Assembly (NCBI GenBank): GCA_009908425.1
Contig: JAAAPF010000335.1
Span: 1-37,650, forward strand
Reading direction: 5' to 3'
Length of the DNA: 37,650 nucleotides
Source of the DNA: Alphaproteobacteria bacterium
GTDB taxonomy: Bacteria; Pseudomonadota; Alphaproteobacteria; Geminicoccales; Geminicoccaceae
In this document: piece by piece, positions 1-37,650 of the stretch
Numbering within the stretch: position 1 is the stretch's first letter
How the letters are laid out: each line of letters starts with the position of its first letter
The notes under the pieces: generated by a model
The model's input: the letters and a program-made list of their open reading frames with translations, nothing else
Told to the model about the DNA's origin: nothing
The model's database searches: none
Program-made: the position numbers and the translations under genes

Positions 1-677
1 ACGGCGACCAGCAGCGCCGGCTTCAACAGCGGCAGGGTGACCCGGAAGAACACGGTGACCGGGTGAACCCCGTCGATCTTGGCGTTCTCGTAGCAGTCCT
101 GCGGCAGCATCTGGAGCCCGGCGAGGATCAAGAGCGCCATGAAGGGCGTCGTCTTCCAGACATCGACGGCGATGACCGCCGCCATCGAGAGCTGCGGGTC
201 GGCGAGCCAGGCCCAGGGCTCGCTGGCGAGGCCGACGGCCAGCATGACCTCGTTCACGACGCCGTAGACGTCGTTGAACATCCAGCGCCACATCTGCGCC
301 GAGACGACCGTCGGGATCGCCCACGGGATCAGGATCGCCGCCCGCAGCCAGCCGCGGCCCCGGAAATGCGCGTTGAGCGCGAGCGCGATCAACAGGCCGA
401 GAATCGTCTCCAGCGACACCGACACGACGGTGAAGAAGACGGTGTTCCAGACCGAGCGCCACCAGTCCGGGTCGGTCAACAGGAACGAGTAGTTCAAGAA
501 ACCGACGAAGTTCTGCCGGCTCAGATCGGCGAGGTTGGCGTCGGTGAAGCTCAAGGCGATCGTACGGGCCAACGGCCAGCCCGCGACCGCCAGGAGCACG
601 ACGATCATCGGCGTGAGGAAGAGCCACGCGCTGCGGATGCGCTGGCGCGTTAGCTCCGACTGGTGGGCCTGTGCCAC
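1..677 (-). CDS. Sugar ABC transporter permease, MalF/UgpA type (partial, 3' end beyond window)
   Basis: This is an inner-membrane permease subunit of a carbohydrate ABC importer. About 225 residues are visible; the family usually has 290-310, so the C-terminus lies left of base 1. I place the start at a GTG (complement of 675-677), because a GGAG ribosome site lies 7 nt upstream and the binding-protein gene stops only 20 bp before it. The N-terminal segment is a hydrophobic helix (WLFLTPMIVVLLAVAGWPLA), followed by more hydrophobic spans. Around residues 195-220 lies the cytoplasmic EAA-type loop that docks on the ATPase (YENAKIDGV, then TLPLLKPAL). It follows the binding protein in the same direction, so the two belong to one operon. 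The second permease and the ATPase would be expected further left. Substrate is unproven; trehalose, maltose or sucrose-type sugars are likely from the partner protein. Confidence 0.88.
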   Translation of the reverse strand, partial: MAQAHQSELTRQRIRSAWLFLTPMIVVLLAVAGWPLARTIALSFTDANLADLSRQNFVGFLNYSFLLTDPDWWRSVWNTVFFTVVSVSLETILGLLIALALNAHFRGRGWLRAAILIPWAIPTVVSAQMWRWMFNDVYGVVNEVMLAVGLASEPWAWLADPQLSMAAVIAVDVWKTTPFMALLILAGLQMLPQDCYENAKIDGVHPVTVFFRVTLPLLKPALLVA

Positions 678-697
678 GGCCGGGCTCCGGCGACGGC

Positions 698-1972
698 TCA
701 GCGCCAGGTGCGCGACAGCCGCTCGAGCTTACGCTCGAGCTGCGAGAGCGCGCGGTCCGCGCTCATCGAGCCGTTGAGCGTGTTGTGGGTGGCGTTCCAG
801 AACTCGGTCGAGACTTGGTTGTAGCGCGCGCCGGTGACGTCGGAGGGCCGCGCCACGGCGTTGACGAAGGTGTCGAAGAGCTCTCCGAAGAACGGGTTGG
901 CCTCGAGGACCTCTGCATCCTCGTAGAGCGCGGCGATCGTCGGGTTGTAGGCGCCTTCGATGGCGCGCCGCTTCTGCTCCTCGTAGGAGGCGAGGAAGGC
1001 GACGAGGTCCATGGCCTCCTCGCGCATGTCGGAATAGCGCGACACCGCCAGGTTCCAGCCGCCGAGGGTGCCCGTGCGCGCGCCGTCCTCGGCGCCCTTG
1101 GGCAGCGCGCTCACCCCGACCTTGCCCTTGATCGGGCTGTCCTCGGCGTTGGCGAGCGCCCAGGCGTAGGGCCAGTTGCGCATGAAGACGGCGTGGCCGG
1201 CCTGGAAGACGCCGCGCGCCTCCTCCTCCTGGTAGGCCAACACACCCTGGGGCGTGATCTCGCCGACCCACGACGCGGCCTCTTCGAGCGCGGCCACGGC
1301 GTCCGGGTTGTCGACCGTCACCTCGCCGGCGTCGTTCACGATCCGGCCGCCGCCGTGGGAGTGGATCCACTCCAGGGCGTTGCAGGTGAGGCCCTCGTAG
1401 GCGTTGCCCTGGAAGACGTAGCCCGTCATCCGCTCGTTGCCGGCGGCGCGCTCGGCGGCCTGCACCTCGGCGGCGACGGTGGCCATCTCTTCCCAGGTCG
1501 TGGGCGGCTCGTGGCCGTGCGCCTCCAAGAGGTCGCGGCGGTAGTAGAGCACGCCGGCGTCGGTGAACCACGGGATCGCCTTGAGCTCGCCGTCGACGGT
1601 GTTGTTCTCGATGATGGTCCGGAAGTGGCCGTCGAGCGTCGCCGGCTCGAACGCCGGCGCGAGATCGACGAAATGGGCGCCGAGGATACCCGGCCAGATC
1701 ACGTCGATCTGGTAGACGTCGATGTCGGCGGAGCCGGAGGCGAGCATCTGCTGGTAGAGGGCGAGGCGCTCGCTGGTGGAGTTGGGCGTGGAGACGACGT
1801 CGACGGCGACGCCGGTCTCGGCCGACCAGGCGGCGACGCCGTCGCGGCAGAGTTTCAGCTCCTGGCCGACGGCGCCGCACGAGATCGCCAGTTGCTGGGC
1901 CGCGGCGGGCGTCGCCGCAAGCACCGCGGCGCCGACCAGGGCTCCCACCGCCAGCGACGTGGTCGTTGCCAT
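698..1972 (-). CDS. Extracellular sugar-binding protein of ABC importer (ThuE-like, COG1653)
   Basis: Periplasmic solute-binding protein that delivers sugar to the downstream permease. It has 424 residues. I start it at the ATG at 1972, not the longer reading start at 2041, because an AAGGGGGG ribosome site precedes it. The first residues also form a clean signal peptide (MATTTSLAVGALVGAAVLAA, cleavage near TPAAAQQ). The mature protein has the COG1653 pattern: a region resembling ThuE (DIDVYQIDVIWPGILGAHF, about residues 75-95), TGYVFQGNAYEG and MRNWPYAWALA, the last a typical ligand-pocket stretch. ThuE-type proteins bind trehalose, maltose or sucrose. That assignment is by memory of motif similarity and only moderately sure, but the position just beyond dnaJ/dnaK and otsAB fits a trehalose link. 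Confidence 0.85.
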   Translation of the reverse strand: MATTTSLAVGALVGAAVLAATPAAAQQLAISCGAVGQELKLCRDGVAAWSAETGVAVDVVSTPNSTSERLALYQQMLASGSADIDVYQIDVIWPGILGAHFVDLAPAFEPATLDGHFRTIIENNTVDGELKAIPWFTDAGVLYYRRDLLEAHGHEPPTTWEEMATVAAEVQAAERAAGNERMTGYVFQGNAYEGLTCNALEWIHSHGGGRIVNDAGEVTVDNPDAVAALEEAASWVGEITPQGVLAYQEEEARGVFQAGHAVFMRNWPYAWALANAEDSPIKGKVGVSALPKGAEDGARTGTLGGWNLAVSRYSDMREEAMDLVAFLASYEEQKRRAIEGAYNPTIAALYEDAEVLEANPFFGELFDTFVNAVARPSDVTGARYNQVSTEFWNATHNTLNGSMSADRALSQLERKLERLSRTWR

Positions 1973-2078
1973 CTCGGCCCCCCTTCGCGTCTGTGCCCTC
2001 GGTCGCGAACGTAGAGGCGCCCGGCGGCGCGGCACAACCACCGCCGCGGGGCCGTGTTCGCCGCCCGCGCCGGCGCGC

Positions 2079-3215
2079 TCAGTCGCGCAGGTCGTCCCAG
2101 AGCTCCTTCATCTTCGCGAAGAAGCCGGTGCTGGCGGGATGGTGGGTCGAACCGCCGTCGCTGGCGGCGCCTTCGAACTCGCGCAGGAGTTCCTGCTGGC
2201 GCTTGGTGAGGTGGACCGGGGTCTCGACCGTGACCTCGACGAACATATCGCCGCGGCGCTTGCCCTGGAGTTCGACCATGCCCTTGTCGCGCACGCGGAA
2301 CTGGCGGCCGGTCTGGGTACCGGCGGGGATCGAGAGCTTCAAGCGCTTACCCTCGATGGTCGGCACGTCGATCTCGCCGCCGAGCGCCGCGGTGGCGAAG
2401 GTGATCGGCACCTCGCAATAAAGGTCCTGGCCCTGGCGCTGGAACATCCGGTGCGGCTGCACCGAGATGAAGATGTAGAGATCGCCCGGCGGCGCGCCGC
2501 GCAGGCCGGCCTCGCCCTCGCCGGCGAGACGGATGCGGGTGCCGTCCTCGACGCCGGCCGGGATGTTGACGGCGAGCGACTTCTCCTCCTGCTGGCGGCC
2601 CGAGCCCTGGCACTTCTGGCAGGGATCCTTGATCACCGAGCCGGCGCCCTGGCAGTTGGGGCAGGTGCGCTCCAGGGTGAAGAAGCCCTGCTGGGCGCGC
2701 ACCCGGCCCATGCCGCGGCAGGTCGGACAGGCCACCGGCGCGGCACCGCCCTCGCTGCCGGTGCCGCTGCAGGCGTCGCAGGCGACCGACGTCGGCACCC
2801 GCAGCTGTGCCTTCTTGCCGTTGAAGGCGTCCTCGAGCGTGATCGTCAGGTTGTAGCGCAGATCGGCGCCGCGGTTGTTGGCGCCGCGCCGGCGGGCGCC
2901 GCCGGCGAGATCGCCGAACAGGTCGTCGAAGACGTCGGCGAAGCTGCCGAAGTCGAAGCCGCCGGGGCGGCCGCCGCCGCCTGCCCCCTGCTCGAACGCG
3001 GCGTGGCCGAACTGGTCGTAGGCCGCGCGCTTCTGGTCGTCTTTCAGGACCTCGTAGGCCTCGTTGATCTCCTTGAAGCGGTGCTCCGCCGCCTCGTCGC
3101 CCGGATTGCGGTCCGGGTGATACTGCATGGCGAGCTTGCGGTAGGCGCCCTTGATGTCCTGGGCCGACGCCCCCCGCTGGAGCCCCAGCGTCTCGTAGTA
3201 GTCGCGCTTCGCCAT
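2079..3215 (-). CDS. dnaJ: Chaperone DnaJ (Hsp40)
   Basis: Type I Hsp40 co-chaperone that stimulates the ATPase of DnaK and hands it unfolded clients in the cytoplasm. The 378 residues contain all expected parts in order: a J domain with the HPD triad (YHPDRNPGD, about residues 33-41), a Gly/Phe-rich linker (about 75-110), and a zinc domain with four CxxCxGxG-type repeats ([32 protein letters not shown]). Two substrate-binding beta domains complete it. The ATG at 3215 follows a GGAGC ribosome site. It lies 89 bp downstream of dnaK on the same strand, with a perfect 26-bp palindrome between them, so it is probably transcribed from the dnaK promoter with reduced read-through. Confidence 0.98.
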
Positions 3216-3254
3216 GCTCCGCCGTTCCCTTGGCCCATCATCTCGACACGACGA

Positions 3255-3280
3255 AGGGACCGGAGCGCGCTCCGGTCCCT
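3255..3280 (-). terminator. dnaK-dnaJ intergenic hairpin
   Basis: A perfect 26-bp palindrome (13-bp arms starting AGGGACCGGAGCG, no unpaired loop in the DNA) lies between the dnaK stop and the dnaJ start. In RNA it would fold as a very stable GC hairpin. No clear T-run follows on the minus strand, so it is more likely a partial terminator, pause or 3'-end stabiliser than a full stop. This would keep DnaK above DnaJ. Confidence 0.5.
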
Positions 3281-3304
3281 CCGCAATCTAAACGGATCGT
3301 CCGC

Positions 3305-5218
<1,914 letters not shown>

Positions 5219-5409
5219 GGAATTCCTCTCGCTCGCGTGTGGCGCACAGATGTGTGTTCGACGATCGAGCGCAACCCCGGTGTCGGCGTCGAGGAACGGC
5301 TTGCGCCCCAGATGGGCCAGCGACGCGCTCGCTTGATGGCGATGTAGGTAGCCCGCCGAACCCCTGCAACCGGCGTCGTTGTGCGCGGTTCAGGCGCGGC
5401 CGTGGCGGC

Positions 5410-6822
<1,413 letters not shown>

Positions 6823-6948
6823 GATTTCCGGTCCGCTCCGTTGGCCGGGCGCGCTCACCCGCCGGGGCCGTGGCCCACGGGGTAGGGCGAGCGCGGCGTC
6901 CCCTCTTGCCGTGCGCCGCCGTGAACATGCCCGCCGCGGCGCGGGACC

Positions 6949-7686
6949 TCAACGGTTAAGCCAGTCTTCCAACCACGCTTCGAGGTCGCTCGCGTCCGCG
7001 AGGGCCGATGTCCCGGCGGGTGTCTCGCCCGTCGGGGCGACGACGACGCCGGTGCCGCCGCGCGCCGCGGCGGCGCGCACCCCCGCCATCGCCTCCTCGC
7101 CACCGACGAAGACGGGGCGACGGCCTCGAAACGGCGGCTCGGCGGCGAGCGCGGCGAGCGCCGTGGCCTCGTCGTGACCGGCGGGGAGCAGCTCGACCAC
7201 GCCGTCGGCGGCGCGCAGAGCGAGCTCGCCCCCGGCGTCCACGAGCGCGCGCTCGGTCGCGGCGCGCGCCGCCGCGGCGGCCTCGCCGCCGGCGTGCAGC
7301 GCGAGCGCGACCCCCTTGTCCTCGAAGCGGACGCCGGCCCGGTCGAGGGCGAAAGCGGCGAGCGCCGCGCGCGCCGGGGCCAGCGCCGCCCCCGGCTCGA
7401 CGCTCACCCGGCGACCATCGTCGAGCCGGCGGTCGAGGCCGTGCACGCCGGCGAGCGTCAGGTTCAACGGCGCGACGAGATCGTCGAGTTCGGCCACCGT
7501 GCGGCCGCTCACCAGCGCGAGCGCCCCGTCCAGTCGGTCGTGCAGACGCGCCAGCAGGTGAACGCGTTCGGGTGTCACCACCCCGGCGGCGGTACCCGGC
7601 GGCACGTCGATCAGGCTCGCGTCCAGGTCCAAGAACAGCGCGATCGTCCCCGGCGTCGGCACCGGCGGTCGTGCGGCCTCGCTCAT
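6949..7686 (-). CDS. otsB: Trehalose-6-phosphatase-like protein with degenerate HAD motifs
   Basis: By position and overall similarity this is OtsB, the HAD-family phosphatase that converts trehalose-6-phosphate to trehalose. It has 245 residues from the ATG at 7686, which has a GAGAGGA ribosome site; longer starts up to 7773 lack support. The fold is recognisable: FLDLDASL (residues 18-25), LVSGR (58-62), FEDKGVALALH (121-131) and VVELLPAG (163-170). However, only motif I aspartates D20 and D22 and motif II S60 remain. The usual DGT of motif I reads DAS, the motif III lysine after PAG-x-D is replaced (HDEATAL, E173), and the metal-binding GDDxTDE reads GGEEAMA (195-201). It may be weak, inactive or regulatory. 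It is the first gene of the minus-strand trehalose-chaperone block. Confidence 0.85.
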   Translation of the reverse strand: MSEAARPPVPTPGTIALFLDLDASLIDVPPGTAAGVVTPERVHLLARLHDRLDGALALVSGRTVAELDDLVAPLNLTLAGVHGLDRRLDDGRRVSVEPGAALAPARAALAAFALDRAGVRFEDKGVALALHAGGEAAAAARAATERALVDAGGELALRAADGVVELLPAGHDEATALAALAAEPPFRGRRPVFVGGEEAMAGVRAAAARGGTGVVVAPTGETPAGTSALADASDLEAWLEDWLNR

Positions 7687-7796
7687 CGCCTCGTCCTCTC
7701 GCGTCGCCACGCCCGCACCTCCCGCCACCGCATGGTTCCCGCGGGCGATCTTCTCATCCATATAGATGGGCAAGCCACCAAGGTCAGGGAGGGGGC
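7687..7796. promoter_or_regulatory. Divergent intergenic region, otsB / ADP-ribosylglycohydrolase gene
   Basis: This 110-bp gap separates two divergent genes and must hold the start signals for both. It contains the most AT-rich patch nearby, a small dyad CATC-CATATA-GATG at 7755-7768. I cannot fit a convincing -35 and -10 pair on either strand, so the exact promoters are unknown. Confidence 0.4.
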
Positions 7797-8606
7797 ATGC
7801 TCGGCGCGATCGCCGGCGACATCGTGGGCTCCCGTTTCGAGGGGGCGGCCGCGCCGCCCTACGGCTTCGCCCTGTTCGATCCGGCGTGTCGTTTCACCGA
7901 CGACACCGTCTGCAGCCTGGCCGTCGCCGCGGCGCGGCTGGAGGGTGGCGACTACGCCGCCAGCCTGCGCGACTTCGTCCGCCGCCACCCCCACCGCGGC
8001 TACGGCGCCATGTTCCGGCACTGGGCGTTCACCGACGATGCGCCGGCCTACGGCAGCTGGGGCAACGGCGCGCCGATGCGCACCGCCGCGGTGGGCTGGC
8101 TCGCCACGAGCGAGGCCGAGGCCCGGCGCGAGGCGGCGGCGCAGGCGGCGGTGACCCACGACCATCCCGACGCCGTGGCCGCCGCCGAGGCGACGGCCCT
8201 CGCCGTCTTCCTCGCCCGCTCGGCGCGGCCCACCGCGCGCATCGCCATCAAGCTCGAGGGCGAGTTCGGCTACGAGCTGGCGCCGCGAACGGCGCTCACC
8301 ACCGCCTTCGACATCTCGGCCCGGGGCACCGTGCAGCCCGCGCTCGCCGCGGCGCTCCACGCCGACAGCTGGGAAACCGCGGTGCGCACCGCGGTGAACC
8401 TGGGCGGCGACACCGACACGCTGGCCTGCATCGCCGGCGGCGTCGCCGAGGTCGTCCACGGTCTGCCCGTCGACGTCGCCGCCACCGCTCGGCGCCACCT
8501 CACCCCCGATCTCGCCGCCGTGCTCGACCGCTTCACCGCCGCGCTCGCCGAACGGTCTGCGGAAGGCCCGGAGCGCGGGGCGCGGCGAGCGTTAGGGCGG
8601 GGTTAA
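7797..8606 (+). CDS. ADP-ribosylglycohydrolase family protein (DraG-like fold)
   Basis: Member of the DraG/ARH family, Mg2+-dependent enzymes that remove ADP-ribose from proteins or small molecules. The 269-residue protein starts at the ATG at 7797, behind a GGGAGGGGG ribosome site; the long reading frame upstream is not coding. Metal-binding motifs are intact: GAIAGDIVGSRFEG at the N-terminus, FTDDT (33-37), YGSWGNGAPMR, THDHPDA, and NLGGDTDTLACIAGG (about 201-215) with the two aspartates of the di-metal site. The target cannot be told from sequence: no dinitrogenase or DraT gene is nearby. It is divergent from otsB and 54 bp upstream of motA. Confidence 0.88.
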   Translation: MLGAIAGDIVGSRFEGAAAPPYGFALFDPACRFTDDTVCSLAVAAARLEGGDYAASLRDFVRRHPHRGYGAMFRHWAFTDDAPAYGSWGNGAPMRTAAVGWLATSEAEARREAAAQAAVTHDHPDAVAAAEATALAVFLARSARPTARIAIKLEGEFGYELAPRTALTTAFDISARGTVQPALAAALHADSWETAVRTAVNLGGDTDTLACIAGGVAEVVHGLPVDVAATARRHLTPDLAAVLDRFTAALAERSAEGPERGARRALGRG

Positions 8607-8660
8607 CGCCGGCGGGTCACTCTCGGCCGGTGTGCAACGCGGCGGGGAGCGGCGGACCCC

Positions 8661-9530
8661 ATGCTGACGCTCGTCGGCATCGTCATCGTCATGGTCATGG
8701 TGTTCGGCGGCTACGTCCTCGCCGGCGGCAAGTTCGGCGTGATCGTCAAGGCCCTGCCGTTCGAGCTGATGATGATCGGCGGCGCCGGCCTCGGCTCCTA
8801 TCTGGTCGCCAACCCCGCCGGCGTCCTCAAGCGGACCGGCGGCGCCGTCATGCGCTGCTTCGTCGGCGGGAAGTGGCGCGGCGACGACTATATCGACATG
8901 CTCTGCCTACTGTTCGCGCTCATCCGCACCATCAAGGCCAAGGGGATCATCGCCCTCGAGCACCACATCGAAAGCCCGAAGCAGAGCCCGATCTTCCAGC
9001 GCTACCCCAAGATCCTCAAGGACCATTTCGCCGTCGACTTCATCTGCGACACCCTGCGGATGATGTCGATGAATCTGGACAATCCTCACCAGGTCGAGGA
9101 CATGATGGAGAAGGTGCTGGACAAGCACCACGAGGAGGCGGCGGCCCCGGCCCACGCCCTCGCCACCCTCGGCGAGGCCTTCCCGGCGCTGGGGATCGTC
9201 GCCGCGGTGCTCGGCGTCATCAAGACGATGAGCGCGGTCGACCAGCCGCCGGAAATCCTCGGCAAGATGATCGCGGGCGCGCTGACCGGAACCTTTCTCG
9301 GCGTCTTCCTTTCCTACGGTATCGTTTCACCAATGGCGGCTAAGGTGAAGGCGAGCATCGACGAGGATCACCACTTCTACCTGATCATCCGCGACGTACT
9401 TGTGGCGTTCCTGCACGGCAACGCCCCGCAGGTGGCGGTGGAGATCGGCCGCGGCAGCGTGCCGAGCGTGCTGCAGCCGAACTATGCCGCGCTGGAGAGC
9501 GCGATCGACGAGGTGCCGAAGGACGCCTGA
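8661..9530 (+). CDS. motA: Flagellar motor stator protein MotA
   Basis: Inner-membrane stator subunit that, with MotB, forms the proton channel driving the flagellar motor. The 289-residue protein is of the long MotA type. Two transmembrane helices lie in the first 60 residues, a large cytoplasmic domain contains a charged region (LRMMSMNLDNPHQVEDMMEK), and two further helices follow. The helix-3 stretch FPALGIVAAVLGVIKTM carries the conserved proline next to the ion path, and the next is GKMIAGALTGTFLGVFLSYG. The usual partner motB is not downstream, where two unknown small genes are found instead. No other flagellar gene lies in the window, so MotB must be encoded elsewhere. Confidence 0.95.
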   Translation: MLTLVGIVIVMVMVFGGYVLAGGKFGVIVKALPFELMMIGGAGLGSYLVANPAGVLKRTGGAVMRCFVGGKWRGDDYIDMLCLLFALIRTIKAKGIIALEHHIESPKQSPIFQRYPKILKDHFAVDFICDTLRMMSMNLDNPHQVEDMMEKVLDKHHEEAAAPAHALATLGEAFPALGIVAAVLGVIKTMSAVDQPPEILGKMIAGALTGTFLGVFLSYGIVSPMAAKVKASIDEDHHFYLIIRDVLVAFLHGNAPQVAVEIGRGSVPSVLQPNYAALESAIDEVPKDA

Positions 9531-9567
9531 GCCGACTTCGGTGCCATAGCGTCTAGGCGCATGTTCC

Positions 9568-9573
9568 TATAAA
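9568..9573 (+). promoter_or_regulatory. Possible -10 element (TATAAA) before the small gene pair
   Basis: TATAAA lies 33 bp before the start of the 89-residue gene, in the 76-bp gap after motA. A good -35 at 17-bp spacing is not visible, so this is only a hint that the small genes have their own promoter. Confidence 0.25.
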
Positions 9574-9606
9574 GCAGGGGATGCGAACCCGGCGAGCGCA
9601 GGTGCC

Positions 9607-9876
9607 ATGGGCGACGCCCTCCACAAGCTGATCGCGCGCACGGACGATCCCGTGGTGCTGCTGTTGATCATCGCGCTCGCCGCGGTCGGCGGGGTGTGTC
9701 TGGTGCTGTTCCGCGCTTGGTGCGCCGAGATCCGCGCCCATCGCGCCACCATTCAGGACAACATCCAATGGACCCGGCAGAACACGCTGATGATCAGCGA
9801 GGTCCGCCAAGCGACCGAGCGCTTCGCGCGGTTGATGGAGCAGGCCGGCCACAGCGGTCCCGGGAGGCCCCGGTGA
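9607..9876 (+). CDS. Hypothetical small single-pass membrane protein
   Basis: I do not recognise this 89-residue protein. It has a short charged N-terminus, one transmembrane helix at about residues 16-35 (VVLLLIIALAAVGGVCLVLF), then a basic and helical tail with heptad-like spacing (about 38-80). This suggests a membrane anchor with a cytoplasmic or periplasmic coiled coil. The ATG at 9607 follows a CAGGTG stretch. Its stop overlaps the GTG start of the next gene (GTGA), so the two are translated as a coupled pair. It lies 76 bp after motA, but nothing in it resembles MotB, which has a longer periplasmic OmpA-like domain. Confidence 0.75.
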   Translation: MGDALHKLIARTDDPVVLLLIIALAAVGGVCLVLFRAWCAEIRAHRATIQDNIQWTRQNTLMISEVRQATERFARLMEQAGHSGPGRPR

Positions 9877-10133
9877 GCCCGCCCTACGACCTCTTGGACG
9901 CCCAACGCGACCGCGCCGGACGTCGCCACAGCGGCCTGGTCGCGCGGCTGGTGGCCTGGCTCTCCACCGACGGCAGGGCGCTCACGGGGCTGCGCCACGA
10001 ATTGGAGCGTTGCCGCATTCACCACGCTCACGAGATGGGCCGCCTGCGCACCCTGATCGACGCCGGCACGCTGCAGCGCATGGCCGACAGCGCTGCGCGC
10101 GGCCTCGCCGGCCGCGACGAGCCCGAGCGCTGA
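9873..10133 (+). CDS. Hypothetical small soluble protein coupled to the preceding membrane protein
   Basis: An 86-residue protein of unknown function, rich in Arg, Leu and Ala and predicted to be helical, without a signal peptide or membrane segment. It starts at a GTG at 9873 that shares bases with the stop of the upstream gene (GTGA). A GGGAGG ribosome site lies inside the upstream gene, 6 nt before the GTG. This tight coupling suggests that the two products act together. No known domain is apparent. A GC hairpin at 10181-10212 ends the unit. Confidence 0.7.
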   Translation: MSPPYDLLDAQRDRAGRRHSGLVARLVAWLSTDGRALTGLRHELERCRIHHAHEMGRLRTLIDAGTLQRMADSAARGLAGRDEPER

Positions 10134-10180
10134 AGACGACGCCGAGCCCGCGCCGCCGCAAGCCGGCGGCGGCGGAGAAC

Positions 10181-10212
10181 ACGGCCGGCACCCCGCACGG
10201 GGCGCCGGCCGT
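10181..10212. terminator. Bidirectional hairpin between convergent genes
   Basis: Arms ACGGCCGGC and GCCGGCCGT pair perfectly (9 bp), with inner CCCC/GGGG pairing beyond one A/C mismatch and a GCAC loop. It lies between the plus-strand small gene pair and the minus-strand Hsp20 gene, as expected for a shared terminator. No T-run follows in either direction. Confidence 0.5.
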
Positions 10213-10223
10213 CCGCCGTCGCC

Positions 10224-10715
10224 TCAGTGGCTGATCGAGATCTTGCGCGCCTCGGGCGCCGCTTCCGGCTTCTTCGGCATCGTCACCGTCAACACGCCGT
10301 CGTCGAACTTGGCGCTGATCTTGTCGGGGTCGACGCTCTCCGGCAGCCGCAGCGAACGCTGCACCTGGCCGTAGCGGCGCTCCATGATCTGGACGTCGTC
10401 CTTCTTGTCTTCGTAGCTGTGCTTCTTTTCGCCCTTGAGGGTGAGTACGCCGTGCTTGACCTCGACGTCGATGTCCTCGTCGGACATGCCGGGTAGTTCG
10501 GCGGTCAGCACCAGGCTGCCGTCGTCCTCCTTGAGGTCGATCGAGGGCATCACCAGCCCATCGGTGGTCACCCCCCAGGCCGGCATGCTCGGCATCGTCG
10601 GCATCATCCGGCGGCCGAAGAAGGTCTCCGCCAGCTTGTCCATCTCGGCGCGGAAGGCCTGGAAGGGGTCGGCGTAGGTCGGGGTCGGAACGCGGCTCTC
10701 GCTCTTGTCAGCCAT
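10224..10715 (-). CDS. Small heat-shock protein, Hsp20/alpha-crystallin family
   Basis: ATP-independent holdase that binds unfolding proteins under stress and passes them to DnaK/DnaJ. The 163-residue protein starts at the ATG at 10715 behind a perfect GGAGG; the longer frame to 10943 has no ribosome site and is discarded. The N-terminal arm (about 1-50) carries DPFQAFRAEMDKLAETFFG. The alpha-crystallin domain runs from about residue 55 (PSIDLKEDDGSLVLTAELPG) to the strand FDDGVLTVTMPK near the end, which matches the family's conserved GVLTI-type motif. It stands alone between a terminator and a 356-bp upstream gap that probably holds its promoter. Confidence 0.95.
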   Translation of the reverse strand: MADKSESRVPTPTYADPFQAFRAEMDKLAETFFGRRMMPTMPSMPAWGVTTDGLVMPSIDLKEDDGSLVLTAELPGMSDEDIDVEVKHGVLTLKGEKKHSYEDKKDDVQIMERRYGQVQRSLRLPESVDPDKISAKFDDGVLTVTMPKKPEAAPEARKISISH

Positions 10716-11071
10716 GGTGCCTCCATCGGGAACGCGGATCCAACACGGTTCGGCATAGCGCGGGGATCCCACCCGCGCTGTGCGACGCCGCTCCCCCGGC
10801 GCGGCGCACTCGCTAAACCCCGCGATACGCCCGTGGTTCCGGCGGCCGCGACGGTTTTCGACGGGCGAACGAACCCGGATCGTCGGCCCGGATCCATCGC
10901 GCCGGCCCCGGCGGAGGATCACGCCCCGGGCTCGGGGCGACACCGCCGCTCACGCCTGCGTCGAGCGCGTAGAAACGGCCCGACCGTCAGGCGCGGACGT
11001 GCCGATCGGGGAGACGATAGGAGCATCGTCAGGAGTGGGAGACGACGCGGGATCCATCGCCAGGGCGGCGG
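10716..11071. other. 356-bp gap upstream of the Hsp20 gene
   Basis: No gene is supported here; reading frames across it are GC-driven shadows. It should hold the Hsp20 promoter and the end of the flavoprotein transcript. I see two small hairpins: CGCCCCG/CGGGGCG at 10922-10939 and GACGAT/ATCGTC at 11013-11030, either of which could act as a weak terminator for the flavoprotein gene. I could not find a convincing heat-shock promoter or a ROSE-type RNA thermometer. Confidence 0.5.
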
Positions 11072-11632
11072 TCAGGGCGCCAGCCAGGTGCCGCGCCAAC
11101 GGGCGTCGGCGGTGAAGCGGGCGCGGCGGTGGCGGTCGGGGCCGAGATGGAGGGTTTCGATCTCGTCCAGCGCGCAGCCGACGACGGCGAAGCGCCGGGG
11201 ATCGCTGGCGGCCGCGTGGTCTTCCGGCGCGGTGACGGGCGTGCCCGGCGCCGGCGCGCCGCCGTAGTTGGCGCGCTCGGCCTCGCTCAGCTCGGCCCAG
11301 ATGGCCGCCACCGCCGCGCCGGTGTGCACCTCGGCGGTCGCGCGCAGGCGGATCTGGAGCCGGTCACGCGCGTTCCAGATCAGGAGCGCGACGCGCGGCG
11401 CGGCGCGGATCTCGGCGACCTTGGCCGCCGCGACGTCGGTGTGGAATTCGACGCGCCCCGCCGCGCGGTCGGCCCCGCGTAGCACCACCGTCCGAACCTC
11501 GCCGCCGCCGTCGCGGCCGACCGTGGCCACTGCCGGATGCCGGGCGGGGGCGTGGCGGTCCTCGATCCCTTGCGCCAGCTCGCGCCAGACCTCGTCGAAC
11601 GTCGCCGCCAGCTCGGTGAACCATTCGGCCAT
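11072..11632 (-). CDS. Pyridoxamine 5'-phosphate oxidase-like FMN-binding protein
   Basis: A split-barrel flavoprotein of the PNPOx-like superfamily (the Alr4036-like branch is likely). The 186 residues begin at the ATG at 11632, which has CAGGGAG just upstream. Typical pieces are the early strand PAVATVGRDGGGEVRTVVLRG (about 30-50), the FMN-phosphate region FHTDVAAAKVAEIRAAPRVALLIW, and the strand LQIRLRATAEVH. The C-terminus RARFTADARWRGTWLAP resembles the PNPOx end (RRW...W..RL..P). The true substrate is unknown; many relatives are not PdxH. It is divergent from the ArsC-like gene. Confidence 0.8.
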   Translation of the reverse strand: MAEWFTELAATFDEVWRELAQGIEDRHAPARHPAVATVGRDGGGEVRTVVLRGADRAAGRVEFHTDVAAAKVAEIRAAPRVALLIWNARDRLQIRLRATAEVHTGAAVAAIWAELSEAERANYGGAPAPGTPVTAPEDHAAASDPRRFAVVGCALDEIETLHLGPDRHRRARFTADARWRGTWLAP

Positions 11633-11787
11633 GTTCGCTCCCTGGTAATGCATCGGCGCCGACATGGGGCCGCAGCCGCACCCCGGCCAGCGACGGCACG
11701 ACCGCGGGGGCCGCGGCCGGAGAGCGCGCGATCCGTTCGCGCGGATGGTGCGTAACCGCATAGTGACCCTGTTGGACGGATGCGCCG

Positions 11788-12171
11788 ATGGCGAAGCTGC
11801 TTCACAACCCCCATTCGCCGCTGTCGCGGCGAGCGCTCGGGCTGGTCGAGGCCGATGGTCGAGGGGTCGAGGTCATCGACGTCGTCGAGGCGGTGCCCGA
11901 GGCGGCCGAGCTCGGCGCCCTCACCGCCGTCTTGCCGGTGGAGGTGCGCGAGCTCCTGGACCATGCCGACGCGCTCTATTTCGCGCTCGGGCTCGACGAC
12001 CCGTGCTGGAGCGAGACCGAGGTGATGGCGGCGGCCTTCGACAACCCGCGCCTGTTGCGCTGTCCGATCCTGATCGCCGGCGACGGTGTGCGGCTCGGGG
12101 ACGACGCCGTCGCGGACCGCGCCGCGCACAACGACAACGGCGCGACCCCGGCGCTCGCCGAGTCCGGCTGA
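11788..12171 (+). CDS. ArsC/Spx-family-like protein lacking the catalytic cysteine
   Basis: A 127-residue protein that aligns by eye with the arsenate reductase ArsC / YffB / Spx thioredoxin-fold family. The pieces are HNPHSPLSRRALGLVEADG at the N-terminus, EVIDVVEAVPEAAELGALTAVL (the helix after the first strand pair), and LLRCPILIAGDGVRLGDD near the end (family pattern: LIxRPIVxxGxxxxxG). In ArsC the N-terminal motif is HNPxCxxSR. Here the cysteine position is Ser10, so glutathione-linked reduction of arsenate cannot work in the usual way. It may be a non-catalytic binding or regulatory protein. Start ATG at 11788; a second ATG at 11780 is out of frame. Divergent from the flavoprotein gene (155-bp gap). 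Confidence 0.7.
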   Translation: MAKLLHNPHSPLSRRALGLVEADGRGVEVIDVVEAVPEAAELGALTAVLPVEVRELLDHADALYFALGLDDPCWSETEVMAAAFDNPRLLRCPILIAGDGVRLGDDAVADRAAHNDNGATPALAESG

Positions 12172-12192
12172 CGCGGTCGCGCCCCGGCGCCG

Positions 12193-13158
12193 TCAGCGCA
12201 CGAAGCGGCCGAGGCGAACGGCGGTGTGGCCCGGCCAGAGACGGCGGCTGGGCATCACCAGCACGCAGTCGTCGTAAGGGGTGAGCACGGGGTCGTCGTC
12301 GTCGGTGGCGATCGCCGTACCGCGCTTCGGGACGACCTCGAGGCCCCGATAGTCCGCCGTGAACGCGAAACGCCGGCCGCGTACGGTCACCGCCTCGGTG
12401 ACCTCGATCCGCGCCGGTGGTGAAGGATGCGCGGTATCGACGGCGTCGGCGGCCCAATCGGGTGCGATCGCACCGGTGGCGCGCAGAAAGCGCACGGCGC
12501 TCTCGATCGCCATGGCCGCGCTCGCGTGCGCCCAGTGCTGGCCGCACTCGACCAGGATCGCCGCGCGCGCGCCGTCGGCGCGGCCGAAGGCGCCGTAGTC
12601 CCGCAGCCGACGGCCCGAGAGGTGGCCGGCGTCGGTGACGATCAACGAGGGCGTGCCGGTCGCCTCCGCGAGCCGCACCCCTTTGGCGTGCAGCCCGGCC
12701 AGCGTCAGCGCGGGGCTCGCGCTCTGCATCGAGTGCAGGTCCAAGAGGAAGTCGACCCGGTCGACCCAGGGCTGGAGTGCGCGCGCCCGCTCCAACTCCA
12801 CCGAACGCCGCGGCGCCGCCAGGGTGGCGCGGTCCCACAGCCGGTTGAGATCCTCCTCGACCCAGCGCGACGCCGTCGGGTCCCGCGGATCGAAGCGGTC
12901 GTAGGCCGCGACGTTGGCGAAGGCCAGGCTGAGGCGGCCACGCACCGGTCGGACTCCGCGCCGGAACAGCCAGTCGAGGGCGATGGCGCCGGCGAGCTCG
13001 TTGCCGTGGACGACGGCGGTGATCGCCACGTGCGGGCCGGGGGCGGCGGCCTCGAGGGTGGTGACCCAGGGGATCGGACCGTCGCCGCGGTAGGGTGTGA
13101 TGTCGGGCGCGACGAGTTCGACCGGGGGGACGTCGTCGCTGCGGCTCGACGGCCTCAC
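12193..13158 (-). CDS. Succinylglutamate desuccinylase / aspartoacylase family zinc hydrolase
   Basis: Zinc-dependent deacylase of the AspA/AstE (M14-like) family, which cleaves N-acyl amino acids. The 321-residue protein has the zinc ligands HGNE (H51, E54) and DLHS (H142), the substrate-binding region EEDLNRLW (about 101-108), and the catalytic glutamate in ILVECGQH (E204). A C-terminal beta domain ends in ALGRFVR-like residues. It starts at a GTG at 13158, only 10 bp after the argE stop, so both form one operon. The presence of a second amide hydrolase beside argE suggests processing of N-acylated amino acids, but the specific substrate is not visible. Confidence 0.85.
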   Translation of the reverse strand: MRPSSRSDDVPPVELVAPDITPYRGDGPIPWVTTLEAAAPGPHVAITAVVHGNELAGAIALDWLFRRGVRPVRGRLSLAFANVAAYDRFDPRDPTASRWVEEDLNRLWDRATLAAPRRSVELERARALQPWVDRVDFLLDLHSMQSASPALTLAGLHAKGVRLAEATGTPSLIVTDAGHLSGRRLRDYGAFGRADGARAAILVECGQHWAHASAAMAIESAVRFLRATGAIAPDWAADAVDTAHPSPPARIEVTEAVTVRGRRFAFTADYRGLEVVPKRGTAIATDDDDPVLTPYDDCVLVMPSRRLWPGHTAVRLGRFVR

Positions 13159-13168
13159 GGCGCCGCGC

Positions 13169-14335
13169 TCAAACCGGCCGGGTCATGGCGTCGATCAGCC
13201 GATCGACGAAGCGCTCGCACGCCGCGAGCTGGTCGACCGTGACGGATTCGTCGGGCCGGTGCGCCCGCGCGATGTCACCGGGGCCGCAGACCACGGTCGG
13301 CACCCGCAGCCACTCGGCGAAGAGCCCGGCCTCGGTGGCGAAGGCGACCTTGCCGCCGAGCGCGGTGCCCGCGAGCCGCGCGACCGTGCGCACCAAGGCG
13401 TGATCGGCGGCGATGTCGAAGCCGGGCACGCGGCTGGTGCGGGTGAAGCGCAAGCGCGCCTCGGGCGCCACCGCCCGCATCGCCGGCTCCAGCTCGTCGC
13501 GGGCGAAGGCCTCGATCTCGGCGATCAGCGGCTCCGCGGGCTGGGCGGTGAAGTGGCGGACCTCGAAGGCGAGGCGGCAGGCGTCGGGGACGATGTTGAG
13601 CGCGGTGCCGCCGTGGCAGGTGCCGACGTGGGTCGTGGCGTGCGGCACGGCGTAGGCCGGATCGAACGGTCCCTCGACCGCGAGGCGGCGACCGATGTCG
13701 GAGATCTTGGCGATCAGACGGGCGCCGAACTCCACCGCGTTGACGCCGTGGGGCGCCATCGCCGAGTGGCATTCGCGGCCGGCGATCTCGACGTCGAAGC
13801 TGTGCTTGCCCTTGTGGCCGAGCACGACCGCCATCCCGCTCGGCTCCCCGACGACGCAGCCGGCGGCGTCGAAGCCCTCGGCCTGCAGCTTTTCCAAGAG
13901 CGTCCGCACGCCGAGGCAGCCGACCTCCTCGTCGTAGGTGAGCGCGAGGTGGATCGGGCGGGCGAGATCCGCCTTCACCATCGCCGGCACCTTGGCGAGG
14001 GCGACCGCATCGAAGCCCTTCATGTCGACGGTGCCGCGGCCGATCAGCCGTCCGCCGTCCTCGCGGAGCTGGAACGGGTCGCCCGACCAGTCCTGGTCGT
14101 CCACGGGTACGGTGTCGAGGTGACCGGAGAGGATGACGCCGTCGGGCCGCTCCGGGCCGATCGTGGCGAACAGATTGGCCTTGCGACCAGTGGCGTCGTA
14201 GACCCGGCGGCTGGCGACGCCGTGGCGCTCCAGCCAGTCCTCGACCGCCTCGACGAGGCGAAGGTTGCTGCGGCGGCTGGTGGTGTCGAAGGCGACGAGC
14301 CGCTTCAGCAGTTCGCGGGTGGTCGGTTCGATCAT
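13169..14335 (-). CDS. argE: Acetylornithine deacetylase (M20 family)
   Basis: Metal-dependent amidase that removes the acetyl group from N-acetylornithine in arginine synthesis. The 388 residues show the M20 di-metal pattern: LSGHLDTVPV, GRGTVDMKGFDA, TYDEEVGCLG and VVGEPSG. The dimerisation domain includes HKGKHSFDVEIAGRECHS, and VVCGPGDIARAHRPDE provides the last metal-binding histidine. I chose the ATG at 14335; an ATG at 14341 and a TTG at 14347 are in frame too, and none has a strong ribosome site. It overlaps no neighbour and leads the operon with the AspA-like gene. Related succinyl- or acyl-specific M20 enzymes are hard to exclude. Confidence 0.88.
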   Translation of the reverse strand: MIEPTTRELLKRLVAFDTTSRRSNLRLVEAVEDWLERHGVASRRVYDATGRKANLFATIGPERPDGVILSGHLDTVPVDDQDWSGDPFQLREDGGRLIGRGTVDMKGFDAVALAKVPAMVKADLARPIHLALTYDEEVGCLGVRTLLEKLQAEGFDAAGCVVGEPSGMAVVLGHKGKHSFDVEIAGRECHSAMAPHGVNAVEFGARLIAKISDIGRRLAVEGPFDPAYAVPHATTHVGTCHGGTALNIVPDACRLAFEVRHFTAQPAEPLIAEIEAFARDELEPAMRAVAPEARLRFTRTSRVPGFDIAADHALVRTVARLAGTALGGKVAFATEAGLFAEWLRVPTVVCGPGDIARAHRPDESVTVDQLAACERFVDRLIDAMTRPV

Positions 14336-14616
14336 GGGCATCCGCAACGGCGATCGACGACGGCGACAACACCGACCCGTCGAAGAGTGATCGTCCGAGC
14401 GCCGGCGTCAAGGCGGCGGCGTGGTGGTCGGCGCGCCCCGTCGCGGCGGTGGGGCACCGCCTGTGCCCGCCGACGGTCGCGAACTGCGGACCGCTGGTGC
14501 TCGGGGCTTGCCACGACGGTGCCGCGGGCGCCACACAGGACGGGCGCCGCCCGCCGAGCCGGCGCCTGCGAGCGGCGCCGCCGCGGCCGCCGCGGCGACA
14601 ACGAGGGAGGAACCGG

Positions 14617-16221
14617 ATGCATCACCACGCCGGGCTGGCGGTCGCCGCGACCGTCGTCGCGCTCGCGGCCGGGGGCGCACACGCCCAATCGCTGACGATC
14701 GGCGCCGCCTCGGAGCCGAGTGCGCTGGACCCGCACTTCCACAATCTCGGTCCGAACAACGCGATGCAGCGGCATCTCTTCGACAGCCTTGTGCTGCAGG
14801 ACGAGAACCAGAAGCTGCAGCCCGGTCTCGCCACCGCCTGGGAGCCGACGAGCGAGACCAGCTGGACCTTCGAGCTGCGCGAGGGTGTGACCTTCCACGA
14901 CGGCGCCTCGTTCGAGGCCCGCGACGTGGTCTGGACGCTGTGCCGGATCCCCAACGTCGCGGACAGCCCGTCGTCCTTCGAGATCTACACCAAGGCGATC
15001 CAGCGCGCCGAGATCCAGGGCCCGCACACCATCGTCTTCCACACCGCCGAGCCGTATCCGCTGCTGCCGGTCGAGGTCTCGACCTGGGCGGTCCTCGACG
15101 CGCCCGAGGACGCGCGTGACCTCGCCTACGACCCGGCCGGCTGCGACTATGCCGGCGAGTACCCCTCGACCCCCGCCTTCAATTCCGGGGAGGCGGCGAT
15201 CGGCACCGGGCCGTTCATGTACGGCGAGTTCACCAAGGGCGAGCGCATCGTGCTCGAGCGCAATCCCGACTACTGGGGCGAGGCGCCCGACTTCGAGCAG
15301 GTGACCTTCCGCCCGATCACCTCCGACGGCCCGCGCGTCGCCGCACTTCTCGCCGGCGACGTCGACTTCATCGACAAGCCGCCCTTGCAGGACCTGCCGC
15401 GCCTGGAGGACGACCCCGACCTGGAGGTGGCGCAAGGACTCTCCAACCGCGTCATCTACCTGCACATGGACCAGTACATGGACGACACGCCCGGCGTTTC
15501 CGGCGTGCCGGCCAACCCGTTCAAGGACGTGCGGGTGCGCGAGGCGCTGAGCCGGGCGATCGACCGCGAGGCCATCGTCGACCGCATCATGGGCGGCGTC
15601 GCCGAACCCGCGGGCGAGCTCCTGCCGCCGTCGATGTTCGGGGCCAACCCCGACGCCGCGCCCACCGAGTTCGACCCCGACCGCGCCCGCGCGTTGTTGG
15701 CCGAGGCCGGCTACGGCGACGGTTTCGAGCTGGTGCTGGGTACGCCCAACGACCGCTACATCAACGACGAGCTCATCGCGCAGGCGGTGGCGCAGATGTT
15801 CGCGCGCGTGGGCGTCGACACCACCGTCGACGCGACCACCAAGAGCGTCTTCTTCTCGCGCCGCAACGACTACGAGTTCTCGATGTATCTGGCGGGCTGG
15901 GGCTCCGGCACCGGCGAGATGAGCTCGCCGCTGCGCGCACTGGTGGCCTGCCGCGACCCCGAGGCCGGCTACGGTGGCACCAACCGCGGGCGCTACTGCA
16001 ACCCGGAGATGGACGCGGTCCTGAAGGAGGCGCTGCGCACCGTCGACGCCGAGGCGCGGCGCGAACTGCTGCAGGCGGCCAGCTCGATGGTCATGGCGGA
16101 CTACGGCATCCTGCCGCTGCACTTCGAGGTGACGCCCTGGGCCTTCAAGCAGGAGCTCGGCTACACCCCGCGCACCGACCAGTACACGCTCGCCATGGAC
16201 GTCTCGCTGGATCGGGAGTGA
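14617..16221 (+). CDS. Oligopeptide-type ABC transporter substrate-binding protein (SBP_bac_5)
   Basis: Periplasmic binding protein of the OppA/DppA family (534 residues). It starts at the ATG at 14617 behind a GGGAGG site, not at the longer frame start at 14449. A signal peptide covers about residues 1-26 (AVAATVVALAAGGAHAQ). The mature part has the family core: SALDPHFHN, LFDSLVLQDENQKLQPGLATAWE, FELREGVTFHDG and IGTGPFMYGEFTKGE, then the second lobe with VREALSRAIDREAIVD. No permease or ATPase genes follow: putA comes after a 395-bp gap. It is therefore an orphan component that must use a transporter encoded elsewhere. Divergent from argE, which hints at import of peptides or acylated amino acids. 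Confidence 0.93.
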   Translation: MHHHAGLAVAATVVALAAGGAHAQSLTIGAASEPSALDPHFHNLGPNNAMQRHLFDSLVLQDENQKLQPGLATAWEPTSETSWTFELREGVTFHDGASFEARDVVWTLCRIPNVADSPSSFEIYTKAIQRAEIQGPHTIVFHTAEPYPLLPVEVSTWAVLDAPEDARDLAYDPAGCDYAGEYPSTPAFNSGEAAIGTGPFMYGEFTKGERIVLERNPDYWGEAPDFEQVTFRPITSDGPRVAALLAGDVDFIDKPPLQDLPRLEDDPDLEVAQGLSNRVIYLHMDQYMDDTPGVSGVPANPFKDVRVREALSRAIDREAIVDRIMGGVAEPAGELLPPSMFGANPDAAPTEFDPDRARALLAEAGYGDGFELVLGTPNDRYINDELIAQAVAQMFARVGVDTTVDATTKSVFFSRRNDYEFSMYLAGWGSGTGEMSSPLRALVACRDPEAGYGGTNRGRYCNPEMDAVLKEALRTVDAEARRELLQAASSMVMADYGILPLHFEVTPWAFKQELGYTPRTDQYTLAMDVSLDRE

Positions 16222-16616
16222 GGCGCCTTCGTCTCGTGCCCGAGCCGTCCCGCCGTCTGCCTCGCGCGAGTTCTCGGCGCCCACGGCGGGGCGGAGCGCC
16301 GTCCCGCCGTCGAGCTCGGCACCCCGTCGACGCAGTCGGACGAGCGCGGCGGCAAGTAGGATCGCGGCGGCAAGGCGGGAGCACCCCGGGTCGTCGCGGG
16401 TGGCGATCCGGCGCAGGTGGTCGCGCCTGTCGACGCCGCCCTCGACCAGCCGGCGGTCTCGGTCGAACGGGGTCGTCGGCGAGGGCGGGGCGGCGGCCGG
16501 GACGGGACGACGGCGTCGGCGCCGCCGCTGGCTCGACCCTGGGCACCCCGGCTACCATCCTTTGGTGATGCGCGACGGCGCGGTCGCGACCGTGGCGGAG
16601 ATCGGGGAGGAGGGTC
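16222..16616. other. 395-bp gap between the binding-protein gene and putA
   Basis: No gene is supported. Besides a hairpin at 16283-16310, it has a 12-bp direct repeat (CGCGGCGGCAAG at 16345-16356 and 16363-16374, 18 bp apart) of unknown meaning. The end holds the strong putA ribosome site (GGGGAGGAGGG). No transcription regulator such as PutR lies here, and I could not assign a promoter. Confidence 0.45.
16283..16310 (+). terminator. Terminator-like hairpin after the oligopeptide-binding protein gene
   Basis: Arms ACGGCGGGGCGG and CCGTCCCGCCGT (12 bp, one G-T wobble pair) with the loop AGCG, 62 bp after the stop codon. It lacks a T-run, so it is only a probable terminator. Confidence 0.45.
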
Positions 16617-19600
16617 ATGAGCCAGCTCGACGACGTCCGCGCCGCGATCCGCGCCCGCACCCTGGCGCGCGAGCCGGCGATGGTCACCGAGCTGGCCGCC
16701 GAAACCGGGCTCGACGAGCGGGCCCGGGCGCGCGTGACCGAGCGCGCCGAGGGCCTGGTCCGGCGGGTGCGGGCGACGGCGCGGCCGTGGATGATGGAGG
16801 CCTTCCTCGCGGAGTACGGGCTCTCGACGCGCGAGGGCGTGGCGCTGATGTGCCTGGCCGAGGCCATGCTGCGGGTGCCCGACGCGGCGACCATGGACGA
16901 CCTCGTCTCCGACAAGATCACCCCCCACGACTGGGGGGCGCATCTGGGTGACGGCGGCTCGATCCTGGTCAACGCCTCGACCTGGGCGCTGATGCTGACC
17001 GGCCGCGTCCTGGAGGCGCACGCCGAGCCCGGCGTCGCGGCCTCGCTCCGGGGCGCGGTGCGGCGCCTCGGCGAGCCGGTCATCCGCACCGCCGTCCACC
17101 GCGCCATGCGCCAGCTCGGCGGGCAGTTCGTGCTCGGCCGGGACATCGACGCCGCGCTCGCCCGGGCCGCCAAGCTGGAGGCCAGTGGCTACCGCTATTC
17201 CTACGACATGCTCGGCGAGGCGGCGCGGACCGAGGCCGACGCCCGGCGCTATTTCGAGAACTACCGGCGCGCGATCGCACGCCTCGCCGAACGGGCGCGG
17301 CCGGCGCAGCTACACGACAACCCCGGGATCTCGATCAAGCTCTCGGCGCTGCACCCGCGCTTCGAGACGGCGAAGCAGGCCACCACCCGGCGGGTGCTGG
17401 TCGAGCGCACGCGCGAACTCGCCCGCGCCGCCAGGGCGGCCGGCGTCACCTTCAACGTCGACGCCGAGGAGATGGAGCGCCTCGACGTCACCCTCGACGT
17501 CGTCGAGGCGGTGCTGGGCGATCCCCACCTCGCGGGCTGGGACGGCTTCGGGCTCGTGGTCCAGGCCTACGGCCCGCGGGCGCGCACCGTGATCGATTGG
17601 CTCGACGCCCTCGCCGGCGAGCTCGACCGCCGCCTCACCTGCCGGCTGGTCAAGGGGGCGTATTGGGATGCCGAGATCAAGCGCGCCCAGGTCCTCGGCC
17701 TCGACGGCTTTCCGGTGTTCACCAAGAAGGCGCACACCGACGTCGCCTACCTCGCCTGCGCGCGGGCGCTGTTGGGGCGGCGGTCGCGGCTCTACCCGCA
17801 GTTCGCCACCCACAACGCCCACACCGCCGCGGCGATCCTGGAGCTCGCCGGCGACGACCGCGGCGGCTTCGAATTCCAGCGCCTGCACGGCATGGGCGAG
17901 GCGCTGCACGAACTGCTCCTCCAGGACGAGCGCCTGCCGTCGCGGATCTACGCCCCGGTGGGGGCGCACGAGGATCTGTTGGCCTATCTCGTCCGCCGCC
18001 TCCTGGAGAACGGCGCCAACAGCTCGTTCGTCCACCAACTCCTCGACGAGCACACCCCGCCCGCCGAGATCGCCAAGGATCCGATCGCGGAGGCGCTCGA
18101 AGACGGCGCCGGCCCGCACCCGAAGATCGTGCCGCCGCCCGCGCTCTACGGCCCCGCGCGCCGCAACTCCCGCGGCTTCGATCACGGCGATCCGGCCACG
18201 CTCGAGGCCATCGCGGCCGGTCGCGCGCCGTTCCTGGCACCCCATCGCTGGCGGGCCGAGCCGCTGCTCGCCGACGGCGCCGGCGCCGGCGGTCTCACCC
18301 GGCCTGTGATCAACCCGGCGGACCCCGACGACGTCGTCGGCGACGTCGTCGAGGCGACCCCCATCTTGGTGGCCGCGGCGGTCGCGACCGCCGAGCGGGC
18401 GCATCCGGCCTGGGCGGCGCGACCCGTCGGCGAGCGGGCGGCGTGCCTGGAGCGCGCCGCCGACCTCTACGAACGCCACGCCTTCGAGCTGTTCGCCCTG
18501 TTGGGGCGCGAGGCCGGCAAGACGCTCGGCGACGCGATCGCCGAGCTGCGCGAGGCGGTGGACTTCCTGCGCTACTACGCCGCCGGTGCCGCGGCGGCGG
18601 AGGCGGGCGGCGAGCCACGCGGCACCATCGCCTGCATCTCGCCCTGGAACTTCCCGCTCGCCATCTTCACCGGCCAGATCGCGGCGAGCCTGGTCACCGG
18701 CAACGCCGTGGTCGCCAAGCCCGCCGAGCAGACCCCGCTGATCGCCCATCGTGCGGTCACGCTGCTGCACGCCGCCGGGGTGCCGCGCGAGGTCCTGCAG
18801 CTGCTGCCGGGCGACGGCGAGACGGTGGGCGCCCCGCTCACCGCCGATCCCCGGCTCGCCGGCGTCGCCTTCACCGGCTCGCTCGCCGTCGCCAAGGCGA
18901 TCGACCGCCAGCTCGCCGAGACCGCGCCGGCCGCGGTGCTCGTCGCCGAGACCGGCGGCATCAACGCCATGATCGTCGACTCGACGGCCCTTTTGGAGCA
19001 GGCGGTCCGCGACATCGTGGAGAGCGCCTTTCGCAGTGCCGGACAGCGCTGCTCGGCCCTGCGCGTGCTGTGCGTGCAACGGGACGTCGAGCCGCGGCTG
19101 GTGGAGATGCTGGCCGGCGCGATGGACACCCTCGCCGTCGGCGATCCGCTGGCGTTCACCACCGACGTCGGGCCGGTCATCGAGGCCGAGGCCCGCGACC
19201 GCATCGCCGCCCATGTCGACGCCGCGGCGGCACGGGGACGGCTGCTCAAGCGCGTCGACGCGCCGGCGCCGGGGCATTTCGCCGGCCCGGCGCTGGTGCG
19301 GGTCGGCGGCGTCGCCGACGTCCGCGAGGAGGTGTTCGGGCCCGTCCTCCACCTCTGCGCCTTCGAGGCCGGCGAACTCGACGCCGTCGTGGCCGCGGTC
19401 GACGCCCAGGGCTACGGGCTCACCTTCGGCATGCACTCGCGCATCGACGCGCGGGTGCAGCGGGTGGTCGAGCGGGTGCGGGCCGGCAACCTCTACGTCA
19501 ACCGCAACCAGGTCGGCGCGGTCGTCGGCGTCCAGCCCTTCGGTGGCGAGGGCCTGTCCGGCACCGGCCCCAAGGCCGGCGGCCCGCACTACCTGCCCCG

Positions 19601-20225
19601 CTTTCGCCGCGAGCCCGGCGGCTTGGAGGCTGGGCCGGTGACGGCGCCGCTCGACGCCGAGCGGCTGCGGGCCGCCCTCGCCGAGCTGGCGGCGATGCCG
19701 GTGCCGGAGTCGGTGCTGGCGACGGTGCGCGCCACGCTCGACGGTCGCGACGGTGACGTGCTCGCCGCCGCCGCCGCGCTCGAACTCGACGCGGTGGATC
19801 TGCCGGGGCCGACCGGGGAGTCGAACCGCTACCGGCTGGTGGCGCGCGGCACCGCGCTCTGTCTCGGCCCCGACACCGCGACCGCCGGCGCCCAGGCGGT
19901 GCAGGCGCTCGCCGTCGGGGGCCGGGCGCTGGTGGTGGCGCCGGGTGCCGAGGCGGCGCTGGCCGATCTGGCGGCGGCGGGGTTGCCGGTGCGCGCGCTC
20001 GACGGCGGGGTGGAGCCGGCCGTGGGCGCGGCGCTCGCCGTCGACGTGGTGGCGTGGGCGGGCGAGCCGGCCGCCTGGCGCCGGGCGCTCGCGGCGGAAG
20101 CCGGGGCGATCCGGCCGCTCGTCACCGCCCGGCTCGCGCCGGCGGCCTACTGCCACGAGCGCGCGGTCTGCATCGACACCACCGCCGCCGGCGGCAACGC
20201 CACCCTGTTGGCGCAGACCAGCTGA
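16617..20225 (+). CDS. putA: Bifunctional proline dehydrogenase / L-glutamate-gamma-semialdehyde dehydrogenase PutA
   Basis: Oxidises proline to glutamate in two steps: FAD-dependent proline dehydrogenase, then NAD-dependent aldehyde dehydrogenase with substrate channelling. The 1202-residue protein starts at the ATG at 16617 after GGGGAGGAGGG. PRODH domain: NPGISIKLSALHPRFE (about 233-248), RLVKGAYWDAEIKRA (about 342-356), FATHNAHT (about 396) and RIYAPVGAHEDLLAYLVRRL (about 443-462). ALDH domain: SPWNFPLAIFTGQI, AETGGIN (Glu near 778) and the catalytic Cys812 in GQRCSALR. The last ~190 residues form the extra ALDH-like C-terminal domain. No N-terminal ribbon-helix-helix DNA-binding domain is present, so it should not repress its own gene. 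This is a type-B-like architecture. Confidence 0.97.
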   Translation: MSQLDDVRAAIRARTLAREPAMVTELAAETGLDERARARVTERAEGLVRRVRATARPWMMEAFLAEYGLSTREGVALMCLAEAMLRVPDAATMDDLVSDKITPHDWGAHLGDGGSILVNASTWALMLTGRVLEAHAEPGVAASLRGAVRRLGEPVIRTAVHRAMRQLGGQFVLGRDIDAALARAAKLEASGYRYSYDMLGEAARTEADARRYFENYRRAIARLAERARPAQLHDNPGISIKLSALHPRFETAKQATTRRVLVERTRELARAARAAGVTFNVDAEEMERLDVTLDVVEAVLGDPHLAGWDGFGLVVQAYGPRARTVIDWLDALAGELDRRLTCRLVKGAYWDAEIKRAQVLGLDGFPVFTKKAHTDVAYLACARALLGRRSRLYPQFATHNAHTAAAILELAGDDRGGFEFQRLHGMGEALHELLLQDERLPSRIYAPVGAHEDLLAYLVRRLLENGANSSFVHQLLDEHTPPAEIAKDPIAEALEDGAGPHPKIVPPPALYGPARRNSRGFDHGDPATLEAIAAGRAPFLAPHRWRAEPLLADGAGAGGLTRPVINPADPDDVVGDVVEATPILVAAAVATAERAHPAWAARPVGERAACLERAADLYERHAFELFALLGREAGKTLGDAIAELREAVDFLRYYAAGAAAAEAGGEPRGTIACISPWNFPLAIFTGQIAASLVTGNAVVAKPAEQTPLIAHRAVTLLHAAGVPREVLQLLPGDGETVGAPLTADPRLAGVAFTGSLAVAKAIDRQLAETAPAAVLVAETGGINAMIVDSTALLEQAVRDIVESAFRSAGQRCSALRVLCVQRDVEPRLVEMLAGAMDTLAVGDPLAFTTDVGPVIEAEARDRIAAHVDAAAARGRLLKRVDAPAPGHFAGPALVRVGGVADVREEVFGPVLHLCAFEAGELDAVVAAVDAQGYGLTFGMHSRIDARVQRVVERVRAGNLYVNRNQVGAVVGVQPFGGEGLSGTGPKAGGPHYLPRFRREPGGLEAGPVTAPLDAERLRAALAELAAMPVPESVLATVRATLDGRDGDVLAAAAALELDAVDLPGPTGESNRYRLVARGTALCLGPDTATAGAQAVQALAVGGRALVVAPGAEAALADLAAAGLPVRALDGGVEPAVGAALAVDVVAWAGEPAAWRRALAAEAGAIRPLVTARLAPAAYCHERAVCIDTTAAGGNATLLAQTS

Positions 20226-20374
20226 CCGCCGGCTCGCGCCGCGGTGCTGCCGGGCCGCCGCCGGTGATCGTTCGGGGATGATCGCCGCCTTGCGCATCCG
20301 AAATGGCCCGTGGGCGCGACGCGGCGCGAAAGTCGCGGCGGCGGGCGGCGCCCGCGTTCCCGACCAGCAAGGCT

Positions 20375-20402
20375 TTGATGTTCGGAAATGAACTCGTTAG
20401 CT
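20375..20402 (+). promoter_or_regulatory. Possible sigma-70-type promoter before the branched-chain-type ABC importer
   Basis: TTGATG and TTAGCT are separated by 16 bp within an AT-richer patch (20373-20403) in the 285-bp gap between putA and the binding-protein gene. The match to the consensus is partial. The rest of that gap holds nothing else I can name. Confidence 0.3.
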
Positions 20403-20510
20403 TGCCGCCATCGACGTGGGCGGGAGCGGCTCGTGGTGCACCGGTGAAAGCGGGGTCACCGCCGGCCGGTGCGGTCGTGGCCGCCGCCCGGTAACGAGGG
20501 AGGATCACCG

Positions 20511-21845
20511 ATGACGAAGAGCGTTCTGGGCGGCCGTCTCCGGCGCCGCCGCTTGATCGGGACCGGCGCCGCGCTCGGCGCGCTGACGGTCGCCGCCCCC
20601 TATCGCCTGCGCGCCCAGGCCGGCTTGCCGACCTTCACGCTCGGCCAGATCGCGCCCTTTACCGGCTCGGCGGCGGAGTTCGGCGAGTTCTACCGCGACG
20701 CCGTGCGGCTCGCCTTCGAGCAGGTCAACGCCGCCGCCGAGGAGGTGCTCGGCGGCCCGATCATGGACCAGCACATCGCCGAGGACACCAACACCCTGCC
20801 GACCCCGGCGATCGAATCGACCCGCAAGCTGGTCGAGGCCGACGGCGTGCCGGCTATCGTCGGCGGCTGGTCGAGCGGGGTGAGCGTCGCCACCGCGGTG
20901 TCGGTGTCGATCCCGTCGGGGGTGCTGCAGGTGGCCAACGGCTCGACCTCGCCGCTGATCACCGTCCTGCCCGAGGACCGCGACGCCGATCTCCTGTTCC
21001 GCACGACCGCCCCCGACACCTACCAGGGCATCGTCCTCGCCCAGCTGCTGTCCGGCGAGATCATGGCCGACCACCAGTTCCGGTCGGCCGCGACGCTCTA
21101 CGTCAACAACCCCTACGGGCAGGGGCTCTCCAACGCCTTCGCGCGGGCGTTCCAGGCGCGCGGCGGCACCGTGCAGGCGCAGGTGCCGCACCCCGAGGAG
21201 GTGCAGCCGACCTACAGCTCGCAGCTCGCCCTGGCGCTCCAGGAGGAGCCCGACATCCTGGTCTGCGTGAGCTACCCGGGCCACACCGCGACCTACCTCA
21301 AGGAGGCGCGCGACGTCTTCGGCTTCACGAGCTGGGCCTTCTGCGACGCCAACCGCTCCGAGCGGGTGATCGAGGCCCTGGGCCCCGACGTGCTGGCCGG
21401 CAGCCTCGGCACGGCGCCGGGCCAGGACCCCAGCATTCCGGCCTTTCAGAACTTCGAGGCCACCTATACCGAGCGCTTCGGCCGCGACCGCATCCCCCCC
21501 TTCACCGAGAGTGCCTACGACGCGGGCATCGCCATCGGCCTGGCGGGCGTCAAGGCGGCGATCGACGGCGAGAGCGAGATCACCGGCACCGTCCTGCGCG
21601 ACCGCCTGCGCACGGTCGCCAACCCGCCCGGCGAGCAGATCGTCGGCGGCACCCAGGAGGCGATCACCCGCGCCGTCCAGGTGCTGCGCGACGGCGGCGA
21701 CATCGACTACTCCGGCGCCGCCGGTGCCTGCGACTTCGACGACGCCGGCGACGTCGTCACCCCGCAGGCGATCTGGCGCTTCACCGAGGACGGCGCCATG
21801 GAGACCGTGCAGGTGATCTCGCCGGAAGACATCCCGAGCGAGTGA
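20511..21845 (+). CDS. Branched-chain-amino-acid-type ABC transporter substrate-binding protein
   Basis: Periplasmic binding protein (444 residues) of the LivJ/LivK/AmiC fold (Peripla_BP_6). It begins at the ATG at 20511 after GAGGGAGG. The signal region has RRRRLIGTGAALGALTVAAP, which could be a twin-arginine signal. The mature part shows LGQIAPFTGSAAEFGEFYRDAVRLAFEQ in two adjacent blocks, VGGWSSGVSVATA (ligand loop), ATLYVNNPYGQGL and FTESAYDAGIAIGLA. A strong intrinsic terminator follows its stop, then the ATPase and permease genes. The nearby putA suggests an amino-acid or related amide substrate, but the pocket cannot be read by eye. Confidence 0.93.
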   Translation: MTKSVLGGRLRRRRLIGTGAALGALTVAAPYRLRAQAGLPTFTLGQIAPFTGSAAEFGEFYRDAVRLAFEQVNAAAEEVLGGPIMDQHIAEDTNTLPTPAIESTRKLVEADGVPAIVGGWSSGVSVATAVSVSIPSGVLQVANGSTSPLITVLPEDRDADLLFRTTAPDTYQGIVLAQLLSGEIMADHQFRSAATLYVNNPYGQGLSNAFARAFQARGGTVQAQVPHPEEVQPTYSSQLALALQEEPDILVCVSYPGHTATYLKEARDVFGFTSWAFCDANRSERVIEALGPDVLAGSLGTAPGQDPSIPAFQNFEATYTERFGRDRIPPFTESAYDAGIAIGLAGVKAAIDGESEITGTVLRDRLRTVANPPGEQIVGGTQEAITRAVQVLRDGGDIDYSGAAGACDFDDAGDVVTPQAIWRFTEDGAMETVQVISPEDIPSE

Positions 21846-21860
21846 CGCCCACCCGGCACC

Positions 21861-21904
21861 GCCGCCCGCGTGGCCCTTGCCGGCCCGCGGGCGGCATGCT
21901 TTTT
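21861..21904 (+). terminator. Intrinsic terminator/attenuator between binding protein and livG
   Basis: Arms GCCGCCCGCG and CGCGGGCGGC pair perfectly. A further GGCC/GGCC pairing beyond a bulged T leaves a 6-nt loop. Four bases after the stem comes TTTTT. It lies 15 bp after the binding-protein stop and is the clearest Rho-independent terminator in the window. It likely lowers transcription of livG-livM relative to the binding protein. Confidence 0.75.
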
Positions 21905-21950
21905 GCTCGCCGTTCGACGGCCCGTCGTTCGCTCAGCTCCGCAGGTGGCC

Positions 21951-22728
<778 letters not shown>

Positions 22729-22748
<20 letters not shown>

Positions 22749-23436
22749 CGGGGTCACCTCGGGCTACGGCGACATGGAGGTGCTGCGCGACGTCTCGCTC
22801 GCGGTCGAGGCCGGCGAGATCGTCTCGATCATCGGCCCCAACGGCGCCGGCAAGTCGACGGTGATGAAGGTCGTCTTCGGCCAGCTCCGGCCCTGGCAGG
22901 GCAAGGTCGAGCTCGACGGCCGGGACATCTCGCGGCTGCCGCCCTACGAGATCGTGACCCTCGGCATGTGCTACGTGCCCCAGGTCGCCAACATCTTCAC
23001 CGACCTCACCGTCGAGGAGAACCTCGAGCTCGGCGCCTTCGCGCTCGCCGGTCGCGAGGTCGCCGAGCGCAAGGCCCGCATCTACGAGCTGTTTCCGCGC
23101 CTGAAGGAACGCGCGCGGCAAGAGGCCGGCAAGATGTCGGGCGGCGAGCGCCAGATGCTGGCGATGGGCAGCGCCTTGATGCTCGACCCTCGCCTGCTCT
23201 TGCTCGACGAGCCGTCGGCGGGCCTGGCGCCCAAGATGGTCGACGTCATCTTCGAGCGGATCATCCGGGTCAACCAGACCGGGGTGGCCATCTTGATGGT
23301 CGAGCAGAACGCCCGCGAATCCCTCAAGATGGCGCATCGCGGCTACGTCATGGCCAACGGCCAGAACCGCGTCGAGGGGCCGGGCCCCGCACTCGCCGAC
23401 GATCCCGATGTCGCGCGGCTCTATCTCGGAGGCTGA
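22729..23436 (+). CDS. livF: Branched-chain-type ABC transporter ATPase LivF
   Basis: Second ATPase subunit (235 residues). Walker A GPNGAGKST, signature MSGGERQMLAMGSAL, Walker B LLLLDEPSAGLAPK, and switch region MVEQNARESL. These are typical of LivF, including the D-loop SAGLAP. The ATG at 22729 lies inside the end of livG, preceded by a G-rich ribosome site. livH follows after 2 bp. Confidence 0.96.
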
Positions 23437-23438
23437 GC

Positions 23439-24515
23439 ATGGCGGACCTCGACCCGACCGGCGCGACGGGCGCGGCCACGGACGCGACCAGCCCGCCCCT
23501 GCGCGAGCGGGTGCGCGCCGCCCTGCAGAGCCGCACCGCGCTGGTGGTGATCATCCTCGCCGTCCTCGCGCTGTTGTGGTGGAGCGCGGTGGCGCGCGAC
23601 GTCTCCGCCGAGCGGCTGCTGTCGCTCACCGTCTGGGGGGTGATGCTCGGCGGCGTCATCGCGCTCGGGGCGATCGGCCTCACCCTGGTCTACGGCGTCT
23701 TGAAGTTTCCCAACTTCTCCCACGGCGCGATGGTCACGCTCGGGGCCTATCTCGCCTTCGCCTTCATGGCCGTGCTACCCCAGGGCCCGGCGCTCCGGCC
23801 GTTCTCCTTCGGCTGGGAGTTCCTCGCCGCTCTGGTGCTGGCGATGCCGCTCGTCGGCGTCGTCGCCCTCGGCCTCGACCGCGTGGTCTACCGCCGGCTG
23901 CGCCGCCAGAACGCCTCGCTCGTCCTGTTCGCCATGGCCTCGCTCGCCATGGCCTTCTTCCTGCGCAGCCTGATCTACCTGATCTGGGGCCCGGACTTCT
24001 ATTTCTACTACGATGCGCGGGCCAACCCGGTGCTCGATTTGCCGCTCAACATCCGGGTACAGGCCGATCAGCTGTTCATCGTGGTGCTGGCCTTCGCCAT
24101 CGTCGGCCTGGTCCACCTCCTCCTCACCCGCACCCGGATGGGCAAGGCGATGCGCGCCACCGCCAACAACCCCGATCTCGCCCAGATCCGCGGCATCAAC
24201 ACCGAACGGGTTATCGCCTGGACGTGGATCATGGGCGGGGCGCTGGCCGCCGCCGGCGGGGTGATGTACGGCCTGTCCTCGCAGCTGCGCCCGGAGATGG
24301 GCTTCTGGCTGCTGTTGCCGATGTTCGCCGCGGTCATCATGGGCGGCGTCGGCAACCCGCGCGGCGCGCTGGTGGGGGCGTTGATCATCGGGGTCACCCA
24401 GCAGGTCGCGACCGCCTTCTTGAACCCGGCCTACGGGCCGGCGGTGGCCTTCGCGCTGATGGTGCTCACCCTGCTGGTGCGCCCGCAGGGGCTGTTCGGC
24501 GCGCGGGGAGGCTGA
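23439..24515 (+). CDS. livH: Branched-chain-type ABC transporter permease LivH
   Basis: Inner-membrane permease subunit (358 residues). Start ATG at 23439, 2 bp after the livF stop (GGAGGCTGAGC just before it). After a ~40-residue charged N-terminus there are about eight to nine hydrophobic spans. LivH hallmarks are TLVYGVLKFPNFSHGAMVTLGAYLA in adjacent blocks (about 84-108), RTRMGKAMRATANNPDLAQIRGIN (the loop that contacts the ATPase) and MGGVGNPRGALVGAL. The N-terminal extension before the first helix is longer than usual for the family. Confidence 0.95.
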   Translation: MADLDPTGATGAATDATSPPLRERVRAALQSRTALVVIILAVLALLWWSAVARDVSAERLLSLTVWGVMLGGVIALGAIGLTLVYGVLKFPNFSHGAMVTLGAYLAFAFMAVLPQGPALRPFSFGWEFLAALVLAMPLVGVVALGLDRVVYRRLRRQNASLVLFAMASLAMAFFLRSLIYLIWGPDFYFYYDARANPVLDLPLNIRVQADQLFIVVLAFAIVGLVHLLLTRTRMGKAMRATANNPDLAQIRGINTERVIAWTWIMGGALAAAGGVMYGLSSQLRPEMGFWLLLPMFAAVIMGGVGNPRGALVGALIIGVTQQVATAFLNPAYGPAVAFALMVLTLLVRPQGLFGARGG

Positions 24516-24519
24516 GGCG

Positions 24520-25818
24520 ATGGATCCGGCCACGCTCGTCAAGGCGATCCTGCTCGCGCCGACGCTCACCATCCTGGTCTTCGCGCTGGTGCGCATTCCC
24601 TGGCGCGCGCGGGTGCCGCTGGGGCTCGTCCTCGGCGTCGGTGGCGCCTTCGGCGCCGCCGCCACGCTGGACGCCGGCCTGTTGTCCTATCTGGTCTCGT
24701 TCTCGATCATGGCGGGGATCTACGCCGTGCTCTGCCTCGGCCTCAACGTGCAATGGGGCTACACCGGCCATCTCAACTTCGGCATCGCCGGCTTCTTCGC
24801 GCTCGGGGCGTTCACCACCGCGCTCGTCACCACCTCGGCGCCGACCGGCACGCTGGCGCAGTACTCCCAGCAGGCCTTCGGGCTCGAGCTGCCGTTCCTC
24901 GTGGGGATCGCCGCCGGCGCGGTGGTCGCGGGCGTGGTGGCCTTTTTGATCGCGATCCCGGTGCTGCGCTTGCGCATGGACTTCCTGGCGATCGCCACCA
25001 TCGGCATCGCCGAGATCATCCGCCTCGTTTTCCAGAACGAGCGCTGGCTCGCCAACGGCCCGCAGCCGCTTCGAGGCGTGCCGCGGCCGCTCTACTGCAC
25101 CGTCCAGGAGCCCACCTGCGCCTGGCTGCCGGCACCGGTGGCGGCATGGCTCGCCCCGCTCGCGCCGCGCGACTACATCTTCATCTATCTCGGCATCGTC
25201 ACGCTGATCCTCGCCCTGGTCTACCTTGCGCTCGAGCGCGCGGTGCGCTCGCCCTGGGGCCGGGTCCTGCGCGCCACCCGCGACGAGGAGACCTCGACCG
25301 CGATGAGCGGCAAGAACGTGCCGCGGGTGCGCATCCAGTCCTTCGTCCTCGGCGCCGCCGTGATGGGGCTCGGCGGTGCCCTCTACGCGCACTACACCGT
25401 CACCATCGACTACAGCCACTTCAATCCGCTGTTCGCCACCTTCATCGTCTGGGTGATGCTGATGCTGGGGGGCAGCGGCAACAACCGCGGCGCCATCCTC
25501 GGCGCCTTCATCATCTGGGGGGTGTGGTCCGGCACCGCCTTTCTCACCGAGGCCCTCGAGCCCGGCTTACGGGCCATCTCCGAGACCCTGCCCGACCGCA
25601 GCGCCTACCTGCGCTGGCTGCTGGTCGCGCTCCTGCTCGCCGCCATCGTGCTCTACCGCCCGCAGGGATTGCTCAAGGAGGAGACCATCGTCTCGCGGCA
25701 CCTGCTGCGCCGGCGCGGCGCGGCGGCGACCACCCCCGGCGCGACGGCGACCGTCGGCGGAGCCCCTCCCGCGGCGACGGCGCCGGAAGCGGCAGGCCGC
25801 GACCCCGGCGGCGGATGA
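24520..25818 (+). CDS. livM: Branched-chain-type ABC transporter permease LivM
   Basis: Second permease subunit (432 residues), 4 bp after livH (GGGGAGGCTGAGGCG before the ATG). Hallmarks: GLNVQWGYTGHLNFGIAGFFALGA in adjacent blocks (about 74-97), MDFLAIATIGIAEIIRL, GRVLRATRDEETSTAMSGKNV (ATPase contact loop) and MLMLGGSGNNRGAILGAF. The last ~50 residues form a tail rich in Ala, Pro and Gly with low complexity. A loop with two cysteines (YCTVQEPTCAW, about 188-198) is likely periplasmic and could form a disulfide. A hairpin at 26015-26047 ends the operon. Confidence 0.94.
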   Translation: MDPATLVKAILLAPTLTILVFALVRIPWRARVPLGLVLGVGGAFGAAATLDAGLLSYLVSFSIMAGIYAVLCLGLNVQWGYTGHLNFGIAGFFALGAFTTALVTTSAPTGTLAQYSQQAFGLELPFLVGIAAGAVVAGVVAFLIAIPVLRLRMDFLAIATIGIAEIIRLVFQNERWLANGPQPLRGVPRPLYCTVQEPTCAWLPAPVAAWLAPLAPRDYIFIYLGIVTLILALVYLALERAVRSPWGRVLRATRDEETSTAMSGKNVPRVRIQSFVLGAAVMGLGGALYAHYTVTIDYSHFNPLFATFIVWVMLMLGGSGNNRGAILGAFIIWGVWSGTAFLTEALEPGLRAISETLPDRSAYLRWLLVALLLAAIVLYRPQGLLKEETIVSRHLLRRRGAAATTPGATATVGGAPPAATAPEAAGRDPGGG

Positions 25819-26014
25819 GCTCCGCCCGGGCGGCGAGCGTCACCGCCGAGCATGGGAGTGGCCGGGCGCACGACGCGAACCCCGCCGCCCGAGCCGCCGT
25901 TCTCGCGCCCGCCCTCGCGCAGTTCACGGAACCCCCGCCTCCCGGCGGGTGGCGTCGAGGGGTACAGGGGCGGTTACCATGACACCACCCGTCGCCCGCC
26001 CAGCGCGCGCGCTC

Positions 26015-26047
26015 GTCGCGGCCGTCCCCCGGGGAACGCGCCGCGAC
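26015..26047. terminator. Bidirectional hairpin between livM and the carbonic anhydrase gene
   Basis: GTCGCGGC pairs perfectly with GCCGCGAC (8 bp), with inner CCCC/GGGG pairing. It lies in the 254-bp gap between convergent genes, so it may end both transcripts. There is no T-run on either side. The rest of the gap shows no gene. Confidence 0.5.
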
Positions 26048-26072
26048 CGGGCGCACGCGCCCGCCGACCGGG

Positions 26073-26741
26073 TCAGGCGGCCGGCACGCCGTTGGCGAGG
26101 CTGCGCGTGGTCACGGCGTGGAAGTCCCCGCTGACGTCGTCGAGCCACAGCATCGCGCCCGAAGCGATCGAGAACCAGGCGCCGTGCAAACGCAGCCGCC
26201 GCTCGGCGATGGCGTCGGCGACGAAGGGAAAGGCGCGCAGCCGCCGCAGCGAGGCGCGGATCGATTCGAGCTCGACCTCGTGCTGCAGGGCGTCGCCCGC
26301 GAGGTCGGGTGCGCGCGCGCGCACCTTGCGGAAGGCGTCGTCGGCGAGCCCGACCCAGGGGTCGATGAACGGCCCGGCCGCGCTCCCGTCGGTGAAATGG
26401 TGGATGCAGGCGCCGACCCCGCCGCAGGCGGCGTGCCCCATGACCACGACGTCGTCGACCTCGAGATGCCGGACGGCGTATTCGAGCCCGGCCGAGGTGC
26501 CGTGAAAACCGCCGTCGGCCTCGTAGTCCGGCACCAGGTTGGCGACGTTGCGGAGCACGAAGAGTTCGCCGGGCGCGGCGTCGAAGATCATCGCCGGATC
26601 GACCCGGCTGTCGGCGCAGGCGAGCACGGCGAGCCGCGGCGACTGGCCCTGCGCGAGGCTCTCGTAGAGCGCGCGCTCGCGGCTGTAACGGCCTTCGCGG
26701 AAACGCTGATAGCCTCGCTCGAGGCTGCCGGGCACGTTCAT
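26073..26741 (-). CDS. Beta-class carbonic anhydrase
   Basis: Zinc enzyme that interconverts CO2 and bicarbonate in the cytoplasm. The 222 residues start at the ATG at 26741, directly behind GGAGGCGAAC; the longer frame to 26822 has no ribosome site. Zinc ligands are in CADSRVD (C42, with the D44-R46 dyad) and GHAACGG (H103, C106), as in plant-type beta anhydrases such as E. coli Can. Also present are the NVANLV and SAGLEYAVRHL motifs. Upstream lie two phased 33-bp direct repeats (26809-26891) that look like regulator binding sites. Confidence 0.95.
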   Translation of the reverse strand: MNVPGSLERGYQRFREGRYSRERALYESLAQGQSPRLAVLACADSRVDPAMIFDAAPGELFVLRNVANLVPDYEADGGFHGTSAGLEYAVRHLEVDDVVVMGHAACGGVGACIHHFTDGSAAGPFIDPWVGLADDAFRKVRARAPDLAGDALQHEVELESIRASLRRLRAFPFVADAIAERRLRLHGAWFSIASGAMLWLDDVSGDFHAVTTRSLANGVPAA

Positions 26742-26808
26742 GTTCGCCTCCTCTGCGCCCTTACCACCGTCGGTCACGCCACCATCGCCCACCCCGCGAC
26801 CGATCCGG

Positions 26809-26891
26809 GTGAGCGAAGCCATCGTGAACCGACTATGAAAGACCGCTAGCGAGGCGGCGCGACGGAAGCAACCGTGAACGGAACATGAAAG
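26809..26891 (-). repeat. Two 33-bp imperfect direct repeats, Pho-box-like, upstream of carbonic anhydrase
   Basis: Read on the minus strand, copy A (26891 down to 26859) and copy B (26841 down to 26809) match at 25 of 33 positions and are exactly 50 bp apart. Each contains CTTTCAT, four spacer bases, then a GTTCAC-type heptamer. This is the 7-4-7 layout of PhoB boxes (CTGTCAT-n4-CTGTCAT type), with imperfect bases. The downstream copy ends 67 bp before the carbonic anhydrase start. It may regulate that gene; the regulator is an inference. Confidence 0.55.
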
Positions 26892-26968
26892 GAAGACGGG
26901 TCTCGGTCCGCCCGTCGGGCGCCGGATCCGGGATCCGCCCCAGCGGCGACGGCGCGCGGGTCGACGGT

Positions 26969-27232
26969 TCAGCCGCCGTAGCGGCCCGGCAGTTCGATGT
27001 TGACCTCCAGCATCGACAGGTTGTCGCGGCGGTCGACGTCCACGCTCACCTTGTCGTCGCCGATGTCGACATATTTGCGTACCACCTCGATCAAGTCCTT
27101 CTGCAGCATCGGCAGAAAATCCGGGCCCTCACCGGTGGCGGCGCGGTCGCGCACGATGATCAGCTGCAGGCGGTCCTTGGCGGCGTCGGCGCTGCGCGGC
27201 CGGTTGCCGAGAAAGAAATCGAGCAGTTTCAA
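26969..27232 (-). CDS. minE: Cell division topological specificity factor MinE
   Basis: Small (87-residue) regulator that stimulates the MinD ATPase and drives MinCD oscillation, which keeps the division site at midcell. Residues 1-12 (MKLLDFFLGNRP) are the amphipathic membrane-targeting end. AAKDRLQLIIVRDR (about 17-30) is the anti-MinCD helix/strand, and the C-terminal part (VDVDRRDNLSMLEVNIELPG) is the dimerisation domain. It starts with a rare TTG at 27232 that overlaps the minD stop (TTGA), with a strong AGGAGG 5 nt upstream inside minD. Confidence 0.96.
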   Translation of the reverse strand: MKLLDFFLGNRPRSADAAKDRLQLIIVRDRAATGEGPDFLPMLQKDLIEVVRKYVDIGDDKVSVDVDRRDNLSMLEVNIELPGRYGG

Positions 27233-28044
27233 GCCGTCCTCCTCAAGAGGCGCTGGAACCAGCCGCCCCGGTTGCGCTCCACGAAGCGCATGGGCAGGTC
27301 CTCGCCCATGAGCCGGCGGACCGCGTCGCGGTAGGCCAGGCCCGCGGTGGAGCGGTCTTCGAGCACGATCGGCGTGCCGACGTTGGAGGCCGCGAGCACC
27401 GCCCGGTCCTGCGGGATCACCCCCAAAAGCGGGATCGCGAGGATCTCGAGGACATCCTCGGTGCGCAGCATCTCGCCCTGCTCGACCCGGTCGGCGTCGT
27501 AGCGGGTCAACAGCAGGTGGATCTTCACCGGCTCGGCGTTCTCCTCGGCGCGCTTGGAGCGGCTGTTGAGGATGCCGATGATGCGGTCGCTGTCGCGCAC
27601 CGAGGAGACCTCGGGGTTGGCGACGACGACGGCCTCGTCGGCGTAGTACAGCGCCATCAAGGCGCCCTTCTCAATCCCCGCCGGGCTGTCGCAGACGACG
27701 TAGTCGAAGTCGGCGTGGAGCTCGTCGAGCACCCGGCCGACGCCCGGCGTGTCGAGGGCGTCCTTGTCGCGGGTCTGCGAGGCCGGCAGGATCGACAGGT
27801 TGTGCAGGCGCTTGTCCTTGATCAGCGCCTGTTGCACCCGGATGTCGTCCTGAATGACGTTGACGAAGTCGAAGACGACCCGCCGCTCACAGCCCATCAT
27901 CAAATCGAGATTGCGCAGGCCCACGTCGAAGTCGATGACCACGGTCTTTTTGCCGGCCTGGGCCAGGCCGGTGGCGATGGCGGCGGCCGACGTGGTCTTG
28001 CCGACACCGCCTTTACCGGACGTGACCGTGACGATTTTGGCCAA
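27229..28044 (-). CDS. minD: Septum site-determining ATPase MinD
   Basis: Membrane-bound ParA-family ATPase (271 residues) that recruits MinC and is released by MinE. Deviant Walker A SGKGGVGKTT (about 9-18), DFDVGLRNLDLMMG (Walker A' region), VVCDSPAGIEKGA (Walker B, about 116-128), and a C-terminal amphipathic helix (GWFQRLLRR) for membrane binding. The start is a TTG at 28044, exactly where the conserved N-terminus MAKIVTVTSGKGG begins, with AAGGAG 8 nt upstream. No ATG fits. minC lies 22 bp upstream. Confidence 0.98.
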   Translation of the reverse strand: MAKIVTVTSGKGGVGKTTSAAAIATGLAQAGKKTVVIDFDVGLRNLDLMMGCERRVVFDFVNVIQDDIRVQQALIKDKRLHNLSILPASQTRDKDALDTPGVGRVLDELHADFDYVVCDSPAGIEKGALMALYYADEAVVVANPEVSSVRDSDRIIGILNSRSKRAEENAEPVKIHLLLTRYDADRVEQGEMLRTEDVLEILAIPLLGVIPQDRAVLAASNVGTPIVLEDRSTAGLAYRDAVRRLMGEDLPMRFVERNRGGWFQRLLRRTA

Positions 28045-28066
28045 GGACCGTTCTCCTTCCCTGCGG

Positions 28067-28822
28067 TCAGTTGATGACGTCCACGACCAGCCCGTCGCCG
28101 GCGAGCCGGATGCGGACGCGCTTGCCCCGCGCGCTCGCGGGAAAGTCGTCGCTGACGAGGTGCTCGCCGGCGATGCTGACGAGTTCGGCCTCGAGACGAT
28201 CGCAGAAGATCATCGCGCGGCGGTCGCCGTCGAAGCCGGCGAAGACCCGGCCCCGGAGCGGGGCGTAGACGTGGACGTGGCCGGCGGCGATGACCTCCGC
28301 GCCGTGGGAGATCGGGGCGAGGCAGACGACGTCGCCGCCGGCGGCGTAGACCTGTTGGCCGCCGCGCACCGCCTGATCGACCAGCAGGTTGCGCGGCGTG
28401 GGGGCGGGCGCCGCGGCCGGCGCCGAGGCGGGGCCGTCGGCCGCGGCGGGCGGGGGCGTGGCCGCTTCGGACTCGACCGCGGCGTCCGTCGGGGGGGCCG
28501 TCTCCGCCGGCGTGCCCGCGGCGAGGACGCTCAGCCCGACGCTGCGGGCGGCGTCGCTCCACGCCGGGTCGCCGTTCATCAGCCCGATCGGCTGCATCTC
28601 GCAGGCGCGCACGCGGGCGACGAACTTCCTCAGGTCCACCGGCGGCTGGTCGACCACGGCCTGGACGTCGATGACGATCGGCGCGTTCTTGAAGAAGCCG
28701 GGGGCGCGCAGCACGTCCTCGCGCAACCGCTCGAAAAAGCCCGGGTCGTCGGGCCGTTCGACGCGCAGCGCCAACAGGGTCTGCAGGGTACCGCGGATCT
28801 GGAAAGGTTTGGCGTCGGTCAT
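28067..28822 (-). CDS. minC: Septum site-determining protein MinC
   Basis: Inhibitor of FtsZ polymerisation, placed at the poles by MinD. The 251 residues have the N-terminal FtsZ-inhibiting domain (PFQIRGTLQTLLALRVE, then IVIDVQAVVDQPPVDLRKFV), a long Ala/Pro-rich linker (about residues 95-140), and the C-terminal beta-helix. The beta-helix carries the MinD-binding and dimer motif: VRGGQQVYAAGGDVVCLAPI in adjacent blocks, GAEVIAAGHVHVYAPLRGRVFAG and the final FPASARGKRVRI. It starts with ATG at 28822 and leads the minCDE operon. The 125-bp gap to trmFO likely holds the promoter. Confidence 0.96.
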   Translation of the reverse strand: MTDAKPFQIRGTLQTLLALRVERPDDPGFFERLREDVLRAPGFFKNAPIVIDVQAVVDQPPVDLRKFVARVRACEMQPIGLMNGDPAWSDAARSVGLSVLAAGTPAETAPPTDAAVESEAATPPPAAADGPASAPAAAPAPTPRNLLVDQAVRGGQQVYAAGGDVVCLAPISHGAEVIAAGHVHVYAPLRGRVFAGFDGDRRAMIFCDRLEAELVSIAGEHLVSDDFPASARGKRVRIRLAGDGLVVDVIN

Positions 28823-28947
28823 ACGGGCTCTGGGGCGCGGGCAAGGGCGCGCGACGGTTGCCGCAGGTTGGGGTGGATGGCGACGTCACACAAGGCGGCT
28901 CGCGTCTTTCTCCACAGAAATTTGCGGGCGCCCGTTGACAGCGCGCT

Positions 28948-30297
28948 TCAGGCCGCGACACGCTCCCCGGCCAGCCAGGCGTCGAGGTCGGCGAGGGCGC
29001 GCCGCGCCAGCCACGGCTTGCGCTCACGCTTCTTCAGCCGGCCCTCGGGCGGCGGCAAGAGCCCGAAATTGATGTTCATCGGCTGGAAGGTCTCGGCGTC
29101 GGCGCCACCGGTGAGGTGGTGCAACAACGCGCCGTGGGCGGTGGTGGCCGGGGGCGGCTCGACGGCTTCGCCCCCGACCTCCGCGGCGGCGAAGTGCGCC
29201 GCGAGCCAACCCATCGCCGCGCTCTCGACATAGCCCTCGCAGCCGGTGATCTGCCCGGCGAAGCGGACGTTCGGGCGCGCACGCAGCCGCAACTCGCCAT
29301 CCAACAGCCGCGGGCTGTTCAAGAAGGTGTTGCGGTGCAGCCCGCCGAGCCGGGCGAACTCGGCGTGCTCGAGGCCCGGGATCATCCGGAAGATCGGCTT
29401 TTGCGCGCCCCAGGCGAGCTTGGTCTGAAAGCCCACCAGATTGTAGAGCGTGCCGAGCGCGTTGTCCTGGCGCAGCTGGACCACGGCGAAGGGTCGCTCG
29501 CCGGTGCGCGGGTCGGTGAGCCCCACCGGCTTCAGCGGGCCGTAGGCCAGGGTCAGCCGGCCGCGCTCGGCCATCACCTCGATCGGCATGCAGCCCTCGA
29601 AATAGGGCGTCGCCTTCTCCCAATCCTTGAAGTCGTGCTTGTCGCCGTCGAGCAACGCCTCGACGAAGGCGTGGTACTCGGCCTCGCTCAATGGGCAGTT
29701 GATGTAGTCCTTGCCGTCACCGCCCGGGCCGGGCTTGTCGTAGCGCGACTGGTACCAGGCGACGTCGAAGTCGATGCTGTCCTTGTGGATTATGGGGGCG
29801 ATGGCGTCGAAGAAGGCGAGCTGATCCTCGCCGGTGACCTCGATGATCGAGCGGGCCAGCCCGTCGCCGGTGAGCGGGCCGGTGGCGACGATGTGGAGCC
29901 CGTCGTCGGGGCTGGGCAGGGCGTCGAGCTCGCCGCGCACGATCTCGACCAGCGGCTCGGCCTCCAGCGCCGCCTGCACGTCGGCGGAGAAGCCGTCGCG
30001 GTCGACCGCGAGCGCGCCGCCGGCGGGCACCCGATGGCGGTCGCCCATCGCCATGATCAGCGAGCCGAGCCGGCGCATCTCGGCGTGCAGCAGACCCACG
30101 GCGTTGTTGAGCGCGTCGTCGGAGCGGAACGAATTGGAGCAGACCAGCTCGGCGAGGCGGTCGGTCTGGTGGGCCGCGGTGGTGCGGGTCGGGCGCATCT
30201 CGACCAGGCGCACCGCGACGCCGGCACGGGCGAGTTGAAAGGCGGCCTCGCTGCCGGCCAGGCCGCCGCCGACGACGGTCACGCGATCTCCCTGCAC
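28948..30297 (-). CDS. trmFO: Methylenetetrahydrofolate-tRNA (uracil-5-)-methyltransferase TrmFO
   Basis: Flavin- and folate-dependent enzyme that makes 5-methyluridine at position 54 of tRNA. The 449-residue protein has the FAD-binding N-terminus [18 protein letters not shown] (about 6-23) and the conserved [11 protein letters not shown] with Cys53. Further motifs are [11 protein letters not shown], the [14 protein letters not shown] segment (C236), and [14 protein letters not shown] near the end, matching the TrmFO/GidA-like fold. It starts with GTG at 30297 behind AAGGAG. Divergent from the DUF985 gene; minCDE follows on the same strand. Confidence 0.97.
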
Positions 30298-30380
30298 GCA
30301 AGGCTCCTTCGACGAGTTGACGGTGGTGAACCCGGGATGTCCGTCGTTAACTGACGGGGTGACGGCATCGGGGACCGCTC

Positions 30381-30803
30381 ATGACCCCGGAGGAGTTGAT
30401 CGCTCGGTTGGGGCTCCGACCCCACCCCGAGGGCGGGCATTATGTGGAAACCTACCGGGCGCCCGCAAGCGACGGCGAGCGCGCGGCGGTGAGCTGCATC
30501 TACTACCTGTTGCGCCGAGGCGAACGTTCGCGCTGGCACCGCGTCGACGCCAGCGAGGTCTGGCACTGGCAGGCCGGCGACGCGCTCGCCCTCGACATCG
30601 CGGGCGAGGACGGCGTCGTCCGCCACCGCGTCGGTCCCGAGCTCGCCGGCGACGACGTCGGCCACGCCGTGGTCCCGGCCTTCGCCTGGCAGTCGGCGCA
30701 GTCGCTCGGCGCCTGGACGCTGGTGAGCTGTACCGTCGCGCCCGGTTTCACCTTCGCGGGTTTCGAGCTCGCCCCGGACGGCTTCGATCCCGGAGGTTCG
30801 TGA
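30381..30803 (+). CDS. Cupin superfamily protein, DUF985
   Basis: A 140-residue beta-barrel protein of the DUF985 (Cupin_5) family. Recognised by LRPHPEGGHYVETYR (about 12-26), SCIYYLLRRGERSRWHRVDASEVWHW in adjacent blocks (about 38-63; His residues for a possible metal), and AFAWQSAQSLGAWTLVSCTVAPGFTF near the end. The biochemical role of the family is not settled. Start ATG at 30381 with GGGGA upstream. Its stop overlaps the next start by one base (TGATG), so it is co-translated with the SDR gene. It is divergent from trmFO (83-bp gap). Confidence 0.88.
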   Translation: MTPEELIARLGLRPHPEGGHYVETYRAPASDGERAAVSCIYYLLRRGERSRWHRVDASEVWHWQAGDALALDIAGEDGVVRHRVGPELAGDDVGHAVVPAFAWQSAQSLGAWTLVSCTVAPGFTFAGFELAPDGFDPGGS

Positions 30804-31546
30804 TGACCGAACGCCCCTGGGCGCTGGTCACCGGCGGCGCGCGCCGGCTCGGCCGCGCCCTCGTCGACGCCGCGGCGAGCGAAGGTTACGCCGTCGCGGT
30901 CCACGCCAACCGCTCGGTCGACGCCGGCCAGGTGACGGTAGCCGACCTCGAGAGCCGCGGCGTGCCGGCCTGTCTGATCACCGCCGATCTCGCCGACGCC
31001 GACGCGGCGGCGGGGTTGATCCCGAGGCTGCGGGCGCGCGGCAAGTCGCCGCGTCTCTTGGTCAACAACGCCGCCCTCTTCACCCACGACCGGCTGGGGA
31101 CGGCGACCGCGGAGGGTTTCGACGCCCATATGGCGCTCAACCTGCGCGCGCCCCTGCTGCTCGCCCGCGCTTTCGCCGAGGCGTTGCCCGAGGATGCCGA
31201 CGGCCAGATCGTCAACATGATCGACCAGCGCATCCACCGCACCTCGCCCCATTTTCTGACCTACACCGTGGCCAAGGCCGGGCTGTGGTCGCTCACCCGC
31301 CTTTTGGCGGTCGAGCTCGCGCCGCGGGTGCGGGTCAACGCGATCGGCCCGGGCATCGCGCTGCCGGACGAGGGCATGGCGCCGGACCGTGCCGAGGCCC
31401 TGGTCGCCCAGTATCCGCTGCGCCACGGTGGCTCGGTCGAGGAGGTCGCCGCCGCCTTTCGCTACCTCCTCAACGCCGGCGCGGTCACCGGCCAGATGCT
31501 CTGCGTCGACGGCGGTGCCCACCTCGCGGTGCCGGGCGCGGCCTGA
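30803..31546 (+). CDS. SDR-family pteridine-reductase-like oxidoreductase (FolM/PTR1 type)
   Basis: NAD(P)H-dependent short-chain reductase (247 residues). Cofactor motif VTGGARRLGRALVDAAASEG (9-28) resembles the TGxxxRLG form in pteridine reductases, followed by HANRS (about 34-38), where an Arg favours NADPH. NNAALF (88-93) is the NNAG-type motif. The catalytic set is D141-Y154-K158 (MIDQ...YTVAK): Asp replaces the usual Ser, as in PTR1 and FolM. This points to reduction of dihydrobiopterin/dihydromonapterin-like pterins. Start ATG at 30803 overlaps the stop of the DUF985 gene. It ends 15 bp from the convergent LpoA-like gene. Confidence 0.85.
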   Translation: MTERPWALVTGGARRLGRALVDAAASEGYAVAVHANRSVDAGQVTVADLESRGVPACLITADLADADAAAGLIPRLRARGKSPRLLVNNAALFTHDRLGTATAEGFDAHMALNLRAPLLLARAFAEALPEDADGQIVNMIDQRIHRTSPHFLTYTVAKAGLWSLTRLLAVELAPRVRVNAIGPGIALPDEGMAPDRAEALVAQYPLRHGGSVEEVAAAFRYLLNAGAVTGQMLCVDGGAHLAVPGAA

Positions 31547-31566
31547 GGGCCGCGGGTCCGCTCAGG
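31542..31566. terminator. Small hairpin spanning both convergent stop codons
   Basis: CCTGAG at 31542-31547 pairs with CTCAGG at 31561-31566 over a 13-nt middle that can pair partly. The two arms contain the stop codons of the SDR gene and the LpoA-like gene. It could act as a weak shared terminator, but has no T-run and a stem of only six pairs. Confidence 0.3.
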
Positions 31567-32758
31567 ACGGCTCGTCGGTGAAGCGCGTGGGCGCCGGATC
31601 GATCACCACCGGCCCGCCGGCGGTGAGCTCGAAGATGGCGAGGGCGTGCTGGGTCCGGCCGTCCGGGAGCAGGCGGAAGATCCCGGCTTCGCCTTGATAG
31701 CCGCGGGCCTCGGTGATGCGCTGGATCGCCGTGGCCGGCTCCTCGGCCGCGTCCTCGGCGACCAGCAGGCCGTCGTAGGCCAGGATCGCGAGCGGGTGCG
31801 GGGTGCGTCCGAAGAGGTCGCGAAAGCGACGGCTGAAATCGCCCAGCGCCTGCTCGGGGACGCCGGCGTACCAGCCCCCGCGCAGCGCCGGCTCGCGCAG
31901 CACCTCGGGGGTGTCGGTCCACAACCGCGTACCGAGCATGCGCACGTCGACCGGCTCGACGCCGTGGCGCGGCAGCAGCTGCGCCACCTGCCGCAGTCGC
32001 TGGCCGCCGTCGGCGATCAACAGCGCGTCGAACGGCGGCAGGTCGCCGTCGTCGTCGGGGCCGCGCAGGGCGTCGATCCGCGCGCCGGCGTCGATGGCGT
32101 CGCTGCCGTAGAACTCGGTGCCGACGAGGTCGGCTCCGAGCGCCCCCTCGACCGCCGCCCTGAGGCTGTCCACCGCCCGGCGGCCGTAGGCGTCGTCGGG
32201 TGCCAGGGCGGCGAGCCGCGCCAGGCCGCGGTCGACCGCGTAGCCGACGACGCGGTCGACCTGCTCCCCCGGCCGGTAGCCGAGGACGAACAGCCCCGCA
32301 CCGGCGATCTCGCTCTGGTTGGAGAAGGCCAGCACGACGACGTCGCGGGGGCGGGCGATCGCCGCCACCCGCTCGGCGTGGCTGCCGAACAGCGGGCCGA
32401 GGATGACGTCGACGTCGTGGACCTCCACCAGTTCGCGCGCCGCCAGGATGGCACCCTCCGCCGTGCTCTCGGTGTCGCGCGGGATCAGCTCGACGTCGGC
32501 GTCGCCGCGCTCGAGCAGTGCCATCTCGGTGGCGCGCACGAGATCGCGGCCGACGTCGCCGGCCCGCCCGGTGAGCGGCACGAGGACGCCGATGCGGCGC
32601 GGCTCGCCCGTCGCCTCGGCCTCGCGCGGGGCGTCGGGGCCGGCGGTCGTCGACGGCGACGGTGCCGTCCTGTTAGCTTGCTGGCAGGCGCCGACGACGA
32701 TCAACGCCGCCAACAGGGCGACGACGCGGCGCGCGCTGAGCGCTGGGGCTGACGGCAC
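31562..32758 (-). CDS. LpoA-like penicillin-binding-protein activator lipoprotein
   Basis: A 398-residue outer-membrane-type lipoprotein. The signal peptide VVALLAALIVVGAC puts the lipid on Cys25. It is followed by a Thr/Pro/Ala linker and a periplasmic type-I-binding-protein fold (GVLVPLTGRAGDVGRDLVRATEMAL in adjacent blocks, DVILGPLFGSHAERV, VVLAFSNQSEIAG, PLAILAYDGLLVAED), like the C-terminal domain of LpoA. In alphaproteobacteria such proteins (PBP activator family) are thought to help peptidoglycan synthesis. Position beside rsmI and yraN supports this. It starts with GTG at 32758, head-to-head with rsmI and only 16 bp away. Confidence 0.87.
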   Translation of the reverse strand: MPSAPALSARRVVALLAALIVVGACQQANRTAPSPSTTAGPDAPREAEATGEPRRIGVLVPLTGRAGDVGRDLVRATEMALLERGDADVELIPRDTESTAEGAILAARELVEVHDVDVILGPLFGSHAERVAAIARPRDVVVLAFSNQSEIAGAGLFVLGYRPGEQVDRVVGYAVDRGLARLAALAPDDAYGRRAVDSLRAAVEGALGADLVGTEFYGSDAIDAGARIDALRGPDDDGDLPPFDALLIADGGQRLRQVAQLLPRHGVEPVDVRMLGTRLWTDTPEVLREPALRGGWYAGVPEQALGDFSRRFRDLFGRTPHPLAILAYDGLLVAEDAAEEPATAIQRITEARGYQGEAGIFRLLPDGRTQHALAIFELTAGGPVVIDPAPTRFTDEPS

Positions 32759-32774
32759 CGGAGGACCTCGCGAC
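32759..32774. promoter_or_regulatory. 16-bp head-to-head start region with palindromic ribosome site
   Basis: Between the two divergent GTG starts lies CGGAGGACCTCG (32759-32770). On the plus strand GGAGG is 10 nt before rsmI; on the minus strand GAGG is 7 nt before the LpoA-like gene. The near-palindrome thus serves as ribosome site for both genes. There is no room for promoters here, so each must lie inside the other gene. Confidence 0.6.
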
Positions 32775-33656
32775 GTGAACCGGACCGAGCCGGACGTGGA
32801 GACGCGAACGACGGCAACGGCCGCATTCGACCCCGGGCTTTACCTCGTGGCCACCCCGATCGGCAACCTCGCCGACCTGAGCCCGCGTGCGCGCGCCGTG
32901 CTGGCGGCGGCGGACCGCGTCGTCTGCGAGGACACCCGCGTCACCGGCCGCTTGCTGGCGCATCTCGGGCTCGACAAGCCGCTGGTGGCCTATCACGAGC
33001 ACAACGCCGCCGAGCGCCGCCCCGCGCTGTTGGCGCAGCTCGCCGACGGCGCGGTGCTGGCGCTGGTGAGCGACGCCGGCACGCCCCTGGTCTCCGACCC
33101 CGGCTACAAGCTGGTGCGCGCCGCCCGCGACGCCGGCATCGCGGTCCACCCGATTCCGGGACCGTCGGCGGTGCTGGCGGCGCTCACCGCCTCCGGGCTG
33201 CCGACCGACCGCTTCGTCTTCCAGGGCTTTCTGCCGCCCAAGCCGAGCGCGCGGGCGCGCGTCCTCGCCGAGCTGGCGCCGCTCCGGGCCACGCTCGTCG
33301 TCTTCGAGAGCGCCGGCCGCGCCGCCGCCACCCTCGACGCTCTCGCCGAGGCGCTGGGTGCCCGCGAGGCGGTGCTCGCGCGCGAGCTCACCAAGCGCTT
33401 CGAGGCCTTCCGCCACGGCAGCCTCGGCGAACTCGCCGAGAGCTGCCGCCGCGAGCCGCCGAAGGGCGAGGTCGTGCTGGTCGTCGCCGGGGCGGCGGAG
33501 ACGGCGGCGGCGCTGGACGACGACGCGATCGACGCCGCCCTGGTCGACGCCCTCGCCGGGCACGGGCCCAGCGAAGCGGCGCGGTTGGTGGCGCGGCGCT
33601 GCGGGCGGCCGCGCCGCGCGCTCTACGCCCGCGCCCTGGAGCTCAAGGGGCGGTGA
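32775..33656 (+). CDS. rsmI: 16S rRNA (cytidine(1402)-2'-O)-methyltransferase RsmI
   Basis: SAM-dependent methyltransferase (293 residues) that modifies C1402 in the ribosomal decoding centre. Tetrapyrrole-methylase fold: GLYLVATPIGNLADLSPRA (about 21-39), CEDTRVTGRLLAHLG, YHEHN, LVSDAGTPLVSDPGY and IPGPSAVLAALTASGLPTD, then FESAGRAAATL and the C-terminal KGEVVLVV. I take the GTG at 32775 with GGAGG 10 nt upstream; the GTG at 32796 would also fit the family length but lacks a ribosome site. Its stop overlaps the yraN start (GTGA). Confidence 0.95.
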   Translation: MNRTEPDVETRTTATAAFDPGLYLVATPIGNLADLSPRARAVLAAADRVVCEDTRVTGRLLAHLGLDKPLVAYHEHNAAERRPALLAQLADGAVLALVSDAGTPLVSDPGYKLVRAARDAGIAVHPIPGPSAVLAALTASGLPTDRFVFQGFLPPKPSARARVLAELAPLRATLVVFESAGRAAATLDALAEALGAREAVLARELTKRFEAFRHGSLGELAESCRREPPKGEVVLVVAGAAETAAALDDDAIDAALVDALAGHGPSEAARLVARRCGRPRRALYARALELKGR

Positions 33657-34072
33657 GCGGCGTCGCACCCCGTCGCGACCGCGAGCGCACGGGCCGCCGC
33701 GCCGAGGCGGTCGCCGGCTGGTGGCTGCGGCTCAAGGGGTTCGAGCTGCTGGCGACGCGCTGGCGCGCCAAGGTGGGCGAGATCGATCTGGTCGCCCGCC
33801 GCGGCGAGCTCGTCGTCTTCGTCGAGGTCAAGCGCCGCGCCACGCTCGCCGCCGCCGCCGAAGCGCTGACCGCGGCCAACCGCGAGCGTGTCGCCCGCGC
33901 CGCCGCGCACTACCTGGCGCGCCACCCCGAGCTCGCCGCCTGCGACCTCCGCTTCGACGCCGTCCTGCTGGCGCCGTGGTCGCCCCCGCGCCACCTCCGC
34001 GGCGCCTGGGACGGCGACGGTGTCACGGCCGGATCCCGAACTGCTCGAGCGCCCCGCCGAGCCCCTCGTTGA
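33653..34072 (+). CDS. YraN family protein (UPF0102, predicted endonuclease-like)
   Basis: A 139-residue protein with a PD-(D/E)xK nuclease-like core. Motifs: RRAEAVAGWWLRLKGFELLATRWR (about 15-38), GEIDLVARRGELVVFVEVKRR (the E-x-D...E-x-K pattern, about 42-62), and NRERVARAAAHYL. Its function is not proven; it often sits beside rsmI. It starts at a GTG overlapping the rsmI stop. The C-terminal ~16 residues (after RGAWDGDG) extend beyond the family's usual end. They overlap the convergent AsmA gene by 50 bp. Confidence 0.9.
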   Translation: MSGVAPRRDRERTGRRAEAVAGWWLRLKGFELLATRWRAKVGEIDLVARRGELVVFVEVKRRATLAAAAEALTAANRERVARAAAHYLARHPELAACDLRFDAVLLAPWSPPRHLRGAWDGDGVTAGSRTARAPRRAPR

Positions 34073-36041
34073 TGATGGTCTCGGCCGCGCCCTCGAGATC
34101 GCCTTCGCGCGCCTTTTCGCCGGCCGCTTCGAGGGCGCGTTCGACCTCCTCGACCGCGCCGCTGCCGACGGCCGCGGGATCGGGCCGCACCCTCAAGCGG
34201 TCGAACGGGCCCTCGATCAACAGCGGCACCAGCACCCTTTGGAGCGGCGACGCGCCGGCGAGCGCGCCGGTGGCCTCCGGGGTGAGGCGGTAGCGCGGCA
34301 CCCGCCGGTTAACCAGATCGATCCGGCCGTCACCGGTGAGACGCAGATTGGTGGTGGTGGCGACGAGATCGCGGTTGGTGGCGACGCCGTCCTCCAGCTC
34401 GATCGTGCCGTCGGCGGCGGCGATCCGGAGCGGTTGGCCGGGCTCGCCGCCCAGCGCCAGGAGCGCGCGCAGCGCCTCCAGCCGGGGCCGCCCTTCGAGC
34501 CCCTTCAGCACCGCGCGGTCGACGGCGAAGCGGCCGTCGCCGTCGGCGGCGGCGACGAGGTCGTGGGCGCTCGCCCCCCGCGTCCGCAGCGCGAAGTCGA
34601 GGTCGGCGCGGCCGTCGAGGAAGCCGACCTCGGCGAGATCGGCGAGCAGCCCCCCGGTGCGGACGTTCTCTAGCCGGACGTCCTTGGCGAGGGCGAGACC
34701 GTCGCCGGCGGGGCTCACCCGCACGCTCCCGGCGACGTCGCCGTCGTAGAAGCCGAGGTTCTCCAGCGTCAGCAGGAGCCGCTCGGCGTCGTTGTCGACC
34801 GCGAGCGTGCCGGCGCCGAAGCGCAGCGGCGGCGACCGCAGGCTCTCCACCGACACCGTCAGATCGAGGTCGACGGGCGGATGGGTGTAGGCGATCGGCT
34901 CGCGCGACCAGCCGTCGGCGTCGCCGCCACCGCCACCACCACCGCCGGCGCCGGCCTCCGCCGCGTCACCGGCGGCGCCTTCGCCCGCCGCGGTCGGGTC
35001 CGTCATCCCGAACTCGGCGAGATCGACCGGGCCGAGGTCGAGGCGGCCGGTGACCCGCGGCCGCGGTCCGTCGAGCGTGGCCACGACGTCGCCGGTGCCC
35101 CGGACGTCGTCGACGCCGAGCTCGAGCTGGTCGAGGGCGATACGGGTGGGCGAGGCCGCGACCGCGGCGGCGAGGTCGAGCGACTCGACCGGCAGCGCCA
35201 GCGTCTCGCCGGCGAGCCAGCCGAGCGTCGCCGCCGCCTCCTCGACGCCGAGGTCGAGGTCGCCGGTGACCTCCGGCGCCGCGCCGGCCGTGACGTCGCC
35301 GGCGAAGTTCACGCTCAGACCGGTCGCCGCGAGCGCGAGCTCGGTGCCGGTGGCGCCGCCCTGCAGGAGGGGTGCCAGGCCGGCGAGGCGGCCGTCGACC
35401 TCGAGCGGCCGCCCGTCGAGCTCGCCCGCCAGCTCGAGGGTGAGCGGTTGGTCGAGCGCCGCCATCGCCACCGTGCCCTCGACGCTCTCGAAGCTCCGCA
35501 CCGTGCCGCTGCGGCGGTCGGTGTAGCGCACCGCGCTGTCGACGAGGCGGACGTCGCCGAGACTGACCGCCGGCAGCGGCGGGGCGCCGGTCGGGCCAGC
35601 GTCCGCCGCCTCTCCGCTCGGCTCCGCCGCCGTGCCGGCGTCGCGCGATCCGGTCGGCGCCGTCGCCCAGTTGGTGCGGCCCTGCTCGTCGACGATCAGT
35701 TCGATCTCGAGGCCGCGCACGACGAAGCGGTCGACCTGCACGTCGCCGGAGAAGAGGGGCAGGAGCGCCAGCTCGGCGTCGAGCCCGTCGAGCGTCGCCA
35801 GCGGCGGACCGTCGACGCCCCCGGCGCCGGCGACGCTCAGCCCGCCGAGGCTCGCCGCCGGGCGCGGCAGGACGGCGAGACGGACGTCGCCGCCGAGCGC
35901 GATCTCGCGCCCCGTGGCGCGCTCGATCTGACCGGCGATGGTCGTGCGCAGGGTCTCCTGCGGAACGACGTAGGGCAAGGCCGCCGCCGCGGCGACCACG
36001 ACGACGACGAGACCGACGACGACGTAGAGCAGCATCCGCAT
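34023..36041 (-). CDS. AsmA family protein
   Basis: Large (672-residue) envelope protein of the AsmA-like family, relatives of which bridge the periplasm to move phospholipids. N-terminal transmembrane anchor (LLYVVVGLVVVVVAAAAALPYV, about 4-25, in adjacent blocks), the AsmA start signature (RTTIAGQIERATGREIALGGDVRLAVLPRP, in parts), then beta-rich repeats typical of the family. A low-complexity linker with eight consecutive glycines lies near residues 368-375. The end has VPLLIEGPFDRLRVRPDP, as in AsmA C-termini. ATG at 36041 with GGAGAG. It follows mutY by 37 bp and ends inside yraN. Confidence 0.9.
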   Translation of the reverse strand: MRMLLYVVVGLVVVVVAAAAALPYVVPQETLRTTIAGQIERATGREIALGGDVRLAVLPRPAASLGGLSVAGAGGVDGPPLATLDGLDAELALLPLFSGDVQVDRFVVRGLEIELIVDEQGRTNWATAPTGSRDAGTAAEPSGEAADAGPTGAPPLPAVSLGDVRLVDSAVRYTDRRSGTVRSFESVEGTVAMAALDQPLTLELAGELDGRPLEVDGRLAGLAPLLQGGATGTELALAATGLSVNFAGDVTAGAAPEVTGDLDLGVEEAAATLGWLAGETLALPVESLDLAAAVAASPTRIALDQLELGVDDVRGTGDVVATLDGPRPRVTGRLDLGPVDLAEFGMTDPTAAGEGAAGDAAEAGAGGGGGGGGDADGWSREPIAYTHPPVDLDLTVSVESLRSPPLRFGAGTLAVDNDAERLLLTLENLGFYDGDVAGSVRVSPAGDGLALAKDVRLENVRTGGLLADLAEVGFLDGRADLDFALRTRGASAHDLVAAADGDGRFAVDRAVLKGLEGRPRLEALRALLALGGEPGQPLRIAAADGTIELEDGVATNRDLVATTTNLRLTGDGRIDLVNRRVPRYRLTPEATGALAGASPLQRVLVPLLIEGPFDRLRVRPDPAAVGSGAVEEVERALEAAGEKAREGDLEGAAETIINEGLGGALEQFGIRP

Positions 36042-36078
36042 CTTGGCTCTCCGCGTGCGCGCCGGCGCGGCCGCACCC

Positions 36079-37131
36079 TCAGCCGACCCGCGCGACGTGG
36101 GCCAGCAGTTTGCGGGTGAGCGTCGGCAAGGCCAGACTGTCGAACGAACCGGGCGGGCACCAGATCGGTTCCTCGACGCCGACGCGCCGGGGGTCGTCGA
36201 TGCGGCCGGTCCGCAGCTCCAGCTCCAGGGTCAGATGGGTGAAGACGTGGCGCACCGTCCCCGGCACGCGCCGCCACGCCGTCGCCGCCGGGGCCTCGGC
36301 TTCGGGATCGCGCGGCGCGACCTCCAGCCAGGGGGTCGAGGGCAGCTCCACCAGCCCGCCCAAGAGGCCGTCGGCCGGCCGCCGCCGAAAGAGCACGGCG
36401 CCGTCCGGGCGGGTCAGGTGGAAGGCGGTGGCGAAGCGGGCGGCCCGAGCGGCCTTCGGCGTCCTGCGCGGGAGCTGGTCGGCGACGCCCGCGGCGTGCG
36501 CCGCGCAACGCGCGCGCAGCGGGCAGGCGAGACAGGCGGGCTTCGCCGGCCGGCAGATCAGCGCGCCGAGTTCCATCAGGGCCTGCACGGCATCGCCCGG
36601 GCGCTCGGCCGGGGGCAGCTCGCGGGCGATCCGGCGCAACTCGCCGCGCCCCCGCGGCAGCGGCGTCGTCACCGCGAACAGCCGCGCCAGCACCCGCTCG
36701 ACGTTGGCGTCGACGGCGAGCACCGGCACGTCGTGGGCGATCGCCGCCACCGCCGCGGCGGTGTAGGGCCCGATGCCCGGCAGGGCTTCGAGGGACGCGA
36801 CGTCCGCCGGCAGCGTGCCGCCGTGACGCTCGACGGTGGCCCGGGCGGCGGCGTGCAGGCCGCGCGCCCGGCGGTAGTAGCCGAGGCCCTGCCAGGCGTG
36901 CAGAACGTCGTCGAGCGGGGCGGCGGCGAGCGTCGCCAGATCGGGAAACCGCGCGAGGAACTCGGCGTAGCGCGGCCGCACCGTGGCGACGGTGGTCTGC
37001 TGCAGCATGACCTCGCTCACCAGCACGTGATAGGGGTCGACCCGCTCGCCCGGCGGCGCCCGCCAGGGCAGCGCGCGCCGCGCCTCGTCGTACCAGGCCA
37101 ACAGCGGGGCGAAGAGCTCGGCGCTCTTCAT
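36079..37131 (-). CDS. mutY: A/G-specific adenine DNA glycosylase MutY
   Basis: Base-excision repair enzyme that removes adenine opposite 8-oxoguanine. The 350-residue protein begins at the ATG at 37131, which aligns with the family start (LLAWYDEARRALPWR); a GTG at 37152 is also in frame. Motifs: SEVMLQQTTVATV (with the catalytic Glu), the helix-hairpin-helix LPGIGPYTAAAVAAIA, and VDANVERVLAR (catalytic Asp). The iron-sulfur cluster pattern C-x6-C-x2-C-x5-C is intact (CRPAKPACLACPLRARC). The C-terminal NUDIX-like domain recognises 8-oxoG (VFTHLTLELEL). AsmA follows on the same strand; dciA is divergent. Confidence 0.97.
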   Translation of the reverse strand: MKSAELFAPLLAWYDEARRALPWRAPPGERVDPYHVLVSEVMLQQTTVATVRPRYAEFLARFPDLATLAAAPLDDVLHAWQGLGYYRRARGLHAAARATVERHGGTLPADVASLEALPGIGPYTAAAVAAIAHDVPVLAVDANVERVLARLFAVTTPLPRGRGELRRIARELPPAERPGDAVQALMELGALICRPAKPACLACPLRARCAAHAAGVADQLPRRTPKAARAARFATAFHLTRPDGAVLFRRRPADGLLGGLVELPSTPWLEVAPRDPEAEAPAATAWRRVPGTVRHVFTHLTLELELRTGRIDDPRRVGVEEPIWCPPGSFDSLALPTLTRKLLAHVARVG

Positions 37132-37185
37132 GACCGCGCCGCGCCGTGCCACAAGGGGGCGATGGGGCAGGGGTGGAACACGCGC

Positions 37186-37650
37186 ATGGCGCGCGACGGT
37201 AAAACCGACGGCGGCGGGCGCAAGCTCTCCGCCCGCCGCGAGCGGCCGACCGTGGCCGCGGCCCTGATGGCCGCGATCCTAGACGCGCCGACGCGGCGCC
37301 AGGGCTTCACCGATCACCGCCTGCTCACCGACTGGGCGACGATCGTCGGGTCCGAACTCGCCGGCGACACCGTGCCGGTGAAGCTCGACCGCCGCTCGCG
37401 CGCCTTGACCGTGAAGGTGCGTCCCACCGCCGCGCTGGCGCTCCAGCACGAGGAGCCGCGCGTGCTGGAGCGCATCAACGCCTTTTTCGGGACCACCGTC
37501 GCCCACCGGCTGCGGCTGGTACAGGGGCCGTTGCCGCCGGTCGTGCCCGAGCTGCCGACGCCGCCGCTCGAGGACGACGAGCGCGCCGCCGTCGCGGCGG
37601 CGGTGGCGGCGGTGGACCCGGCGCCGTTGCGGGCCGCCCTGGCCGAGCTC
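37186..37650 (+). CDS. dciA: DUF721 / DciA family protein (partial, 3' end beyond window)
   Basis: The first 155 residues of a DUF721 protein. DciA is the replicative-helicase loader in many bacteria without DnaC. A basic N-terminus (about 1-25) precedes LMAAILDAP...DHRLLTDWATIVGSELAGDTVPVKL in parts and LTVKVRPTAALALQHEEPRVLERINAFFG, which match the family core (W..IVG..LA..T.P..L). An acidic, Ala/Pro-rich tail follows. I start it at the ATG at 37186; an in-frame ATG at 37162 with AAGGGGG upstream is possible and adds eight residues. Divergent from mutY (54-bp gap). Confidence 0.88.
   Translation, partial: MARDGKTDGGGRKLSARRERPTVAAALMAAILDAPTRRQGFTDHRLLTDWATIVGSELAGDTVPVKLDRRSRALTVKVRPTAALALQHEEPRVLERINAFFGTTVAHRLRLVQGPLPPVVPELPTPPLEDDERAAVAAAVAAVDPAPLRAALAEL

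Follow-up and report, generated by a model that had tools for sequence, protein, structure and literature searches.

In the structure of the trehalose-6-phosphate (T6P) phosphatase of Brugia, Mg is bound by Asp213 and Asp215 of motif I and by Asp424 and Asp428 of motif IV, and the phosphate is contacted by Thr253 and by the motif III residue Lys398 (PMC4081830). The HAD residues are missing from yeast Tps3 and Tsl1 and from several TPS proteins of Arabidopsis, and purifying selection has been reported on the plant TPS genes (PMC1769515). Tps3 and Tsl1 contact Tps1 and Tps2 (PMC9635654). In Mycobacterium tuberculosis a second OtsB homologue, OtsB1 (Rv2006), is found beside the active, essential OtsB2 and is dispensable for trehalose synthesis (PMC11046441); it has been termed a pseudogene (PMC3744402). 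A literature search on T6P phosphatase as a "pseudoenzyme" found no paper in the library searched.

The stretch of DNA analysed here (the window, 37,650 nucleotides) is contig C251 of a 3.36 Mb draft genome in 356 contigs, which is 93.9% complete with a contamination estimate of 4.23%. On its minus strand, at 6949-7686, lies a gene for an OtsB-like protein of 245 aa, recognized from its open reading frame, profile matches, alignment and predicted structure. Both the profile match and the gene order bear out the original prediction that this is an OtsB homologue next to otsA. The gene is probably an otsA-linked otsB whose product died as an enzyme after being replaced, and which is still kept as a folded, non-catalytic protein.

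The reading frame starts with the ATG at 7686, and the open frame extends to 7773. All 245 codons are open and collinear with the relatives, with no stop, frameshift or truncation; a frameshift or sequencing error was considered and is ruled out by an alignment that stays collinear through to the C terminus. The protein matches the Pfam family Trehalose_PPase (PF02358) with 46.9 bits (cut-off 27), the match ending before motif IV, and is predicted to have the HAD fold with a C2-type cap. Its score against the NCBIfam T6P phosphatase equivalog TIGR00685 is 67.6, marginally below the cut-off of 68.05. It resembles the bacterial OtsB proteins (Salmonella 6UPB-E, Burkholderia 6QJ6; TIGR00685/PF02358) in fold, length, position beside otsA, motifs I and II and most cap residues; what it lacks is the Lys of motif III and the Asp/Asp/Thr/Asp of motif IV.

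The order of transcription on the minus strand is otsB-like (7686-6949), otsA (6858-5410), dnaK (5218-3305) and dnaJ (3215-2079). The T6P synthase gene otsA is intact, with its substrate-binding motifs present and a score of 569 bits against TIGR02400, above the cut-off. The dnaJ-dnaK-otsA order is a conserved block, common to the sister genome G001 and to G010. The otsB-like gene and otsA are separated by a gap of 90 bp (6859-6948), at the place where most relatives in the family have a trehalase-like GH15 gene; no trace of a GH15 remnant was seen in this gap.

The extent of the lesion was established by comparison with 65 other otsA-linked OtsB sequences from Pseudomonadota, in which 46 alignment columns are near-invariant (at least 85% conserved). 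L113, whose OtsB lies in a long frame of wrong length, and L108, a duplicate of G005, were excluded from the retention and rate tests. Motif I (7621-7629, minus strand, computed from the ATG) retains the nucleophile and the acid/base, D20-L-D22, followed by Ala-Ser instead of Gly-Thr. This DGT to DAS change is mild by itself, since DGC, DGS or DGV occurs in several intact relatives. Motif II (7501-7509, minus) retains S60-G-R62. The position of the motif III lysine (7168-7170, minus) is occupied by Glu173, where all 65 relatives have Lys. Motif IV, GDDxTDE, has become G195-G-E-E-A-M-A201 (7084-7104, minus) and is one residue shorter, so that Asp-Asp-x-Thr-Asp reads Gly-Glu-Glu-Ala-(gap): the first Mg-binding aspartate is replaced by Gly and the second falls into the gap. 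K173, D196, D197, T199 and the next Asp are 100% conserved in the 65 relatives, and every one of them is changed here. Alignment with the PDB homologues 6upb and 6qj6 confirmed the loss of motifs III and IV, and the counterparts of Brugia Lys398, Asp424 and Asp428 are missing.

The residues named in the original prediction (D20, D22, S60, E173, G195, G196, E197 and A201) are all exactly as it gave them. To its losses the alignment adds P32, E85, the Arg of HYR (in a gap), P134, G160, G174, G217 and A225, and to the retained residues R62, G83 and the invariant cap and core residues H82, R87, E122, K124, H131 and E165. Altogether the protein keeps 30 of the 46 near-invariant positions (65%) and has lost 16, compared with 81% kept in the worst of the other sequences and a median of 96%. 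The losses are concentrated on catalysis: K173E, G174A, D196G, D197E, T199A, the next Asp, E200M, G23A, T24S and the Arg of HYR. With neither the lysine of motif III nor the two aspartates of motif IV that bind Mg, the protein should be unable to turn over T6P. There can be little doubt, as far as its residues tell, that it is dead as a T6P phosphatase, in agreement with the original prediction that it might be inactive.

The lesion is absent from the five best matches among 385 genomes of the class, and searches of the family and the class found no ortholog that shares it. No ortholog with more than 47% identity was found in 31 genomes of the family, the 385 class genomes or the GTDB contigs. 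Because there is no close ortholog, dN/dS is not computable.

It had been suggested that T6P would accumulate unless another phosphatase exists, and a search of the same genome for a second T6P phosphatase found one (G000:C153:38266-38943), upon which T6P build-up was rejected. This second OtsB has all its motifs intact (DYDGT, SGR, DKG and GDDVTDED) and scores 163.5 bits against the T6P phosphatase equivalog model (cut-off 68.05). Of the PDB entries, M. tuberculosis OtsB2 (5gvx, 8e-51) matches it best. In the OtsB tree it falls into a separate clade, B, with a support of 99. A GH65 gene follows it, and the sister species G001 has the same otsB-GH65 arrangement; the pair occupies 8060-11497 of L090 (G000:C153) and 8473-11712 of L091 (G001:C64). 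The GH65 protein matches the models of family 65 hydrolases and kojibiose hydrolases below their cut-offs, and could be either a trehalose phosphorylase or a trehalose hydrolase.

Judged by placement in the tree, clade B is apparently the only OtsB accompanying otsA in 13 genomes of the family (G001, G002, G007, G009, G010, G012, G014, G015, G016, G018, G020, G025 and G026), for which reason the clade B enzyme very probably suffices for OtsA. The sister G001 and G010, a member of another genus, retain dnaJ-dnaK-otsA with no otsB upstream, and no credible match to an otsB remnant was found beside otsA in G001, G010, G002 or G014. G005 and G045 retain both the clade A and the clade B copies. Loss of clade A copies seems to have happened repeatedly in the presence of clade B. 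Most of the inspected family members that carry a clade A OtsB have the order otsB-GH15-otsA; at the window locus the GH15 gene has been lost and the altered otsB retained, and the one GH15 that turned up elsewhere in the genome, on C60, is a distant paralogue of about 33% identity. The absence of the otsA-side copy from the sister species and from another genus, together with the 13 genomes having clade B alone, leads to the view that the otsA-side OtsB is a displaced copy, and it was very likely the C153 enzyme that displaced it. The ancestral otsA-linked OtsB would then have had its job taken over by the intact enzyme beside GH65, which would now serve OtsA. This would be a clean case of an enzyme replaced by a distant paralogue, in which the old copy, still beside its partner gene, loses mainly catalytic residues. 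A comparable arrangement, that of M. tuberculosis OtsB1 and OtsB2, differs in that OtsB1 has 1327 aa, whereas the inactive copy in the window consists of one domain and adjoins otsA, with GH65 as the neighbour of the intact copy.

The main alternative, a lesser possibility but one to be taken seriously, is that the gene is a plain relic: a redundant otsB in neutral decay that has so far escaped stops and frameshifts, or whose frame is open only because breakage would lower the expression of otsA downstream. The gene would then show an enzyme caught in the course of being lost. The intact C153 enzyme makes the gene redundant, the copy beside otsA has been lost in G001 and G010, and the gene lies on the same strand as otsA, upstream of it across the short gap, as the expression variant assumes. 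In the OtsB tree, moreover, no genuine terminal branch is longer than that of this protein (1.81, median 0.41), and its relative rate is the fastest among 64 genomes, with a ratio of OtsB to OtsA distances of 2.9 against 2.1. Both values are compatible with relaxed selection. The failure of the family and class searches to find an ortholog with the lesion, and the sister species managing without this copy, likewise weigh against maintenance.

However, the less conserved positions do not follow the near-invariant ones. The protein keeps 28 of 43 positions that are 60-85% conserved (the median of the others being 0.69), 24 of 58 that are 40-60% conserved (0.49) and 21 of 56 that are 25-40% conserved (0.30), which is a normal level of retention alongside the loss of catalytic residues. 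Neutral decay was simulated starting from eleven intact relatives and was stopped once 30 near-invariant positions were left. No premature stop arose in 38% of the runs, in accord with GC-rich frames seldom being hit by stops. Frameshifts are harder to reconcile with neutrality: 2-10 are expected at indel:substitution ratios of 0.02-0.1, the gene has none, and the probability of none is 0.001-0.16 for ratios from 0.1 down to 0.02. As many moderately conserved positions were retained with a probability of 0.06. The naive product of the three probabilities is about 0.001. Because the mutation parameters are assumed and medians take the place of the ancestor, this figure is taken as moderate evidence for residual selection, which the retention of positions also favours. 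The GC content by codon position, 0.85/0.57/0.89, is a strong coding-like pattern that also argues against a relic. On the side of relaxed constraint, no gene of the window has a higher GC at the first position, and the coding potential ranks among the lowest there (0.19 per codon). The original prediction that the gene seems maintained is supported by the unbroken frame, the coding-like composition and the retained fold-level positions, and the chance that the protein is still selected as a folded, non-catalytic one is put a little above even.

An AlphaFold2 model of the protein, computed with 50 relatives, has a mean pLDDT of 94.5. It superimposes on the Salmonella T6P phosphatase 6upb_A with Z 31.2 (239 residues, rmsd 2.1, 36% identity) and, lower among the matches, on a domain of the trehalose synthase regulatory protein of Candida (5HUS) with Z 19.9 (232 residues, rmsd 3.0). 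The confidence of the model may reflect the alignment rather than the protein itself and is no proof of folding, because alignments guide such models. As the cap and core residues remain, it is possible that the protein binds a disaccharide phosphate without turnover. If the otsA-side protein is indeed expressed, folded and retained, which is suggested more weakly than its displacement, its non-catalytic role would most likely be to bind T6P or OtsA through the preserved cap and core, by analogy with the pseudo-phosphatase domains of Tps3 and Tsl1 in the fungal synthase complex. The Candida C-terminal domain 5HUS likewise has an OtsB-like fold without a working HAD site and belongs to the trehalose synthesis pathway (PMC1769515), but the fungal domains belong to large fusion proteins that work in a complex of eukaryotes, whereas the window protein is free-standing and bacterial. 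A more specific proposal is that the protein is a free-standing bacterial pseudo-phosphatase which, with its T6P pocket preserved, senses T6P or serves OtsA as a regulatory subunit, a counterpart of Tps3/Tsl1 and of the plant TPS proteins with inactive phosphatase domains. The loss of catalytic residues would agree with a pseudo-phosphatase in general; the specific proposal appears unlikely. Should the protein have a function, OtsA-side pseudo-phosphatases, familiar from fungi and plants, would occur in bacteria too.

It is much less likely still that the protein remains a phosphatase with a rearranged active site, possibly for another substrate, in which E197 and E198 substitute for the motif IV aspartates and water or an Arg for the lysine. 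Such an enzyme would draw on the intact D20, D22, S60, R62 and cap residues. The original prediction had left room for nearby residues to supply motifs III and IV, and this fails for the lysine: Lys124 is the only lysine of the protein, none follows it, and no neighbour can therefore replace the one in motif III, so that this candidate was ruled out. For motif IV only E197 and E198 are available as stand-ins, with both Mg-ligand positions lost and one residue of the motif deleted. None of these changes is tolerated in any of the 65 relatives. In the Brugia enzyme the replacement of either motif I Asp alone abolished activity (PMC4081830), which bears only indirectly on motifs III and IV.

An assembly or binning artefact, with wrong bases or a foreign contig, might be suspected in so fragmented a draft with its contamination estimate, but is hardly credible given that the dnaJ-dnaK-otsA order is that of the sister G001, OtsA is 72% identical, the base composition matches that of C153 (0.723 and 0.725), and 16 losses concentrated in near-invariant positions of an unshifted frame are not what sequencing error produces. 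A gene annotated as otsB and adjoining otsA is not necessarily a phosphatase gene.

Divergent from the otsB-like gene, at 7797-8606 on the plus strand, lies an ADP-ribosylglycohydrolase-like gene; it scores 44.8 bits against the DRAG model (cut-off 337) and by that model is not a dinitrogenase-reductase hydrolase. Elsewhere in the family, the drafts G021 and G022 carry otsA and gave no match to OtsB. With a completeness rating of 99% for G021, either the removal of T6P there is unexplained or its otsB lies in an assembly gap. An otsB split across two frames (G028:C257 777-1393) and an otsB fragment of 49 residues with a stop (G057:C37 7948-8094) are possibly broken genes or assembly errors. 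In many relatives the GH15 gene forms part of the trehalose operon: it is situated between otsB and otsA in L093, L094, L095, L096, L098, L101, L102 and L104, and at 6932-8710 in L106. Its product is trehalase-like by NCBIfam and resembles the archaeal trehalases TreH1 and TreH2, in both cases below the cut-off, and an operon for trehalose synthesis is an odd site for a trehalase.
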